Part shown: positions 1-57,718 of the stretch, piece by piece
Layout of the letters: each line of letters begins with the position of its first letter
How positions within the stretch are numbered: the stretch's first letter is position 1
NCBI GenBank assembly: GCA_016284295.1
Contig: JAEEOP010000009.1
Span: 1 to 57,718 of the forward strand
Direction: 5' to 3'
Source of the DNA: Methanomassiliicoccaceae archaeon
GTDB taxonomy: Archaea; Thermoplasmatota; Thermoplasmata; Methanomassiliicoccales; Methanomethylophilaceae
DNA length: 57,718 nt
Made by a program: the position numbers and the translations under genes
The notes under the pieces: generated by a model
Database searches by the model: none
Told to the model about the DNA's origin: nothing
The model's input: the letters and a program-made list of their open reading frames with translations, nothing else

Positions 1-669
1 AGGGGTCGCGGAACCTCTTTGTACCGCTCACCCAGCCACAGGCACGTCGACGATGTCAGGCTCCCCGCGTTCAACGAGGGAACAGCAGTCATCAGAGACC
101 TGATCCAGGCACCCGGAAGGACATGCCCTCTCGCAGTGCTTGACGTGAACGGTAAGACTGACTACCAGCTCGCAGTAGAGGGTACCAAGGTCGGACAGAC
201 CATCCTCATCGGCGGAGACGTCGTTGCAGCAGGTAACATATTGAAATTGGCGAACATCCCCGAGGGAACCCTCGTCCACAACGTCGAGGCAAGGCCCGGA
301 GACGGAGGAAAGTTCGTGAAGACAGCCGGATCCTCCGGAACAGTCGTTTCCAGGGGAGACAAGGTCATGGTCCTCATGCCTTCCGGAACCATCAAGGAGT
401 TCAACCCCAACTGCCGCGCAGCAGTCGGAGTCGTCGCCGGTGGCGGAAGGGGAGACAAGCCTCTCGCCAAAGCAGGTAAGAACGTTCTGACACTGAGGTC
501 CAGGTCCAAGGCACCCTTCAAGACGAAGGGAGTTGCAATGAACCCTGTCGACCACCCCCACGGAGGAGGAAGCCACGCCCACGTCGGAGGACCCAACTGT
601 CAGAAGAGGACAGCATCGCCTGGTCAGAAGGTAGGATTCCTGCCTCCTAAGAAGAAAATAAGGAAGTGA
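1..669 (+). CDS. rpl2: Ribosomal protein uL2 (5' truncated by window edge)
   Basis: Core 50S protein at the peptidyl-transferase centre. The frame is open from base 1 and begins within the conserved RGRGTSLYRSPSHRH segment, so roughly the first ten residues lie outside the window; the first in-frame TTG at 19 is not the real start. The C-terminal hallmark MNPVDHPHGGGSHAHVGG, which carries the conserved catalytic-centre histidine, is intact near residues 180-195, and the protein ends in a lysine-rich tail. First visible gene of a long same-strand ribosomal operon; uS19 begins six bases after its stop. Confidence 0.97.
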   Translation, partial: RGRGTSLYRSPSHRHVDDVRLPAFNEGTAVIRDLIQAPGRTCPLAVLDVNGKTDYQLAVEGTKVGQTILIGGDVVAAGNILKLANIPEGTLVHNVEARPGDGGKFVKTAGSSGTVVSRGDKVMVLMPSGTIKEFNPNCRAAVGVVAGGGRGDKPLAKAGKNVLTLRSRSKAPFKTKGVAMNPVDHPHGGGSHAHVGGPNCQKRTASPGQKVGFLPPKKKIRK

Positions 670-674
670 TTGCA

Positions 675-1136
675 ATGGGAAAGAAGATTATTGCAGGATC
701 GGCAAAGGCATCGAGGAGGAAGTCCAGGAAGAAAGCGTCGGCAATCCAGGCACGCAGGAAGAAGGAGTTCCTGTTCCGCGGATTCACGATGGAGGAGCTT
801 CTGGCCATGCCCTTCGACGAGGTACTCGGTCTCCTGCCCTCCAGGGCCAGGAGGACATACCTCCGCGGTCTGAACTACGAGCAGCAGCTCCTGTTCGACA
901 AGCTGAAGGATTCCACGGAGCCCGTCAGGACGCACCGCAGGGATTTGCCCATCATACCCCAGTTCGTGGGAAAGACCGTCAGCGTATACAACGGTCGCGA
1001 GTTCAAAGACGTAGAGATCAAGCCCGAGATGATCGGCTGCTTCATTGGAGAGTTCGTCCAGACGAGGAAGCCTCCAGTGCACTCCGGACCCGGAGTCGGT
1101 GCAACCAGGTCGTCCAAGTTCATGCCGTTGAAGTGA
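675..1136 (+). CDS. rps19: Ribosomal protein uS19
   Basis: Small-subunit head protein of 153 residues. The signature block with RTHRRDLPIIPQFVGKTVSV, then the GEFVQTRKPPVHSGPGVGATRSSKF tail, is typical of archaeal uS19. The lysine/arginine-rich N-terminus (residues 1-35) is the usual archaeal extension. I chose the ATG at 675; an in-frame GTG at 666 overlaps the end of uL2 and would add only three residues. Followed by the TGA-GGTG reinitiation-type spacer leading to uL22. Confidence 0.96.
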   Translation: MGKKIIAGSAKASRRKSRKKASAIQARRKKEFLFRGFTMEELLAMPFDEVLGLLPSRARRTYLRGLNYEQQLLFDKLKDSTEPVRTHRRDLPIIPQFVGKTVSVYNGREFKDVEIKPEMIGCFIGEFVQTRKPPVHSGPGVGATRSSKFMPLK

Positions 1137-1146
1137 GGTGTCAGAT

Positions 1147-1599
1147 ATGGTTAATTCAGGTTATACTGCAGTAGCTGACCCCGACACGACCGCAAAGGCC
1201 CTCGGAAGGGAGATGCCCGTCTCCCCCAAGTTCGCCCGCGAGGTCGCCGGAATGGTTCGCGGAATGAAGGTCGAGACAGCCCAGAAGGCTCTCGCAGAAG
1301 TGATCGACAAGAAGAGGCCCGTCCCCCTCAAGAGATACAACAAGAGAGTATCCCACAAGGCGGGAGTCGGACCCGGAAGGTACCCTGTGAAGGCAGCGAA
1401 GGCCATCCTCAGTGTCATCGACAGCGCAGCAGCGAATGCCGAGTACAAGGGATTGGACATCTCCAACATGGCCATCGCCACCATCTCCGTATCCAGAGGA
1501 AGGGTCATCCCCGGACACATGCCCAGGGCCCACGGCCGTGCAACGGAGTGGAACCAGGACACAATCAACGTCGAAGTCATCATCCAGGAGGTTGAGTGA
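1147..1599 (+). CDS. rpl22: Ribosomal protein uL22
   Basis: 50S protein lining the nascent-peptide exit tunnel, 150 residues. Recognised by the archaeal uL22 pattern: SPKFAREVAGMVRGMKVETAQ near the N-terminus, then RVSHKAGVGPGRYPVKAAKA, and the tunnel-loop segment RGRVIPGHMPRAHGRATEWN near residue 120. ATG at 1147 is preferred over an upstream GTG at 1138 because the GAGGTG at 1135-1140, formed with the uS19 stop codon, lies at the right distance from it. The gene ends two bases before the uS3 start. Confidence 0.96.
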   Translation: MVNSGYTAVADPDTTAKALGREMPVSPKFAREVAGMVRGMKVETAQKALAEVIDKKRPVPLKRYNKRVSHKAGVGPGRYPVKAAKAILSVIDSAAANAEYKGLDISNMAIATISVSRGRVIPGHMPRAHGRATEWNQDTINVEVIIQEVE

Positions 1600-1600
1600 A

Positions 1601-2287
1601 ATGGCAGCAGAGAGAAAGATCGTTGCCGAGTACGTCCGCAGGGTTCTCCTTAAGGAGTACCTCATGAAAGAGGTCAGCCGTGCTGGATTCGGAGGACTCG
1701 ACGTCCAGAGGACACCCATGGGAACCCGTGTCATCCTCACGACCGAGAGGCCCGGACTCGTCATCGGAAGGCGCGGTCAGACAATCAAGAATCTGACCCA
1801 GGTAATCGAGGAGCAGTTCGGATTCGAGAACCCCCAGATCGAGGTTCAGGAAGTCCCCAACGCAAGCCTCAACGCACAGATCATGGCCGAGAAGCTGGCC
1901 TTCTCCCTCGAGAGGGGCTGGCACTTCCGCAGAGCAGGACACTCCACGGTCCGCAGGATCATGGATGCCGGCGCACGCGGATGCTACATCATTGTGGCAG
2001 GAAAGCTCTCCGGTCAGAGGCACAGGACAGAGAAGTTCAAAGAGGGTAACATCAAATTCTGTGGAGATACCAAGGCACAGTTTATCGAGCACGGATACGC
2101 GGTCGCTAAGCTGAAGATGGGAGTCATAGGAGTTACCGTCGAGATCATGGTCAAGGATGCAAAGATGCCCGCCGATATCAAGGTCCTCAACAAGACCGAG
2201 GCGGCAGCAGTGCTCCCCGACCTCTTCGCAGCGCCCGCTGTCGAGGCACCCGCCGAGGCAGAGGCCGCCACCGAGGAGGTGCAGTGA
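1601..2287 (+). CDS. rps3: Ribosomal protein uS3
   Basis: 30S head protein at the mRNA entry channel, 228 residues. It starts [21 protein letters not shown] and has a type II KH domain with the loop [14 protein letters not shown] around residues 52-65. The C-terminal uS3 domain follows ([22 protein letters not shown]), then an Ala/Glu-rich acidic tail. ATG at 1601 directly follows the uL22 stop. The same frame is open upstream, but that stretch is uL22 sequence read in another frame. It overlaps the region just upstream of uL29. Confidence 0.96.
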
Positions 2288-2289
2288 CC

Positions 2290-2493
2290 ATGGCATCTTT
2301 GAAGACCGCAGACATCAGGAACATGTCCGTCGAGGAGCGCAACCAGAAGCTGAAGGAGCTCCGCGACGAGCTGATGCACGAGAGGGGAGTCTCCGCAATG
2401 GGCGGTGCCCCCTCGAGCCCCGGAGCTATCAAGGCCCTGAGGCTCAACATCGCGCGCATCCTGACCGTCCAGAAGGAGGAGGAAAAGAACTGA
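2290..2493 (+). CDS. rpl29: Ribosomal protein uL29
   Basis: Small helical 50S protein (67 residues) near the tunnel exit, part of the SRP and chaperone docking area. Typical coiled helices: [29 protein letters not shown], then a second helix with the [17 protein letters not shown] ending. The ATG at 2290 is chosen; a GTG at 2284 overlaps the uS3 stop. GAGGAGGTG at the uS3 end supplies the ribosome binding site. Its TGA overlaps the next ATG (ATG at 2493), so translation of the two genes is coupled. Confidence 0.94.
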
Positions 2494-2792
2494 TGGCTGA
2501 GATTTGCCCCGTATGTGGATTGCCTAAGGAACTCTGCATGTGCGAGGAGATCGCACGCGAGCAGCAGACCGTAAGGATCTCAGTCGACAGCCGCAGGTAC
2601 GGAAAGATGGTCACCGTCATCGACGGGATCGATGAGAACGACATCGACATCGCCGACCTCGCGAAGCAGCTGAAGAACAAATGCGCCGCCGGCGGAACAT
2701 ACAAAGACGGCCGCATCGAACTCCAGGGGGATCACAAGAAAAGAGTGAAGACCGTCCTGGAGGAAATGGGATTCCGCACAGAGGTAAGATGA
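2493..2792 (+). CDS. Translation initiation factor aIF1 (SUI1 family)
   Basis: Start-codon selection factor that binds the 30S P-site region, 99 residues. The N-terminal zinc-knuckle-like [13 protein letters not shown] (residues 5-17) and the SUI1 fold follow, with the basic loop [21 protein letters not shown] and the [12 protein letters not shown] ending. Its place between uL29 and rnp1 in the ribosomal operon is common in euryarchaea. The start overlaps the uL29 stop by one base, and the TGA overlaps the next ATG by four bases. Confidence 0.95.
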
Positions 2793-3043
2793 GAGATAAT
2801 CTCTTCATGAGAACTGAGTTCATTGGACTGGACGTGGAAGTGCTGTCTTCACCATACTCGGGAATATCCGGTAAGGTGGTTGACGAGACGAAGAACACGT
2901 TTACCATCGATTCGGCCGGAACTGAGAGAATGGTACCCAAGTCAGGCAATGAGTTCAGATTCACATATGAAGGCAGGAACATCGACATCATCGGATCTAA
3001 GATAGTTTACCGACCAGAGGACAGAATCAAAAAGGTTAGGTGA
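2789..3043 (+). CDS. rnp1: RNase P protein component 1 (Rpp29/Rnp1)
   Basis: Protein subunit of archaeal RNase P, which removes 5' leaders from pre-tRNAs. 84 residues with the Sm-like beta-barrel pattern of Rpp29: [29 protein letters not shown], then a strand ending in [10 protein letters not shown], and the end [12 protein letters not shown]. This is at the short end for the family. ATG 2789 gives an ATGA overlap with aIF1; an alternative ATG at 2807 would still keep the fold. It sits directly before uS17, the usual archaeal position. Confidence 0.93.
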
Positions 3044-3049
3044 ATAAAA

Positions 3050-3382
3050 ATGACAGCAAAAATCAAGGACATCGGAATCGACGTCGTCCCTCCTACTTCG
3101 GAGTGCAATGACCCCAATTGCCCCTTCCACGGCACACTGGGAGTCAGGGGACAGACGATCGACGGAGTGGTTGCGACAGTCAGGATGAACAAGACCGTCG
3201 TCGTGGAGCGCAACTACCTCAGGTACATGCATAAGTACGAGAGATACGAGAAGAAGTCGAGCAGGTACGTGGCACACGCCTCCCCCTGCCTCGGCCTCAA
3301 GGTCGGCGACAAGGTCACCATCGCGGAATGCAGGCCCTTGGCGAAGACCGTGACTTTCGTAGTCATCGAGAAGAAGGAGTGA
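3050..3382 (+). CDS. rps17: Ribosomal protein uS17
   Basis: Primary 16S rRNA-binding protein, 110 residues. It has the archaeal/eukaryotic insertion CNDPNCPFHGTL near residues 19-30, followed by the OB-fold core GVVATVRMNKTVVVERNYL and the HASPCLGLKVGDKVTIAECRPLAKT segment. Two cysteines (CNDPNC) could bind metal or disulphide-pair, as in relatives. Six-base spacing after rnp1 and five bases to uL14. Confidence 0.96.
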   Translation: MTAKIKDIGIDVVPPTSECNDPNCPFHGTLGVRGQTIDGVVATVRMNKTVVVERNYLRYMHKYERYEKKSSRYVAHASPCLGLKVGDKVTIAECRPLAKTVTFVVIEKKE

Positions 3383-3387
3383 TTCAG

Positions 3388-3786
3388 ATGAAGGGAATTG
3401 CCGGAAACCAGACAAGAGGACTTCAGAACGGATCGCGTCTCGATGTGATCGACAACACTGGAGCCAAGGTAATCGAGATCATCACCGTTCCCGGTTACCA
3501 CGGAACAGCAAGGAGGGTCCCGTCCGCAGGAGTCGGAGACCTTGTGATCGCTTCCGTCAAGAAGGGAACACCCGCGATGAGGAGACAGATCGTCTTCGCG
3601 GTCATCGTCCGCCAGAGGCGCCCCGTAAGGAGGCCCGACGGAACGATGGTCTTCTTCGAGGACAACGCAGCGGTCATCACCACCGAGACCGGAGAGGTCA
3701 AGGGAACAGACATCAAAGGCCCCGTAGCCAGGGAAGCCGCTGAGAGGTGGCCCCGTGTGTCCGCTACCGCGAGCACTATCATCTGA
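3388..3786 (+). CDS. rpl14: Ribosomal protein uL14
   Basis: 50S protein at the subunit interface and the translation GTPase docking region, 132 residues. It shows the conserved uL14 pattern LQNGSRLDVIDNTGAKVIEII, then the VGDLVIASVKKGTPAMRRQ strand and RRPDGTMVFFEDNAAVI, ending in the typical GPVAREAAERWPRVSATASTII. The ATG at 3388 is the family start; the open frame further upstream is uS17 sequence in another register. The TGA begins a recurring intercistronic block leading to uL24. Confidence 0.96.
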   Translation: MKGIAGNQTRGLQNGSRLDVIDNTGAKVIEIITVPGYHGTARRVPSAGVGDLVIASVKKGTPAMRRQIVFAVIVRQRRPVRRPDGTMVFFEDNAAVITTETGEVKGTDIKGPVAREAAERWPRVSATASTII

Positions 3787-3796
3787 GGTGTGAGAA

Positions 3797-4168
3797 ATGG
3801 TAAGCAGCAAAGCAAGGACACAGAGGAAGGCACAGGCCAACGCGACCGCACACGTCAAGAGGAAGATGCTCTCCGCACACCTCAGCGATGACCTCCGTCA
3901 GAAGTACGGAAAGCGCACCGCCAGGGTCTGCAAGGGAGACACCGTCGTCGTCGTGCGCGGAAACGCGGACATCAAGAACATTGAGGGCAAGGTCATCAAC
4001 GTCTACACCAAGACAGGCCGTGTCGCCGTCGAGGGCGTCACGATCAAGCAGGCGGACGGAACCGAGGCCGAGCGCCCCATCCACGCATCCAACCTGGTCA
4101 TCACCAAGCTGAACACCGAGGATGCATGGAGGATGGATTCACTGTCGAAGAAGGAGGCTAAAGAATGA
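3797..4168 (+). CDS. rpl24: Ribosomal protein uL24
   Basis: 50S assembly-initiator protein, 123 residues. The KOW motif lies around residues 50-76 (CKGDTVVVVRGNADIKNIEGKV), and the archaeal C-terminal segment HASNLVITKLNTEDAWR is present. The ATG stands exactly ten bases after the uL14 stop, behind GAGGTG. The end overlaps the eS4 start by four bases (ATGA). Confidence 0.96.
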   Translation: MVSSKARTQRKAQANATAHVKRKMLSAHLSDDLRQKYGKRTARVCKGDTVVVVRGNADIKNIEGKVINVYTKTGRVAVEGVTIKQADGTEAERPIHASNLVITKLNTEDAWRMDSLSKKEAKE

Positions 4169-4872
4169 GCGACCACATGAAAAGATTGGCAGCGCCCAGG
4201 TCATGGCCCCTGAAGAGGAAGGTCAGCATCTTCATCACGAAGCAGAGCCCAGGAGCGCACTCGCTCGAGGACTCCATGGCTGCGACGATCGTCCTCAGGG
4301 ACATGATCGAAGCATGTGACACCGCCAGAGAAGCTAAGAGGATCATCGGAAACCGCGAGATGTTCGTGAACGGCAAGGCCGTCAAGAACCCCAAGGCGCC
4401 CGTTGGATTCATGGACACGATCGCTATCCCCAAGATGAACCTGTACTACCGCATGCTCATCACCGACAAGGGAAAGCTCACGATCGTCCCCATCTCCGAG
4501 AAGGAGGCCCAGTGGGGACTGTACAAGATCGAGGACAAGACCGTCGTCAAGGACGGAAAGTTCCAGCTCAACCTCTACGGCGGAAAGAACATCTTGATCG
4601 AGAAGAACGAGTACAAGTGCGGCGACACCCTCAAGGTGTGCCACGAGAACAACAAGATCCTCGACTGCTTCGCATTCGCAGCCGGCAGCACCGCCCTGAT
4701 CAAAGAGGGTGCCCAGTCCGGTAAGGTGAAGACCGTGAAGGAAGTCAAGGTCATCCGCAGCTCGGCACCCAACGTCGTCGTCTTCACCGATGACACCGAG
4801 ACCATCGTGGACAACTGCTACATCATCGGAGGCGCACAGCCCGCCATCACCATGCCGGAGGCTTCCGAATGA
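4165..4872 (+). CDS. rps4e: Ribosomal protein eS4
   Basis: Archaeal/eukaryotic 30S protein, 235 residues. The N-terminal [16 protein letters not shown] is diagnostic. An S4-type RNA-binding region follows ([37 protein letters not shown]), then the central domain and a C-terminal KOW-like strand region ([21 protein letters not shown]). It overlaps its neighbours on both sides by four bases (ATGA), indicating tight translational coupling within the operon. Confidence 0.96.
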
Positions 4873-5378
4873 GCAGTATGAGAGATCTCCACGTCGAGAA
4901 GGTCGTCGTCAACATCGGTGTCGGCGAGGCAGGAGAGAGGCTCGCGAAGGCAGAGAAGGTGCTCGAGATGGTCACCAAGCAGAAGCCCGTCGAGACACTC
5001 TCCAAGACAGTCAACAGGGACCTCGGAATCCGTCAGGGAATGCCCCTCGGATGCAAGGTCACCCTCAGGGGAGAGGAGGCTGTCGAGTTCGTCAAGCAGG
5101 CGCTCTCCATCAGGGAGATGCGCGTGCCCGAGTACTCCTTCGACCAGGAGGGCAACATGTCCTTCGGTATCTCCGACTACACCGACTTCGAGGGGATGAA
5201 GTACGACCCCGAGATCGGAATCTTCGGAATGGATATCAGCGTCGTCCTCAGGAGGCCCGGAAACAGGATTACCCAGAGGGCCCTCCTCAAGAGGAGGATC
5301 CCCAAGTCCCACCGCGTGGGCCGCGAGGAAGCGATCCAGTACATGAAAGACAACTTCCAGATCGAGGTGGTCCAGTGA
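4869..5378 (+). CDS. rpl5: Ribosomal protein uL5
   Basis: 5S rRNA-binding central protuberance protein, 169 residues. Signature [22 protein letters not shown], then the loop [19 protein letters not shown] and [21 protein letters not shown]. Archaeal length with no bacterial P-site loop extension. The start overlaps eS4 and the stop TGA overlaps the GTG start of uS14. Confidence 0.96.
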
Positions 5379-5536
5379 AAGTAAACACACAGAAACCTAA
5401 GAAGCAGTTCGGAAGATCCATCGGATGCACCCGCTGCGGCCGTCGCAGAGGAATCATCAGAAGGTACGGAATGCATCTGTGCCGCCAGTGCTTCAGGGAC
5501 ATGGCCCCAGAGCTTGGTTTCAAGAAGTATTCGTGA
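5375..5536 (+). CDS. rps14: Ribosomal protein uS14 (zinc-binding type)
   Basis: 30S head protein, 53 residues with an initiating GTG at 5375 that overlaps the uL5 stop. It carries two CxxC pairs, CTRCGRRRG and HLCRQCFRD, forming a zinc ribbon, and ends with the universal [14 protein letters not shown]. Short and zinc-type, as in all archaea. The following spacer is one of the recurring TGAGGTG blocks. Confidence 0.94.
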
Positions 5537-5546
5537 GGTGTCAGAA

Positions 5547-5936
5547 ATGCAGAGCGATCCACTTAACGACGCAATGTGCGTAATAAAGAATGCATCAGTC
5601 AACGGAAAGTCTGACTGTACGATCGAGCCCTCGTCAAAACTCATCGGCCGCGTGCTGAAGGTTATGCAGGACTACGGTTACATCAGCCAGTTCGACTACG
5701 TTGAGGATGGAAAGGCAGGCAAATTCCACGTCTTGCTCGATGGAGCGATCAACGACTGTGGTGTCATCAAGCCCAGGTACTCCGTCAAGGTCACAGAGGT
5801 CGAGAAGTTCGAAGCGAGGTTCCTCCCCGCCCAGGACTTCGGACTCTTGATCATGACGACCACCGCGGGAGTGATCACCCAGGACCGCGCCAAGGAGCTC
5901 GGTGTCGGCGGAAAACTGTTAGCCTATGTGTACTGA
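5547..5936 (+). CDS. rps8: Ribosomal protein uS8
   Basis: 16S rRNA-binding protein of 129 residues. Recognised from DPLNDAMCVIKNASVNGKSDC, then the middle part LIGRVLKVMQDYGYISQFDYVED, and the C-terminal FGLLIMTTTAGVITQDRAKELGVGGKLLAYVY, which is the conserved RNA-contact domain. ATG 5547 lies ten bases after the uS14 stop behind GAGGTG. The next gene, uL6, follows after nine bases. Confidence 0.96.
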   Translation: MQSDPLNDAMCVIKNASVNGKSDCTIEPSSKLIGRVLKVMQDYGYISQFDYVEDGKAGKFHVLLDGAINDCGVIKPRYSVKVTEVEKFEARFLPAQDFGLLIMTTTAGVITQDRAKELGVGGKLLAYVY

Positions 5937-5945
5937 GGAATAAAG

Positions 5946-6497
5946 ATGACAATTGCAGGGAAAATCGAAAGCACCATCGCTATCCCCGGTGGGGTATCCG
6001 TCTCCTACGAGAACGGTACCATGAAGGTCTCCGGACCTAAGGGAGAATTAAGCAGAAACTTCGCGTACCCTAACATTAGTATTGCCGTCGGAGAGGGAAA
6101 AGTAGACGTATGTTGCGAGTACCCCAGAGTGAAGGACAAGGCCATGCTCGGAACCTTCGTCGCCCACATCAAGAACATGATCAAGGGCGTCACAGAGGGA
6201 TTCAAGTACGACCTGAAGATCGTGTTCTCTCACTTCCCGATGAAAGTTGCTGTGAAAGGCGACCGCGTGGAGATAAACAACTACATGGGAGGACACGCTC
6301 CCCGTTACGCTAACATCGTAAGGGGATGCACGGTCAAGATCTCCGGTCAGGATGTCACCGTTGAGGGTATCGACATCGAGGCCTGCGGTCAGACCGCTGC
6401 CAACCTCGAGAAGGCGACCCAGAGGGGAGGCTTCGACAAGAGGGTGTTCGAGGACGGAATATACATCGTCGGCAAATCGCACAAGGTGAGAGAATGA
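5946..6497 (+). CDS. rpl6: Ribosomal protein uL6
   Basis: 50S protein near the sarcin-ricin loop, 183 residues built of two repeated alpha/beta domains. The first repeat holds IPGGVSVSYENGTMKVSGPKGELSR; the second holds the HFPMKVAVKGDRVEINNYMGGHAPRYANI segment and ends RVFEDGIYIVGKSHKVRE. Archaeal pattern. The end overlaps the eL32 start by four bases. Confidence 0.96.
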   Translation: MTIAGKIESTIAIPGGVSVSYENGTMKVSGPKGELSRNFAYPNISIAVGEGKVDVCCEYPRVKDKAMLGTFVAHIKNMIKGVTEGFKYDLKIVFSHFPMKVAVKGDRVEINNYMGGHAPRYANIVRGCTVKISGQDVTVEGIDIEACGQTAANLEKATQRGGFDKRVFEDGIYIVGKSHKVRE

Positions 6498-7180
6498 CCG
6501 TGAAAGAGTTCAAGGACCTTCAGAACATGAAGGACGGCAACATCGAGGAGCTCAAGTCCATCGGGATCAACACCGTGGATGAGCTCAAGGCGGCCATGAA
6601 CGATGACGCAAAGGTAAAGGAGATCATCAAGACCCTTTCCGGAATCGGACCCAAGACCGTCGAGGCCTGGAAAGCAGCCTTCGCAGGAGAGGCGCCCGCA
6701 AAGGCACCCGCCAAGAAGGAGGCTCCCGCAGAGAAGGAGCCCGTGGTCGTAGAGTCCTCCTCTTCCGAGTACGTCGTGAAGAAGAAGGCAGAGATCGACC
6801 CCGAGACCGCCGATGCGCTCGCGAAGAGGGCAATCATCTCCGGAAGGAGGCCCGCATTCAAGAGGCAGGAGTGGTTCAGATACGCCAAGTTCAAGGACTC
6901 CACATGGAGGAAGCCCAAGGGAATCCACTCCAAGATGAAGAGGAGGCTCAAGAGGCGCGGACCCATTGTGGACATCGGTTTCCGCGGACCCGCAGCGGTC
7001 AGGGGACTCCACCCGACCGGATTCGAGGAGGTCCTCGTGTACAACGTCGACTCCCTTGAGGCGATCGATCCCAAGAAGCAGGCTATCCGTATCGGCGGAA
7101 CAGTCGGAACTAAGAAGAGAATGGCTATCGAGGACAGGGCCGACGAGCTCGGTATCAGGATCCTCAACAGGATGGTGTGA
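6494..7180 (+). CDS. rpl32e: Ribosomal protein eL32 with N-terminal helix-hairpin-helix extension
   Basis: 228 residues, much longer than the basic eL32 domain. The C-terminal half carries the family core (FKRQEWFRYAKFKDSTWRKPKGIHSKMKRR, then RGLHPTGFEEVLVYNV). Residues 1-60 form a helix-hairpin-helix-like domain (IEELKSIGINTVDELKAAM, then LSGIGPKTVEAWKAAF), joined through an Ala/Pro/Lys/Glu-rich linker. Similar extensions occur in some other euryarchaeal eL32 proteins. Stop and following spacer resemble the uS3-uL29 junction (GTGACCATGG). Confidence 0.95.
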   Translation: MTVKEFKDLQNMKDGNIEELKSIGINTVDELKAAMNDDAKVKEIIKTLSGIGPKTVEAWKAAFAGEAPAKAPAKKEAPAEKEPVVVESSSSEYVVKKKAEIDPETADALAKRAIISGRRPAFKRQEWFRYAKFKDSTWRKPKGIHSKMKRRLKRRGPIVDIGFRGPAAVRGLHPTGFEEVLVYNVDSLEAIDPKKQAIRIGGTVGTKKRMAIEDRADELGIRILNRMV

Positions 7181-7182
7181 CC

Positions 7183-7641
7183 ATGGCAGATCTGAAGAAC
7201 CAGAGAAGGATGGCAGCAGAAGTCCTGAAATGCGGTGAGAACAGAGTCTGGATCAACCCCGACAAGATCGAGGAGGTCGAGGACTGCATCACACGCGCGG
7301 ACATCCGTACCGCTATTGATTCCGGCCTGATCAAGGCCAAGGCCAAGAACGGAACTTCCAAGGGAAGGATAAGATACGTTCAGGGACAGAAGGCAAGCGG
7401 AAAGAGGAAGGGACCCGGTTCCAGGAAGGGAACGGCGAACGCCCGCGTCCGCGACAAGGAGCGCTGGATCGCTACGATCAGGCCCATCCGTGACGAGCTG
7501 AAGACCCTCAGGGCCGAGGGCAAGATCACCCCCTCCATCTACAGGCTTTATTACAGGAAGGCCAAGGGAGGAATGTTCAAGTCCCGCAGGCACCTTAAGC
7601 AGCACATGACCGCTGCTGGACACCTCAAGGAGGAGATCTGA
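7183..7641 (+). CDS. rpl19e: Ribosomal protein eL19
   Basis: Archaeal/eukaryotic 50S protein, 152 residues. The family pattern is clear: LKNQRRMAAEVLKCGENRVWINPDKIEEVEDCITRADIR, the glycine/arginine-rich bridge GQKASGKRKGPGSRKGTANAR, and the helix ending in YRLYYRKAKGGMFKSRRHLKQHM. ATG 7183 is preferred to the GTG at 7177 that overlaps eL32. Its stop overlaps the uL18 ATG by one base. Confidence 0.96.
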   Translation: MADLKNQRRMAAEVLKCGENRVWINPDKIEEVEDCITRADIRTAIDSGLIKAKAKNGTSKGRIRYVQGQKASGKRKGPGSRKGTANARVRDKERWIATIRPIRDELKTLRAEGKITPSIYRLYYRKAKGGMFKSRRHLKQHMTAAGHLKEEI

Positions 7642-8141
7642 TGGCAACAGGACCTAGATACAAAGTCGCATTCCGCAGAAGAAGAGAACTCCGCACCGAC
7701 TACTATGCCCGTAAGAAGCTCCTCACAGCGAGAGAGACCAGGGCCGTCGTCAGGAGATCCAACAAGAACATAACCATCCAGTTCGCGGACTTCGCGATGG
7801 AGGGTGACAAGGTCATCGCATCGGCCAGCACGAGAGAGCTGAAGGCAATGGGCTGGGAGTACTCCTGCTCATCGATCCCCGCAGCCTACCTGGTCGGATA
7901 CCTTGCAGGAAAGAGAGCAATTAAGGAAGGCGTCGAGTACGCAGTCCTCGACATCGGTATGCAGAAGGTCCAGCACGGCGGAGTCCTCTTCGCCACGGTC
8001 GCTGGAATGACTGACGCCGGGCTCGAGGTCCCCCACAGCGAAGATGTTCTCCCCGAGGAGGACAGGCTCAAGGGAAAGCACATCGACGACGCAATCGAGG
8101 CTGCAATCGACAGCCTGAAAGAGAAGATGGAGGCTGAGTGA
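7641..8141 (+). CDS. rpl18: Ribosomal protein uL18
   Basis: 5S rRNA-binding protein, 166 residues, archaeal type. It starts ATGPRYKVAFRRRRELRTDYYARKKLL and contains the SIPAAYLVGYLAGKRAIKEGVEYAVLDIG core; the acidic tail is that of archaeal uL18. ATG at 7641 overlaps the last base of the eL19 stop, and uS5 starts one base after its own stop. Confidence 0.96.
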   Translation: MATGPRYKVAFRRRRELRTDYYARKKLLTARETRAVVRRSNKNITIQFADFAMEGDKVIASASTRELKAMGWEYSCSSIPAAYLVGYLAGKRAIKEGVEYAVLDIGMQKVQHGGVLFATVAGMTDAGLEVPHSEDVLPEEDRLKGKHIDDAIEAAIDSLKEKMEAE

Positions 8142-8142
8142 A

Positions 8143-8823
8143 ATGACTGACTGGGTTCCTAAGACTAGGCTCGGACAGATGGTCCTCAACGGCGAGATCA
8201 CAACGATGAGCGACGCCCTGGCGACCAAATTGCCTCTCCGTGAGCCCGAGATCGTGGACATCCTGCTCCCCGACCTCCAGGACGAAGTCATCGACCTCAA
8301 CATGGTCCAGAGGATGACCGACTCCGGAAGGAGGGTCAGGTTCGCAGTTACCTGCATCGTTGGTAACGGCGACGGATTCATCGGATACGGAAGGGCCAAG
8401 GGAAAAGAGGTCGGACCTTCCATCAAGAAGGCTATCGACAACGCTAAACTGAACATAATCGAGATCAAGAGGGGCTGCGGATCCTGGCAGTGCGGTTGTG
8501 GAAACCCCCACAGCCTGCCTTTCGAGGTAAAGGGCTCCACCGGATCCGTCACCGTCACGCTGAAGCCCGCTCCCCGCGGAGTGTCTCTGGCAGTCGGTGA
8601 TGTCGCGAAGAGTCTGCTGACCCTCGCAGGTGTCCACGACGCCTGGGGATTCGCAAGAGGAAACACCAAGACAAAGGTCAACTACGCAATGGCAACCTTC
8701 GAGGCTCTGAAGATGACCTCCCGCATGAGGGTCACCGACGAGCAGGTGAAGAACCTGAACATCGTTACCGGACCTACCGGTATCAAGTTCGCTGAGACTG
8801 ATGTCGAGACCGAGGAGGAATGA
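8143..8823 (+). CDS. rps5: Ribosomal protein uS5
   Basis: 30S protein involved in decoding fidelity and mRNA unwinding, 226 residues. The double-stranded RNA-binding-like domain has the FAVTCIVGNGDGFIGYGRAKGKEVGPSIKKAI motif around residues 66-97, and the archaeal GCGSWQCGCGNPHSLPF insert and the second fold follow (VSLAVGDVAKSLLTLAGV). The cysteine pair in the insert is a family feature. It ends with an acidic ETEEE tail. Confidence 0.96.
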   Translation: MTDWVPKTRLGQMVLNGEITTMSDALATKLPLREPEIVDILLPDLQDEVIDLNMVQRMTDSGRRVRFAVTCIVGNGDGFIGYGRAKGKEVGPSIKKAIDNAKLNIIEIKRGCGSWQCGCGNPHSLPFEVKGSTGSVTVTLKPAPRGVSLAVGDVAKSLLTLAGVHDAWGFARGNTKTKVNYAMATFEALKMTSRMRVTDEQVKNLNIVTGPTGIKFAETDVETEEE

Positions 8824-8825
8824 AG

Positions 8826-9290
8826 ATGACATACGTAGTCATTCGTGTCCGCGGACAGCCCGATGTCAACTACAACATCGAGCACACCATGGGTCTCCTC
8901 GGACTCAACAAGGTGAACAACTGTGCCGTCATCCCGGAGAACCCCTCCACCAAGGGAATGCTCCAGGTGATCAAGGACTACTGCACTTGGGGAGAGATCA
9001 ACCAGGAGACGCTCACCGCCCTCATCCGCGCACGCGGAAAGGTCGTCGGTGATAAGCCTCTGGACGATGCCTACCTCAAGGAGAACTCCGAGTTCGCCAC
9101 AGTGGAGGACATGGCCAAGGCCATCATCGAGAACAACTACAAGATGAAGGACGTTGTCGGCGTCAAGCCCATCTTCCGTCTGCACCCCCCGATCAAGGGA
9201 TACGAGGGCAACAAGCGCTCGTTCCAGAATGGCGGTGCCCTCGGATACAGGGGAGACAAGATCAACGACCTCGTCAACAGGATGATCTGA
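8826..9290 (+). CDS. rpl30: Ribosomal protein uL30
   Basis: 50S protein, archaeal long type, 154 residues. It starts MTYVVIRVRGQPDVNYNIEHTMGLLGL, the ferredoxin-like uL30 fold, and ends with the archaeal C-terminal domain FRLHPPIKGYEGNKRSFQNGGALGYRG. ATG 8826 is chosen because GGAGG at 8814-8818 lies seven bases upstream; the ATG at 8820, which overlaps the uS5 stop, has almost no spacing. The family usually begins at this point. Confidence 0.95.
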   Translation: MTYVVIRVRGQPDVNYNIEHTMGLLGLNKVNNCAVIPENPSTKGMLQVIKDYCTWGEINQETLTALIRARGKVVGDKPLDDAYLKENSEFATVEDMAKAIIENNYKMKDVVGVKPIFRLHPPIKGYEGNKRSFQNGGALGYRGDKINDLVNRMI

Positions 9291-9300
9291 GGTGTGAGAG

Positions 9301-9723
9301 ATGCCAAGCAGAACCAAGAAATTCAGGGGATACAGGACACACGGACGCGGTAAGAAGTCCGGACGTGGAGCAGGTATCATCGGTGGACACGGTATGGCCG
9401 GATACGGCAAGACCGGGAAGATCGGTATGCTGAAGGAGGACAGGAACTACTTCGGGCGCCACGGTTTCAAGAGACCTCAGTGCACTGTTGAAGCAAACCG
9501 TACGATCAACGTCGGAGAGCTCTCCGAGAAGATCGAGACCTTCGTAGCGATGGGATTCGCGACCAAGGAAGGTTCAGCCTATAAGCTGAACCTGACAGAG
9601 GCCGGGATCGACAAGCTGCTCGGTAACGGTAACATCGACGTCGCCGTCACGGTGACAGTCGACTCCGTCTCCGAGAAGGCTCGCGAGAAGATCGAGGCAG
9701 CCGGCGGATCGATCGCCGAGTAA
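9301..9723 (+). CDS. rpl15: Ribosomal protein uL15
   Basis: 50S assembly protein, 140 residues. Glycine/basic-rich start (RTKKFRGYRTHGRGKKSGRGAGIIGGHGMAG), the FKRPQCTVEANRTINVGELSEKI middle and a C-terminal AAGGSIAE. One of only four genes in the window that use TAA as stop. It ends the ribosomal block proper; secY follows after 22 bases. Confidence 0.96.
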   Translation: MPSRTKKFRGYRTHGRGKKSGRGAGIIGGHGMAGYGKTGKIGMLKEDRNYFGRHGFKRPQCTVEANRTINVGELSEKIETFVAMGFATKEGSAYKLNLTEAGIDKLLGNGNIDVAVTVTVDSVSEKAREKIEAAGGSIAE

Positions 9724-9745
9724 AGATATCGGGAAGGTAGAAGAG

Positions 9746-11272
9746 ATGGAAGAAACACAGAGCCTGTTGTATAAGGTAAAGCCCATATCCGACAGGCTGC
9801 CCTCCGTCAAGAGGCCTGAAGGCCACGTGCACTTCAGGACCAAAATGATGTGGGTCGTTGTCATATTGGTACTCTACTTCGTCATGACGAACGTGTACCT
9901 CTATGGATTAGACAGGTCGACGATGCTCGACATGTTCGCTCAGTATAGGACTATCATGGCCGGTGCTTCCGGATCACTACTGCAACTCGGTATCGGACCG
10001 ATCGTTACAGCTTCAATCATTATGCAGCTGTTCGTCGGTGCAAAAATCATCAAACTCGACCTCGGCAAACGCGAGGACAAGGCCTGTTACCAGTCCGTCC
10101 TCAAGCTGCTGGTCATCGTGATGATCGTCTTCGAGGCCATCCCGCAGGTCGCGGGATACCTCACCCCCTCTGAGGGACTCACAGCCGCCGTCGGCGGTCT
10201 GGGAGGAAGGCTGATCCTCATCCTCCAGCTGTTTGTCGGGTCATATATCATCTTCATGATGGATGAGGTGGTGTCCAAGTGGGGTATCGGAAGCGGTATC
10301 TCACTGTTCATCGCCGCAGGAGTGGCACAACAGCTGTTCACGGGTACGTTCAACTGGGAAATGGTCAACATGGGCTCCATGTCGGTGCCCGGAGGTACCA
10401 TACCCAGGGCGATCTACTACGCGTTCACCCTCACGCCCGAGCAGATGTCATCATATGGGTACGAGTCCCTGTTCCTGGGCAGTCCCAACCCGGTCATAGC
10501 GTTGATCGGTACACTGGTGATATTCTTCATCGTGGCGTATCTGGAGTCGACACGTATCGAGCTGCCTCTCTCCCACGGAAACGCCAGGGGAGCACGCGGA
10601 CGCTATCCGATCAAGCTGATGTACGCAAGCAACATCCCTGTCATCCTGATGTCAGCACTGCTCGCCATCGTGAGCATGGTCGCCCTGCTGCTCTACAGCA
10701 ACGATACCCTCGCCGGAATCCCCTTCCTCGGACACAACGGAGCAATCGGTTACTTCGAAGATGGATCTACAACCGCCGCAGGCGGTCTGGCGTGGTATCT
10801 GTCGGCGCCCACCGGACTCACATCCTGGCTCATGCCCATACTCGACCCCGCCACATATGGCGATGGTCTCCACGGACCTCTGCAGCATCTCGCCCACGTC
10901 GCCGTCTACTTCACAGTGATGGTCATGGGTTCGATCCTGTTCGCCAAGTTCTGGGTCGAGACGACCAACCTCGGTCCCGAGGCGGTCGCCAAGCAGATCC
11001 AGAAGAGCGGTATGCAGATGCCCGGATTCCGCCGTGACCCCCGTGTCCTCAAGCGTGTGCTGGAGAGGTACATCCCCACCATCACCGTGATGTCGGGAGC
11101 ATTGGTCGGAGCATTGGCCGCATTCGCAGATATGGTCGGTACTACCGGAAACGCAAGCGGAACTGGAGTTCTGCTGACCGTTGGTATCATTATCCACTTC
11201 TACGAGGCCATGGGCCGCGAGCAGATGATGGAGATGAACCCCATGATGAGGGGATTCTTCGGTGGAGAGTGA
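9746..11272 (+). CDS. secY: Preprotein translocase SecY (Sec61 alpha)
   Basis: Channel subunit of the Sec translocon in the cytoplasmic membrane, 508 residues with about ten hydrophobic membrane spans. The N-terminal cytoplasmic part has the archaeal pattern YKVKPISDRLPSVKRPEGHV. Conserved elements include the plug-helix region after span 1 (MLDMFAQYRTIMAGASGSLLQLGIGPIVTASIIMQL), the GIGSGISLFIAAGV span and the cytoplasmic loop ESTRIELPLSHGNARGARGRYPIKLMY. A larger than usual external loop (about residues 325-385) explains the length. Co-transcribed with the ribosomal genes and followed by an insertase-family gene, so the export machinery is grouped. Confidence 0.96.
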   Translation: MEETQSLLYKVKPISDRLPSVKRPEGHVHFRTKMMWVVVILVLYFVMTNVYLYGLDRSTMLDMFAQYRTIMAGASGSLLQLGIGPIVTASIIMQLFVGAKIIKLDLGKREDKACYQSVLKLLVIVMIVFEAIPQVAGYLTPSEGLTAAVGGLGGRLILILQLFVGSYIIFMMDEVVSKWGIGSGISLFIAAGVAQQLFTGTFNWEMVNMGSMSVPGGTIPRAIYYAFTLTPEQMSSYGYESLFLGSPNPVIALIGTLVIFFIVAYLESTRIELPLSHGNARGARGRYPIKLMYASNIPVILMSALLAIVSMVALLLYSNDTLAGIPFLGHNGAIGYFEDGSTTAAGGLAWYLSAPTGLTSWLMPILDPATYGDGLHGPLQHLAHVAVYFTVMVMGSILFAKFWVETTNLGPEAVAKQIQKSGMQMPGFRRDPRVLKRVLERYIPTITVMSGALVGALAAFADMVGTTGNASGTGVLLTVGIIIHFYEAMGREQMMEMNPMMRGFFGGE

Positions 11273-11276
11273 GTAA

Positions 11277-12026
11277 ATGGCAAATCCAGGCAGTCCTGAG
11301 AGCATGCAGCAGATCTCGAGCCAGCAGCCGCCGATGATGTCGAACAAGACCATGATCGGTATGTTGCTGGTCCTGGTCATCATGTTCGCTGTTGCCAGTT
11401 TCAGGCAGCAGATCGGTAGCGCTCTGGATTTCGTGTTCCAATACATCGCATTCGACGGGGAATACCCCGTCCTCACCCTTATTATCGCAGGTACGATCAT
11501 GATCACCCTGGGTACGGTCGTCAGGGGATTCCTCCAGGATCCCATCAAGATGGCCAAGAACCAGCAGATCCAGAGCGATTTCAATAAGGAGTTCCGCCAG
11601 GCGAGGATTGAGAACAACCTCTTCAAGATGAAGAAGCTTCAGGAGATCCAGCCTCAGATCACTGGAATGGCCATGCAGCAGAGCACGGACCAGATGAAGG
11701 TCATGCCCATAACCATGGTCTTCGTCGTGCCCATCTACGCATGGGTATGGTACTTCCTCAGCACAGGCGATGCCGACAACCCCGGCAAGTACTTCTGTGC
11801 GGGGAACTCCATCTTCGACATGTGGGGATACGTCCACGTGGAGATGCCCTGGTGCGCCATCGATCTGAACAGCACGCTGTTCCTGAACTTCCCTGTATGG
11901 ATCTTCATCTATACGATGATAAGTTTGCCGATCGGACAAATCGAGAACAGATTGATCAGGCTCTACTTCCTCAAGAAGGAGCTGAGAAGACTCGATCTCG
12001 AAGCCAAGAGGGCTGAGATCGAATGA
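11277..12026 (+). CDS. EMC3/TMCO1/YidC-superfamily membrane insertase (DUF106)
   Basis: 249-residue membrane protein with spans near 22-42, 62-82, 147-165 and 205-225 and a charged coiled-coil hairpin between spans 2 and 3 (FRQARIENNLFKMKKLQEIQPQ). This is the layout of the archaeal DUF106 family, related to EMC3, Get1 and YidC, which insert membrane proteins. A conserved polar MKVMPITMVFVVPIYAW segment forms the third span. It lies four bases after secY, which supports a joint role in membrane protein biogenesis. Function is inferred from family and context. Confidence 0.88.
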   Translation: MANPGSPESMQQISSQQPPMMSNKTMIGMLLVLVIMFAVASFRQQIGSALDFVFQYIAFDGEYPVLTLIIAGTIMITLGTVVRGFLQDPIKMAKNQQIQSDFNKEFRQARIENNLFKMKKLQEIQPQITGMAMQQSTDQMKVMPITMVFVVPIYAWVWYFLSTGDADNPGKYFCAGNSIFDMWGYVHVEMPWCAIDLNSTLFLNFPVWIFIYTMISLPIGQIENRLIRLYFLKKELRRLDLEAKRAEIE

Positions 12027-12556
12027 GAATAACCATCAGCGGTCCTCCCGGATCCGGGAAGACGACCGCCTGCAGCAAGCTTTCCGAGAAGCTCGGAATG
12101 GAGGCAATAGTCTTCGGAAAGATCTTCCGCGAGCTTGCTGCAGAAAAAAACCTTTCTTTGGGTGAACTCGGCGCCATCGCCGAGAAGGACCCCTCCATCG
12201 ACAAGATGATCGATTCCAGGATACTCGAGATAGCGAGGGCCAGGGACGATATCATTCTAGAATCGAGACTTTCCGCCTACATGTGCTCCCGCCACGACAT
12301 ACCTGCACTGAAGATCTACATCACCGCCAGCCCGGAGGTGAGGATGTCCAGGATAGGCGTCCGCGAGGGGGAGACGCTGGAAGAGGCATGCGCCAAGACG
12401 ATCGACCGTCAGAAATCCGAGGCGAAGAGGTACAAGATGTACTATGACATCGACATCGAGGATACCAGCGTCTACGACCTCATCATCAACACCGATGATC
12501 TGGATCCGGACCAGGTGGTCGAGGAGATCATCAAGGCCATGGAAGCGCGGAAATGA
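12023..12556 (+). CDS. cmk: Cytidylate kinase (archaeal type)
   Basis: Phosphorylates CMP/dCMP with ATP. 177 residues; P-loop GPPGSGKT at residues 7-14, then the archaeal Cmk pattern GKIFRELAAEKNLSLGEL and the LESRLSAYM segment, and the lid region QKSEAKRYKMYYDIDIEDTSVYDLIINTD. ATG overlaps the upstream stop by four bases and its own stop overlaps cbf5. The cmk-cbf5 pair at the end of the ribosomal operon is typical of archaea; the eL34 and eL14 genes that flank cmk in several other euryarchaea are absent here. Confidence 0.94.
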   Translation: MRITISGPPGSGKTTACSKLSEKLGMEAIVFGKIFRELAAEKNLSLGELGAIAEKDPSIDKMIDSRILEIARARDDIILESRLSAYMCSRHDIPALKIYITASPEVRMSRIGVREGETLEEACAKTIDRQKSEAKRYKMYYDIDIEDTSVYDLIINTDDLDPDQVVEEIIKAMEARK

Positions 12557-13548
12557 TGATCAAGGATCCCGACGCCATCCCCGACAAGTGGGGGAAGAGG
12601 CCGTCCGACCGTTCCGTCGGCGAGCTGCTCAGGGGCGGGGTCATAATTCTCGACAAGCCGTGCGGACCCACATCCCACCAGGCCACGGCCTGGGTCAGAG
12701 ATGCTCTGAAGGCCGACAGGGTCGGCCACGGAGGCACATTGGATCCGTACGTCAGCGGCGTACTCCCTGTGACGTTGGGCAAGGCCACACGTCTCACGGA
12801 CATAGTCCTGTCCTCCGACAAGGAGTACATCTGCCTGATGAGGCTGCACGGCGACCGCAAGGAGAAGAGGATACGCGAGGTCTTCGCCGAGTTCGTCGGG
12901 AAGATCTACCAGCTCCCTCCGGTCAGGTCGTCGATCAAGCGCCAGCTGAGGATCAGGACCATCAAGGAGCTCGAGATCCTCGACATCAGGGGACGCGACA
13001 TCCTGTTCAGGATGTCCTGCGATGCCGGTACCTACGCCAGGACGCTCTGCATTGACATAGGTGATGTCCTCGGATGCGGTGCGAACATGGTGGAGCTCAG
13101 GCGTTCGCGCTCCGGCAAAATGACGGAGGCCCGTGCTGCCACGCTTCATGACATCAAGGATGCGTACGTCTTCTGGCAGCAGTACGGACGCGAGGACTGG
13201 CTGAGGAGCATGATACTCCCGATGGAGGTCCTTGTGGAGCCTCTGCCTAAGATCGTTGTGAAAGCAACCGCAGTGGATGCCGTCTGCCACGGCGCAGACC
13301 TCAACATCTCAGGTATACACATGCTCGACGAGGACATCCGCAAGAACGCCCTGGTCGCGATGATGACCGCAAGGGGAGAGCTCATCGCCATAGGCAGGAT
13401 GGCCATGTCATCGGCGAAGATCATGGCAACGTCCCAGGGCAAGGCCGTGGACACGGAGCGCGTCTTTATGGACGAGGGCCATTATCCCCGCATGTGGCAC
13501 TATTCCACGGATCTCGAGGAGCTCAAAGAGCCAGAATTCCCCGAGTAA
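12553..13548 (+). CDS. cbf5: H/ACA RNP pseudouridine synthase Cbf5
   Basis: Catalytic subunit of the guide-RNA-directed pseudouridylation complex, which can also make pseudouridine 55 in tRNA. 331 residues. The TruB-type catalytic block HGGTLDPYVSGVLPV carries the nucleophilic Asp at about residue 64; IILDKPCGPTSHQ precedes it. A C-terminal PUA domain spans about 245-325 (LPKIVVKATAVDAVCHGADLNISGI). Coupled to cmk by an ATGA overlap, ending in TAA. Confidence 0.95.
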   Translation: MMIKDPDAIPDKWGKRPSDRSVGELLRGGVIILDKPCGPTSHQATAWVRDALKADRVGHGGTLDPYVSGVLPVTLGKATRLTDIVLSSDKEYICLMRLHGDRKEKRIREVFAEFVGKIYQLPPVRSSIKRQLRIRTIKELEILDIRGRDILFRMSCDAGTYARTLCIDIGDVLGCGANMVELRRSRSGKMTEARAATLHDIKDAYVFWQQYGREDWLRSMILPMEVLVEPLPKIVVKATAVDAVCHGADLNISGIHMLDEDIRKNALVAMMTARGELIAIGRMAMSSAKIMATSQGKAVDTERVFMDEGHYPRMWHYSTDLEELKEPEFPE

Positions 13549-13550
13549 CC

Positions 13551-13560
13551 CTTTTTATTG
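13551..13560 (+). promoter_or_regulatory. TATA-like box before the 13590 gene
   Basis: CTTTTTATTG directly after the cbf5 stop, about 30 bases before the next ATG; likely the promoter separating the two small membrane-associated genes from the ribosomal operon. Confidence 0.45.
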
Positions 13561-13568
13561 CGCTTGCT

Positions 13569-13587
13569 GATTATCCTGAGGATAATC
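13569..13587. promoter_or_regulatory. Perfect inverted repeat just before start codon
   Basis: GATTATCC-TGA-GGATAATC, an 8-bp perfect inverted repeat ending two bases before the ATG at 13590. It could be an operator at the transcription start or a hairpin in the leader that occludes the start. No SD-like motif is seen here. Confidence 0.5.
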
Positions 13588-13589
13588 CC

Positions 13590-13928
13590 ATGTCCCTGTT
13601 CGATAAGAAGACGCAGGTCTATGGTCCCGAGACCCTGGAGGTCGGCACGTTCGATCCCACTGTCGACGGATTCTACCGCAATGTGATCACGATCCCCCTG
13701 GATATAAAGCACAACCATGTGCTGTACGTCAAGGTGAAGGCCGACAAGCCCGTGGACATAGTGGTCGCAAGGGACAACGGCTCTGCCATTCAGCACAAGG
13801 ACAGGCAGACCGATGTCGTGATGGGTCCGTATCCTACTGAGAAATACGACAGTATGGGGATAATCATTGGCGTCTTCCGCGGGGACATCTCCCACGCGAC
13901 CGTCGAGGCCTGGATGGAGAGGAAATGA
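13590..13928 (+). CDS. Uncharacterised 112-residue protein
   Basis: I do not recognise the family. Soluble, beta-rich-looking sequence with no signal peptide (starts MSLFDKKTQVYGPETLEVGTF). It contains LDIKHNHVLYVKVKADKPVDIVVARDNG and ends GDISHATVEAWMERK; the pattern of alternating hydrophobics resembles a small beta-sandwich such as a C-terminal lipid- or ligand-binding fold, but this is a guess. Its stop overlaps the ATG of the following membrane protein, so the two are probably made together and may interact. Confidence 0.7.
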   Translation: MSLFDKKTQVYGPETLEVGTFDPTVDGFYRNVITIPLDIKHNHVLYVKVKADKPVDIVVARDNGSAIQHKDRQTDVVMGPYPTEKYDSMGIIIGVFRGDISHATVEAWMERK

Positions 13929-15007
13929 AGGATAAGAAGCAGGAATTCGAACTCGGCATCGAGAGGATATCCCTCTTGAGGAAGAAGGACAAGCTGACCC
14001 TTCTGGTATTCGCGGCCCTGTTTATAGCCTCCATCGCGGCCTACATAGTTCTGACCGTGGTGTACGAATACACCGCATACACAGGCCTGCCGGTGATGGC
14101 CGTGCCTTTCATGGTCATCGGTGTGGCGAACCACATCCTGAACCGCAACTACATCGTTCTGATGGCGATCCTCGCGATATCGTTGATATCCTACTTCCTG
14201 TTCCCTTCGGTGATCCTGTTCGTGATCTATCTCCTGATATGCTCCGAAGGGCTCGCATGCATGGTGGAGGTCATCCAGAGGGCGCTGTTCTACAGGATCG
14301 TCGGCGCCATAGAGTACATGAACGTCAAGGAGCAGCTGGACGTCGGCGAGATGCTGGTGAAGTTCCTGTTCAACGTTCCGGACAACATCGACACCCGCAG
14401 GATCACGATGGATCTGAACATCGTGAGGAGCAAGTTCCCCTGGAGGGACCTCCTCAACTCGTTCATGATGGTCCTCCTGTTCTCCATGTTCCTTTGGATC
14501 TACGTGTTCATCAACCCGGACATCACCGTTGAGACGGAAGGGGTCCCGATATACACGTTCACGATAGTGCTGTACATCTCGATGCTCGTCATGCCCTGGT
14601 CCGTGTTCAACACCGTCAAGGCGAGGATTGCCTCGGATTACCGCGATTTCAGCCTCTATCAGGGTCTCGTGGGCACTGCGGTGAGGATGTTCATCCCCCT
14701 GTTCATAGTGCTGCTGTTCCTGTTCGTCATGACCTTCACAGGTGTCGGAGAATTGGAGTTCGTGGCGATGTCCCTGGTGTTCATACTGCTGATGCTTCTG
14801 TCCACGTCCATAATGTACTTCATGTGGAACGAGATCGAACTGGTGAACGACATCACCGACAACTGGAGCAGGTTCAGACCCGTCGAACTGTATTCAAGGT
14901 TCCTCTCGGAGGACCCTTATTCCTCTGACGATAGGGATGTGCCAGGCACTCCGAGGCGTAACCCTGCGGACTGCTTCAAGATGGATGTCAGAAACCGGAA
15001 TCCCTGA
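13925..15007 (+). CDS. Uncharacterised multi-span membrane protein
   Basis: 360 residues, not recognised. A short basic N-terminus is followed by hydrophobic segments near residues 22-42, 52-66, 72-100, 180-200, 210-228, 250-275 and 278-300. A soluble stretch (about 105-175) contains MNVKEQLDVGEMLVKFLFNVPDNIDTRR. Translationally coupled to the preceding small gene by an ATGA overlap. Its 3' end overlaps the end of the opposite-strand gene at 14988 by 20 bases. Confidence 0.72.
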   Translation: MKDKKQEFELGIERISLLRKKDKLTLLVFAALFIASIAAYIVLTVVYEYTAYTGLPVMAVPFMVIGVANHILNRNYIVLMAILAISLISYFLFPSVILFVIYLLICSEGLACMVEVIQRALFYRIVGAIEYMNVKEQLDVGEMLVKFLFNVPDNIDTRRITMDLNIVRSKFPWRDLLNSFMMVLLFSMFLWIYVFINPDITVETEGVPIYTFTIVLYISMLVMPWSVFNTVKARIASDYRDFSLYQGLVGTAVRMFIPLFIVLLFLFVMTFTGVGELEFVAMSLVFILLMLLSTSIMYFMWNEIELVNDITDNWSRFRPVELYSRFLSEDPYSSDDRDVPGTPRRNPADCFKMDVRNRNP

Positions 15008-15431
15008 ACTTCTGGTTGAGCTGTCCGGGCGCATTCAGCGACTTGATGATGGGCATGAACACCTGTCCCGAGCTCATTCCGGGCGTCTTGTTGAGTCCGA
15101 TGATCTCCGGCTCATGGTAGTTGGTTATGATGACCTGATATCTCTGGACATTCTCCTCGATCTCCACGACCGGGACCTCGGATGCCTTGAGCGTGTCGAG
15201 GACAACATCCGCCATGTTCTGGATCTGCTCGGGTGTGATCTCGTCCTCCAGCCTGATGAAGAAGGTGTGCTCCAAGGTCTGGGAGTTGAAGATGTACTCG
15301 ACCTTCGAGGCATTGAGGATGGATTTGAACTCCTTGCCCTTCTCATCGTCCTCAACCAGTTCCAGCATGCGCTGTTTCCATGTCTCAGGGATATCGATAT
15401 AGATGGCCTCTTTGCCGAGAATCTTCCACAT
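14988..15431 (-). CDS. Uncharacterised 147-residue soluble protein
   Basis: Not recognised. No membrane span or signal peptide. The sequence alternates acidic helices (TWKQRMLELVEDDEKGKEFKSIL) with strands (KVEYIFNSQTLEHTFFIRL). The start ATG at 15431 lies about 25 bases from a TATA-like GGATTTATAGC on the same strand (15451-15461), so the transcript is probably leaderless. The gene converges on and overlaps the membrane protein gene ending at 15007. Confidence 0.7.
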   Translation of the reverse strand: MWKILGKEAIYIDIPETWKQRMLELVEDDEKGKEFKSILNASKVEYIFNSQTLEHTFFIRLEDEITPEQIQNMADVVLDTLKASEVPVVEIEENVQRYQVIITNYHEPEIIGLNKTPGMSSGQVFMPIIKSLNAPGQLNQKFRDSGF

Positions 15432-15514
15432 GTCCCGCCAATCGGCAGGGTGCTATAAATCCGTAACCATCCGACTCGGAGTATGGCATCTACAACCCTT
15501 TTTACGCGCGCGCA

Positions 15515-15525
15515 CGCTTTTATTT
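15515..15525 (+). promoter_or_regulatory. TATA box for trpS
   Basis: GCTTTTATTTA about 25-30 bases before the trpS ATG at 15550, preceded directly by TACGCGCGCGCACG (15503-15516), a CG-alternating stretch like the palindrome in front of aRF1. Confidence 0.6.
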
Positions 15526-15549
15526 ACGAGCACGCGATAGGGTGCTCCC

Positions 15550-16671
15550 ATGCCAGAGGAATTCACCGTTACCCCGTGGGAGGTCAAGGGAGACATCGAT
15601 TACGATCTTCTCATGAAGAAGTTCGGAACCAGCCCCATTGACGAGGCCCTCCTCCAGAGACTGGAGGGCTATGGCGATCTTCACCCGATGCTCAAGCGCG
15701 GCATCTTCTACACCCACAGGGACCTCGGTTGGCTCTTGGACGAGTACGACAAGGGCAACAAGTTCATGATCTACACCGGCAGGGGACCCTCCGGGAACAC
15801 GCACCTGGGCCACCTCATGCCCTGGATGTTCAACAAGTGGGTCCAGGACACGTTCGGCGTGGAGATGATATTCCAGATGACCGACGACGAGAAGTTCCTG
15901 TTCAAGGACCTAACTCTCGAGGACACATCCAGCATGGCATACCAGAACGCATTGGACTTCATCGCTCTGGGCTTCGATCCGAAGAAGACGAAGATCATCG
16001 TGAACACGAAGAATATCGACAAGCTGTACCCCATCGCGTTGGGTGTGGCGAAGAAGATCACGTTCTCCACCGCGAAGGCCGTCTTCGGTTTCGACAATTC
16101 AACGAACATCGGTTCCATATTCTACACGGCACTGCAGTCCGCTCCCGCATTCCTCCCGTCGGTGGATGCCGGAAGGAGCGTGCCCGTCGTCATCCCCTGC
16201 GGTATCGACCAGGACCCGCATTTCAGGGTCTGCAGGGATGTCGCACCCGGTCTCGGATTCCCCAAGCCGTCCCTCATCTGCTGCAAGATGATGCCCGGAC
16301 TGGCCGGAGGGGACAAGATGTCCTCGTCCGACGAGAATGCGACCATATACACCACGGACACCCCCAAGGCCGTGAAGAAGAAGGTCGGAAGAGCGTTCAC
16401 CGGAGGATGCGTCTCCGTCGAGGAGCAGAGGGAGAAAGGCGGCAATCCCGAGATCTGTGCCGTCTTCAAGTACAACTATTTCATGTTCGAGCACGACGAT
16501 GACGAGCTGAACGAGCTCGCCCGCAAGTGCCGCAGCGGAGAGATCCTGTGCGGAGAGTGCAAGATGTGCCTCACGCAGAAGATCAACGTGTTCCTGGAGC
16601 AGCATCAGGACAAGAGAGAGAAGGCCAAGGACGTCATCGCCGAGATGAGCTATGACGGGTTTGAATGGTGA
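15550..16671 (+). CDS. trpS: Tryptophanyl-tRNA synthetase
   Basis: Class I synthetase charging tRNA-Trp, 373 residues, archaeal/eukaryotic subtype. The HIGH-equivalent is within TGRGPSGNTHLGH (residues 76-88), the KMSKS loop is KMSSS at 256-260, and the AIDQDPH-type motif reads GIDQDPHFRVCRDVA. The N-terminal segment FTVTPWEVKGDIDYDLLMKKFG is typical of archaeal TrpS. pheS follows with its start embedded at the trpS stop, forming a two-gene synthetase operon. Confidence 0.96.
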   Translation: MPEEFTVTPWEVKGDIDYDLLMKKFGTSPIDEALLQRLEGYGDLHPMLKRGIFYTHRDLGWLLDEYDKGNKFMIYTGRGPSGNTHLGHLMPWMFNKWVQDTFGVEMIFQMTDDEKFLFKDLTLEDTSSMAYQNALDFIALGFDPKKTKIIVNTKNIDKLYPIALGVAKKITFSTAKAVFGFDNSTNIGSIFYTALQSAPAFLPSVDAGRSVPVVIPCGIDQDPHFRVCRDVAPGLGFPKPSLICCKMMPGLAGGDKMSSSDENATIYTTDTPKAVKKKVGRAFTGGCVSVEEQREKGGNPEICAVFKYNYFMFEHDDDELNELARKCRSGEILCGECKMCLTQKINVFLEQHQDKREKAKDVIAEMSYDGFEW

Positions 16672-16676
16672 TCCCC

Positions 16677-18197
16677 ATGGTAAGCGCAGAGATACTGGAA
16701 GGTTTGAGCTACAACGAGAAGAAGCTTCTCCTGGCCGTCAACGCCAGGAACGGGTCCGCATCGCTTGCGGAGCTCATAGACGGCGGGGAGTTCTCCCTGG
16801 AGGTCGAGATCATGGGCGCCGCATCCTGGCTGGAGTCCAAGGACATGGCCAAGATCCACGAGTCCGTCGAGAAGTTCATCACATTGGAGGACGATGGCAT
16901 CATCGCGACCGGTCTCCCCGAGAGGGTGGCCATCACGGTGATCGACGCCGCAGGCGGAAGGCTGGACCTCGACGAGCTGGCGCAGAGGATGTCCGGAGGC
17001 ATGGACAAGATCGCCGTCGGATGGCTCAAGAGGAAAGGGCTCGCCGATATCGTCCCCGAGGGGGACAGGAAGGTCCTCGTCCTTACCGACAAGGGAAAGG
17101 CCACACTGGGCACGGAGATGCCCGACGAGGCGTTCCTCAAGAAGCTCGCCGAGAGCCCCGTGTCCGAGAAGGATGCCGACAAGGCCCTGGTCAAGGACCT
17201 TAAGGGAAGGAAGGGCATGATCGGCGAGAAGATCGTCACGACCAGGTCCATAGCTCTCACCGACCTCGGAAAGGAGATCGCCGCATCTGGTCTGGAGCTC
17301 AAGCCCCAGATCACGGAAATCACCGACCGTCTCATCCAGTCCGGCGAGTGGAAGGATGCCGAGTTCAGGAAGTACGACATCCAGACCTTCGCACCCATGC
17401 TGCCCCCGGCGAAGAAGCACCCTCTGTCCAGGCTCGGAGCCCAGATCAGGAGGATGTTCACCGACATGGGATTCACGGAGATGTCATCCGAGTACGTCCA
17501 GCCCGCATTCTGGAACATGGATGTGCTCTACACGCCTCAGGACCACCCCGCAAGGGACCTGCAGGACACGTTCTATCTGGAGCGCCCGTCGGCCATCCAC
17601 ATCGACGACGAGGAGCTGGTCCAGAAGATCAAGGACATCCACGAGAACGGAGGCAACACCGGTTCGACCGGATGGGGAGGAGAATGGTCCAGGGAGAAGG
17701 CGGAATCCGCTCTGCTCAGGACGCACAGCACCTGCTCTAGCATCAGGTACATCGTGGCCCACCCCGATGCGCCCCAGAAAGCGTTCTCCATCTCGAGGAT
17801 ATTCAGGAACGAGTCCATCGACTCCACCCACCTGCCCGAGTTCACGCAGATCGAAGGCATCGTCATGGACGAGAAGGCGGACTTCAACATGCTGGTCTCG
17901 ATGATCAAGGAGTTCTACGCCAGGATGGGATTCGACCAGATCCGCATCCGCCCCGCATACTTCCCCTACACCGAGCCCTCGCTGGAGATCGAGGTCTTCT
18001 TTAACGGCAAGTGGATGGAGCTGGGAGGCGCAGGAATGTTCAGGCCTGAGGTCCTCGAGCCCTTCGGAGTGAAGTGCCCCGTGCTCGCATGGGGATTCGG
18101 TTTCGAGAGGCTCGCGATGCTCAAATGGAACATCAAGGACATCAGGGACCTGTACATCTCAGATATCGACACCCTGAAGAACAACACCGTGTTCTGA
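16677..18197 (+). CDS. pheS: Phenylalanyl-tRNA synthetase alpha subunit
   Basis: Class II synthetase catalytic subunit, 506 residues, archaeal type with N-terminal winged-helix domains (about 1-190). The catalytic domain begins HPLSRLGAQIRRMFTDMGF; motif 2 reads RIFRNESIDSTHLPEFTQIEG, and motif 3 GAGMFRPEVL then VLAWGFGFERLAMLKWNI. I chose ATG 16677 because GGTGATC at 16667-16673 is a suitable ribosome binding site; ATG 16665 would overlap the trpS stop. The partner pheT is not adjacent. Its 3' end overlaps the opposite-strand gene by 39 bases. Confidence 0.95.
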   Translation: MVSAEILEGLSYNEKKLLLAVNARNGSASLAELIDGGEFSLEVEIMGAASWLESKDMAKIHESVEKFITLEDDGIIATGLPERVAITVIDAAGGRLDLDELAQRMSGGMDKIAVGWLKRKGLADIVPEGDRKVLVLTDKGKATLGTEMPDEAFLKKLAESPVSEKDADKALVKDLKGRKGMIGEKIVTTRSIALTDLGKEIAASGLELKPQITEITDRLIQSGEWKDAEFRKYDIQTFAPMLPPAKKHPLSRLGAQIRRMFTDMGFTEMSSEYVQPAFWNMDVLYTPQDHPARDLQDTFYLERPSAIHIDDEELVQKIKDIHENGGNTGSTGWGGEWSREKAESALLRTHSTCSSIRYIVAHPDAPQKAFSISRIFRNESIDSTHLPEFTQIEGIVMDEKADFNMLVSMIKEFYARMGFDQIRIRPAYFPYTEPSLEIEVFFNGKWMELGGAGMFRPEVLEPFGVKCPVLAWGFGFERLAMLKWNIKDIRDLYISDIDTLKNNTVF

Positions 18198-19382
18198 GAT
18201 CGACCTTTCCAATTCGGACAGGCCGTCCTTCAGCCTCTTGTTGCGGCTGACGGACAGCCCTGTCCTTATCAATTCTACGGCGGAATCCATGTGATGGAGC
18301 TTCACCTCCGCTGTCGCCTCGTACAGCAGCAGTTCGTCCATGCGGTAGAGGCATCCGCTCTCTACCATCCTTATCCGAGCGTTACCGAGGCATTTGCTGG
18401 CCTCCTCCGGCAGATTCTTCCTCAGCAGGCAGAGGCCCAGTGTGATGCCTGAATCGGGTTCGTTCCCGCAGGACGTTCTGGCAAGCTCCAGCGCCCTGTC
18501 GAGATCGCCCTTCCTCACCAGCACCTCCGACATCAGCCTTCTCCCAAGCATGGGGTCCGTGGAGGATATGGTCCCTGACAGGGATTCGGCATCGTCCAAC
18601 AGTCCGTTGTTGAGGGCCATCCTCGCGCCGATGGCAAGGATGTCCTTGTCCCCGTGCCTGCGGGCCAGTATCGATACGGCCCCGGACAGTTCCGTATCGT
18701 CTATGTCCATCAGGCGGAACCTGTCCTTCCTGATCAGGTTCACCGCCTCCCAGTCGCGGCCGGAGAGGATGAGGTGGTAGATGCGCTCCTCGTTGGGGCG
18801 TCCGCGGTCCATGCACCAGTCGGCAGCCTTGCTGTGCCATCTCCTTATGTCATCATCGCTGCTCCCGCGGAACATGCTTTCTCTCACTTTGGCCTTGATG
18901 TTCAGGCTCCCGTCCGACTTGAACCCCACCAGAGGGAGGTCGGGGTCCACATCGTTGCGGCACACCTCCGTCCTCAGGACCAGAAGGCACCCGATGTCGT
19001 CGAACCTGTCCTTGGACAGTCGGGATATATCGTCGAAGCTGCATTCGTTGATGTCCTTCCCGAGGTTCTCGAGGTCGATGCCGACCGTACGGAGCTCGTC
19101 CGCCCTCTTGAGGTACTGCTTCTTCCCGAGCTCGGTGATGTGGTAGAGCTTCCTCTTCACCATCCTCCTCGATCCCTTGACGGTGGAGTTGAAGATCTCC
19201 ACCTCGCCACTCTCGATCATCCTGGTCAGGGCGACGCATGCGTGCGAACGGCTGATGCCGATGGCGTTCCCGATGCCCTCCTGGGTGATCTCGATGGGTG
19301 AGCCCTCGTAGGTGTCCGTGCTGTAGCGTCTATACCTGTAGAGGTGTGCCAATATTCTGTCGCGTATGGTAACAGGGTACAT
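18159..19382 (-). CDS. Winged-helix regulator with C-terminal helical repeats
   Basis: 407 residues. N-terminal winged helix: EITQEGIGNAIGISRSHACVALTRMIESGEVE is the helix-turn-helix and SRRMVKRKLYHITELGKKQYLKRADEL is the wing and dimer helix. From about residue 150 onward the sequence is helical with TPR-like spacing (RWHSKAADWCMDRGRPNEERIYHLILSGRDWEAVNLIRKDRF, GNEPDSGITLGLCLLRKNLPEEASKCLG). Likely a DNA-binding regulator that senses through its repeat domain; target unknown. A TATA-like CATTATATTC (19403-19412) makes the transcript near-leaderless. Confidence 0.75.
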   Translation of the reverse strand: MYPVTIRDRILAHLYRYRRYSTDTYEGSPIEITQEGIGNAIGISRSHACVALTRMIESGEVEIFNSTVKGSRRMVKRKLYHITELGKKQYLKRADELRTVGIDLENLGKDINECSFDDISRLSKDRFDDIGCLLVLRTEVCRNDVDPDLPLVGFKSDGSLNIKAKVRESMFRGSSDDDIRRWHSKAADWCMDRGRPNEERIYHLILSGRDWEAVNLIRKDRFRLMDIDDTELSGAVSILARRHGDKDILAIGARMALNNGLLDDAESLSGTISSTDPMLGRRLMSEVLVRKGDLDRALELARTSCGNEPDSGITLGLCLLRKNLPEEASKCLGNARIRMVESGCLYRMDELLLYEATAEVKLHHMDSAVELIRTGLSVSRNKRLKDGLSELERSISEHGVVLQGVDI

Positions 19383-19441
19383 GGGACAACATCCTCTGTA
19401 CGAGAATATAATGCGCCGACGTCCGTTCTAGCGAATACCAT

Positions 19442-19458
19442 CGATATTTCTAATATCG
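19442..19458. promoter_or_regulatory. Perfect inverted repeat upstream of DTD2 gene
   Basis: CGATATT-TCT-AATATCG, 21 bases before the ATG at 19479 and overlapping the position where the promoter or start of transcription should lie. Possible operator in the divergent region shared with the winged-helix gene at 19382. Confidence 0.45.
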
Positions 19459-19478
19459 GGGACGGTGTTCGGGCGGTC

Positions 19479-20336
19479 ATGTCCAGGCTATTGGTGTGCA
19501 GCGAGAAGGACCTCCCGTCGGTCAACATGAAGGAATCGCTCCTGTCCTTCCACGGCTGGGAGGACATTGGGGATGACGGCGTCAACAGCTACATCTCCTA
19601 TGGGGACACGGTCATGGTGACCATACCGGACATGCACATCTATCACGAGGACCTCGACAAGGAGGTCGAGAGGTTCGGGGTGAAGGTGGACGAGGTCATA
19701 GTGATGTCCAAGCATTCCGCCAAGAGCGGACGCCCTGCGCTCACGGCGCATCCGATAGGGAACTACCATGAGAACGAGTTCGGCGGAAGGGAGGGTGCTC
19801 TGGTCAAAGCCGCTCCCGCGCTGATGTCGGATGCCCTCCGCAGGATCGTCGCCACCAACGACATGGATGACACTCAGACTTGCTTCGAGGTGACCCACCA
19901 CGGGCCGTGGATGGAGAAGCCCACATTCTACATAGAGGTCGGGAGCGAGCAGACCCACTGGGAGAACAAGCATGCAGCCGAGATACTGGCACATGTGATC
20001 GAGGACCTGGATCCCCACTACGAGTATCCCTCTGCGGTGGGCATGGGCGGAGGCCATTATGCCCCGAGGTTCACCGAGGTCGCCCTCAAGTACAAGGTGA
20101 ATTTCGGGCACATGCTTCCAAATTACCAGTTGGAGAACAGGGATGATGAGGACATCGTGAGAATGCTCAAGTTGACCTGCGGGGCCACCGACACCAAGTT
20201 GGTGTACCTGCACAGGAAGTCGATGAAGAAGCCGGAGGAGAGGAGGATGTCCTCCCTCATAGAATCGGCCGGTTTCGAGCAGATCAGTTCGAGTGACCTC
20301 GAGCCGATCGATGGGAGTCAACGAAGGTCCCTTTGA
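19479..20336 (+). CDS. dtdA: D-aminoacyl-tRNA deacylase, archaeal type (DTD2)
   Basis: Zinc-dependent editing enzyme that releases D-amino acids wrongly attached to tRNA. 285 residues with the archaeal/plant DTD2 signatures: VIVMSKHSAKSGRPALTAHPIGNY, NEFGGREGALVKAAP, FEVTHHGPWMEKPTFYIEVGS and the YPSAVGMGGGHYAPRF block, in which conserved histidines and the GGGHYAPR stretch form the active site. The ATG at 19479 begins MSRLLVCSEKD, a typical family start; the frame is open further upstream without resemblance. The 3' end overlaps UMP kinase on the other strand by 53 bases. Confidence 0.93.
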   Translation: MSRLLVCSEKDLPSVNMKESLLSFHGWEDIGDDGVNSYISYGDTVMVTIPDMHIYHEDLDKEVERFGVKVDEVIVMSKHSAKSGRPALTAHPIGNYHENEFGGREGALVKAAPALMSDALRRIVATNDMDDTQTCFEVTHHGPWMEKPTFYIEVGSEQTHWENKHAAEILAHVIEDLDPHYEYPSAVGMGGGHYAPRFTEVALKYKVNFGHMLPNYQLENRDDEDIVRMLKLTCGATDTKLVYLHRKSMKKPEERRMSSLIESAGFEQISSSDLEPIDGSQRRSL

Positions 20337-20988
20337 TCTCCTTTCCGAGGATGGCGTTCCTCAGCTCGTCGAGGTTCCTTCCGTCGATGATGAGGATGTC
20401 CATCCTGTTCTCTTTGGCGAGCTTCACTCCCAAGGGGTCGAAGACGCTCGATTTGGATGCTCCGTGCTCTTTGTAAACGATGTCGCCGAGCTCGTCGATG
20501 GTCATCCTTGTGATCTTCTTCGCGTCGGGGTTCTTGCGCGGATCGTCCGTGTATACGGCATCCACGGATGTTCCGTTGACGATCCTGTCCGCCTTCAGAC
20601 TGGCCGCCAGCATGGATGAGACCGCATCGGTGGTATGTCCGGGCACTGTTCCGCCCATGACGACGATCTTACCGGGCGCGGATGCTTTGGCCGTTTCCTC
20701 AACATCGCCGGTTATAGAATCGGGCATGTCGCCGAGTGCCAAAGAAAGAAGCTGAGCGTTCATCCTTGTGGCCGCGATGCCCAGGATGTCCTGCTCGTAG
20801 GTGTCCCCTCCGAGGTCCTTCGCGATGCCGGCGTAGTATCTCGCCGTTTTTCCGCCTCCGCAGACCACTGCTATCTGGACCTCCTTGGAGGCCTCCTTCA
20901 GCATCTTCGCAAGCTTTCCGATGAATTCGGCATCGTTCTCGCCGGGGACGAGGATCGAACCGCCGATGGATACTACGACCTTTTCCAT
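20284..20988 (-). CDS. pyrH: UMP kinase (archaeal PyrH type)
   Basis: Converts UMP to UDP. 234 residues of the amino-acid-kinase fold: VVVSIGGSILVPGENDAEFIGKLAKML at the start, AVVCGGGKTARYYAGIAKDLGG, MGGTVPGHTTDAVSSMLAASLKADRIVNGTSVDAVYTDDPRKNPDAKK, and FDPLGVKLAKENRMDILIIDGRN. ATG 20988 is the family start. The C-terminus after KGTFV runs about a dozen residues further than usual, and this added tail is the part that overlaps dtdA. Confidence 0.94.
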   Translation of the reverse strand: MEKVVVSIGGSILVPGENDAEFIGKLAKMLKEASKEVQIAVVCGGGKTARYYAGIAKDLGGDTYEQDILGIAATRMNAQLLSLALGDMPDSITGDVEETAKASAPGKIVVMGGTVPGHTTDAVSSMLAASLKADRIVNGTSVDAVYTDDPRKNPDAKKITRMTIDELGDIVYKEHGASKSSVFDPLGVKLAKENRMDILIIDGRNLDELRNAILGKEIKGTFVDSHRSARGHSN

Positions 20989-21019
20989 GTTACCGTTCGA
21001 AAGATGGTGTGGACAGATA

Positions 21020-22003
21020 TCAATGTGGCGGGCCATCGGTATGCTGGATGATACCATCAGCCTGCGATCGCTGGAGGCGTTTCCCCTTCTCGGGGTAGTT
21101 CTTCGTCCCGTGGTTGGCGGCGATCTGCATCTTCCTGTGGGCTGCGGAAGGCAGGTGCATCCCGAAACGGGTCATGCTCGTCGCCCCCATCACGAACTTC
21201 TTGGGGATGTGCTTCTCCCTGCCGACCACGGTGTTCCTCTGCTTCACGATGTCGTCGAGGAACCCATCGAGGTCTGTTGCTTCCGACACTGTGAGGACAC
21301 GGCCCAGTTCGCTGAGCAGATGCCCGTCCGTACCGCCGGTGAATCCGATGCCGTACTCCCTAGCATGCCTCAACGCCCCGATGTTTTCATTGTGGAACAT
21401 CCCGCTGCAGATCACCTCGTAGGCATCCAGCCTGTCGACGACGTCCTTCTCGAGCACTCCGGCGTCGATGGCCTTCTGCACCCCCTTTACCGATCCCAGG
21501 TATCCCAGCGGATGCGCAGCGGATACCACGCAGTTCACGTCCTCCAGGGAGTCGAGGATCCATTCGGTGCCCTTGTTTATGGCGAGCCAGGGGTTGCCAG
21601 ACATGTGCGGTTTGACGCTCTTCTGCCAGTACTCCCTCATCTCGTCGAATGTGTAGAAATATACCAGGATGTGGGGCCCGTCCCAGGAGCTTATCTCGAT
21701 CCCGGGGACCAGGAACCTGCCGTAGTCCTTGTTGAGGTCCTTCGCCTCCAGGGACCCGGCCACGAGGTTGTGGTCAGTTATGGCAAGTCCGACATCCCTC
21801 TTCTTGGCCAGTGCCAGCGCATCCTTGACGGTGGTGAACGAATCGGAGTGGTTGGTATGGAAGTGCATGTCCGCGCACAGCATGCCGGACTCCCTGATCC
21901 AATCCATGTCGGGCTTCTCGAACCTCACCCTCCCGTCATCGGAACCGCTCATGCCGGTGCATGACAGTTCATCGTTTTTGAGCTTGTCGGCTCCGGGTTC
22001 CAT
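21020..22003 (-). CDS. PHP-domain metal-dependent phosphoesterase
   Basis: 327 residues. PHP motif I DMHFHTNHSD lies at about residues 45-54, motif II GLAITDHN at about 72-79, then PGIEISSWDG, SAAHPLGY and the final GGTDGHLLSELG, all metal-ligand segments of PHP hydrolases of the YciV/TrpH-like group. Such enzymes hydrolyse nucleoside 3',5'-bisphosphates or nucleic-acid ends; the substrate is not identifiable here. Located 31 bases upstream of pyrH on the same strand, so probably co-transcribed. Confidence 0.85.
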   Translation of the reverse strand: MEPGADKLKNDELSCTGMSGSDDGRVRFEKPDMDWIRESGMLCADMHFHTNHSDSFTTVKDALALAKKRDVGLAITDHNLVAGSLEAKDLNKDYGRFLVPGIEISSWDGPHILVYFYTFDEMREYWQKSVKPHMSGNPWLAINKGTEWILDSLEDVNCVVSAAHPLGYLGSVKGVQKAIDAGVLEKDVVDRLDAYEVICSGMFHNENIGALRHAREYGIGFTGGTDGHLLSELGRVLTVSEATDLDGFLDDIVKQRNTVVGREKHIPKKFVMGATSMTRFGMHLPSAAHRKMQIAANHGTKNYPEKGKRLQRSQADGIIQHTDGPPH

Positions 22004-22027
22004 GGATGCGACGTTTTACTACCCATC

Positions 22028-22039
22028 TACGCGCGCGTA
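22028..22039. promoter_or_regulatory. 12-bp CG-alternating palindrome between divergent genes
   Basis: TACGCGCGCGTA, a perfect palindrome, two bases before the TATA box of aRF1 and about 25 bases before the PHP gene start on the other strand. Similar elements stand before trpS (15503-15516) and purP (27398-27407). Confidence 0.5.
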
Positions 22040-22041
22040 AC

Positions 22042-22051
22042 CTTTATAATA
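22042..22051 (+). promoter_or_regulatory. TATA box for aRF1 gene
   Basis: CTTTATAATA, 31-40 bases before the ATG at 22082; preceded directly by the CG palindrome. Confidence 0.65.
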
Positions 22052-22081
22052 GGACGGGGGATGGAGTGCGTAGGTGGACCT

Positions 22082-23320
22082 ATGGCAGACATCAATACAG
22101 AGAACTCTGAGGACAGAGCGAAGTACGATTTCAAGAAGGACATGCAGGAGATCATGCACTACAGGGGAAGGGGAACAGAACTCATCTCCTGCTACGTGCC
22201 CGAGGGCAAGCCCATCTCCGACGTCATGGCATATCTCAGGAACGAGCAGTCTCAGGCATCCAACATCAAGTCGAAGACGACGATGAAGAATGTCACGAGC
22301 GCCATCGATTCCATCGCTTCTCGACTCAAAACGTTCAAGACGATCCCTCCGAACGGAGTGGTCATCTTCTGCGGAGAGGTCCCCCGCGCAGGCGACCAGA
22401 CCAAGATGGTCCAGTACGTCATCTATCCTCCGGAGGCCATCACGGCGTTCCTGTACAGATGCGACTCGGACTTCTTCACCGAGCCCCTCGAGTCCATGAT
22501 GCTGGATAAGAAGTGCTACGGTCTGATCACGATTGACAGGTCCGAGGCAACGCTCGGTATCCTATCTGGGAGCAGGATCCAGGTGCTGAAGCACTTCGAT
22601 TCGCTGGTCCCCAGCAAGCATCATCAGGGAGGTCAGTCCTCGGTCCGTTTCGAGAGGCTGATCGAGATCGCCGCCCACGAGTTCTTCACCAAGGTGGCGG
22701 ACAACTGTACGGAGTTCTTCCTCAACAGGCCCGAACTGCTCGGTATCCTGGTGGGAGGACCCGGATATACGAAGGAGTTCTTCGTCAAGGAGGAGTATCT
22801 CCACCACGAGCTGAGGAAGAAGGTCGTCACACCCCTGGTCGACACCGGTTACACGGATGAATCCGGTCTCAGGGAGCTCGTCCAGAACTCGCAGGGCATC
22901 CTCACGGGACTGCAGCTGTCGAGGGAGAAGGTCTTCATGCAGAGGCTGTTCACCGAGATCAGGAAGGCGGACGGAGGCCTCTCAGCATACGGAGAGAACG
23001 AAGTCAGGGCAGCCTTGGACAACGGTGCGGTCGACATGGTGCTTCTGTCCGAGGCGCTGAAGAAGAGGCGCATCACCCTCACGTGCTCCTCCGGGCATGT
23101 CCACGAGATGACCGTCCCGGACTCCGATGCGAAATTCCAGTGTCCCGAATGCGGTGCCAACGCCCAGGTCACGGCGGACGAGGACCTCATCGACGACTTC
23201 TTCAATAAGGCTGAGCTCTACAACACGCGTGTCCAGCTCATATCTCCTGATTCGGAGGAGGGTGACATGCTGCTGAAGGCATTCGGGGGTATCGCTGCCC
23301 TCTTAAGGTACAAGATGTGA
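22082..23320 (+). CDS. prf1: Peptide chain release factor aRF1
   Basis: Recognises stop codons and triggers peptide release. 412 residues. Stop-recognition motifs NIKS (residues 61-64) and YxCxxxF (YRCDSDF, 125-131) are intact; the catalytic GGQ is at 183-185. A zinc-ribbon-like CSSGHVHEMTVPDSDAKFQCPECG occurs near residue 340. ATG 22082 follows AGGTGG. Interesting because three genes of this window carry in-frame UAG: the factor keeps the standard motifs, so UAG readthrough would have to compete with it. Four bases separate it from argS. Confidence 0.96.
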   Translation: MADINTENSEDRAKYDFKKDMQEIMHYRGRGTELISCYVPEGKPISDVMAYLRNEQSQASNIKSKTTMKNVTSAIDSIASRLKTFKTIPPNGVVIFCGEVPRAGDQTKMVQYVIYPPEAITAFLYRCDSDFFTEPLESMMLDKKCYGLITIDRSEATLGILSGSRIQVLKHFDSLVPSKHHQGGQSSVRFERLIEIAAHEFFTKVADNCTEFFLNRPELLGILVGGPGYTKEFFVKEEYLHHELRKKVVTPLVDTGYTDESGLRELVQNSQGILTGLQLSREKVFMQRLFTEIRKADGGLSAYGENEVRAALDNGAVDMVLLSEALKKRRITLTCSSGHVHEMTVPDSDAKFQCPECGANAQVTADEDLIDDFFNKAELYNTRVQLISPDSEEGDMLLKAFGGIAALLRYKM

Positions 23321-23324
23321 TCCA

Positions 23325-25082
23325 ATGACAATAATGGATGATTTCCAGGAAGAGATCCGCCAGAGGGTCTCTGTCGCCCTGAAGGACATCGGGGCGGAAG
23401 GAACTGACTTCGTGGTGGAGGCCTCCACCATGGAGGGTGTGGACATGGCGGTGCCGTGCTTCCCTCTCGCCAAGGCGTTGAGGAAGGCCCCCAAGGACAT
23501 ATCGGATGACCTTGCATCGAGGATCAAGCCCGAGGGCATGATCTCGAAGGTCTCGTCCGTCAACGGATTCCTCAATTTCAACATCGACACGCAGGTGCTG
23601 GTGAAGTCCACCCTCGACGAGGTCATCAGATGCCAGACATGCTACGGCTCGCTGCCCAAATCCGGCATCAGGGTCAACGTGGAGCACACTTCCACCAACC
23701 CTACGGGACCCATACACGTCGGAAGGGCCCGCAACCCCATCATCGGGGACACCCTGGCGAGATGCCTGAGGAGATGCGGGCACGATGTCATGACCGAGTA
23801 CTACGTCAACGACGTCGGCAAGCAGGTCGTCGTGCTCACGTGGGGAGTCAACAACGTCACCGACGAGGAGGCCGCCAAGAACTCCGAGGAGCACATGAAG
23901 GAGATCGGCCAGAACGAGAAGGAGAGGGACAAGACAGATCACAAGCTTGTGGCGAAGTACCGTGTCGCCAACAAGAAGATGGAGTCCGACCCTGCGGTCC
24001 AGGCCGAGATTTCCGACATGATGAGGCGCTTCGAGGACGGCGATCAGGAGGTCATCGACACCGTGAGGCACACCGCGGAGATCATGCTCGATGGCCTCAG
24101 GGAGACCCTCGGTGAGATCAACGTCGTCCTTGACAGGTACACATGGGAATCCCAGTTCATCGCCGACGGATCGGCCAAGGCCATCGTCGAGAAGCTGAAG
24201 CAGTCCAAGTACGCTGGCCAGACAGACGACGGCGCATGGTACGTGGACCTCAAGGACTTCGGCATCCAGGGGAAGAACACCAAGTTCACGTTCACAAGGT
24301 CCGACGGCACAACGCTGTACACCACCCGCGACCTCGCATACCATCAGGACAAGTTCACCAGGGCCGACCGTCTCATCGACGTGCTCGGAGAGGATCAGAA
24401 GCTCGGATCCAAGCAGCTCTGCTCCGCACTGGAGATCCTCGGATACGACAAGTTCCCGGAGCCCCTGTTCTACTCGTTCGTCTCCCTCCCGGAGGGCAAG
24501 ATGTCCACCAGGAAGGGTGTGGTCGTCTATCTCGACGACCTGATCGAGGAGGCTGTCGCACGCGCCTACGAGGAGATCAGGAAGAGGCGCCAGGACATGC
24601 CCGAGGAGAAGATGAGGGCCATCGCCAAGACCGTCGGAGTCGCTGCGGTCAGGTTCAACATCGTCCGCGTCCAGCCCGAGAAGCAGTTCGTCTTCAAGTG
24701 GGAGGATGCGCTCAACTTCGACGGCAACTCCGGACCGTACCTCCAGTACGTCCACGCCAGGGCATGCAGCATGCTCAGGAAGGCCGGGGAGTTCAAGCAC
24801 GACACAGACCCGTCCAAGCTCACGCACGCCAACGAGATCGAGCTCGTCAAGGTTATCTCCAGGTACGAGAACGTGCTGAGGTCCGCAGGCGACGAGATGC
24901 ACATCCATGTGCTCCCAGCCTACGGTCATGAGCTGGCCAGCGCCTTCAATAGGTACTATGCGGAGGTCCAGATCCTCAAGTCCAACGACAGGGATGCGAA
25001 GCTCACGCTCGTGGAGTGCGCCAAGACCGTCCTCGCCGATGTGCTCGACTGTCTCGGTATGGGCGCTCCCGAGGAGATGTGA
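23325..25082 (+). CDS. argS: Arginyl-tRNA synthetase
   Basis: Class I synthetase, 585 residues. The N-terminal additional domain (1-110) recognises the tRNA D-loop; the HIGH motif is in EHTSTNPTGPIHVGRARN (about 117-134); the KMSKS counterpart is GKMSTRKG (about 390-397). The C-terminal anticodon-binding helical domain has the typical FNRYYAEVQIL pattern. GTGATCC immediately before ATG 23325 pairs with the 16S 3' end. Forms an operon with prf1 and the following GNAT gene. Confidence 0.95.
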   Translation: MTIMDDFQEEIRQRVSVALKDIGAEGTDFVVEASTMEGVDMAVPCFPLAKALRKAPKDISDDLASRIKPEGMISKVSSVNGFLNFNIDTQVLVKSTLDEVIRCQTCYGSLPKSGIRVNVEHTSTNPTGPIHVGRARNPIIGDTLARCLRRCGHDVMTEYYVNDVGKQVVVLTWGVNNVTDEEAAKNSEEHMKEIGQNEKERDKTDHKLVAKYRVANKKMESDPAVQAEISDMMRRFEDGDQEVIDTVRHTAEIMLDGLRETLGEINVVLDRYTWESQFIADGSAKAIVEKLKQSKYAGQTDDGAWYVDLKDFGIQGKNTKFTFTRSDGTTLYTTRDLAYHQDKFTRADRLIDVLGEDQKLGSKQLCSALEILGYDKFPEPLFYSFVSLPEGKMSTRKGVVVYLDDLIEEAVARAYEEIRKRRQDMPEEKMRAIAKTVGVAAVRFNIVRVQPEKQFVFKWEDALNFDGNSGPYLQYVHARACSMLRKAGEFKHDTDPSKLTHANEIELVKVISRYENVLRSAGDEMHIHVLPAYGHELASAFNRYYAEVQILKSNDRDAKLTLVECAKTVLADVLDCLGMGAPEEM

Positions 25083-25084
25083 GG

Positions 25085-25585
25085 ATGACGGAGATCCGTC
25101 AGCTGAAGGTCAAGGACATCCAGGGTGTCCGCGAGCTCGAGATCGACTGCATCAAGGAGTACTTCGCGGCGACCATCGAGAACAAGTGGGAGGACCTCCC
25201 GCAGGAATGGAAGGACAATCTGGGCGCTAGCAGCAGGAACCACTTCAAGACCTATCTGGAGAGCGGCGTCAGCTTTGTCGCCCTCGAGGAGGACGAGGTG
25301 GTCGGTTTCATTTTCGCCCAGATCCTCCACCACATCTGCGACGAGGACAACGTCCTCTGGATAGAGAACATGGGTGTCCACCCGTACTTCAGGCGCAACA
25401 TGATCGGCTACCAGCTGCTCAGGGAATGCGTCAGGAAGGGCCGCGAGATGGGATGCACCATAGCCCACAGCATGATCCAGGAGGACAACGTCCCGTCGAT
25501 CCTCCTGCACAAGAAACTCGGATTCTTCATGGACAGGCGCGAGGTCGCGCTCATAGACCTGAGGGATCCGAAACTGAAACTCTGA
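25085..25585 (+). CDS. GNAT-family N-acetyltransferase
   Basis: 166 residues with the GNAT order: VSFVALEEDEVVGFIFAQI (beta 2-4), IENMGVHPYFRRNMIGYQLLRECVRKGREMGC (acetyl-CoA loop, here RRNMIG in place of Q/RxxGxG/A), and NVPSILLHKKLGFFMDRRE at the C-terminus. It resembles RimI-like protein acetyltransferases, substrate unknown. ATG two bases after the argS stop with GAGG spanning that stop. Confidence 0.85.
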   Translation: MTEIRQLKVKDIQGVRELEIDCIKEYFAATIENKWEDLPQEWKDNLGASSRNHFKTYLESGVSFVALEEDEVVGFIFAQILHHICDEDNVLWIENMGVHPYFRRNMIGYQLLRECVRKGREMGCTIAHSMIQEDNVPSILLHKKLGFFMDRREVALIDLRDPKLKL

Positions 25586-25600
25586 TAAATATTCTGAAAA

Positions 25601-25622
25601 AGGGGGCGGTCTCCCGCCCCTT
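25601..25622. terminator. Bidirectional terminator hairpin
   Basis: GGGGCGG-TCTC-CCGCCCC stem (25603-25620) between two convergent genes; on the minus strand it is followed by a T-run (CTTTTTC), on the plus strand only by TTAAT. Confidence 0.7.
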
Positions 25623-25624
25623 AA

Positions 25625-26233
25625 TCATTTCTTCTTGGAGGCGAGGTACCTCTGCCTTTCGGACTTGACGGGTGCCTTCTTCTCCGTTGCGGTCTGGTTG
25701 TTCTTCTCGGCCTGTTTCATGGCCTCGACCTGCTCGAAGGTGAGCTGGTTCTTGACCTTGGGCGCGGTACGGGACTTGTACACCACGAGGGCCACGATCA
25801 GGAGGATGATGACGATGATCACCGCGTAGGTGGTCCACTGGCTCCAGATCGATGTGTTGTAGTTCACCGTGAACGAGATGTCGCTGTAGAGGTTGTTGCT
25901 GAACGTGATCTTCATCTGCGCCGTGCCGTTGGGGTAGCTGGCGGTGTCCAGAGGGATCTGGAAGGTGCCGTCCTCGGTCACATCGAACACCATGCTCTCG
26001 GACCACAGAGGGGTCTTCGAGGTGGAGATGTAGAGGGACACGGTGCAGGTGTCGTTCTTGTCCGCCGCGTAGTGGACGGTGATGGTCGTTCCCTTGTCCT
26101 TGTCGACCGTGATATTGTTGCCTTCCTCGATGTACACGTTGGTGACGGCGGCGTCGTCCGTCTCTACGGGGACGGCGGCCACAAACACCATGGCGAACAT
26201 CAGGGCGACAGCGAACAGTGCCTTGGCCTTCAT
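25625..26233 (-). CDS. Secreted/anchored protein with C-terminal membrane span
   Basis: 202 residues, family not recognised. Signal peptide MKAKALFAVALMFAMVFVAAVPVETDDA; an extracellular beta-sandwich-like domain (about 30-125) with several NxT/NxS sequons (NITVD, NDTCT, NGTAQ, NTSIW); then a membrane span near 132-156 (YAVIIVIILLIVALVVY) and a basic cytoplasmic tail ending in RQRYLASKKK. A single-pass surface protein with an Ig/NEW3-like domain is a reasonable reading. ATG overlaps the end of purP by four bases, yet the functions look unrelated. Confidence 0.75.
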   Translation of the reverse strand: MKAKALFAVALMFAMVFVAAVPVETDDAAVTNVYIEEGNNITVDKDKGTTITVHYAADKNDTCTVSLYISTSKTPLWSESMVFDVTEDGTFQIPLDTASYPNGTAQMKITFSNNLYSDISFTVNYNTSIWSQWTTYAVIIVIILLIVALVVYKSRTAPKVKNQLTFEQVEAMKQAEKNNQTATEKKAPVKSERQRYLASKKK

Positions 26234-27387
26234 GTGATGATCTCCTCAACGCGTTCCTCGTCGATGGCCCTTCTGATCTCCATCGCGAGCCTCTTACCGG
26301 AGGACATCTCCTGTCTCCACAGGGAGTTGCCGTACGGGTGTCCGACGGACATGTGCACGTTCGTTCCTCCGCCGATACGGGGCGCCACATCGTAGATGTG
26401 GAAGTGGAGGTCCTTGTCGACGCATGTCTGGAGGCAGAACGGCCCGATGATACCGGGGTCGTAGAACTTCTTGGTGGCCTCCACGTACTTCTCTGCGAGC
26501 TCGTACGCCTTGGGGAGCAGTGACTCCCTTAGTGTTGCGGAGTTGTGTCCGCACACGGTGTACTCGGGGATGATGCCGTCCTCCTCGAGCTCCACCTGCT
26601 GCTTTCCGGGGAGCCTGCAGTATCCGTCCAGGGACGATTCGAACCTCCAGTCGATACCGAGGAGCTCCAGCTTCTCGCCCTTCTCCTCCAGCGGGGAGTA
26701 GAAGAAGTCGAGGTTGAAGACGGGGCCGATGATGTACTGCTCCATCCTCGCATCCTTGAGGAAGTCGGGCTCGATGACGCCCTGCTTGATGAGCTCTGTG
26801 GACTTCTCGACGAACTGGTCGTAGTCCTTCGCGGTGAAGAATCCCCTCTCGAGCTTCTTGACCTTGTGGTGGACCTTGATGATGGTGAGCCCGTCGATGT
26901 CCTCGGGCTTCTCGACCTTCTTGGGGAAGGGGAGCCCAGCCTCGTTGAGGATCCAGTAGTAGTCCTTGGGGTCTCCCCTCTCCTCGGACCTGAGCAGGTT
27001 CCTGCTTCCCACCATGGGGAGCTTGAAGTCGTCCTCCACGGCATCGATGCCGCAGTAGGAGACGAAGGACCTGTTGGGTACGAAAAGTACATTGTTCTTG
27101 AGGAGGCTGTCCTGGACCTCGGGCTTGAGTATGCTGCTGAACTTGTCGAGAACGACCGTCTCGTCGACGGTTCCCCTGCGGAGGTTCCCCTTGTCGTCGT
27201 AGATGGTCTTGTAGTATCTGCTGAACGGAGAGTCCCTGCCCTCCTGGCAGATGGCGACGGTCTTGAAACCTTCGGATTTCGCTCCGTCGCAGGTGTCGAG
27301 CCCCGAGTGGGACCCCACAACTCCGATCTTGGCATCCTTGAGGTTTATCTTCTCGAGGTTGCCAAGGACCTCGTCTCTGCTAATCAT
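26230..27387 (-). CDS. purP: FAICAR synthetase PurP (formate-dependent)
   Basis: Archaeal purine biosynthesis enzyme that formylates AICAR with formate and ATP. 385 residues, ATP-grasp type. Hallmarks: IGVVGSHSGLDTCDGAKSEGFKTVAICQEGRD at the start, VPNRSFVSYCGIDAVE, RMEQYIIGPVFNLDFFYSPL after the ATP-binding IIKVHHKVKKLERGFF, and the IGPFCLQTCVDKDLHFHIYDVAPRIGGGTNVHM active-site end. Consistent with a methanogen or close relative. A palindrome and TATA-like GGTTATATTA precede the start. Confidence 0.95.
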   Translation of the reverse strand: MISRDEVLGNLEKINLKDAKIGVVGSHSGLDTCDGAKSEGFKTVAICQEGRDSPFSRYYKTIYDDKGNLRRGTVDETVVLDKFSSILKPEVQDSLLKNNVLFVPNRSFVSYCGIDAVEDDFKLPMVGSRNLLRSEERGDPKDYYWILNEAGLPFPKKVEKPEDIDGLTIIKVHHKVKKLERGFFTAKDYDQFVEKSTELIKQGVIEPDFLKDARMEQYIIGPVFNLDFFYSPLEEKGEKLELLGIDWRFESSLDGYCRLPGKQQVELEEDGIIPEYTVCGHNSATLRESLLPKAYELAEKYVEATKKFYDPGIIGPFCLQTCVDKDLHFHIYDVAPRIGGGTNVHMSVGHPYGNSLWRQEMSSGKRLAMEIRRAIDEERVEEIIT

Positions 27388-27397
27388 AATCAGTCAT

Positions 27398-27407
27398 AAC
27401 GCGCGTT
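27398..27407. promoter_or_regulatory. CG palindrome in the purP leader
   Basis: AACGCGCGTT, 10-bp perfect palindrome lying between the TATA-like GGTTATATTA (27411-27420, minus strand) and the purP ATG; resembles the elements at 22028 and 15503. Confidence 0.4.
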
Positions 27408-27472
27408 CAGTAATATAACCGTCGGTCGAGCATGGGGATGCCAGAATGTCAAAGTGAATGAGAAGGAAGAGT

Positions 27473-27544
27473 AGCCTCGCCAAGATTCGAACTTGGGTCC
27501 GGAGATCCAGAGTCTCCAATGATTGACCACTACACTACGAGGCT
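27473..27544 (-). tRNA. tRNA-Gln (anticodon CTG)
   Basis: 72-nt cloverleaf on the minus strand. Acceptor AGCCTCG pairs with CGAGGCT (first pair A-T); anticodon stem GGAGA/TCTCC closes the loop CTCTGGA, giving anticodon CUG; the T-arm contains GTTCGAATC. No intron and no encoded CCA. Promoter TATTATAAGC at 27570-27579 lies about 26 bases upstream. Confidence 0.95.
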
Positions 27545-27563
27545 ATCAATTCCCCCGAATCTC

Positions 27564-27914
27564 TCACCGCTTATAATACTTTGGACTGCGAAACCTCCTT
27601 TCGAAGTCGATCTCGGCCCTCCAGAGGCGGTCGGCCACGATTTTGCCCTCTTCCGTCAGGCACCAGGATATCCTCCTGCCCTTCTGGAGGGCCATCACGA
27701 ATCCTGCGGACTACAGCTCGTATATCGCGTCTTTCACGATGTGGTAGTTCGAGTTCACTTTCAGAAGCATGTGCGAGGCGGAGCCTTCGTTCTCGCGAAG
27801 GTAGAGGAGTATCCCTATTCTGGTCCCATCTGTCAGGAGGTATCTGCTGTTCACCTTGGTGGACATATGCTCCAAGGCTATAATGGATTCTGAAAGTTCG
27901 ATAAAGTGAATCAT
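27564..27914 (-). CDS. Winged-helix regulator with in-frame TAG (codon 68)
   Basis: 116 codons read from ATG 27914 to TGA 27564, with one TAG at 27713-27711. Before it: RYLLTDGTRIGILLYLRENEGSASHMLLKVNSNYHIVKDAIYEL, the helix-turn-helix part of a MarR/ArsR-like fold. After it, in the same frame: SAGFVMALQKGRRISWCLTEEGKIVADRLW, a textbook wing and dimer helix. Neither half is complete alone. I infer UAG is decoded (probably as pyrrolysine) at the start of the recognition-helix-to-wing turn. A true nonsense mutation is the alternative. A TGAACTGTTCA palindrome lies upstream at 27930-27940. Confidence 0.8.
27570..27579 (-). promoter_or_regulatory. TATA box for tRNA-Gln
   Basis: TATTATAAGC on the minus strand, 26-35 bases before the tRNA 5' end. 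It lies inside the last codons of the winged-helix gene (the KYYKR end), so that gene's 3' end and the tRNA promoter share bases. Confidence 0.6.
27711..27713 (-). other. In-frame UAG codon in winged-helix gene
   Basis: TAG between ...KDAIYEL and SAGFVMALQKGRR. The downstream 48 codons keep family-like sequence and end in TGA at 27566-27564. Confidence 0.75.
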
Positions 27915-28011
27915 TTTAGTTTAATCGAGTGAACTGTTCAATATTATGAATTATTATCTAATAGTCTGGCTGCACGTAGGAGGATGTCGGTTCAGTCGAT
28001 TGCAAAAAGAA

Positions 28012-28038
28012 AGGGGAGGGGCCTCAGGCCCTGCCCCT
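28012..28038 (-). terminator. Terminator of adk
   Basis: Hairpin with AGGGG and GGGCC arms pairing to GGCCC and CCCCT arms; in the minus-strand direction it is followed by TTTCTTTTTGC, a good archaeal-type T-rich end 15 bases past the adk stop. Confidence 0.7.
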
Positions 28039-28052
28039 GTGAAAGGGCGATC

Positions 28053-28679
28053 TCACTGGATCGCTTTCTTGACCTGCTCGAAGATCTTGTTGATGTCGCC
28101 GGTTCCCTCGATGGTGACGAGGGTGCCCTTCTTCTTGTAATAGTCGATGAGGGGCATGGTGTTCTTGCGGTAGACCTCGAGCCTGTTCCTGACCGTGGCC
28201 TCCTTGTCGTCGTCCCTCTGGTAGAGCTCTGCTCCGCACTTGTCGCAGACTCCGTCCTTTGCGGGCTTCTTCGTAACGAGGTGGTAGACGGCGTTGCAGT
28301 TGGGGCAGGAGCGCCTCTGGGTGAGCCTCTGGACGAGCTCCTCGTCAGCGACGTCGAAGTTGAGCGCGAGATCGACATCCAGCTGCTCTGCGAGGGCATC
28401 CGCCTGCTCCACGGTCCTGGGGAATCCGTCGAGGAGGACACCGCCCTTGATCCCGGCGATCTTCTCCTTCATGAGGTTGATGATGAGGTCGTTGGGGACG
28501 AGTGCACCGGAGTCCATGTACTCCTTGGCCTTCTTTCCAAGCTCGGTTCCGTTCCTGACCGCCTCGCGGAGCATGTCTCCGGTGGACAGCCTGGTGTATC
28601 CGAATTCGTCTGTGAGCTTCTCTCCCTGGGTTCCCTTGCCGGCTCCGGGAGGTCCGAGAAGTACGATCGTTGTCTTCAT
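28053..28679 (-). CDS. adk: Adenylate kinase with zinc-binding LID
   Basis: Interconverts AMP + ATP and two ADP. 208 residues. P-loop GPPGAGKGTQ at residues 9-18, the NMP-binding TGDMLREAVRNGTELG, the DGFPRT motif at 84-89, and a LID domain with four cysteines (125, 128, 145, 148) that bind zinc. This is the bacterial-like long form, not the short archaeal AdkA. ATG 28679 is the family start. TATA box TTATATAT (28701-28708 region, minus strand) is about 25 bases away, so the mRNA is nearly leaderless. Confidence 0.95.
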   Translation of the reverse strand: MKTTIVLLGPPGAGKGTQGEKLTDEFGYTRLSTGDMLREAVRNGTELGKKAKEYMDSGALVPNDLIINLMKEKIAGIKGGVLLDGFPRTVEQADALAEQLDVDLALNFDVADEELVQRLTQRRSCPNCNAVYHLVTKKPAKDGVCDKCGAELYQRDDDKEATVRNRLEVYRKNTMPLIDYYKKKGTLVTIEGTGDINKIFEQVKKAIQ

Positions 28680-28698
28680 GTATTTCGTCAGTGCGTCC

Positions 28699-28709
28699 AC
28701 ATATATAAG
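28699..28709 (-). promoter_or_regulatory. TATA box for adk
   Basis: CTTATATATGT-type box on the minus strand about 22-30 bases before ATG 28679. Confidence 0.6.
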
Positions 28710-28745
28710 TCGGGACCGTGCATGCCAACATCACCAGGATAGGGT

Positions 28746-28781
28746 GAATCCGCAGAATTGTCGCATGGATCCGCAGGATGG
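28746..28781. promoter_or_regulatory. Tandem direct repeats between adk and cbiZ
   Basis: GAATCCGCAGAATTG (28746-28760) and GGATCCGCAGGATGG (28767-28781), 12 of 15 matching and exactly 21 bases apart, i.e. two helical turns. They lie just upstream of the CbiZ TATA-like CTTTTATGA (28795-28803). Possible tandem operator. Confidence 0.4.
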
Positions 28782-28829
28782 ATCGGCCAACTGCTTTTAT
28801 GATTCATCGGCGATGACGAACCGATACAG

Positions 28830-29987
28830 ATGCTCGACTGGGAGGATGTTTTCAAGGTGGAGATCACGGATGACCGCCGTCCGTACGGGAAGATGTGCGC
28901 GGGGATCGAGGTCTTCAGGCAGGGTCGCGCGCTCGTCGTGATGATGCCCGACGAGGGCTTCAGGTCCCTATCTTCGGGATTCACCAACGGCGGATACATG
29001 GACTCCTCCCAGGCGATAGTCAACGTGAGCGGCATGGGTGGCAAGGTGGAGTACACCACCATGAAGGGCGGTCTGTCCACCTACGACAGGATGAACCACA
29101 TGTATGCCGAGATGCTCGGTCTGGATCCGGGCAGGACGGTGCACCAGGGCACCGCGGCCCACATGGACAACGCCGCCATAGCGAACCTGACGTCCGAGGA
29201 AGGTGTCGACGTGTCGCTCGCGATAACCGCAGGTATCAGCCACAACGGAGGGCGTTCGGGGGATCCCGCCAGCTACGACGAGTCGAAGTCGGGCTCCAAG
29301 GAGAAGTCCGGGACTATAATCTCGATAATGGCCATCGACGCGGATCTGTTGGACCAGGCGATGTTCGAGGCCATGCTCATCCTCACAGAGGCGAAGAGCT
29401 GCGTCATCCAGGAGCTGCAGGCCAAGAGCCTCTACAGCAACGGGATCGCCACCGGTTCGGGCACGGATCAGGTCGTGATCGTCGTCAACAAGTCCTCCGA
29501 GAGGAAGATCTGCAAGCTTGAGCGTGATTCGGGTCTGTCCAGGACGATAGCGGAATGCGTGTTCAAGGGCCTGAGGGAGGCATTCGACAGGCAGGCGGGC
29601 ATGAATCCCAAGACGCAGTGGGATGCCCTGCATCTGATGTCCAGGTACGAGGATAGGGACGTCATCCGCGAGGAGATGCGCTTCCCGGCCAGGATGGAGG
29701 AGCTCCTGTCCGCATTGGAGGTCCTCAGGAAGGATCAGGCCATGGTGGCCGTGACGACAGTGATCCTGAACATAGCGGACGACGTCCGCAACGGTTTGAT
29801 CCCGGAGAAGGACGGAGTGGAGCTGGCCGTGAGGATGTGCGAGGACCTGGCCATAGGCCACAGGACCGAACCCATCGAGCGCATAAGGCTGGACCACATG
29901 GATTCGGTGATTGAGGTGCTCACCTACGCTTCCACGATCAAGCTCTTGGATACCGTCAGAGAGAGGAGGTCCGGATATGGCGAATGA
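28830..29987 (+). CDS. cbiZ: Adenosylcobinamide amidohydrolase (CbiZ family)
   Basis: Salvages cobamides by cutting the side chain of adenosylcobinamide to give adenosylcobyric acid. 385 residues. The CbiZ core is visible: GFRSLSSGFTNGGYMDSSQAIVN at the start, HQGTAAHMDNAAIANLTSEEGVDVSLAITAGISHNGGRSGDP, AKSCVIQELQAKSLYSNGIATGSGTDQVVIVVN. A helical C-terminal third (about 230-385) exceeds the basic domain. Fits a corrinoid-dependent methyl-reducing methanogen. Overlaps the following paralogous gene by 11 bases. Confidence 0.88.
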   Translation: MLDWEDVFKVEITDDRRPYGKMCAGIEVFRQGRALVVMMPDEGFRSLSSGFTNGGYMDSSQAIVNVSGMGGKVEYTTMKGGLSTYDRMNHMYAEMLGLDPGRTVHQGTAAHMDNAAIANLTSEEGVDVSLAITAGISHNGGRSGDPASYDESKSGSKEKSGTIISIMAIDADLLDQAMFEAMLILTEAKSCVIQELQAKSLYSNGIATGSGTDQVVIVVNKSSERKICKLERDSGLSRTIAECVFKGLREAFDRQAGMNPKTQWDALHLMSRYEDRDVIREEMRFPARMEELLSALEVLRKDQAMVAVTTVILNIADDVRNGLIPEKDGVELAVRMCEDLAIGHRTEPIERIRLDHMDSVIEVLTYASTIKLLDTVRERRSGYGE

Positions 29988-30930
29988 GCTCATCAGGAGC
30001 AGCAAGGACGGAACGGTCATCGAGTTCTCGGATGACCTCCATGATGCCATAGCCACCGTCGCCCAGGGGATGATCCCGTCCGTAAGGAGTATAGTCATCG
30101 GCAACGGGCCGGCATCCTTCGAGGACGGGGTCCTGAGCATCCATATCGACGGGGATCCGATCAACGTCGGGGTGACCGAACTGGAATTCAACACCACCAA
30201 GGTGACCGCCGTGTCCTTCGCAGACCTCTCAGATGGTGCGGAGCGCATGGGCCATCGTCCGCAGTCTGGAAAGGGTGGTGTCGTGGTCGTGCTGATCATG
30301 CATCTCGACTGTCCCGATTCGACGCTGGCACGTGCCGGCATCACAGCCACTGAGGCCATCACGGCAGCCGTTCAGGACCTCGGCCTGGCATACGATTCGA
30401 TGACCGCATCCGGTTCCGCACGGCAAGACATCGTGGTGGTACGCGACCGTGGCAGCGACCTGTTCCTTAGGGGTGCGGGCAAGCATTCCAAGCTCGGAGA
30501 GCTCATCGGCAGGACCACGATTGATTCTGTCAAGGAATCAGCAGCCAGGAACGGCACGGACATAGGCTCCCGTAGGAGCGTGCTGGCTATGCTGTCATCC
30601 TACGGTTACGACGCGGACCGGCTCTCGGAGATGGCTGGAAAGAGCATATCCGCATCCGAAAGGGATTCGGACCCTAAGACCGTGGCCACCGTGTCCGCAG
30701 TCCTACATCTTTACAACGAGTGTCGCTGGGGACTCGTCAGCGAGGAGATAGCTGCAAAGGTCGGTACGGCAGCAATCGCCAGCGGCATCGGGGAGCCTGT
30801 CATCGGCAAGGATCTACTGGAAACGCTGGCCCTCACCGCGATAAAGCACGTGTTCAACCGATGTTACATGCCATGCGATGGCACACGGTCCGAGGTCCCT
30901 CGCATCAACTATAAATCCGAATTACTGTAA
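29977..30930 (+). CDS. CbiZ-related paralogue
   Basis: 317 residues, divergent relative of the preceding gene: VSFADLSDGAERMGHRPQSGKGGVVVVLIMHLDCPDSTLARAGITATEAITAAVQDLGLAYDS corresponds to the second half of the CbiZ core, and GSARQDIVVVRDRG to the TGSGTDQVVIVVN segment. The NGG and HMDNAA segments of the first gene are replaced, so it may not be an active amidohydrolase. GGAGGT precedes ATG 29977. I infer a heteromeric partner or a subfunctionalised copy. Ends in TAA; the next promoter lies within its last codons. Confidence 0.7.
   Translation: MANELIRSSKDGTVIEFSDDLHDAIATVAQGMIPSVRSIVIGNGPASFEDGVLSIHIDGDPINVGVTELEFNTTKVTAVSFADLSDGAERMGHRPQSGKGGVVVVLIMHLDCPDSTLARAGITATEAITAAVQDLGLAYDSMTASGSARQDIVVVRDRGSDLFLRGAGKHSKLGELIGRTTIDSVKESAARNGTDIGSRRSVLAMLSSYGYDADRLSEMAGKSISASERDSDPKTVATVSAVLHLYNECRWGLVSEEIAAKVGTAAIASGIGEPVIGKDLLETLALTAIKHVFNRCYMPCDGTRSEVPRINYKSELL
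30909..30917 (+). promoter_or_regulatory. TATA box for glcD-type oxidase
   Basis: CTATAAATC in the 3' end of the CbiZ paralogue, 34-42 bases before ATG 30951. Confidence 0.55.
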
Positions 30931-30950
30931 TCGTGCGCGTAGGTGCATGA

Positions 30951-32381
30951 ATGGAACAGAAGATCATCGATGAGATTGAGAGGGTAGTGGGCAAGGACGG
31001 TTATTCGACCGAGAAGTCGGTCCTCTACACATACGGTTTCGACGCATCGATATTCCACCACGATCCTGACATAGTCATACAGCCCAGGACCACGGAGCAG
31101 GTCTCCGAGATCATGAAGATCGCCTCCAAGTACAAGATCCCGGTCACCCCCAGGGGATCCGGTACCGGACTCTGCGGAGCAGCGGTGCCGATCAAAGGCG
31201 GAATCGTCCTGGCGATGCAGAGGATGAACAAGGTCCTCAAGGTCAGCGTTGCCGACCTCTGGGTGGATGTCCAGGCGGGCTGCGTATACAACGACCTCAA
31301 CGCGGAGTTGGAGAAGTACGGATTCTTCTTCCCCCCTTCCCCCGGATCGGCAGAGGCCTGCCAGGTCGGAGGAATGGTCGCGACCAACGCATCTGGAATG
31401 CGTGCCGTCAAATACGGGGCCACCAGGGATTTCGTCATGGGGCTCACCTTCGTCAAGGCGGACGGAGAGATCGTCCGCTGCGGTACCAGGACCATCAAGG
31501 ACGCCTCGGGATACCAGCTCGCTCGTTTCCTGTGCGGATCCGAGGGTACCCTGGGAGTCATCACCGAGATCACCTTCAAGATCACGACCAAGCCGAAGAA
31601 GTCCGCCTACTGCCTCTGCTGCTTCAACGATGTGGAGACCGCAGGCAAGTGCATCTCGGCCATCATCGCCAAGCCTCTGATCCCGGCATCCTGCGAGCTC
31701 ATGGACAGCATCAGCATCGATGCGGTCAACAAGGCCCGCGGTAAGCCCCTGCCGGAGTGCGGTGCGCTGATCATCGTCGAGGCGGACGGAGAGACCGACG
31801 AGGTCGTCGACAGGGACATCGCCATCGTATCCGAGATCGCTAACGGCCTCGGAGCGGTTTCTGTGACCCCTACCAAGGACAAGGCGCTGATCAACAAGTG
31901 GACCGATGCGAGGAAGTCCGTCATGGTGTCCCTTGCGGCCCTGAAGCCCGGATGCTCCTCCGTCTCCCTGGCGGATGACATGGGTGTACCGATCTCCAAG
32001 GTCCCTGATGCGGTCAAGGCCTTCCAGGAGATCGCTGCCAAGTACAGGGTCACCGTCGCGACCTACGGTCACGCGTCCGATGGGAACCTCCACACCAAGA
32101 TGGTCATCGACCCCACCGACAAGGACGAGTGGGAGAGAGGCATCCAGGCGGTCAACGAGATCTTCGATGTCTGCATCGACCTCGGCGGAACCGTCACCGG
32201 AGAACACGGAGTCGGAATCTCCAAGGCTCCCAACTACCAGAAGGAGAGGGCCACCGAGCTCAACACCATCAGGGCTGTCAAGAAGGCATTCGACCCCGAC
32301 AACATCCTGAACCCCGGGAAGTCCGAGCAGTGGACCGGCACCATCCTCAGGGACCTCAGGTACCCCTGCAAACTCGATTGA
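30951..32381 (+). CDS. glcD: FAD-linked oxidase (GlcD/D-lactate dehydrogenase family)
   Basis: Flavoprotein oxidising 2-hydroxy acids such as D-lactate or glycolate. 476 residues. FAD_binding_4 domain with PVTPRGSGTGLCGAAVP (about 64-80), PPSPGSAEACQVGGMVATNASGMRAVKYGATRDFVMGL, and LARFLCGSEGTLGVITEI; C-terminal FAD-oxidase domain with TYGHASDGNLHTKM and GGTVTGEHGVGISKAPNY. In Methanomassiliicoccales such proteins are proposed to work with HdrD/HdrB-like CCG subunits; here hdrCB lies 10 kb away. No iron-sulphur domain is fused. Monocistronic by position. Confidence 0.9.
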   Translation: MEQKIIDEIERVVGKDGYSTEKSVLYTYGFDASIFHHDPDIVIQPRTTEQVSEIMKIASKYKIPVTPRGSGTGLCGAAVPIKGGIVLAMQRMNKVLKVSVADLWVDVQAGCVYNDLNAELEKYGFFFPPSPGSAEACQVGGMVATNASGMRAVKYGATRDFVMGLTFVKADGEIVRCGTRTIKDASGYQLARFLCGSEGTLGVITEITFKITTKPKKSAYCLCCFNDVETAGKCISAIIAKPLIPASCELMDSISIDAVNKARGKPLPECGALIIVEADGETDEVVDRDIAIVSEIANGLGAVSVTPTKDKALINKWTDARKSVMVSLAALKPGCSSVSLADDMGVPISKVPDAVKAFQEIAAKYRVTVATYGHASDGNLHTKMVIDPTDKDEWERGIQAVNEIFDVCIDLGGTVTGEHGVGISKAPNYQKERATELNTIRAVKKAFDPDNILNPGKSEQWTGTILRDLRYPCKLD

Positions 32382-32395
32382 TTCTAAAAACAAAA

Positions 32396-32427
32396 GCCCC
32401 GGCGGCCGTCATGCGGCCGTCGGAGGC
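32396..32427. terminator. Terminator hairpin after glcD
   Basis: Strong GC hairpin (CGGCCG-TCATG-CGGCCG core, extended by GGCC arms) between convergent glcD and M50 genes; in the minus-strand direction it is followed by TTTTGTTTTT, so it serves the M50 gene best. Confidence 0.65.
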
Positions 32428-32448
32428 ATAATCAGTTTCTGAAAAGGT

Positions 32449-33141
32449 TCATCCCCAGTACAGGGTGGGCATGTACTGCCAGATGTAGAGCACTTCTGCA
32501 GCGGCGATCGCTATCGCTACGATCCACACGATCAGGTTCCAAGAGATTATCTTCGAACCGTCCAGCGGGGGTATGGGCAGAAGGTTGAACAGTGCGAGGA
32601 ACGAGTTGAGGTTCGCAAGCATCATGAACAGGACAACCCAGCCCGAATGGTTGCACAGGAGGCATCCGGCTATCGCTATCGCGCCGATCACTATGTTCAC
32701 CGCAGGTCCGGCGATGCTGATCTTCCCGTTCCTGGCGCTGTCCACGTTCCCGGCGATCATGACCGCTCCGGGGGATGCGAACATGAATCCGAGGAAGGAT
32801 GAGACCATGGTGAGCGCAAGGCCGAGGGGCCACATGCGGAACTCGGACCACAGCCCGTATCTCTGGGCCATGAACTTGTGCCCGAACTCGTGGAGCAGGA
32901 AGCTCAGCACGACGACCACCAGACACATCCCAATCAGGCCGGCATACTTCATCCTGCCTTCGAGACCGCACCCGTACTCGAAGAAGGCCAGGATAGAGTT
33001 GCTGTCCCTGTACAGGGTGGCGAAAGCGACGGTGAGTACCGTGACGGCGACCAGGATGTCCCTGATCTCCGTCCTGCTGAAGCGCGGTTTGCCGTATCCG
33101 GTATTGACACGCTCCATGTTTTCATAGTATCTATCGTCCAT
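32449..33141 (-). CDS. M50-family membrane metalloprotease (site-2 type)
   Basis: 230 residues, about six membrane spans. Zinc motif HEFGH in VVVVLSFLLHEFGHKFMAQRYGL (about 84-88), with the third ligand in the later NLLPIPPLDGSKI segment, both inside the membrane as in site-2 proteases. The substrate is unknown; these enzymes release membrane-bound regulators or stress factors. No PDZ or CBS domain. An alternative ATG lies eight codons downstream. Confidence 0.88.
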   Translation of the reverse strand: MDDRYYENMERVNTGYGKPRFSRTEIRDILVAVTVLTVAFATLYRDSNSILAFFEYGCGLEGRMKYAGLIGMCLVVVVLSFLLHEFGHKFMAQRYGLWSEFRMWPLGLALTMVSSFLGFMFASPGAVMIAGNVDSARNGKISIAGPAVNIVIGAIAIAGCLLCNHSGWVVLFMMLANLNSFLALFNLLPIPPLDGSKIISWNLIVWIVAIAIAAAEVLYIWQYMPTLYWG

Positions 33142-33225
33142 GGGGTTTCGATAATGTCCTGGTAGTTAAGGATATCATCGCTTCCTTCGCCACGGGTATG
33201 AGGTAGAGGGATCGCCCCCAGCGTG

Positions 33226-33257
33226 TGTGACATAATCGATATAATTATTATGTCACA
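33226..33257. promoter_or_regulatory. 11-bp inverted repeat operator before AlbA_2 regulator
   Basis: TGTGACATAAT (33226-33236) and ATTATGTCACA (33247-33257), a perfect inverted repeat around an AT-rich centre (CGATATAATT) that probably holds the promoter. It ends 16 bases before ATG 33274, an arrangement suited to autorepression by the winged-helix protein encoded next. Confidence 0.65.
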
Positions 33258-33273
33258 ATGATATGATCGGAAC

Positions 33274-34680
33274 ATGGTCGAGTTGAAGGTCGTCGACGGC
33301 AAGGCCGTCAATCCCGAATCGGACAGGTTGGAGTTCAAGAGGTGCACGAACAGTCTCACCAGGGACTTCTGGCCCACATACTCCGCATTCGCAAACACCT
33401 TCGGGGGAACGGTATTCCTTGGTGTGGACGATGCTACGAAGGAGATCGTAGGGGTGGAGGATCCCGACAAGGTCACCAAGCAGCTGTGGGATGTCCTGAA
33501 CGACCATGACAAGGTGAGCGTTAACATAGTCTCGCCCAAAGACATCACCGTCCTGGATTTCGACGGCAGGGCCATCATCCGTGTGGATGTCCCCCGTGCG
33601 GAGCGCAGAAAGCGCCCGGTCTACATCAACAATAACATGTCCAGCGGCACGTACAAGCGCAACGGGGAGAGCGACTATCACTGCTCCGTGAGCGAACTCA
33701 AGCAGCTGCAGAGGGATTCGTCGGATTCATCCCAGGATTCCTCGGTCCTGACAGAGATGGATGTGGAGGAGCTCGATCCAGCATCGATATCGTCGTTCAG
33801 GAACATGATGTCCTCGAACAAACCCTACCACCCATGGAACGGCAAGAGCGACGAGGAGTTCCTGAGGCTGATCGGCGCGACCGCCAAGGGGGAGGACGGG
33901 GAGCAGCATCCTACGGTGGCCGGGCTCCTGATGTTCGGATTGGATTACAGTATCATGTCAGTCTTCCCCAACTATCATCTGGACTATCTGGAGTTCGCAA
34001 ATGATGGGGACAGGTGGATGTACCGCCTCACAACCGGCAGCGGGGAGTTCGCCGGCAATGTCCTGACATTCCTCGGCCAGGTCTCCAACAGGCTGGCCGT
34101 GGTGAACGAGAGGGGGAAGACCATCGACAATATGGTCCGCGTGGACGATACGCCGCTGATGAGGGCCGAGAGGGAGCTGATCGTAAATGCCCTGGTCCAT
34201 GCCGACTACAACGGGCCCAGGGGCATCAGGGCGGAATGGAGGCCCAGCGGATTCATGGTCAGGAACCCCGGCAACCTCAGGATACCTCTGGACGAGATGG
34301 TGGCCGGCGGTGTGAGCGATCCTCGCAACCCGCACATCGCACTGATGATGGGCCTGATTGGTATGACAGAGTGGTCCGGTGTCTGTGAGGTGGTGTCGGC
34401 ATGCCGCAGGATGTCGATACCGGACCCGATCTACACGGAATCGGTGGACCCCGATACCGTGACGGTTCGTCTCAAGATGCCTGTTGCAATGGATGCAGGC
34501 GATATGGAGGACACGATCCTGGGAATCATGAGGGCGGATCCGTTTGTCTCCCTAGATTCGTTGTCAGGACGCTTGGGGATAGAGCGCAGCAAGATGTCCA
34601 GAATGGTCAACGTCATGAAGGACAAGGGAATGGTAGAACGCGTAGGGGGTACACGCGGTCATTGGAATGTCCTGGTGTGA
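33274..34680 (+). CDS. AlbA_2/Schlafen-like domain, GHKL-type ATPase domain and winged helix
   Basis: 468 residues. N-terminal AlbA_2 nucleic-acid-binding domain (about 15-140: SDRLEFKRCTNS, FANTFGGTVFLGVDD, RPVYINNNMSSGTYKRNGESDY). A middle linker is followed by a HATPase_c_4-like region (about 285-370: LMRAERELIVNALVHADYNG, FMVRNPGNLRIP). A C-terminal winged helix (about 405-465: FVSLDSLSGRLGIERSKMSRMVNVMKDKGMVERVG). The family is a putative transcriptional regulator; direct function unproven. The palindrome upstream suggests self-regulation. A second family member is at 44385. Confidence 0.85.
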   Translation: MVELKVVDGKAVNPESDRLEFKRCTNSLTRDFWPTYSAFANTFGGTVFLGVDDATKEIVGVEDPDKVTKQLWDVLNDHDKVSVNIVSPKDITVLDFDGRAIIRVDVPRAERRKRPVYINNNMSSGTYKRNGESDYHCSVSELKQLQRDSSDSSQDSSVLTEMDVEELDPASISSFRNMMSSNKPYHPWNGKSDEEFLRLIGATAKGEDGEQHPTVAGLLMFGLDYSIMSVFPNYHLDYLEFANDGDRWMYRLTTGSGEFAGNVLTFLGQVSNRLAVVNERGKTIDNMVRVDDTPLMRAERELIVNALVHADYNGPRGIRAEWRPSGFMVRNPGNLRIPLDEMVAGGVSDPRNPHIALMMGLIGMTEWSGVCEVVSACRRMSIPDPIYTESVDPDTVTVRLKMPVAMDAGDMEDTILGIMRADPFVSLDSLSGRLGIERSKMSRMVNVMKDKGMVERVGGTRGHWNVLV

Positions 34681-34765
34681 TGAGATTATACAAGGTATCA
34701 TCGAACAGCCGGCTACGTTTGCATTTCAGCGATTGTTTGATATCTCTGCCATCCATCCTTGTACC

Positions 34766-35479
34766 ATGGACGTCCTTCGCAGCCTATGCTACATGCACGA
34801 CCCCGACCCGTCGAGGCGCTTCTTCGCTTTCGACATGTACGGGACGCTGGTCAAGGCCAGGTTCGGCAACATGGATGACATCTACGACGAGTTCTACCGC
34901 CTGTTCCCGGATGCCAGCAGGGAGGATGTCCAGAGGGAGTACCAATCGTTCTACGACGGATACTCCAGGGAGCACGGCCAGCATGTGGAGCTGACGATAG
35001 AGCATCTCCTGGAGCACATGGATTCCGTTTTCGGAACGCACATAGACAGCCTGAAGGCGGAGAACGACATGATGAGGGCGACCCACACGTTCATCCCGGT
35101 CAGGGGGGCGGAGGAGACCCTCAGGTACTTCAGGGACAGAGGATACAAGATTGGAGTCCTGAGCAACACATCGTACCGCGGAGCGGTGGTCAAGGGGCTG
35201 CTGGAGGATGTCGGGTTCGACAAGCTCATAGACACCGTCATCAGCAGCGCGGACGTGGGCTACAGGAAGCCCCATGACAATGCATATTCGGCGGTGGTCG
35301 AGGCCCTGGGGGCCACGAGGGACGCATGCTTCTTCGCAGGCGATTCCGAGGACAAGGATTTCCTCGGTCCACGCAGGTTCGGGATGAGGGGATCGTTCCT
35401 CATAGACCCGACCAGGCCGTCCAGGGAGACGGGGATCGTGTCGTCCATAGCGGACATCCCGTCGTTCTTCCGCGATTGA
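34766..35479 (+). CDS. HAD-superfamily hydrolase
   Basis: 237 residues. HAD motif I is FFAFDMYGTLVKARFG (DxYGT, nucleophile Asp near residue 20), motif II is IGVLSNTSYRG, motif III the Lys in SADVGYRKPHDNAYSAVVEALG, motif IV FFAGDSEDKDFLGPRRFGMRG. The helical cap lies between motifs I and II (about 30-110). Small-molecule phosphatase, substrate unknown. ATG 34766 is chosen; ATG 34793 is possible and the frame is open further upstream without resemblance. Confidence 0.87.
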   Translation: MDVLRSLCYMHDPDPSRRFFAFDMYGTLVKARFGNMDDIYDEFYRLFPDASREDVQREYQSFYDGYSREHGQHVELTIEHLLEHMDSVFGTHIDSLKAENDMMRATHTFIPVRGAEETLRYFRDRGYKIGVLSNTSYRGAVVKGLLEDVGFDKLIDTVISSADVGYRKPHDNAYSAVVEALGATRDACFFAGDSEDKDFLGPRRFGMRGSFLIDPTRPSRETGIVSSIADIPSFFRD

Positions 35480-35502
35480 GATCAAGACTTCAGGTGTGAG
35501 AG

Positions 35503-37440
35503 ATGGCCCAGAGGAACATAGCCCACGGTAAGGAGGTCCGCAAATGGTGCGATAATTGCGGCACCCTGATCCTGGGGGATTCATGCTCCAGGTGCGGTTC
35601 GGAGGGCCGTACGTTCGAGATCAACAGCCCGGGGGACATCAGGCCCTGCATGGGAGACAGCATCGGGCTCGTGCTTTCATTGTTCAAGGATGCCTTCGGG
35701 ACTAGCGCACCGCTGGAGGGGAAGGCCCTGTTCTTCAACAAGGTCCCTGGAGAGGATCGTACCGATGAGATCATCGCATCAGGATGTGTTCTTGGGATAT
35801 TGCGCTTCGACATGAGGTCGGACCGCATCGTCCTCGAGATAAGGCAGCCTGGAGCGGACATGTTCGCCCCCGTGGCCACCAAGAACGTGGTGATGTTCGG
35901 CGGCATGTCAGGACACCTCAAGGGGAAGACCGTCCCCGGGGAGAACGTCGTCGATGTCATCGGGGATTTCAGGATAGGTGACACGCTCATACTCAAGAAG
36001 GGCCAGAAGGTCGGTCCGGGAATCGCATTGGCGGACAGCGCAGACCTGAAGGGTGCGGAGAGGGCGGTGAAGATCCGCGACCTGAATGCCCCGCAGGACG
36101 TCCCTGTGTCGCCGAAGGCTGACCTTAGGACATTCGTTGACGTCAACAAGGATCACATCAAGAGGATCGGAAGGCATTCGGTGAAGGAGATCAGGAGGTT
36201 CCTGGACGAGAAGAATCAGAAGGGATTGCCTGTGACGGTATCGTTCTCAGGGGGAAAGGACTCCCTCGTGGCCTACGGCCTGGCGTCGCAGGCAGTCGAG
36301 AGTCCTGACCTGATGTACATCGACACCGGCCTGGAGTTCCCGGAGACCGTCAATTACGTGAAATCATTCGCACTGGAGCACGGGAACCGTCTGCACATAG
36401 CGGAGGGCAAGGACGGCTTCTGGGAGAACGTCGGTACCTTCGGGCCTCCGGCCAAGGATTTCCGCTGGTGCTGCAAGGTCTGCAAGCTCGGACCCATGAC
36501 GGACATGATCTCGGGGGATTTCCCCAAGGGGACCATTACCGTGGAAGGCAACCGCTGGCTGGAGTCCTACGCACGTTCCACCATTGGGTTCGTAACGAAG
36601 AACCCCTTCGTCCCCAACCAGATAAACCTGAACCCCATCCGTTCGTGGTGCGCGGCGGAGGTTTGGGCGTATATCCTGTACCACGGCCTGGAGTACAATC
36701 CGCTCTACGACAGGGATTTCGAGAGGATCGGCTGCTACCTGTGCCCGTCATGCCTGTCCAGCGAATGGAGGAACACCGGCAGGATCCATCCAGATCTGTA
36801 CGGCAGATGGGAGGGCCATCTCCACGGTTACGCGGAGGCCGTCGGCCTTCCGAAGGAATACGTCGACATGGGATTCTGGAGGTGGAAGGTGCTGCCTCCC
36901 AAGATGATACAGCTCTCGGAGGAGATGCAGATCTCCCTGAAGCCGTCCAAATCGGCAGGTCCGAGCATGAGGATGCTCAAAGGGGCCTCGCCCTGCACCG
37001 CAGGGGGATACTCCATGGAGGCGGTGGTTAACATCGAGCACAGCAGGGACTTCTCCTATGTGGAGGATGCATTGAGGACCGTCGGGGATGTTAAGTATTC
37101 ATCTGAATTCGAGATCGCTCTGTTGAAGATGCCCATCGGGAGGGCCAAGCTGTTCGGCGGAGGGCAGGTGTCCGTCACCGCACCGGACGGGAAGAACGCC
37201 AAGAAGGTGTTCGAGAAGTCTGTCAAGGCGCTCATCAGGGCCGAACTGTGCACGGAATGCGGGATATGCGCCAAGAGCTGCGCCCGCCGTGCGATAACCA
37301 TCAAAGGGGGCATGAGGGTCGATCCTGGGAAGTGCAACTCCTGCGGCAGATGCGAATCGTCCTGCATGGTCATCCACTATTATGATAAACTGATGGAATC
37401 AGCGGACGGGCAGCCCGTGTCGTGCGCCAGGTCCAAGTGA
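35503..37440 (+). CDS. PUA / PAPS-reductase-like / ferredoxin fusion protein
   Basis: 645 residues. N-terminal zinc ribbon CDNCGTLILGDSCSRCG (16-32). A PUA-like domain covers about 50-190. A PP-loop PAPS-reductase/ATP-pyrophosphatase domain has FSGGKDS at about 247-253, DTGLEFPETVNYV and CCKVCKLGPM. Two 4Fe-4S motifs close the protein, CTECGICAKSC and CNSCGRCESSC (about 583-622). Found in many methanogens; proposed roles are sulphur transfer to RNA or sulphate/sulphite-linked assimilation, unproven. The PUA domain points toward an RNA substrate. CAGGTGTGAGAGATG supplies the start context. Confidence 0.85.
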   Translation: MAQRNIAHGKEVRKWCDNCGTLILGDSCSRCGSEGRTFEINSPGDIRPCMGDSIGLVLSLFKDAFGTSAPLEGKALFFNKVPGEDRTDEIIASGCVLGILRFDMRSDRIVLEIRQPGADMFAPVATKNVVMFGGMSGHLKGKTVPGENVVDVIGDFRIGDTLILKKGQKVGPGIALADSADLKGAERAVKIRDLNAPQDVPVSPKADLRTFVDVNKDHIKRIGRHSVKEIRRFLDEKNQKGLPVTVSFSGGKDSLVAYGLASQAVESPDLMYIDTGLEFPETVNYVKSFALEHGNRLHIAEGKDGFWENVGTFGPPAKDFRWCCKVCKLGPMTDMISGDFPKGTITVEGNRWLESYARSTIGFVTKNPFVPNQINLNPIRSWCAAEVWAYILYHGLEYNPLYDRDFERIGCYLCPSCLSSEWRNTGRIHPDLYGRWEGHLHGYAEAVGLPKEYVDMGFWRWKVLPPKMIQLSEEMQISLKPSKSAGPSMRMLKGASPCTAGGYSMEAVVNIEHSRDFSYVEDALRTVGDVKYSSEFEIALLKMPIGRAKLFGGGQVSVTAPDGKNAKKVFEKSVKALIRAELCTECGICAKSCARRAITIKGGMRVDPGKCNSCGRCESSCMVIHYYDKLMESADGQPVSCARSK

Positions 37441-37461
37441 TCATTAAGCGTGTTGAAAAAT

Positions 37462-37485
37462 TCACGTAAAATTACGTGATTTTTT
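37462..37485 (+). terminator. Terminator after the PAPS-reductase-like gene
   Basis: TCACGTAA-AA-TTACGTGA hairpin followed by TTTTTT, 22 bases past the stop codon. Confidence 0.8.
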
Positions 37486-37527
37486 CAGTAGGATGGGTTC
37501 CACCGCTCCAGAGGGTCGGACCAATGG

Positions 37528-37536
37528 TTATAAAAA
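37528..37536 (+). promoter_or_regulatory. TATA box for 37558 gene
   Basis: TTATAAAAA, 22-30 bases before ATG 37558; the mRNA should be leaderless. Confidence 0.65.
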
Positions 37537-37557
37537 GGACACCCTTATCGTAGTACC

Positions 37558-38298
37558 ATGGATTGGACTTTCGGAATAGCCCTGCTGGTAGGTTTCGCAC
37601 CCGTGTTCATCTGCATGGACCTGGTGCTGAAGAACTACACCTATCCCAGGGTGGAGAACCCTTTCTTCAAGGACAGCACATTCTTCGGGATGTTCACGGT
37701 AGGCATACTGCTGGGAGTGGGACTCTTCTTCCTCATAAGGATATTCAACCTGCTCGAAAGTCCGCTGGCGATCCTGTACATGATTCTCATGGCCGTCATA
37801 GAGCTGATGGCGATGGTCGTCGTCATGAACCTCAAGAGGTTCCGCGGCAACTCCGATTCCATATTCTACGGATACGGGGTCGGTCTCGGCATGTCCGGAG
37901 GTATGGCGACAGGATTCACGTATTCCATATGCATGCTCGCGACCACCGTCGAGGGCGGTATCGTGGACCTTCCCGTCGTGGCGGCGTACATAATCATGCT
38001 GTCGGTCTCCATGGTCCTGATCTTCAGCTCGTGCGGTACCAACATCGGAGAGGGCATCGCCAGGCACCTGCCCATGCAGTTCGTGCTCCAGGCGGCCATC
38101 CCTCTTGTTGCTTACAACATGCTCTTCGCGGTCCTCTGGACGAGCACCGGGTTCATGTTCTGGGTGCTGCTCGTGGTGATGGTGGTCATCGGAGCGTTCT
38201 ACTTCAGGAGGAGCCTGTTCGAGAAGCTGCCCGCGATCATCAGGGAAGTCCTGAAGATGAACGGTGTGAAGCGCGACGACATCCCGCCGTCCAGATGA
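37558..38298 (+). CDS. Uncharacterised polytopic membrane protein
   Basis: 246 residues, family not recognised. Seven to eight hydrophobic segments (near 3-22, 42-62, 70-92, 105-125, 138-160, 178-195, 198-220), of which the first lies at the very N-terminus. Short charged loops (KNYTYPRVENPFFKD, NLKRFRGNSD) and a C-terminal cytoplasmic helix with IREVLKMNGVKRDDIPPSR. No transporter signature visible. Own promoter, leaderless; converges on the following minus-strand genes with no gap. Confidence 0.72.
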   Translation: MDWTFGIALLVGFAPVFICMDLVLKNYTYPRVENPFFKDSTFFGMFTVGILLGVGLFFLIRIFNLLESPLAILYMILMAVIELMAMVVVMNLKRFRGNSDSIFYGYGVGLGMSGGMATGFTYSICMLATTVEGGIVDLPVVAAYIIMLSVSMVLIFSSCGTNIGEGIARHLPMQFVLQAAIPLVAYNMLFAVLWTSTGFMFWVLLVVMVVIGAFYFRRSLFEKLPAIIREVLKMNGVKRDDIPPSR

Positions 38299-38754
38299 TC
38301 ATCCTTTGTATTGGCCGGGCCTGACCTCGGCGATATAACAGCGGTCCATCATTGCGGAGACGTACTTCTCGGCGTGCTTATCGCCGACAATCTCCGCCAC
38401 ATCCTCGATGGTGAAGGTGCCCTTAATCTTGGTCAACCCTTTGGCGATGATCTGCATCTTCTCGTCCAGGTCGGTGCTGTTCTCGAACTTGTAGATCATG
38501 GTGGAATAGGGGTCTGCCTTCTCGATCTTCCTTTTCTTGGCCCTCTCCTCTTTTGGAGACGGCGCCTCGAAGCCTGCCGCTTCCCCCAGTGCCTTGCGTG
38601 CGGTCTCCTGATCCCGGCATTCGTAGATGAAGACCATCTTGTCGGTCCTCTCGGTGTTCCCGCAGTAGGGGCAGGAGGAACTCTTGGAGGATTTGTCTAT
38701 GACGCGGGCCCTGCCGCATCTGCTGCAGATCGACAGGCCGTACAGGTCGATCAC
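38299..38754 (-). CDS. Zinc-ribbon protein (DUF1922-like), 151 residues
   Basis: Initiating GTG at 38754 overlaps the pdaD stop by four bases. N-terminal zinc ribbon: CSRCGRARVIDKSSKSSSCPYCGNTERTDK (about 10-40), as in the DUF1922 group of archaeal zinc-ribbon proteins. A charged middle (EERAKKRKIEKADPYS) and a C-terminal helical domain (MQIIAKGLTKIKGTFTIEDVAEIVGDKHAEKYVSAMMDRCYIAEVRPGQYKG) that looks like a winged helix. Possibly a nucleic-acid-binding protein; no assigned function. Confidence 0.72.
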   Translation of the reverse strand: MIDLYGLSICSRCGRARVIDKSSKSSSCPYCGNTERTDKMVFIYECRDQETARKALGEAAGFEAPSPKEERAKKRKIEKADPYSTMIYKFENSTDLDEKMQIIAKGLTKIKGTFTIEDVAEIVGDKHAEKYVSAMMDRCYIAEVRPGQYKG

Positions 38755-39224
38755 CTGTATTCGGTGAAGACGAGCGCGGATACGCAGCACCCGTAGTTGT
38801 CCATGGGGATCTTCAGCTCCTCGATGGCGTAGCTGATCTCCTCGAACTCCACGTGGCGGATGTCGGACATCTCCTTCATCTTGTACGAAAGGATCTCCCT
38901 GAGAGATTCTGCGGAACCATGGATGTGCCCCTCGGCGACGTAACCGCCCTTGCCGTCCTTGCGGTAGGCGTATGCGATCCCGGCGGCGATGGTCTCGCCC
39001 TCGCATCCCCTCATCTGGGCCAGTACGCAGTGGGTTACAGCGCCCATGGACATCTCGCAGGGGGTTACCTGCTCCGCACCGATGGGGATGACAGACGATA
39101 CAGAAACGAGGTTCTGCTCCCCGATACCGGCCTTGATCAGGGCCTTGTCGAACGCGTTGAGGTCCGAGGTCTTGCTCACAGCGGAGCTGTGGGTGACGAA
39201 GAATTTGCTGGGCACTAGTTCCAT
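38751..39224 (-). CDS. pdaD: Pyruvoyl-dependent arginine decarboxylase
   Basis: Makes agmatine for polyamine synthesis. 157 residues. The proenzyme self-cleaves at the Ser-Ser bond in NLVSVSSVIPIGAEQ (about 43-44) to create the pyruvoyl group. The later CEMSMGAVTHCVLAQMRGCEGETIAAGIAYA block and the C-terminal CCVSALVFTEYR strand are typical. Starts MELVPSKFFVTHSSAVSKTSDLNAFD. Translation is coupled to the downstream zinc-ribbon gene. Confidence 0.94.
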   Translation of the reverse strand: MELVPSKFFVTHSSAVSKTSDLNAFDKALIKAGIGEQNLVSVSSVIPIGAEQVTPCEMSMGAVTHCVLAQMRGCEGETIAAGIAYAYRKDGKGGYVAEGHIHGSAESLREILSYKMKEMSDIRHVEFEEISYAIEELKIPMDNYGCCVSALVFTEYR

Positions 39225-39261
39225 GGTGGTTCCGATGGGTTTAACCTATTAATTAGTTGGT

Positions 39262-39978
39262 TCAACCGATGTACTGGGAAGTGTCGCTCAGGTTGTGCTG
39301 TGCGGTCTCCAGCTGCTGCTGTATGATCTGGGCCTCCTTCAGCAGTTCTGACGGGTTAGTCTTGAAACCTGGGATGAGCTTGGATATGGGCTCGATGAAC
39401 GATGCGGACGATCCGGGATCCGGTACGCCGGCGTTTGCAGGCACCATGATGGTGATGATGTCCATGCCCTTGTTCGGCGCCATGTACAGAAGGACTCCAG
39501 TCAGTCCTCTGATCATGCCGTCCGTCATGGCGGGGAGACCGCTCTTCTTCAGGAGTTTCTTGCTGTTGGGGCCGGCTGCCACAGCGAGGACCTGGCTGTT
39601 CTCGAACTTGGGGGCACCTTCCATGGCGATGACCGTCTTTACCCCCTTCTGCCTCAGATAGAGCAGCACCCTGTTCGCCAGGGAGTAGCAGTCCTCCGGC
39701 TTGGGGGAGTACTCGGTCATGCACACGATCACGTCATGGCCGTTCTTCCTCTTGTTCTTGTAACCGTAGAATCTGAGGGGAGGCATGGAGCTGTCGCCGT
39801 TGACCAGGCAGTAGGGAGGCATCGACGGGGATGCCATGCCTGCGATCGGGACCATCTCCAGGCTCTTGACGTACATGTTGGCCATGATGGAGCTTGTGAG
39901 ACCGATACTTGGGAATCCTATGACCGCGACGGGGTCCTTGAAACTCATATCATTGTACTGTATGGTCTCTATATCCAT
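39262..39978 (-). CDS. PAC2-family protein (proteasome assembly chaperone-like)
   Basis: 238 residues. It contains KDPVAVIGFPSIGLTSSIMANMYVKSLEM near the start, PPLRFYGYKNKRKNGHDVIVCMTEY, VKTVIAMEGAPKFENSQVLAVAAGPNSKKLLKKSG, GMIRGLTGVLLYMAPNKGMDIITIMVPANAGVPDPGSSASFIEPIS, the pattern of archaeal PAC2/PbaB-like proteins. C-terminal coiled segment of about 20 residues. ATG 39978 (MDIETIQ) chosen; ATG 39990 also possible. The role in proteasome assembly in this lineage is by homology only. Confidence 0.85.
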   Translation of the reverse strand: MDIETIQYNDMSFKDPVAVIGFPSIGLTSSIMANMYVKSLEMVPIAGMASPSMPPYCLVNGDSSMPPLRFYGYKNKRKNGHDVIVCMTEYSPKPEDCYSLANRVLLYLRQKGVKTVIAMEGAPKFENSQVLAVAAGPNSKKLLKKSGLPAMTDGMIRGLTGVLLYMAPNKGMDIITIMVPANAGVPDPGSSASFIEPISKLIPGFKTNPSELLKEAQIIQQQLETAQHNLSDTSQYIG

Positions 39979-40029
39979 ACTGAGAAACATACCGTCATAC
40001 TTTTTAAGAAGTTCTATCATGTGTTCGAC

Positions 40030-41304
40030 ATGAGCGGTCATTCCATCAAAGTCTCCAAGACATCCGCGGGCATACCCGTCGTCGTCGAGAACATCCCCGA
40101 CAGCGAGAGCGCCGCATACATGATAGGCGTAGCCACCGGTTCGAGGGACGAGACCCCCGACATATTCGGGCTGTCCCACCTGCTGGAGCACACGGTGTTC
40201 AGGGAGACCAAGACGATGGATTCCTACCAGATGGCAAAGGAGATCGAGGGTGCCGGAGGGGAGCTGAACGCCTTCACCGGCAGGGAGATGACCGCATTCT
40301 ACGGGATAACCATCAAGGAGACGGCCGATGTTGCCAGGAAGATCGTCGGCGACATTGTCGCCAACCCCCTGATCAACGAGAACGCCACCGAGCTGGAGAA
40401 GAAGATCGTCCTCCAGGAGCTTAGCATGGTCAAGAGCGAGCCTGAGAGGTACATCCACGACCTCTTCAGTATGATCCTCTGGAAGGGTCACGAGCTGTGC
40501 CAGGATGAGGGAGGCGACGAGAAGCTCGTCGCCAAGATGACTTACGAGGACCTCAGGAAGTACTACGACGAGAAGTACCGCATACCCAACATCTCTGTTT
40601 ACGCGGTCGGTTCCGTCGATATGGATGAGACAGTGGCCTGGGCCGAGGACACCCTCGACGGAATGTCCGGAGGTAAAAGGAACGTAAGGACGGAGCCGTC
40701 CATCCCCGAAGGGAAGTACGAGTTTGTCGCCAACGATTCCGACCATTACCAGGTGGCTATGGGATTCCAGTCGTACGGTTCCTCCCACGAGGACCGCATG
40801 GCGGTGTCCATGCTGTCGGCCGTGCTCGGATCCGGAACAAGCTCCAGGCTGTTTCAGGATGTCAGGGAGAAGAAGGCCCTGGTGTACTCGATCTTCAACA
40901 GCATATCCCAGAACAGCGATGCCAGCTCCTTCGCCACATACATGTCCTGCACCAAGGAGAATGTGGTCGAGGCGATGGAGACCACCACGAAGGTCATCGG
41001 GAAGTTCCTCGCCGAAGGTCTGGAGAAGGGCGAGCTCGAGAGGGCGAAGAGGCTCGTGAAGGGTGCAAACGTCAGGGCCATGGAGTCCACCGACAACAGG
41101 CTATACAGGCTCGGTGTCAATCATATGCTCAACGGCTCCACCGAGACGCTCGAGGAGCGTCTGGCTAAGATAGATGCGGTCACCGAGGACGATGTCATGA
41201 GGGTGGCCCAGGACATATTGGTCCCGGAGAGGCTCAACACCGTGGTGTTGGGCAAGAACAACCGTTCCCTCAAGAAGTACGATCCGGCGAACCTTGCTTT
41301 CTGA
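40030..41304 (+). CDS. M16-family zinc peptidase
   Basis: 424 residues, one inverzincin domain pair. Inverted zinc motif HLLEH at about 50-54 (FGLSHLLEHTVFRET), with the distal Glu in the helix ELEKKIVLQELSMVKSEPERYIHD. The second half contains DVREKKALVYSIFNSISQNSD, the R/Y substrate-contact segment typical of processing-peptidase-like M16 proteins. No signal peptide, so cytoplasmic. Possibly a peptide-processing or maturation enzyme. Its 3' end overlaps the hydrogenase-protease gene by 35 bases. Confidence 0.9.
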   Translation: MSGHSIKVSKTSAGIPVVVENIPDSESAAYMIGVATGSRDETPDIFGLSHLLEHTVFRETKTMDSYQMAKEIEGAGGELNAFTGREMTAFYGITIKETADVARKIVGDIVANPLINENATELEKKIVLQELSMVKSEPERYIHDLFSMILWKGHELCQDEGGDEKLVAKMTYEDLRKYYDEKYRIPNISVYAVGSVDMDETVAWAEDTLDGMSGGKRNVRTEPSIPEGKYEFVANDSDHYQVAMGFQSYGSSHEDRMAVSMLSAVLGSGTSSRLFQDVREKKALVYSIFNSISQNSDASSFATYMSCTKENVVEAMETTTKVIGKFLAEGLEKGELERAKRLVKGANVRAMESTDNRLYRLGVNHMLNGSTETLEERLAKIDAVTEDDVMRVAQDILVPERLNTVVLGKNNRSLKKYDPANLAF

Positions 41305-41779
41305 ACTCGTCGATGAAGTGCATCACGGCATCGCAGGCCACCGGCACGGCCGACTCCACTTCGGGGGTCATGATCTCCGTCATGGTCTTGATGTCCTGAA
41401 CCTCGATCGCGATGTAAGTGATCTTATCGGGCATTATCTCGGGGTCCATCTGGCGTCCGATCCTTATCGCCGTGGGGAGGTTCACATCATGGGATGCCGC
41501 CTCGGCGATCTTCTCGTCGAAATCGTGCTCGGTGTACACCATGACGGTCCCGGGAGCGTACTCGCCGGTCATTATCGCATCCACGATGATCGCCATCCTG
41601 TATCCGTGGATGACCGGGAGGATGTCCAGTCCGCCAACGGCCTCCTGATGGCAGTCCACTCCGTCGAGATGCATGTCCTCTATGGCCTGGGAGACCCTGA
41701 GCCCCACTGCATCGTCGCACATGATCGGGCTGCCGAGGCCGACGACGGCCACATCGGAAGTTCTGTCTGTCAATCCCAT
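41270..41779 (-). CDS. Hydrogenase maturation protease (HycI/HyaD family)
   Basis: 169 residues. VVGLGSPIMCDDAVGLRVSQAIEDM carries the usual GNxLxxDDG-like motif in a variant form with nickel-sensing Asp/Glu equivalents (CDDAVG and later MTGEYAPGTVMVY, SHDVNLPTAI). Cuts the C-terminus of NiFe hydrogenase large subunits. ATG 41779 follows a GGAGGGG ribosome site; TATA-like TTATTATAGAT lies about 30 bases upstream. Hydrogenase genes are not in the window. Confidence 0.87.
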   Translation of the reverse strand: MGLTDRTSDVAVVGLGSPIMCDDAVGLRVSQAIEDMHLDGVDCHQEAVGGLDILPVIHGYRMAIIVDAIMTGEYAPGTVMVYTEHDFDEKIAEAASHDVNLPTAIRIGRQMDPEIMPDKITYIAIEVQDIKTMTEIMTPEVESAVPVACDAVMHFIDEFRKQGSPDRTS

Positions 41780-41832
41780 CTGATCGCCCCTCCAATGTAT
41801 GATATCTATAATAACCGATACCGTCGATGGTA

Positions 41833-41848
41833 TTATCTTTTCAGGTAA
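41833..41848. promoter_or_regulatory. Putative operator copy 1 (LysR/ModE-like regulator)
   Basis: TTATCTTTTCAGGTAA; its reverse complement TTACCTGAAAAGATAA matches the site at 42715-42730 in 15 of 16 bases. It lies 37 bases before the regulator's ATG 41886, beside the divergent hydrogenase-protease promoter. Confidence 0.55.
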
Positions 41849-41885
41849 CACTCAGCGTCCCGTGGACATATCAATCCAGAACTCA

Positions 41886-42662
41886 ATGGTCATAAACGGC
41901 AGGACAGTCACATTCCGCCAGCTGGAGGCGCTGCTGGAGGTCCAGAGGACCGGCAGCCAGACTTCAGCCGCCAGGGCTCTCGGCATATCCGTGCCGGTTC
42001 TTCACAGGTATGTCCAGGCCATAGAGGAGGCCGCAGGGGAACCCGTTCTCAAGACCACTCCCGCAGGCTCCGTCCTCACGCAGGCCGGGAGGGAGATCGC
42101 AGACCTCATGCGCTCCACCGGCTACAGGTGCGACACCGAGAGGGACTTCACCGTCTGCTGCAGCCCGGTAACCGAGGACATCCTGATGTCCGTGGTGTCC
42201 GCATCCAAGATACCGAACATCCACATGGTCGTCTCCGACGACAGCTACAACATCTCCATGATGAGGCAGGACCGCGCGGACCTGGCCATAATCGACGACC
42301 CCCTCTATCTGTTCGACGCGGAGGAGTTCGCCATGGATGAGATAGGGTACATGGGGATGGTGTACGTGGACCACGGCCCGTCCTTCATCCGCTACAAGTA
42401 CGGCGCCCAGAGGGTCGCCTTCATGTTCCTGGATTCGATCCAGAGGGAGTACTCCATAGATGCGGAGACCTATTCCCTGGCGGAGATGCTGGGGTCCAAC
42501 AAGAGCTTCTTCGTGGACGAGTTCATGCTCACCAGGAGGAACCTGAGGCTGAAGAGCGCGGTGGACCCGTCCATCCTGAGGCACGCCGTGACCGCGATCT
42601 ACCGCAACGAGGATCCCCGCATAACCAAGATCGTTAAGGCCCTTAAGGCGAGGCATCTGTGA
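41886..42662 (+). CDS. LysR/ModE-type DNA-binding regulator
   Basis: 258 residues. N-terminal winged helix RTVTFRQLEALLEVQRTGSQTSAARALGISVPVLHRYVQAIEEAAGEPVL is the LysR/ModE HTH. From about 80 a ligand-binding region (DFTVCCSPVTEDILMSVVSASKIPNIHMVVSDDSY) resembles periplasmic-binding-type effector domains. ATG 41886 (MVINGRTVTFRQ) is used; the frame is open upstream but looks non-coding. A palindromic motif repeats before this gene and before hdrCB, so I infer self-regulation and control of hdrCB. Confidence 0.83.
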   Translation: MVINGRTVTFRQLEALLEVQRTGSQTSAARALGISVPVLHRYVQAIEEAAGEPVLKTTPAGSVLTQAGREIADLMRSTGYRCDTERDFTVCCSPVTEDILMSVVSASKIPNIHMVVSDDSYNISMMRQDRADLAIIDDPLYLFDAEEFAMDEIGYMGMVYVDHGPSFIRYKYGAQRVAFMFLDSIQREYSIDAETYSLAEMLGSNKSFFVDEFMLTRRNLRLKSAVDPSILRHAVTAIYRNEDPRITKIVKALKARHL

Positions 42663-42714
42663 CCGTTCGCACAGGGTTCGCCGGGGCCTACCCAGACATG
42701 CTTGAAATTCTGTA

Positions 42715-42730
42715 TTACCTGAAAAGGTAA
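42715..42730. promoter_or_regulatory. Putative operator copy 2 upstream of hdrCB
   Basis: TTACCTGAAAAGGTAA, a palindrome with arms TTACCT/AGGTAA, 24 bases before the TATA-like CAATTAAATA (42754-42763) of hdrC; almost identical to 41833-41848. Placement upstream of TATA suggests activation or control of BRE/TBP access. Confidence 0.6.
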
Positions 42731-42792
42731 TAGGTATCGGTTCTCAACTTCTCCAATTAAATAGGATGGAACCATGGATAGTCCTGATTACT

Positions 42793-43278
42793 ATGGTTTC
42801 ACCCAAAGGAGAGATCTCGAAAGAGGTCGCAGACGCAGCCAAGATGTGTTTCCAGTGCGGAACCTGCACAGCTGGATGCCCTTCCGGAAGGAGGACATCC
42901 TACAGGGTCAGAAAGATCGTCAGGATGGCACAGCTCGGCCTTAAAGAGGAAATCATCAACTCCGATGAGCTCTGGGAGTGCAGCACCTGTTACACCTGTG
43001 TCGAGAGATGCCCCCGTCAGGTGCCTATCGTCGACATCATCATCGACCTGAGGAACATCGCGGTCGCAGAGGGACACATGAGGCCCCAGCACAAGGGAAC
43101 CGCCACCAACCTCGTCAAGTACGGACACACCGTCGATGTCAAGGACAACATCTCCAAGCTCAGGGTCGAACTCGGACTCCCCGAGGTACCCCCCACGGTC
43201 CTGGCCAACGAAGCAGCCAAAGCAGATCTGGACAAGATCCTCAAGGCAACCGGATTCTGCAAGATCGTTCAGGAGTGA
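42793..43278 (+). CDS. hdrC: Heterodisulfide reductase subunit C (HdrC)
   Basis: Iron-sulphur subunit passing electrons between flavin HdrA and HdrB in CoM-S-S-CoB reduction. 161 residues from ATG 42793. Two 4Fe-4S motifs: CFQCGTCTAGCP and CSTCYTCVERCP, then the IIIDLRNIAVAEGHMRPQHK helix. The TATA-like box at 42754-42763 puts transcription start near 42785, which favours ATG 42793 over an upstream ATG at 42766. hdrB follows after five bases; hdrA is not in the window. Confidence 0.93.
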   Translation: MVSPKGEISKEVADAAKMCFQCGTCTAGCPSGRRTSYRVRKIVRMAQLGLKEEIINSDELWECSTCYTCVERCPRQVPIVDIIIDLRNIAVAEGHMRPQHKGTATNLVKYGHTVDVKDNISKLRVELGLPEVPPTVLANEAAKADLDKILKATGFCKIVQE

Positions 43279-43283
43279 TTAAG

Positions 43284-44129
43284 ATGGCAAAGTACGCATT
43301 TTTCCTCGGATGTATCGCCCCCCTCAGATACCCCGGAATCGAGAAGTCAACAAGAGAGGTCTGCGCAGCACTCGGAATCGAGCTCGTCGACCTGAAGGAT
43401 GCCAGCTGCTGTCCCGCACCCGGAGTCATCAGGGCATTCAACAAGAAGACCTGGCTCGCGGCAGCCGCCAGGAACCTCGCTCTCGCAGAGCAGCAGGGAC
43501 TCCCCATCGTCACCATCTGTAACGGATGCTACGGATCCCTCTTCGACGCAGCCCACGAGCTCGCCGAGGACCCCGAACTCCTCGCAGAGGTCAACAAGAT
43601 CCTCGCAGAGATCGGAATGGAGTACAAGGGAACCACAAAGGTCCACCACTTCGCAGAGGTCTTGTACAACGAGGTCGGAGTCGAGAAGATCAAGGCCGCC
43701 GTCAAGAAGCCTCTGGACTACCAGGTCGCAGCATTCTACGGATGCCACTTCCTCAAGCCCAGCGAGATCAAGCAGGTCGACAACCCCGAGAACCCCCACA
43801 TCCTCGACGATCTCATCGAGGCAACCGGAGCCAAGTCCATGCCCAGGAAGCAGAAGACCCTGTGCTGCGGTGCCGGAGGAGGTCTGAAGGCCGCATTCGG
43901 AGATGTCGCCAAGAAGTTCACAGAGACCAACCTCGAGAACATGAAGGCTTCCGGGGCACAGTTCATCATCGATGTCTGTCCCTTCTGCCACCTTCAGTTC
44001 GACGGAGTACAGAAGGACCTCGGATACAACATCCCCGTCCTCCACCTGTCCCAGCTCCTCGGTCTCGCGATGGGAATGGACGAGAAGCAGCTCGCTTTCT
44101 CCACTCACATCACACCTGTGAAGCTCTGA
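43284..44129 (+). CDS. hdrB: Heterodisulfide reductase subunit B (HdrB)
   Basis: Catalytic subunit for heterodisulfide cleavage through two non-cubane Fe4S4 clusters. 281 residues. CCG domains are visible: the early GCIAPLRYPG and DASCCPAPGVIRAF with CNGCYGSLFDA, then YGCHFLKPSEI, TLCCGAGGGLKAAFG and CPFCHLQFDGVQ. Codon usage is strongly biased as in the ribosomal genes, suggesting high expression. A terminator hairpin follows 13 bases after the stop. Confidence 0.95.
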   Translation: MAKYAFFLGCIAPLRYPGIEKSTREVCAALGIELVDLKDASCCPAPGVIRAFNKKTWLAAAARNLALAEQQGLPIVTICNGCYGSLFDAAHELAEDPELLAEVNKILAEIGMEYKGTTKVHHFAEVLYNEVGVEKIKAAVKKPLDYQVAAFYGCHFLKPSEIKQVDNPENPHILDDLIEATGAKSMPRKQKTLCCGAGGGLKAAFGDVAKKFTETNLENMKASGAQFIIDVCPFCHLQFDGVQKDLGYNIPVLHLSQLLGLAMGMDEKQLAFSTHITPVKL

Positions 44130-44142
44130 AGTCAAACTCATT

Positions 44143-44160
44143 AGGGAGGGAAACCTCCCT
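44143..44160 (+). terminator. Terminator after hdrCB
   Basis: AGGGAGG-GAAA-CCTCCCT hairpin with a GAAA tetraloop, followed by a pyrimidine-rich TACCCAATTTTC. Confidence 0.7.
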
Positions 44161-44293
44161 TACCCAATTTTCAACCCAATAGCTCTGACCACTGACGGCA
44201 GATGCTTTCCCGCAGGATCACGTCAGCATCTTTCACTGTTATCGGGGCAGCCTTCTTTTCGTCATGTCAAGAGAATCCTGAAGGGTACAGAGA

Positions 44294-44364
44294 TCGTGAT
44301 CTGAAATAAAATATACTTTAAAATATACTTTTCAGTATAGAATAAAAGTATATTTTAAGTATGG
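44294..44364. repeat. 71-bp perfect direct repeat, upstream copy
   Basis: Identical over 71 bp to 45685-45755. It begins with TCGTGATCTGA, the last codons and stop of the gene between the copies, and contains two head-to-tail AAAATATACTTT units plus a 15-bp inverted repeat (arms 44318-44332 and 44344-44358). It lies 20 bases upstream of ATG 44385 and must hold that gene's promoter. The upstream copy of the 3' codons marks the remnant of a lost tandem gene copy. Confidence 0.9.
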
Positions 44365-44384
44365 ATTAAACCGTTCCGATAGCC

Positions 44385-45695
44385 ATGGCGATGAATCTGG
44401 GCAAGGAGTCTGAGACCTGCGAGTTCAAGGAAGGCATCGGCCAGTTGGATAAGGGGTTGAGATCACTCACGGCTATGCTGAACAGGCATTTCATCGGCAC
44501 CGTATACTTCGGTGTGAGGGATGACGGGACGGTGATCGGCGTCGATGTGGGTGATTCTACGCTGATGAAGATCCGCAATGCGATACGCGACACCATCCAA
44601 CCGCGCATAATCTGCGATATCCAGTGCCTATCCGACGGAGAGGGTCACGATTACATCAGAATAAGCGCCCAGGGCAGCGACATACCGTATTCCTTCGACG
44701 GGCGCTATTACATAAGGAACGTCGCCGCGGATGAATCGGTCGACAACAGCGTCCTGAGGAAGATGCTCAGCAGCGGGGATGCAGATATCATCTGCCAGGC
44801 CGACTCCCCTGCGGACGACCTGACATTCTCGGGCCTACTTACTTCACTCATGTCTAAAGGTATCCACATAGATGACGGAAATCGTTTGAAGGAGAACTAT
44901 CGGTTGCTGAACGGGTCCGGTAGGTACAATCTCATGGCCTATCTCCTTTCAGATCAGAACGCCCTGCAGACCAAGGTGGTCAGATTCTCTGGCAAAGACA
45001 AAACAGAGATGCTGGAGAGGAGGGATTACTCGGGCAGATCGCTGATAACAGCATACAAGGAGGTCATGGAGTACATGGATTCCATGGATACGGTCAAGGT
45101 CGATCTGTCCAGAGGGTTGCGCGAGGAGGTGAAGCTGTTCCCGTTGGATTCCTTCAGAGAGGCCTGGATAAACGCATGCGTCCATAACAACTGGATGGAG
45201 CTGGTTCCGCCCTCCGTATACATCTACGATGATAGGATAGAAGTCGTCTCATATGGCGGTCTCCCCTTCGGCATGGATGTCCGTAAGCTGTTCTCCGGTG
45301 CATCGAAACCGGTGAATATGACTCTGATGCGCATATTCGGTACCGTAGGGATCGCCGAGCAGAGCGGGCACGGCGTGCTGACCATATTGAAGGAATGCGG
45401 TGAAGAGGCCTTTTCCATAGACCCGGATATGATTACAGTGACCATCCGCTTCAATTACGAGCCCGATCTGGTGACATTGAGGAAAGCGACACAGAGAAGG
45501 ATGGCCCAGATGAGTGATAACCAGATGAGGGTCTACGAATTCCTGAAAGAGAATCCCGAATGTACTGTGAAGGAGGTCGCAGAGAGGACAGGGCTTAGTG
45601 TTCCGGGTGTGAGCAAGATCCTATCTAGGTTCAAAGAGGATGGGCTGATTGCCAGAGAAGGCTCGAAGAAGACTGGTAGGTGGGTCGTGATCTGA
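44385..45695 (+). CDS. Second AlbA_2/ATPase/winged-helix regulator
   Basis: 436 residues, same layout as the protein at 33274. AlbA_2 domain (ESETCEFKEGIGQ, HFIGTVYFGVRDDGTVIGVDVGD, SFDGRYYIRNVAADESVD). GHKL-like region (FREAWINACVHNNWM, DRIEVVSYGGLPFGMD, AEQSGHGVLTILKECGE). C-terminal winged helix (QMRVYEFLKENPECTVKEVAERTGLSVPGVSKILSRFKEDGLIAREG). Start ATG 44385. The flanking 71-bp repeats contain palindromes fit for binding by its own helix-turn-helix. I infer an autoregulated mobile or duplicable unit. Confidence 0.82.
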   Translation: MAMNLGKESETCEFKEGIGQLDKGLRSLTAMLNRHFIGTVYFGVRDDGTVIGVDVGDSTLMKIRNAIRDTIQPRIICDIQCLSDGEGHDYIRISAQGSDIPYSFDGRYYIRNVAADESVDNSVLRKMLSSGDADIICQADSPADDLTFSGLLTSLMSKGIHIDDGNRLKENYRLLNGSGRYNLMAYLLSDQNALQTKVVRFSGKDKTEMLERRDYSGRSLITAYKEVMEYMDSMDTVKVDLSRGLREEVKLFPLDSFREAWINACVHNNWMELVPPSVYIYDDRIEVVSYGGLPFGMDVRKLFSGASKPVNMTLMRIFGTVGIAEQSGHGVLTILKECGEEAFSIDPDMITVTIRFNYEPDLVTLRKATQRRMAQMSDNQMRVYEFLKENPECTVKEVAERTGLSVPGVSKILSRFKEDGLIAREGSKKTGRWVVI

Positions 45696-45755
45696 AATAA
45701 AATATACTTTAAAATATACTTTTCAGTATAGAATAAAAGTATATTTTAAGTATGG
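45685..45755. repeat. 71-bp perfect direct repeat, downstream copy
   Basis: Starts inside the final codons of the AlbA_2 gene (GTC GTG ATC TGA) and continues past it; identical to 44294-44364. As a promoter copy it faces a region without a clear gene. Confidence 0.9.
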
Positions 45756-46085
45756 GATAAACAGGATCATTGGTCCACATGCCTATTATGGGCGGTCGGA
45801 TGGGCATTATCATTGATGTAAAGGTCGGTTCTGGGCACTAAGAAAGAAAATGTTCGAGCAGTCGTTATGTGTTGGTTTCCTTCTGACCTCTGGTAATGAT
45901 TGTTTCGATGATAAGCGGATGGTCCGCGTTACCTCGGTTTTTGGTGATAGTGGTCTGCAAGAGGCCGTCTTGCTTTATGAGGATCGACCGCCGGGCTATG
46001 CCCAGCGGCTTGAGGAAAGGGGAACGATGCTTCTCCAAGCCGTCGGGCCCGGAAGGCAGCATCGTTCTCATTCATGTTTTTGGTT
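45756..46085. other. Gene-poor stretch, no supported gene
   Basis: 330 bases between the second repeat and the InlB-repeat gene. Short open frames exist on both strands (for example 45850-46110 plus, 45865-46071 minus), but neither has recognisable content, a promoter at the right distance or a ribosome site. Probably decayed accessory sequence. Confidence 0.55.
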
Positions 46086-46865
46086 TCACTCCACGTTGAA
46101 GGTCGTATAGTTGGACAGGCGCTTCGTTACGTTGTCGAGCACGATCTCTGCCATGACCGCGTAGGATCCGGGTGCGGATGCGCTCTTGCCGACCCTGTCG
46201 GAGATGTCGGCGACGAAGTACGGCTTGCTAGACCAGACTTTGACCTCGAACGAATCGATCTCGACGTACACCTGCATGCCGCGGATCGTCATGAGCTGAT
46301 ATATGCCCACCTTCGCCATACCCTTGCCGATGATGTTTCCGTCGTAGGCGGTGGTGACGATGTTCTTGTCCTTGGACATGACCGCGACGATCTTCTTGGT
46401 CTGCGGAGTGTCGGGCATCTCAGGTTCGTAGTGTGCGTACAGGGTGATGTCCTCCGTGATGGGGGTGCTGAAGTCGAAATCGACGTCGGAGCCCTCGGGG
46501 TGCCAGCCTACGAAGTCCACTCCAGCCAGTTTCGGGCCGTCGAGGGGCTTCACAGGCTCTCCTTTGATAGCTTTGACCTCTTTCGTGTATCCTTCCGTGA
46601 TGACGAACGTGACCTTGCAGGTCTCGTAGTCCTCGGTCCACTGCGCGTACAGCATCAGGGTCGAAGTCGATGATACAACGAGCGAGGACACGTCCTGTCC
46701 GTCCGTGTAGCGGTCCCCGGCCCCGTCCTTCTTGGTGTTCCAGCTCTCGAATGCATACCCCTCGTTGGAGAATGCATGGTGGCTCAGCATCTTGTCCTTG
46801 TGGCTGTAGAGGATGATCTGGTCGCCCATCACTCCGGTACCGCCGTTGGCATGTCTGACGATCAT
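46086..46865 (-). CDS. InlB B-repeat (Listeria-Bacteroides) protein
   Basis: 259 residues from ATG 46865. Two beta-grasp-like repeats: MIVRHANGGTGVMGDQ to LMLYAQWTEDY (about 1-78), and CKVTFVITEGYTKEVKAIKGE to ITLYAHYEPE (about 82-145), the second degenerate. A C-terminal domain (about 155-259) is not recognised. No signal peptide or membrane span, although such repeats normally sit on the cell surface. A TTG at 46931 would add 22 residues and sits nearer the TATA box; it does not provide a signal peptide either. It may be a truncated surface adhesin. Confidence 0.65.
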   Translation of the reverse strand: MIVRHANGGTGVMGDQIILYSHKDKMLSHHAFSNEGYAFESWNTKKDGAGDRYTDGQDVSSLVVSSTSTLMLYAQWTEDYETCKVTFVITEGYTKEVKAIKGEPVKPLDGPKLAGVDFVGWHPEGSDVDFDFSTPITEDITLYAHYEPEMPDTPQTKKIVAVMSKDKNIVTTAYDGNIIGKGMAKVGIYQLMTIRGMQVYVEIDSFEVKVWSSKPYFVADISDRVGKSASAPGSYAVMAEIVLDNVTKRLSNYTTFNVE

Positions 46866-46934
46866 AGTCCCGGTCCGACAATAATATTCTAGTACTGCAG
46901 GCCCATCTCCCGTCCTGTTGCCGTGTGCCAAATA

Positions 46935-46957
46935 TTACTCTAAGATTTTTTGAGTAA
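46935..46957. promoter_or_regulatory. Inverted repeat next to divergent promoter
   Basis: TTACTC (46935-46940) and GAGTAA (46952-46957) around an AT spacer, just downstream of the minus-strand TATA box of the InlB-repeat gene. Confidence 0.35.
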
Positions 46958-46959
46958 AT

Positions 46960-46970
46960 TTTATATATAA
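46960..46970 (-). promoter_or_regulatory. TATA box, InlB-repeat gene
   Basis: TTATATATAAA read on the minus strand; also AT-symmetrical, so it could serve the plus strand, but the rps3ae gene has its own CTTTTAATA at 46992-47000. Confidence 0.5.
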
Positions 46971-47039
46971 GCGGTACAAAATTCAAAGAATCTTTTAATA
47001 CAACGATATGATGGGTCGCCTCAGTAAAAGGTGACTACC

Positions 47040-47768
47040 ATGGCAAGACAGCAGGCAGCACGTAAGGTCAAGGACAAGTGGAAGGCGAAGGAGTGGTACA
47101 AGGTACACGCTCCCAAGATGTTCAACGAGGCAGAGATCGGGGACACCCCCTCTGCGGATCCCGAGTACGTCATCGGACGTACCGTCGAGGTCACCGTTCA
47201 GGATCTCACCGGAGACTTCTCCAAGATGCACATCAAGCTAAAGTTCAAGGTCAACGACATCGAGGGCACCGACGCCAAGACCGTGTTCGTCGGACACGAC
47301 CTCACCAGCGACTACGTCAGGAGGCTGACCCGCAGGAGAAAGACGAAGACCGACCACGTCGTCGACTTCGTCACCAAGGACGGCTTCAAGTACAGGATCA
47401 AGACCATGTCCATCGCGGACAGGCGTATCCAGTCCTCCCAGGAGGAGGGAATGAGAGCTATTATCTCCGAGACGCTCATCAACATGGGTAAGGAGATGAC
47501 CCTCTCCGAGATCGTCAAGGCGATCATCTCCGGAAACCTCTCCAGGGACCTCGCCAAGGCATGCCACGTGATCATCCCCATCAAGAGGATCGAGGTCAGG
47601 AAGTCCGAGGTCCTCGAGTTCGGAGAGGGCGAGCCCGAGGCAGTCTTCTCCGCTGACGAGATGGTCGGAGCCCAGCCCAAGGACGAGGCACCCGCAGAGG
47701 AGTCCGCCGAGGAAGCACCCGCTGAGGAAGCCGCAGCAGAGGCTCCCGCAGAGGAAGCATCCGAGTGA
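47040..47768 (+). CDS. rps3ae: Ribosomal protein eS1 (Rps3ae)
   Basis: 30S platform protein that interacts near the mRNA exit, 242 residues. Archaeal eS1 pattern: KDKWKAKEWYKVHAPKMFNEAEIGDT, KLKFKVNDIEGTDAKTVFVGHDLTSDYVRRLTRRRKTKTDHVVDFVTKDG, and IRAIISE-like MRAIISETLINMGKEMTLSEIVKAIISGNLS, with a long Ala/Glu-rich acidic tail. AGGTGA precedes ATG 47040. Stands alone, with its own promoter (CTTTTAATA at 46992-47000) and terminator. Confidence 0.96.
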   Translation: MARQQAARKVKDKWKAKEWYKVHAPKMFNEAEIGDTPSADPEYVIGRTVEVTVQDLTGDFSKMHIKLKFKVNDIEGTDAKTVFVGHDLTSDYVRRLTRRRKTKTDHVVDFVTKDGFKYRIKTMSIADRRIQSSQEEGMRAIISETLINMGKEMTLSEIVKAIISGNLSRDLAKACHVIIPIKRIEVRKSEVLEFGEGEPEAVFSADEMVGAQPKDEAPAEESAEEAPAEEAAAEAPAEEASE

Positions 47769-47777
47769 TTCTCAAAC

Positions 47778-47797
47778 ATCCCGGGGCGACCCGGGAT
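47778..47797 (+). terminator. Terminator of rps3ae
   Basis: ATCCCGGG-GCGA-CCCGGGAT, 8-bp stem with a GNRA tetraloop, ten bases past the stop, followed by ACCCCTTAATT. Confidence 0.75.
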
Positions 47798-47831
47798 ACC
47801 CCTTAATTACGATAATTCTCAGATTCAGGAC

Positions 47832-49115
47832 TCATTCCCTGAACATCATATCCGTCGGCTGTCCGCATCTGAAGCGGACCATGTTGTTGAACATCTCGTC
47901 GAGGATGTATCTGCACCCTTTCATACCGACCAGGGTCCTGCCCATGAGGTCGACGGACCTTCCGTGGGGGATGCATACCCCTATCTTGCCAACGGGGCTG
48001 TGCGTCATCCTGGATTCCAGCGCATCGAGGCCGTTGCAGAACATCACTTCGACCATGCCGTCGGTGCCGTCGAGGGCGCCCTCCAGCCCGTAGGATGAAA
48101 GCAGCTCTCTGATCTCCGGTAGGTATTCCTCATCGTACAGCGAGATCCTACGGGGGACCATGCCGAAGGTTTTGATCATCCATTCCGTCAGGGGATAGAC
48201 TGTCGACGAATCGCCCTCCGCGGTGAATCCTCTTGAATGCATACCGCGGGCCATGCGATCGTAGTTGAGCAGGATGCCGTGCACTCTGTCCGCATCCCTC
48301 TGGATGGAATCGAGCGCAGGTGTCGGATCCAATCCCAAAGCATCGGCGACCTCCTTCACGAAGGACCTATTGGCGGGATATCCTACCGGGGCCCCTTTGG
48401 ACGGTCTGAGGTACGGCGTACCGAACCTCTCCTGAAGCATCCTGGCGGTCCCCATGCAGTGCTCCGGATGGATCAGGATGTTCAGCGATGCCTTGCCGAT
48501 ATTCTTCACCTAGGATTCGTCTGGCAGGCATCCCGGGACGCAGTTAACCTTCACACCCATGGATTCCAGCAGTACGCACAGCTCGTCCGCTCCGGATTCC
48601 CAGCCCAGGTCCATGATGCTGTACCCGAGGATGTTCACGGAACCGTCCCTCCCGCCTTCCAGATCCATGTTCTCAAGGATCGTGCGGACTGTGAGGTCGT
48701 ATCCTTCTGCAAGCTCCATGGAGGACAGGTCCTTCCCGATGTGGATCGGGCCGTTGCTGCCAAGCTCCAGACCGGACAGGTCGGTGCATATCAGGGACGC
48801 CCCCAGCGTGTCCAGGAGAACGGCCCTCTTGCCCGTGATCGAAGTGACGGACTCCAATCCTTCGGAGATCTTCTGCTCCGCGCCGAATATGATGTCGTTC
48901 CCGTTGAGGTACGTGCATGGCAGGCGGGACTGCCTGCTGAAGTACTTGGACCGGCAGCAGGCCTGGTCCTCCGGGTAGTAAGAGGGGATGAGCTCGTGCA
49001 GCATTATCTGCGAGCGGGAGCGGCATCCGCCGGACCCGTTGATCATCGTCACCGTCAGTCCCAAGGATTCGGAGGCGATTATCGCTCCAAGCAGTCCGTC
49101 CGGTCTTGTCATCAT
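47832..49115 (-). CDS. Nitrogenase component-1-like protein (NifK/NifD-type) with in-frame TAG
   Basis: 428 codons from ATG 49115 to TGA 47832 with TAG at codon 202 (48512-48510). Before TAG: NGSGGCRSRS (Cys31), PEDQACC (53, 54), and PCTYLNGNDIIFGAEQKISEGL (Cys67), matching cluster-ligand and NDxxFG motifs of nitrogenase component 1. After TAG: VKNIGKASLNILIHPEHCMGTARMLQERFGTPYL and SKGAPVGYPANRSFVKEVADALG, the second Rossmann domain, in the same frame and with no other break. UAG is therefore probably decoded. ATGA overlap with the fusion gene upstream; GGAGG at the right distance. Confidence 0.82.
48510..48512 (-). other. In-frame UAG codon in NifK-like gene
   Basis: TAG between CVPGCLPDES and VKNIGKASLNI, inside a helix where relatives carry an ordinary residue. 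Confidence 0.8.
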
Positions 49116-51184
49116 AGCCCTTCCTCCCATGTGCCCTTCCCTATGAGCATGCAGTCCCTCATGGTCTGCAGCCAGAACCTCACGCCGTACAGCCCGGGGT
49201 ACCTGGAGTCCAATACGGTCCAGCACAGCCCGGTCCTGCCGACGCGGTACGCGTCGTTGGTGACGACGACGTCTATCTTGTTCCTCGATGAGAACTCCCT
49301 CAGGTCGCACACCTTCGCCCCGGTGGCCGTCTCCACACCGGGAATGGGTGCGGGGGGTTCGGTGTTGTCGTCGATCGTGCTGTCGAGATACATGACCTTC
49401 AGTATGTCCATGCCCAGCGCTTTCATCGTCTCGATCTGCCATGTGAGGTCCCTGTGCCTGATGCAGAATACGACGACGCTCTTCCCCGAGAGGATCGGTT
49501 TGAATTCCTCGATGATGGCATCGAACCCGGACCTAAGCGTTTGGACGATCCTCTGCAGCTCGGTGCGCGGGGTCCCGATGTAATTGGCCAGCCTCTCCGC
49601 CCATTCGATGCACTTGCACAGTCCCGACGGCTGCTCTAGGAGCAGCGCGCGGCGTCTGCCTGTGACCTCCGATATCCTCTCGCAGATGCGGTCGTCCAGC
49701 ATGGTGTCGGCTATCTGGATGTCGTACTCGGAACCGCAGAACCCTTCGATGTCCTCCAGCGAGCAGAAGTCCAGGAACCTGGTGCGGACCTTCAGTCCGA
49801 ACATGGAGAACATATCGTCCATGACCTGCCGGGGGATGTCCCTGGCGGAGCCGAAGAACCCTCTCGCTATGAGATTCACCGTCCCCTTCTCCATCTCCCT
49901 GGGGCGCATCCTGCATATCAGGGAATCCATCAGACCGTATATCCCGCCGAACTTGCTGGACAGGAACCTGGAGTCGGCCAGGACCGGGATGACGTCCACG
50001 GAATACATGGAGGACGCCTTCCTGGCCAGCTGCATGATGTCCGTTCCGATTATCTCGGATGAGCAGCTGGGGATGAGGATCACATGCTCGTGGCCGTCGC
50101 ATTTGGCCTTCTATACGGTGTCGTATACAGCTTTGTCAGGATCGGTGGAGATCTTCGATGCGTCAAGGCAGGTGCTGTAGAACGTGGCGCACGATATGTC
50201 CTGGTCCCTGACGGTAGAGTTGTTGATCAGTCTGCGCTTGAACGCGTATTCCATGAGGTACGCGCAGTTCCTGGCACCGTGGAGGATGACCGCGGCATCC
50301 GAGATCCTCAGCGCGGCATCGACAGCACCGTGCGAGGTGCATGCGGGCATGGCGACCGGCCCCCTGTATGTGAGGCCGCGCTCCTCGTCCACGTCATCGA
50401 ACATGCATCTCTTCTCGATGTACCTGCGCAATGCGCCGTTGGTCGGTGTCCTGCCGGCGGCCATGTCGTTCAGGTCCTCGTCGGTCAGGCTATGCGGGTC
50501 GTACAGTTCAGGGGAACCCTGGATCAGGTCGCATATCCTCCCGATGCATTGGCTTTCCGGGGAATACGGGTACAGGGCGGCCAGTGGTTTGCCTGCGGCC
50601 TCCGCCTTCCTGAACATGTCCGACCTGGGGATCTCGCAGATTATCGGTATCCCTACGGAACTGGAGAAGCGTTGGACCATCTCGGTATCGTCGTCGGTCC
50701 TGTGGTTCAGGACGATCCCCATCACGCTCCCGGACGGGTTGATCTTCTCGAGTCCGCGGAGGATGTTGTTCATCGCGTACACGGACATGAACTCACCCGA
50801 TGTTATCAGCAGTACGGCATCCGCGTTCTCCTTCCTGGCCGGGACGGAGAATCCTCCGCAGACGACATCTCCGAGGACATCGGAGATCCTGTAGTCCCTG
50901 TTGATTTCAGATATCCTGTTGAACAGCAGTTCCAATCCCTTGCCTGCGCACCCGGTGCCGGGCTTCACAGCCTGGCATTCGGCGCACAGTATTCCGTCGG
51001 TGCCGTCGAAGACCGTCTCCGTAGTGACCTGGGTGCCTTCCAGCAGCAGCCTGCAGGAGTCTTTCTTGGGATCGCATCCCACATGCAGCACGGAGCATCC
51101 CCTGGCCGAAAGGGCGTACGATATGTTCGCCGATATCGTGGATTTGCCTATGCCGCCCTTGCCGTAGATCGCCAGTCTGAACAT
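49112..51184 (-). CDS. NifH-NifD-like single-chain nitrogenase-like fusion with in-frame TAG
   Basis: 691 codons from ATG 51184 (GGAGGATC before it) to TGA 49112, with TAG at codon 358. Residues 1-265 are NifH-like: P-loop GKGGIGKST (8-16), HVGCDPKKDS (34-43), and the 4Fe-4S cysteines GCAGKG (Cys79) and VVCGGF (Cys109), which bridge a NifH dimer. From about 270 a component-1 domain begins: PACTSHGAV (Cys282), HGARNCAYL (Cys307), then UAG 358, then HVILIPSCSSEIIGTDI (Cys374), the third cluster-ligand motif. The continuation runs to WEEGL. I am not aware of a described single-chain NifH-NifD. Substrate unknown. Confidence 0.82.
50111..50113 (-). other. In-frame UAG codon in NifH-NifD fusion gene
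   Basis: TAG between PDKAVYDTV and KAKCDGHEHVILIPSCSSEI; the helix before the PSCSSEIIG ligand loop is split by it, so the domain cannot fold if translation stops here. Confidence 0.8.
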
Positions 51185-51198
51185 GAGATCCTCCGTCC

Positions 51199-51214
51199 CG
51201 GTCCTGCAGGACCG
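51199..51214. promoter_or_regulatory. 16-bp palindrome in the fusion gene leader
   Basis: CGGTCCTGCAGGACCG, perfect, 14 bases before ATG 51184. Further upstream lie TGATAA (51240-51245) and TTATCA (51259-51264), flanking the TATA-like ACTATATCTTA (minus strand, about 51244-51254). Either an operator or a leader hairpin. Confidence 0.5.
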
Positions 51215-51303
51215 CCGTAACGTATCCCGTAACCTGTACTGATAAGATATAGTTGGCGTTATCATCCAAAATTTAAAATCGGGTATGGCGGATTGGTCCA
51301 CCC

Positions 51304-51396
51304 ATGGGACAGGCAGACACTACCTTCCATGATGACGAACTCGGCGGATCCATCAGGGATTTCTGGGATCCCGTGTCAGCCTGCTGGCGACGGTGA
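51304..51396 (+). CDS. Possible 30-residue leader peptide
   Basis: ATG 51304 to TGA 51396: MGQADTTFHDDELGGSIRDFW and nine more residues. TATA-like AAATTTAAAATC lies about 25-35 bases upstream. The stop overlaps the next ATG start. It could be the first, frame-shifted part of the membrane protein that follows, because the two readings join at a plausible junction. Confidence 0.35.
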   Translation: MGQADTTFHDDELGGSIRDFWDPVSACWRR

Positions 51397-51593
51397 TGAT
51401 GTTCGTCAGGGAGATAATAATCCTGGTGCTGTTCTACATCTCCACTTTCTTCAGCATGACCGCGATATACTGGTCCCTGGACATTGCGGAGCTGGCAGGT
51501 GTGATACTGATGCTGGTCTGCGTGTACTACGCGGTAAGGAAGACGCTTCCGCCAGAGGGCATAAACAAGAGCAGGTTCCCGAAGACGGAGTGA
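51396..51593 (+). CDS. Small membrane protein, 65 residues
   Basis: ATG 51396 (GTG 51393 and ATG 51399 are alternatives). Two hydrophobic segments, about 5-24 (EIIILVLFYISTFFSMTAIYW) and 31-48 (LAGVILMLVCVYYAV), then a basic tail RKTLPPEGINKSRFPKTE. Family not recognised. Divergently placed next to the nitrogenase-like operon; it may share the control region at 51185-51303. Its start overlaps the stop of the short upstream frame. Confidence 0.5.
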   Translation: MMFVREIIILVLFYISTFFSMTAIYWSLDIAELAGVILMLVCVYYAVRKTLPPEGINKSRFPKTE

Positions 51594-51798
51594 GGGTCGT
51601 TGCCTGGGCGCTCCGCGCACGGCCCTATCACGTTCGGGAAGAACGTCCAGTCCTCAGGGATCAGGGTCGTTCCGGGATGCGAAGCATTCAATCCCATTCG
51701 GTCCGATCGCGATCTTCAGGGAATGGTCAGCGCCTTCTCTTCTGCCATCTATAATATTCCCGGAACAACCGCATCTTCATCCGATGGCCATAGAAACC
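51594..51798. other. Non-coding stretch before tRNA-Met
   Basis: About 200 bases with no supported gene. An open frame on the plus strand (51600-51869) runs into the tRNA and has no recognisable content. Confidence 0.5.
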
Positions 51799-51809
51799 CT
51801 TATAATAAA
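51799..51809 (+). promoter_or_regulatory. TATA box for tRNA-Met
   Basis: CTTATAATAAA, 22-32 bases before the tRNA 5' end. Confidence 0.7.
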
Positions 51810-51830
51810 CTACCCAATCTCCCGACTAAG

Positions 51831-51940
51831 GCCGGGGTGGCTCAGCCTGGTGGAGCGTCGGACTCATAGGGTTCTGGTCAATTAGGGCCTCTTCCAGGGA
51901 AATCCGAAGGTCAAGGGTTCGAACCCCTTTCCCGGCACCA
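51831..51940 (+). tRNA. Elongator tRNA-Met (CAT) with intron, CCA encoded
   Basis: Acceptor GCCGGGG pairs with TCCCGGC; anticodon stem TCGGA/TCCGA; anticodon CAT at 51865-51867. An intron of about 33 bases (about 51869-51901) follows position 37, the standard archaeal site, with bulge-helix-bulge-compatible ends. T-arm GGGTTCGAACCCC. Discriminator A at 51937 and CCA at 51938-51940 are genomic. The next gene's stop codon starts at the following base. Confidence 0.93.
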
Positions 51941-53128
51941 TCATCTCTTCTCGTGATCCTCGTTCAGTATCGCGTTGCATGTGTCGACGAGGAAGTTTAT
52001 CGCCGTCCTGTCGACGAGCGAGTACTGTATCTCCTTGCCGTCGCGTTCCGAGGACACTATGTTGCATTCCTTCAGGACCTTCAGGTTGTGCGATGCCAGC
52101 GAAACGGATTGGCCCGTGACGCCTGCGAGCTGGTTCACGCTCATCTTCCCGCCCATGAGGGCGGATACCAGCGACAGCCTGTTGGGGTCGGCCAGCGCTT
52201 TCAGCACTTTGTTGTACCCCATGTCCAGGTCACGGATCCTTTCAGTGACCGCTCTGAGGTCCTCGTCGGTGTATGCCGCGGACCCCATGACCTCGCTGTA
52301 GAGGCTCGACGTCCCTCTGGGCATGCGGGCTATGATCGCGAACGACAGGGGTATCTTCATCACGCCGTCGCGGGTCAGGACGGAGAACGGCTCCTTGTCC
52401 AGGGACAGTATGCGGAACTCCGAGAATCCGAGGCCCAGGAGGACGCCCATGTCCCATGCGGGACGCCTCTCCCTGCTGGCAGGGAAGTTGGGGGTCAGGC
52501 GGCGGATGATGTTCAGGTCCACGTTGTCGATGTTGGTGTTGGCATGGAGGTTGTTGTCTTTGCCGTTCTTCATGTCTAGGTAGTTGCGGCGCCTGCGGAA
52601 GTCCTCGTCGAACTCGTCCAGATACCAGTTCCCGTCGATCACGATCAGGAACCCTCCGGGCTTGAGGAGGTCCATCCATGACGAATACGCTCCGATGGGA
52701 TCGGTCAGGTTCCATATCACGCTCTTGGCGATGACGATGTCGTACTCATGCTTCAGAAGTGGCGGATTGCATACGTCCCCGAGGACGAAGTTGATGTCCA
52801 CATGTGCGTACAATGCGTTCTGCCTTGCGTATTCGAGCATCTTCTCCGATGCATCCACAGCGGTGACGTCATGCCCGAGGCGTGCTACGGTTATCGCGGC
52901 GAGGCCCGCTCCCGTGCCCATGTCGGCCACCTTCAGCCGGCGGTTGAACCCGAGCTGATTGCGCATGATGTTCCTGAGGACATTTGAATCCAAATCCAAT
53001 TCTTTCCTCGTGGAGATGCTGTAGCCCTTCGCACGGGCGTTCCAATAGTCCGTGGATTGCTGTTGGATGGAAGAACTGTCCGCTCCGTGCGCGCCTTTTG
53101 GTACCGTTTGATCCTCGGATGCCATCAT
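51941..53128 (-). CDS. SAM methyltransferase fused to ArsR-type winged helix
   Basis: 395 residues. N-terminal class I methyltransferase (about 30-285): VADMGTGAGLAAITVARLGHDVTAVDASEKML (motif I), YDIVIAKSVIWNLTDP, LKPGGFLIVIDGNWYLDEFDEDF. A C-terminal ArsR-like HTH (about 305-390): LKALADPNRLSLVSALMGGKMSVNQLAGVTGQSVSLASHNLKVLKECNIVSSERDGKEIQYSLVD. The methyltransferase half closely resembles the free-standing enzyme at 54780. I infer regulation linked to binding of its small-molecule substrate. TATA-like CTATAAGAA (53148-53156, minus strand) precedes it. Confidence 0.85.
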   Translation of the reverse strand: MMASEDQTVPKGAHGADSSSIQQQSTDYWNARAKGYSISTRKELDLDSNVLRNIMRNQLGFNRRLKVADMGTGAGLAAITVARLGHDVTAVDASEKMLEYARQNALYAHVDINFVLGDVCNPPLLKHEYDIVIAKSVIWNLTDPIGAYSSWMDLLKPGGFLIVIDGNWYLDEFDEDFRRRRNYLDMKNGKDNNLHANTNIDNVDLNIIRRLTPNFPASRERRPAWDMGVLLGLGFSEFRILSLDKEPFSVLTRDGVMKIPLSFAIIARMPRGTSSLYSEVMGSAAYTDEDLRAVTERIRDLDMGYNKVLKALADPNRLSLVSALMGGKMSVNQLAGVTGQSVSLASHNLKVLKECNIVSSERDGKEIQYSLVDRTAINFLVDTCNAILNEDHEKR

Positions 53129-53249
53129 CGGATGTATAATCCAGCTTTCTTATAGCGTTTTCCGACAGTGTCATGATTATCCATCCAACATCCACTTATT
53201 CAAACGGAAATTCAAGTGATTTATTAACAAATCATGAAGTTTTTATATG

Positions 53250-53280
53250 ATGTTTCCAAAAAACCCCCCAATTGGAACAT
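53250..53280. promoter_or_regulatory. Inverted repeat in the leader of the binding-protein gene
   Basis: ATGTTTCCAA (53250-53259) and TTGGAACAT (53272-53280) form an imperfect inverted repeat, just after the TATA-like TTTTTATATGAT (about 53239-53250) and before ATG 53302. Possible operator for the adjacent ArsR-type fusion. Confidence 0.45.
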
Positions 53281-53301
53281 ATATCCAATAAAGTGATTGA
53301 C

Positions 53302-54723
53302 ATGGAAAAGAAGACTTTGGCAATAGTCATCGTTATCGCCGTCGTGATCGTCGTGATCGCAGCGGCATTCGTCGTCATGTCCGGTAACAACGGGGGGAAC
53401 ACACCCTCGAGGTCCGAGGCAACCGACGTCCGTCTCACCGTGTTCGGTAACGCGAACGGTGACGACTACCTCAACAACGATGATGTCCAGTATATTCAGA
53501 ATATTATTGATGGTAAGCAGTCCCTCGTCGACTCCCCCAAGGTGCAGGTCCTGACCGCATACGGCACGACCAAGTACACCGCAAGGTACTGGGCCGACGC
53601 CAACTGCGACGGAGCGGTCGACAGCAAGGACCTCTCCATCGTGAAGAACATCGTCAACAAGGTCAAGGGCACCGAGGTCAAGTTCTTCGATGTCGACAAG
53701 ATGGTCGGCACCTGCGAGTTCCCCCTGACCACCTACGCCGTCGGATACAAGAGCAACTACGAGGCGGAGCTGATCCTCAAGAACGTCGCCAACTGCACGT
53801 ACGTCGACAACCAGGTCGGAAATGGCGGATCCTACGCCCCTTGGTTCCAGATGTTCCTGGATCAGAACCCCAAGTGCTTCGGAAGCAGGTTCACCCCCGA
53901 CTACGAGACCTTCAAGGGAGACGCGCCCTCCTACATCCTCTCCGGAACCCGCGCATGGTTCGATCAGAACATGGAGGAGACCGTCGCACCCCTCGGAATC
54001 GACGTCGTCAGGCTCCCCTTCTGGGAGGACACCACGACCGTCTCCGGAATCCTCACACTCGGATGCCTGTGCAACCTTGATGCGGCTGCACAGGAGTACG
54101 CGAAGAGAGCTGACGCAGTGCTCGACTACATCCAGGACTACGTCAGCGGAATCAAGAAGGAGGACCGCCCCCTGATCTTCGCCGGATACAACGGAACCAG
54201 TATCTCGACTTGGCACAACGGTATCCAGGAGCTCATCGAGGCCTCCGGCGGAAGGACCCCCTACGACGTGGGATTCACCAACGGAAGCATCGACGGAGAG
54301 GGAGTCAAGGTCATGGATCCTGACTGGATCGTCTTCGACATGTACTACGGATTCCTCGAGACCGACGACCAGCCCGCGGAGTACAACTACATCTACGACC
54401 AGGGCAACACCAACAACAGGTACTTCAACGCCATCGCCGGAAGCAGGGCCTACTACAACGACCAGGTCCTGATCCTCGGTCAGGGTGTCTACATGGGTCC
54501 CGCATCCTACATCGGAATCGCATGGGTGTTCAACCACATCTACCCCAACGCGAAGCAGTTCGATGTCAAGTCCATGCTCAGCGACTACATCAGCACCTAC
54601 CACCCCGACAAGGCCAGCACCGACTACATGTCTCAGGACTGCTTCGATGTGGATACCTACGACGACTGGATGTCTAAGAACGTCGCAGGCTACACCAAGG
54701 TGAAGAAGACCTACAAGGCCTGA
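53302..54723 (+). CDS. Dockerin-bearing ABC binding protein (FecB/BtuF type)
   Basis: 473 residues. An N-terminal anchor or signal (KKTLAIVIVIAVVIVVIAAAFVV) precedes a type I dockerin-like pair of EF-hand repeats: GNANGDDYLNNDDVQYIQNIIDG and DANCDGAVDSKDLSIVKNIVN (about 50-115), each with the DxNxDG-type calcium loop or close variant. The TroA-like solute-binding domain (about 130-473) follows (DVDKMVGTCEFPLTTYAVG, then WEDTTTVSGILTLGCLCN, YDDWMSKNVAGYTKV). Next to FecCD/FecE it should capture a metal chelate or corrinoid. The dockerin suggests docking to a surface cohesin. Confidence 0.88.
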   Translation: MEKKTLAIVIVIAVVIVVIAAAFVVMSGNNGGNTPSRSEATDVRLTVFGNANGDDYLNNDDVQYIQNIIDGKQSLVDSPKVQVLTAYGTTKYTARYWADANCDGAVDSKDLSIVKNIVNKVKGTEVKFFDVDKMVGTCEFPLTTYAVGYKSNYEAELILKNVANCTYVDNQVGNGGSYAPWFQMFLDQNPKCFGSRFTPDYETFKGDAPSYILSGTRAWFDQNMEETVAPLGIDVVRLPFWEDTTTVSGILTLGCLCNLDAAAQEYAKRADAVLDYIQDYVSGIKKEDRPLIFAGYNGTSISTWHNGIQELIEASGGRTPYDVGFTNGSIDGEGVKVMDPDWIVFDMYYGFLETDDQPAEYNYIYDQGNTNNRYFNAIAGSRAYYNDQVLILGQGVYMGPASYIGIAWVFNHIYPNAKQFDVKSMLSDYISTYHPDKASTDYMSQDCFDVDTYDDWMSKNVAGYTKVKKTYKA

Positions 54724-54733
54724 AATTGCTTTA

Positions 54734-54756
54734 CGAAGGGGGATCCACCCCCTTCG
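54734..54756 (+). terminator. Intergenic hairpin after the binding-protein gene
   Basis: CGAAGGGGG-ATCCA-CCCCCTTCG, 9-bp stem. It lies between the binding-protein and methyltransferase genes; probably partial termination or mRNA stabilisation that keeps the binding protein in excess over permease. Confidence 0.65.
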
Positions 54757-54779
54757 ACCCTTTACGGAGTGTTGTTCTT

Positions 54780-55544
54780 ATGCAGTTGACAGAGGATGTC
54801 AAGGATTACTGGAACCTCAGGAGCGAGGGATTCTCCTCTTCCATAAGGGAGGAGGCGGAGTTCAAAGGCGCCGCGCTGGCGGACAAGCTCATAAGTGACG
54901 CTGGACTGAGGCCGGGGTGCAAGGTCCTGGACATAGGATGCGGGCCGGGTCTGTTCACGATGGTCCTTTCGGGACGCGGGATGGATGTCACCGGCATAGA
55001 CTATTCCGACGAGATGCTCAACAGGGCCAGGGCCAATGCGCGCGAGCGCGGCATAGACGCGGAGTTCGTGAAGATGGACGCCTGTGACCTCGATTTCGAG
55101 GATCGCTCCTTCGACGCCATCGTGAGCCGCAACGTCCTCTGGAACCTGGAGAGGCCTGCCGACGCCTACAGCGAGATGCTGAGGGTGCTCAGACCGGGGG
55201 GAAGACTGGCCGTGTACGACGGCAACTTCTATCTTCACCTGTTCGACGAGGATTTCAGCCGGGCAAGGGAGAGTCGCAGGGAGGCATGGAATGGCAAGGA
55301 CGTCAAGGGAAGCCATGACAAGTATCGCGGAGACGTCGATTTCAACATCATAGAGGAGCTGGCTAAGGACCTGCCGCTGAGCAGGGAGCTGAGGCCGGCG
55401 TGGGACGTGAAGGTCCTGCAGCAGCTGCCTTGCTCAGACATAGCGCTGCGCCTCCATCGCGGCAGAGGAGGATCCGAGGAGGATGGCCGCCTGGTGGTCG
55501 GCTTCGAGATAATCGTCACCAAGGAGAATGATCATGTTCAGTAA
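54780..55544 (+). CDS. SAM-dependent methyltransferase (paralogue of the fusion)
   Basis: 254 residues. Motif I VLDIGCGPGLFTMVLSGRGMDVTGIDYSDEML (about 45-76), IVSRNVLWNLERPADAYSEMLRVLRPGGRLAVYDGNFYLHLFDEDFSRARE, and a C-terminal NIIEELAKDLPLSRELRPAWDVKVLQQL that mirrors NIIRRLTPNFPASRERRPAWDMGVLLGL of the gene at 51941. Inside the transporter operon (overlaps the permease by 11 bases), so it should act on the imported ligand or on an associated cofactor. TAA stop. Confidence 0.87.
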   Translation: MQLTEDVKDYWNLRSEGFSSSIREEAEFKGAALADKLISDAGLRPGCKVLDIGCGPGLFTMVLSGRGMDVTGIDYSDEMLNRARANARERGIDAEFVKMDACDLDFEDRSFDAIVSRNVLWNLERPADAYSEMLRVLRPGGRLAVYDGNFYLHLFDEDFSRARESRREAWNGKDVKGSHDKYRGDVDFNIIEELAKDLPLSRELRPAWDVKVLQQLPCSDIALRLHRGRGGSEEDGRLVVGFEIIVTKENDHVQ

Positions 55545-56643
55545 GTTGCGCAGGGGAGAACCCACTCTTCAATCCTCAGGTCCCGCCAGTGCCGGGGACA
55601 CCATGGCAAGGGATTATCGCAAGTACGTCTACAGGAAGATCCTGTTCATCATAGGCTGTGTCGTGGCGGCGATCATAGTGTTCGCCTACGCGACCACGTA
55701 CGGCTCGTCCAACATCAGCATGTGGGACGTCTACAGTACGATCTGGAACCACTTCTTCAACCCCGAGCTCGTCGACCCTTACGACGAATGGGCCATATTC
55801 ACGATCCGTCTGCCCCGTATCTGCGCGGGACTCATCGCAGGTATGTCCCTCGGTGTGGCGGGAGCCGCCATGCAGAGCATGATGAAGAACCCGCTCGCGG
55901 ATCCTTACACCACGGGTATCTCCTCCGGAGCATCCTTCGGTGCGACGCTCGCAATCGGTCTCGGGATATCCGTCGGCGGAGCCGGGGATGCCGGACTCGT
56001 CCTGACCGCATTCGTGTTCTCGCTGATCCCGGCGGCTGTCATCATATTGGTCTCATCATTGAAGCACACCAGCGCCGCAACGATGATCCTCGCGGGTATC
56101 GCTGTGATGTATCTATTCAACGCCGCCACCACGATCATAAAGCTCGGACTGTCCGATTCCAGCCTGTCCGCAGTGTTCAACTGGACCGTTGGAGACCTGT
56201 CGGGGACCACATGGTCCGACTGTCAGGTCATGCTGGTGTTCACAATAATCGGTACTGTCATACTGTGGGCGCTGTCCAAGAAGCTCAACATCCTCATCAC
56301 CGGGGACAAGAACGCCAAGGCGCTCGGTCTCGATGCGCACAAGCTCCGTATCGTGCTGCTGATCCTCATCTCGCTGATGGCCGCGTCCATCGTGTGCTTC
56401 ACGGGAATCATCGGATTCGTCGGACTCGTCGCTCCGCACATAGTGAGGATATTCCTCGGTTCTGACAACCGCTATCTGATCCCGGCATCGGCGATGTTCG
56501 GTGCGGTGTTGCTGATGGTGGCCGACCTGATCTCAAGATGGGTCATAGCCCCCACGTTCCTTCCGGTCGGAGTGATCACCGCGTTCATCGGATGTCCGAT
56601 GTTCATGTACCTGCTGATCAAATCCAAGAACTCGGTGTGGTGA
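55534..56643 (+). CDS. FecCD-type ABC transporter permease
   Basis: 369 residues. About nine to ten membrane spans with the FecCD/BtuC pattern: TIRLPRICAGLIAGMSLGVAGAAMQSMMKNPLADPYTTGISSGASFGA, LGLDAHKLRIVLLILISLMAASIVCFTGIIGFVGLVAPHIVRIFLGSDNRYLIP. The EAA-like coupling helix is GLVAPHIVR. ATG 55534 follows GGAG by seven bases; ATG 55528 is possible. Imports metal-chelate, siderophore or cobalamin-type ligands. Confidence 0.93.
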   Translation: MFSKLRRGEPTLQSSGPASAGDTMARDYRKYVYRKILFIIGCVVAAIIVFAYATTYGSSNISMWDVYSTIWNHFFNPELVDPYDEWAIFTIRLPRICAGLIAGMSLGVAGAAMQSMMKNPLADPYTTGISSGASFGATLAIGLGISVGGAGDAGLVLTAFVFSLIPAAVIILVSSLKHTSAATMILAGIAVMYLFNAATTIIKLGLSDSSLSAVFNWTVGDLSGTTWSDCQVMLVFTIIGTVILWALSKKLNILITGDKNAKALGLDAHKLRIVLLILISLMAASIVCFTGIIGFVGLVAPHIVRIFLGSDNRYLIPASAMFGAVLLMVADLISRWVIAPTFLPVGVITAFIGCPMFMYLLIKSKNSVW

Positions 56644-56647
56644 TGGA

Positions 56648-57520
56648 ATGGGACTGAGCATCAACGCGAAGAAGCTGGATCCCGAGATGAAGATGGATCC
56701 GGACCAGCCCATAGTGGACGTCATCAAGCTCGATTTCGGATACGATCCCAACGTGCCTGTCATCAAGGACATCAACGTCACGCTGGACAAGCCGGAGTTC
56801 GTATGCATCATGGGTCCGAACGGTGTAGGCAAGTCCACGCTGATCCACTGCATGAACCGCATCCTGAGGTTCACCAACGGTACGATCATGATCGGAGGCA
56901 ATGACACCAAGGACATGAGGCTCAAGGAGCTGTCCTCCTACATGGGATACGTTCCCGCGTCGAGCGAGGACACGTTCCCTCTGACCGTTGTGGACACCGT
57001 AATGGTTGGACTGCAGAACGACTTCAAGTTCGGGACCAACGACGAGGACCTGAAGAGGGTCTACGAGACTCTGAGGATGATGAAGATCGAGCACCTGGCC
57101 ATGAGGAACTTCAACGAGCTGTCCGCCGGTCAGCACCAGAAGGTCATGCTCGCGAGGGGACTCGTGAGAACGCCCAGGATAGTGCTGCTCGACGAGCCCA
57201 CATCCAATCTGGACATCAAGCACCAGATCGATGTGACGAAGACGCTCAGCATGCTGCCGAAGGCGAAAGGGATGCTGGTGATCATGATCAGTCATGACAT
57301 CAACATCACCGCGAAGTTCGCGGACCGCATCATCATGCTCTCCGGCGGAGGGGTATTCGCCGACGGCACGCCTGCGGAGGTCCTCACCAAGGAGAACATC
57401 AGGACCGTCTACGGAGTGGACGCGGATGTCATCGAGGTCGATGGCAGGCCGCACATAATCCTCAACGACTGTCTCGAGGATGCGTACATCCCCACGGACC
57501 TAGGTCCGGTGGATGACTGA
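56648..57520 (+). CDS. FecE/BtuD-type ABC transporter ATPase
   Basis: 290 residues. Walker A GPNGVGKST (about 57-65), a Q-loop region YVPASSEDTFPLTV, signature LSAGQHQKVMLARGLV, Walker B IVLLDEPTSNLD and the switch histidine in ISHDINI. Signature glutamine replaces the more common Gly-Gly of LSGGQ, which is frequent in this family. Terminal gene of the transport operon; a terminator-like hairpin follows. Confidence 0.94.
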   Translation: MGLSINAKKLDPEMKMDPDQPIVDVIKLDFGYDPNVPVIKDINVTLDKPEFVCIMGPNGVGKSTLIHCMNRILRFTNGTIMIGGNDTKDMRLKELSSYMGYVPASSEDTFPLTVVDTVMVGLQNDFKFGTNDEDLKRVYETLRMMKIEHLAMRNFNELSAGQHQKVMLARGLVRTPRIVLLDEPTSNLDIKHQIDVTKTLSMLPKAKGMLVIMISHDINITAKFADRIIMLSGGGVFADGTPAEVLTKENIRTVYGVDADVIEVDGRPHIILNDCLEDAYIPTDLGPVDD

Positions 57521-57718
57521 AACTCCATTGTATCACTCAGGGGCCGGCAGGGATGCTGGTCCCAACCCTTGTCAGACTATCTATATTAACTTGACTTGGA
57601 CAGTTCGATCCTGTCTGGATGACAGAATAGACCGCCCAGGTACGTGCCTGTCCGCTCATGCGGTAGGCGATTCGTCCCTTGCGGGAACGGGGTTGCCAGT
57701 CAACCCCTTGAGGAGGAT
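57521..57718. other. Non-coding end of window, possible structured RNA
   Basis: No credible gene. A hairpin with arms GGGCCGGCA and TGCTGGTCCC (57541-57563) may terminate fecE. A TATA-like CTATATTAA (57580-57588) is followed by stems GACAG-TTCGATC-CTGTC and GGGTTG/CAACCC, ending in GAGGAGG at the window edge, which would suit a ribosome site of a gene beyond. A structured leader or non-coding RNA is possible. Confidence 0.35.

Follow-up and report, generated by a model that had tools for sequence, protein, structure and literature searches.

What does an enzyme do whose nitrogenase-like reductase and catalytic subunit are encoded as one chain, and is that chain made when a TAG codon lies in its frame? 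The locus that raises these questions lies in a window of 57,718 nucleotides (the whole stretch of DNA analysed) from a Methanomassiliicoccaceae archaeon, probably a gut methanogen. The fusion gene (HD) occupies positions 51184-49112 of the minus strand, a NifH-like domain and a component-1-like domain sharing one frame. With even chances in our estimation, the locus encodes a reductase, powered by ATP, whose substrate is a metal-tetrapyrrole taken up by the cell, possibly a corrinoid; the enzyme would resemble DPOR, work as (HD-K)2 and carry pyrrolysine at its TAG codons. The features concerned are these:

47832..49115, minus strand: NifK/BchB-like partner (K), 427 residues with its TAG read (profiles, model, alignment)
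48510..48512, minus strand: TAG within the frame of K (codon 202), probably read as pyrrolysine; alignment column variable (frame, alignment)
49112..49114, minus strand: TGA stop that closes the fusion and shares bases with the partner's ATG, as ATGA (sequence)
49115..50341, minus strand: D domain, residues 282-690, NifD/NifE-like (profile matches; Cys282, Cys307, Cys374)
50111..50113, minus strand: TAG within the fusion frame (codon 358), probably read as pyrrolysine; alignment column variable (frame, alignment)
50342..50449, minus strand: linker, residues 246-281 (low pLDDT, low identity)
50450..51184, minus strand: H domain, residues 1-245, NifH-like P-loop ATPase (profile match, alignment A2)
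51941..53128, minus strand: SAM methyltransferase fused to an ArsR-type metalloregulator domain (profile search)
53272..54723, plus strand: substrate-binding protein, Peripla_BP_2 family (profile search)
54726..55544, plus strand: SAM-dependent methyltransferase (profile search)
55528..56643, plus strand: FecCD/BtuC-family importer permease (profile search)
56648..57520, plus strand: ABC ATPase of the importer (profile search)

An earlier note on this DNA, which did not give the strand, had placed the two domains in one frame, and Pfam finds both: Fer4_NifH matches residues 3-242 (E 6.8e-57) and Oxidored_nitro residues 282-644 (E 2.4e-35), so that each half matches nitrogenase-superfamily models in the protein-family search which that note had proposed. 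The H domain, which aligns with close relatives from residue 1 or 2, has the P-loop and the two cluster cysteines of a nitrogenase-superfamily reductase, while the D domain has the Oxidored_nitro fold and the three alpha-type cysteines of a catalytic subunit; its best PDB-profile matches are NifE, NifD and the D subunit of methylthio-alkane reductase (MAR). All five cysteines named at the outset stand, since Cys79, Cys109, Cys282, Cys307 and Cys374 are each conserved in 14/14 sequences of alignment A2 (the window copy plus 13/16 fused loci, with L071, L076 (partial) and L072 (tandem) excluded). Cys79 and Cys109 are expected to ligate the [4Fe-4S] cluster of the H domain, and the other three align with the NifD/NifE cysteines in the profile alignment. 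The linker is modelled with pLDDT below 50 over residues 246-280 and is poorly conserved (14-46% identity to 12 relatives). No stop lies between residues 265 and 280, where one would, by the note's own criterion, have refuted the fusion. Evidence for the D fold comes from sequence profiles, since the best 50 Foldseek matches listed for the HD model are all Fe proteins of NifH type.

A frameshift or an assembly join as the source of the fusion is ruled out, the frame being single and conservation similar on both sides of the TAG. The gene is no unique oddity either, as the same genome carries two uninterrupted fused paralogues and many genomes carry fused relatives. Since these paralogues and many of the relatives are uninterrupted single ORFs, the fusion is not an artefact. 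A match of some kind occurs in 93/100 genomes of the family (its own included), many with an open frame longer than 690 residues, and H together with at least part of D lies in one ORF in 16/80 loci from named genomes. K follows HD in all 18 archaeal regions; among the 16 named fused loci it does so in 15, and the remaining one is cut by its contig end. If a continuous frame for H and D followed by K defines the fused family, it includes the paralogues and relatives, and the window copy only if its TAG is a residue. The earlier note knew of no described precedent, but the fusion is already in print: a 2014 genome paper reports a 'fused nifH/nifE' of Ca. M. (PMC4153887), and a 2024 fusion survey holds, as cluster 443, a fused NifH-NifD/E of Methanomassiliicoccales (PMC11237513). 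These have the same architecture and apparently belong to the same archaeal order, but the accessible parts of both papers give no function and mention no partner, riboswitch link or TAG; those of PMC9012536, PMC10418091 and PMC12176620 contain nothing on the fusion. What is new here is a functional lead, through importer, chelatase and riboswitch links, for a family already described.

The earlier description of a single chain holds in part: the fusion is real, but the TAG at codon 358 had been overlooked, and a chain of 690 residues needs that TAG as a residue. Under the standard code the fusion would end there, inside the D domain. It is conceivable, though improbable, that the TAGs are true stops and that HD and K are two broken genes (pseudogenes) or short proteins. 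Two TAGs in two adjacent genes would suit such decay, as would the two intact paralogues kept in the genome, and elsewhere in the genome TAG is the standard-code stop of 3/77 ORFs picked across five stretches, among them the MtmB frame, which speaks against TAG as purely a sense codon. However, the genome has the complete set for pyrrolysine decoding (pylT, pylS, pylBCD): PylS scores over its cut-off with a tRNA-Pyl(CUA) (anticodon as cta) just upstream, PylB, PylC and PylD are over theirs in profile searches, and the MtmB gene adjoining the pyl genes is read through one TAG (E 3.8e-208). Within the window TAG is almost never a stop, as 56/58 picked ORFs end in TGA or TAA under the standard code and the two that end in TAG are the fusion gene and an ORF antisense to the partner (the simple ORF picker passed over the partner gene itself, whose longest start overlaps the fusion). 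Conservation is also alike on either side of each TAG, and the two frames contain neither a frameshift nor an internal TGA or TAA. In comparison with 12 relatives, the 76 residues ahead of codon 358 are 46-58% identical and the 72 that follow 39-62%; since identity is kept on both sides and the same domain layout occurs without a stop in many relatives, the D-domain reading past the TAG is not due to chance. By hand count, exactly one TAG occurs in 10/150 family matches listed (window gene included), and TGA in only one row. In the predicted model codon 358, modelled as Lys, lies within helix 349-362, in a block of pLDDT 92. Given tRNA-Pyl, pylSBCD and a TAG-containing MtmB in the genome, together with the rarity of TAG as a stop, TAG is likely a sense codon, and the TAGs of HD and K most likely encode pyrrolysine, at sites that would tolerate many residues. 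Some archaea reportedly read all TAG codons as pyrrolysine, according to a 2025 report. If HD and K do contain pyrrolysine, two metalloenzyme subunits would join those predicted pyrrolysine proteins that have no part in methylamine metabolism; in the accessible part of PMC4153887, Table 7 lists such predicted proteins for Ca. M. alvus, none of them nitrogenase-like.

Which known enzyme, if any, does the fusion resemble? The top scores of the H domain are against CfbC and NifH models, as they might be if the fusion were a single-chain version of CfbCD, the F430 reductase of this genome, or an N2-fixing nitrogenase. Yet all scores fall far below the curated cut-offs (nifH 184.1 bits of 394.35; nifD 23.8 of 653.55; CfbC 203.7 of 402), and elsewhere in the genome (L044) there is a separate CfbD that exceeds its cut-off, near CfbC-like and CfbB-like genes that are both below theirs. 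Conserved cofactor ligands are missing as well. Either function is thus very hard to credit, and we regard both as ruled out by the model cut-offs and the separate CfbD. CfbC/CfbD, which are separate proteins present in addition to the fusion, are known for ATP-driven tetrapyrrole reduction in methanogens (PMC7242693).

A further possibility, again an improbable one, is that HD-K is an organosulfur/thioether reductase like MarHDK or the isethionate enzyme NflHDK. The solved K nearest to ours by sequence profile is indeed that of MAR (9d9u_C, 1.7e-34), not that of DPOR, and the D domain matches MAR D at 1.3e-43 (PDB profile). But in MarHDK the reductase is separate, no sulfur-metabolism family occurs among 40 neighbour proteins (Pfam), and in the profile alignment only 1/14 of the fused family has a Cys at the column shared by the Cys of NifD, NifE and MarD, a residue that in MAR D presumably binds the cofactor. 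In D no His other than His302 reaches >=60% conservation. Judged from the profile alignments, the family lacks both the cofactor Cys of MarHDK and the nitrogenase cofactor ligands (Cys275/His442 of A. vinelandii NifD). K, in turn, lacks the full P-cluster set, having one invariant Cys (Cys31, 14/14 in alignment A2) and one, Cys67, that is mostly conserved (12/14); the latter weighs against the main reading, as does a Cys present in 12/14 at the D column of window residue 468, which is Thr in the window copy. The conserved cysteines would suit a single bridging [4Fe-4S] cluster without ligands for a cofactor, an arrangement like that of DPOR (BchL + BchNB). DPOR shares with the fused family an H-like ATPase, a K whose predicted model is closest to BchB (9buo_B, E 3.5e-17, structure comparison), the lack of FeMo-co-type ligands and the three cysteines of D, as BchN also has three. 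It differs in that H is fused to D in our family, in that scores are far below the DPOR/COR cut-offs (BchL 122.1 of 345.15; BchX 125.5 of 331.2; K against BchB 50.3 of 490.35), and in that no phototrophy is expected in a methanogen.

The neighbourhood points to the substrate class. FecCD genes lie near the fused gene in 13/18 archaeal regions against 3.1 expected, and the chelatase gene CbiK lies within 5 kb in 4/13 close orthologues against 0.13 expected, although these statistics ignore shared ancestry and the clustering of transport genes. The window contains no CbiK, that of the genome being on another contig (G000:C16), and Rfam finds in it only two tRNAs and no riboswitch; the BtuC-like scores of its importer are below every cut-off and do not name the cargo. 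Rfam scans of 13/16 fused loci (L062, L071 and L076 excluded) and of 27/64 other loci place a cobalamin riboswitch upstream of the fused genes in 3/8 bacterial loci scanned (L065, L066, L069) and in none of the other five or of the 5 archaeal loci scanned. At L066 terminator-like hairpins, identified by eye, come after it, and the HD start codon is 165 bases on; as L065 and L066 are sisters in the H tree, their riboswitches may count once. At L069 a cobalamin adenosyltransferase (58.6 of 108.45 bits, below its NCBIfam cut-off) accompanies a binding protein and FecCD, with a gap of at least 731 bases between transporter and HD. Split HDK genes of Negativicutes (L090, L131) are also downstream of cobalamin riboswitches, which we do not count for the fused group because these genes are not its sisters. 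The literature searched holds no corrinoid link for a fused NifH-NifD among the best matches listed. In Desulfitobacterium hafniense, operons II-IV likewise link unassigned nifHDK homologues to transporter genes, but no fusion or corrinoid link is described in the accessible part of that report (PMC3306737).

FecCD importers also carry siderophores and haem, and the genome of the window has 29 of these importers. HD-K could instead reduce an imported iron or metal chelate (siderophore, metallophore, haem), the metal being freed by reduction, and we consider this unlikely but worth serious weight. It would account for the FecCD, binding-protein and ABC genes near the fused gene and for the ArsR-type metalloregulator next door. 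Pairs of ~600-residue ABC proteins occur near HD in L046 and L063, a TonB receptor and a Peripla_BP_2 protein lie downstream of the myxococcal copy (L072) on the same strand as the fusion, and an NRPS gene lies near one fused copy, L049. Cobalamin riboswitches, adenosyltransferase and CbiK, however, indicate tetrapyrrole rather than siderophore chemistry, and an ATP-driven, nitrogenase-type electron source would exceed the need of ferric reduction. A metal-tetrapyrrole, with a corrinoid as the leading candidate, is the most likely substrate.

Such a tetrapyrrole reductase would be a two-protein enzyme of single-chain HD, with its NifH-like ATPase and NifD-like subunit, plus K. Two H domains would pair to hold one [4Fe-4S] cluster through Cys79 and Cys109 of each, and since two are needed per cluster, the working unit would be at least (HD-K)2. 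Driven by ATP hydrolysis, electrons would leave the H2 cluster for another [4Fe-4S] cluster, held between D and K by Cys282, Cys307 and Cys374 of D and Cys31 of K, and would pass from there, without a FeMo-co-type cofactor, directly to an organic substrate in a cavity, as in DPOR. That substrate, a metal-tetrapyrrole delivered by the neighbouring FecCD importer and most plausibly a corrinoid, would be reduced at the ring or the metal, enabling adenosylation, remodelling or metal removal. More tentatively, and with some doubt, fused HD-K may form a nitrogenase-superfamily class undescribed in the literature searched: a reductase under B12 control that uses ATP and a tethered donor to act on scavenged corrinoids or related metal-tetrapyrroles, with pyrrolysine in both proteins in this archaeon. 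Riboswitches and neighbouring genes would give this widespread but unassigned family a concrete class of substrates.

Nitrogenase-type enzymes are held to cycle through docking and release of the Fe protein. That a fusion would make docking intramolecular, as the earlier note argued, is a fair inference in that the reductase-catalytic fusion is real and widespread, but here the chain needs pyrrolysine decoding. A tethered donor in many archaeal and some bacterial genomes offers a natural test of the need for release. The phylogeny of the H half, also suggested in that note, separates the fused rows: in a 61-row tree, 32/33 split rows lie on one side of a 100/99 branch, and all 28 fused rows plus one H-only row on the other, which fits one fusion event common to methanogens, Bacillota, a treponeme and a myxobacterium. 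A FastTree of 121 rows gives four label changes, namely the main split, L085, L074 and L043. L126 and L043 have no D domain in the stretch analysed, L074 is cut by a contig end, and L085, from a bacterium, had looked fused as an artefact of TAG readthrough and is counted as split.

The fused gene and its partner lie together on the minus strand of the window.

51184 (ATG) to 49114-49112 (TGA), minus strand: HD gene, a NifH-like domain (H), a linker and a NifD/NifE-like domain (D) in one chain
50113-50111, minus strand: in-frame TAG, codon 358 of HD, within the D domain
49115 (start) to 47832 (end), minus strand: K gene, NifK/BchB-like (Pfam Oxidored_nitro, E 4.7e-25), its start overlapping the HD end as ATGA
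48512-48510, minus strand: in-frame TAG, codon 202 of K

That one frame joins a NifH-like to a NifD-like domain had been proposed from the sequence in an earlier note. Pfam matches both halves (Fer4_NifH, residues 3-242, E 6.8e-57; Oxidored_nitro, residues 282-644, E 2.4e-35) and the five cysteines named in the note are all where it placed them, but it overlooked the TAG at codon 358.

The 1.86 Mb genome (45 contigs) carries a PylS that scores above its curated cut-off, a tRNA-Pyl with anticodon CTA immediately upstream of the PylS match and, directly downstream of it, PylB, PylC and PylD, each above its own cut-off. A frame for monomethylamine methyltransferase (MtmB), a known kind of pyrrolysine protein, adjoins these genes.

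L045:1411-2793, just upstream of tRNA-Pyl: MtmB with TAG read through

The frame has 460 residues with one TAG and is matched over its full length (E 3.8e-208); NCBIfam gave no match to it at 1e-10. The 58 window ORFs, picked under the standard code by a crude picker that missed the K gene, end in TGA (53), TAA (3) or TAG (2), the last two being the HD gene and an ORF antisense to K. Elsewhere in the genome, TAG ends three of the 77 ORFs with a visible stop in five other stretches, one of them the MtmB frame. The triplet itself is not scarce in the window (540 TAG, 2019 TGA and 414 TAA over all frames). The TAG columns of HD (36 rows) and K (30 rows) are both variable among relatives; identity of HD to 12 relatives is 46-58% before the TAG and 39-62% after it, and that of K to L007 is 64% over 101 residues before and 51% over 98 after. 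By hand count, exactly one TAG occurs in at least 10 of the 150 family matches listed (HD included) and TGA in at least one. This pattern fits a TAG that is read like any other sense codon and is tolerated where the residue matters little, with pyrrolysine as the predicted residue. PMC4153887, in its passages on Ca. M. alvus, makes the same argument; its Table 7, on that organism, holds no nitrogenase-like protein.

The fusion is not confined to this locus. Two further copies without stops lie on contigs C3 and C45 of the same genome, and 93 of 100 genomes of the family (its own included) have some match at E 1e-20; many of these matches are full-length frames without interruption, with up to 51% identity. 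In 16 of the 80 loci from named genomes, a single frame covers H together with some or all of D; their hosts are methanogens of four families, an unplaced Thermoplasmata archaeon, Bacillota including Clostridium tetanomorphum, a Treponema and a myxobacterium. In all 18 archaeal regions K comes after HD, as it does in 15 of the 16 named loci; in the remaining one, L071, the sequence stops inside D at the contig end. In an initial tree L071, a Methanomethylophilaceae locus, sits among rows of the window's own genus; this placement and the pyrrolysine, MtmB and F430 genes suggest that the host of the window is a methanogen of Methanomethylophilaceae type. A 'fused nifH/nifE' is given for Ca. M. 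intestinalis in PMC4153887, and PMC11237513 lists the fusion; among the matches listed from the open-licence literature, a fused NifH-NifD tied to cobalamin was not found.

In an unrooted H-domain tree (61 of 121 rows), a branch with support 100/99 has 32 of 33 split rows on one side and all 28 fused rows plus L043 on the other. The two label changes that this requires could be a single fusion and a single loss; as the tree is unrooted, we infer which side is derived. L043:9397-10569, on contig C33 of the window's genome, encodes a 390-residue NifH-like protein that stands alone; its closest relatives are fused, and neither D nor K was found in the 19.5 kb of that locus. It may have lost its D domain, or may serve another chain.

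Across 14 rows (the window copy and 13 of the 16 fused loci), HD residues Cys79, Cys109, Cys282, His302, Cys307 and Cys374 are each invariant, as is Cys31 of K, and Cys67 of K is kept in 12. The D profile matches NifE (4.3e-54), NifD and the D subunit of methylthio-alkane reductase (MAR), and its cysteine triad aligns with those of NifE and NifD. The further cysteine of NifE, NifD and MAR D occurs in only one of the 14 fused proteins, the Methanosarcina copy. K is closest to MAR K by profile (1.7e-34), then BchB, and its model (pLDDT 83.5) most resembles BchB of DPOR (9buo_B, E 3.5e-17, TM 0.75). The HD model (pLDDT 78.5, pTM 0.56) comprises two fair domains joined by a linker (246-280) below pLDDT 50, codon 358, modelled as Lys, falling within a confident helix. 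Viewed against DPOR and nitrogenase, these cysteines, profiles and models are consistent with a single bridging [4Fe-4S] cluster and the absence of a cofactor; HD-K would then pair a DPOR-like catalytic unit with a tethered, ATP-driven electron donor. Separately, the column of residue 468, not known to be a ligand position, is Cys in 12 of 14 rows (VNCRF-type motif) and Thr in the window copy.

The H cluster would be held by two H subunits. Since an (HD-K)2 unit would contain only two H domains, it would have a single H2 donor to serve both D-K faces. One Myxococcota MAG has a longer chain.

L072:2627-5884: H-H-D fusion in one chain, 1085 residues

Each H copy keeps its P-loop and cysteines, and the chain may have its donor dimer already built in. 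Downstream on the same strand come K, then a gene at 7229-9682 for a TonB receptor and, starting at 9713, one for a Peripla_BP_2 protein.

HD and K share the window with a binding protein, a FecCD permease and an ABC ATPase, as well as two SAM methyltransferases and an ArsR-type regulator domain. Of the 18 archaeal HD regions 13 contain FecCD, where genome counts would predict 3.1 and none of 200,000 simulated draws got as high as 13. CbiK lies no more than 5 kb from HD in 4 of the 13 close orthologues (the window copy among them, some on short contigs), with 0.13 expected (chance about 1e-5); both statistics ignore shared ancestry and the clustering of transport genes, in hand-chosen regions.

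An Rfam scan found a cobalamin riboswitch upstream of HD on the same strand in three of 13 fused loci (bacterial 3/8, archaeal 0/5). L066 has its aptamer at 2647-2880 (54.7 bits), then hairpins that resemble terminators, as judged by eye, and then HD, which starts at 3046; in L065 one gene intervenes; L069 runs from the riboswitch through a cobalamin adenosyltransferase (49.3 bits with Pfam, above the cut-off of 24; 58.6 with NCBIfam PduO, below 108.45), a binding protein and FecCD, and then, after at least 731 bases, to HD and K. Among 27 other loci scanned, L083 has a riboswitch 3.6 kb away on the opposite strand, and in two more a riboswitch closely precedes a separate H gene.

L090:4702-4878 and L131:4693-4874: cobalamin riboswitches of Negativicutes, upstream of separate nifH-like genes

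These two, with CobN and FecCD (L090) or CbiK and a TonB receptor (L131) nearby, fall in another branch of the H tree than the fused group and are a second, unfused B12-linked nitrogenase-like group.

Taken together, the neighbours would point to a tetrapyrrole that bears a metal and is imported, a corrinoid being the first candidate. The window's own share of this substrate evidence is the importer, methyltransferase and regulator only, because the Rfam scan found no riboswitch there and the CbiK of this genome lies on another contig. HD-K is very unlikely to act in F430 synthesis, for which the genome has separate genes: CfbD reaches 348.7 bits (cut-off 268.4), and close to it lie CfbC-like (329.8 against 402) and CfbB-like (484.1 against 560) genes, both below their cut-offs.

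The genome as a whole has a large importer set, with 29 FecCD permeases. Between the HD gene and a methyltransferase lies a 107-base tRNA (window:51831-51937, plus strand), which is probably intron-bearing because Rfam matched it and ARAGORN did not. In a same-genus genome, an NRPS gene and a phosphopantetheinyl transferase (L049:12583-15783) lie less than 4 kb from a fused HD.
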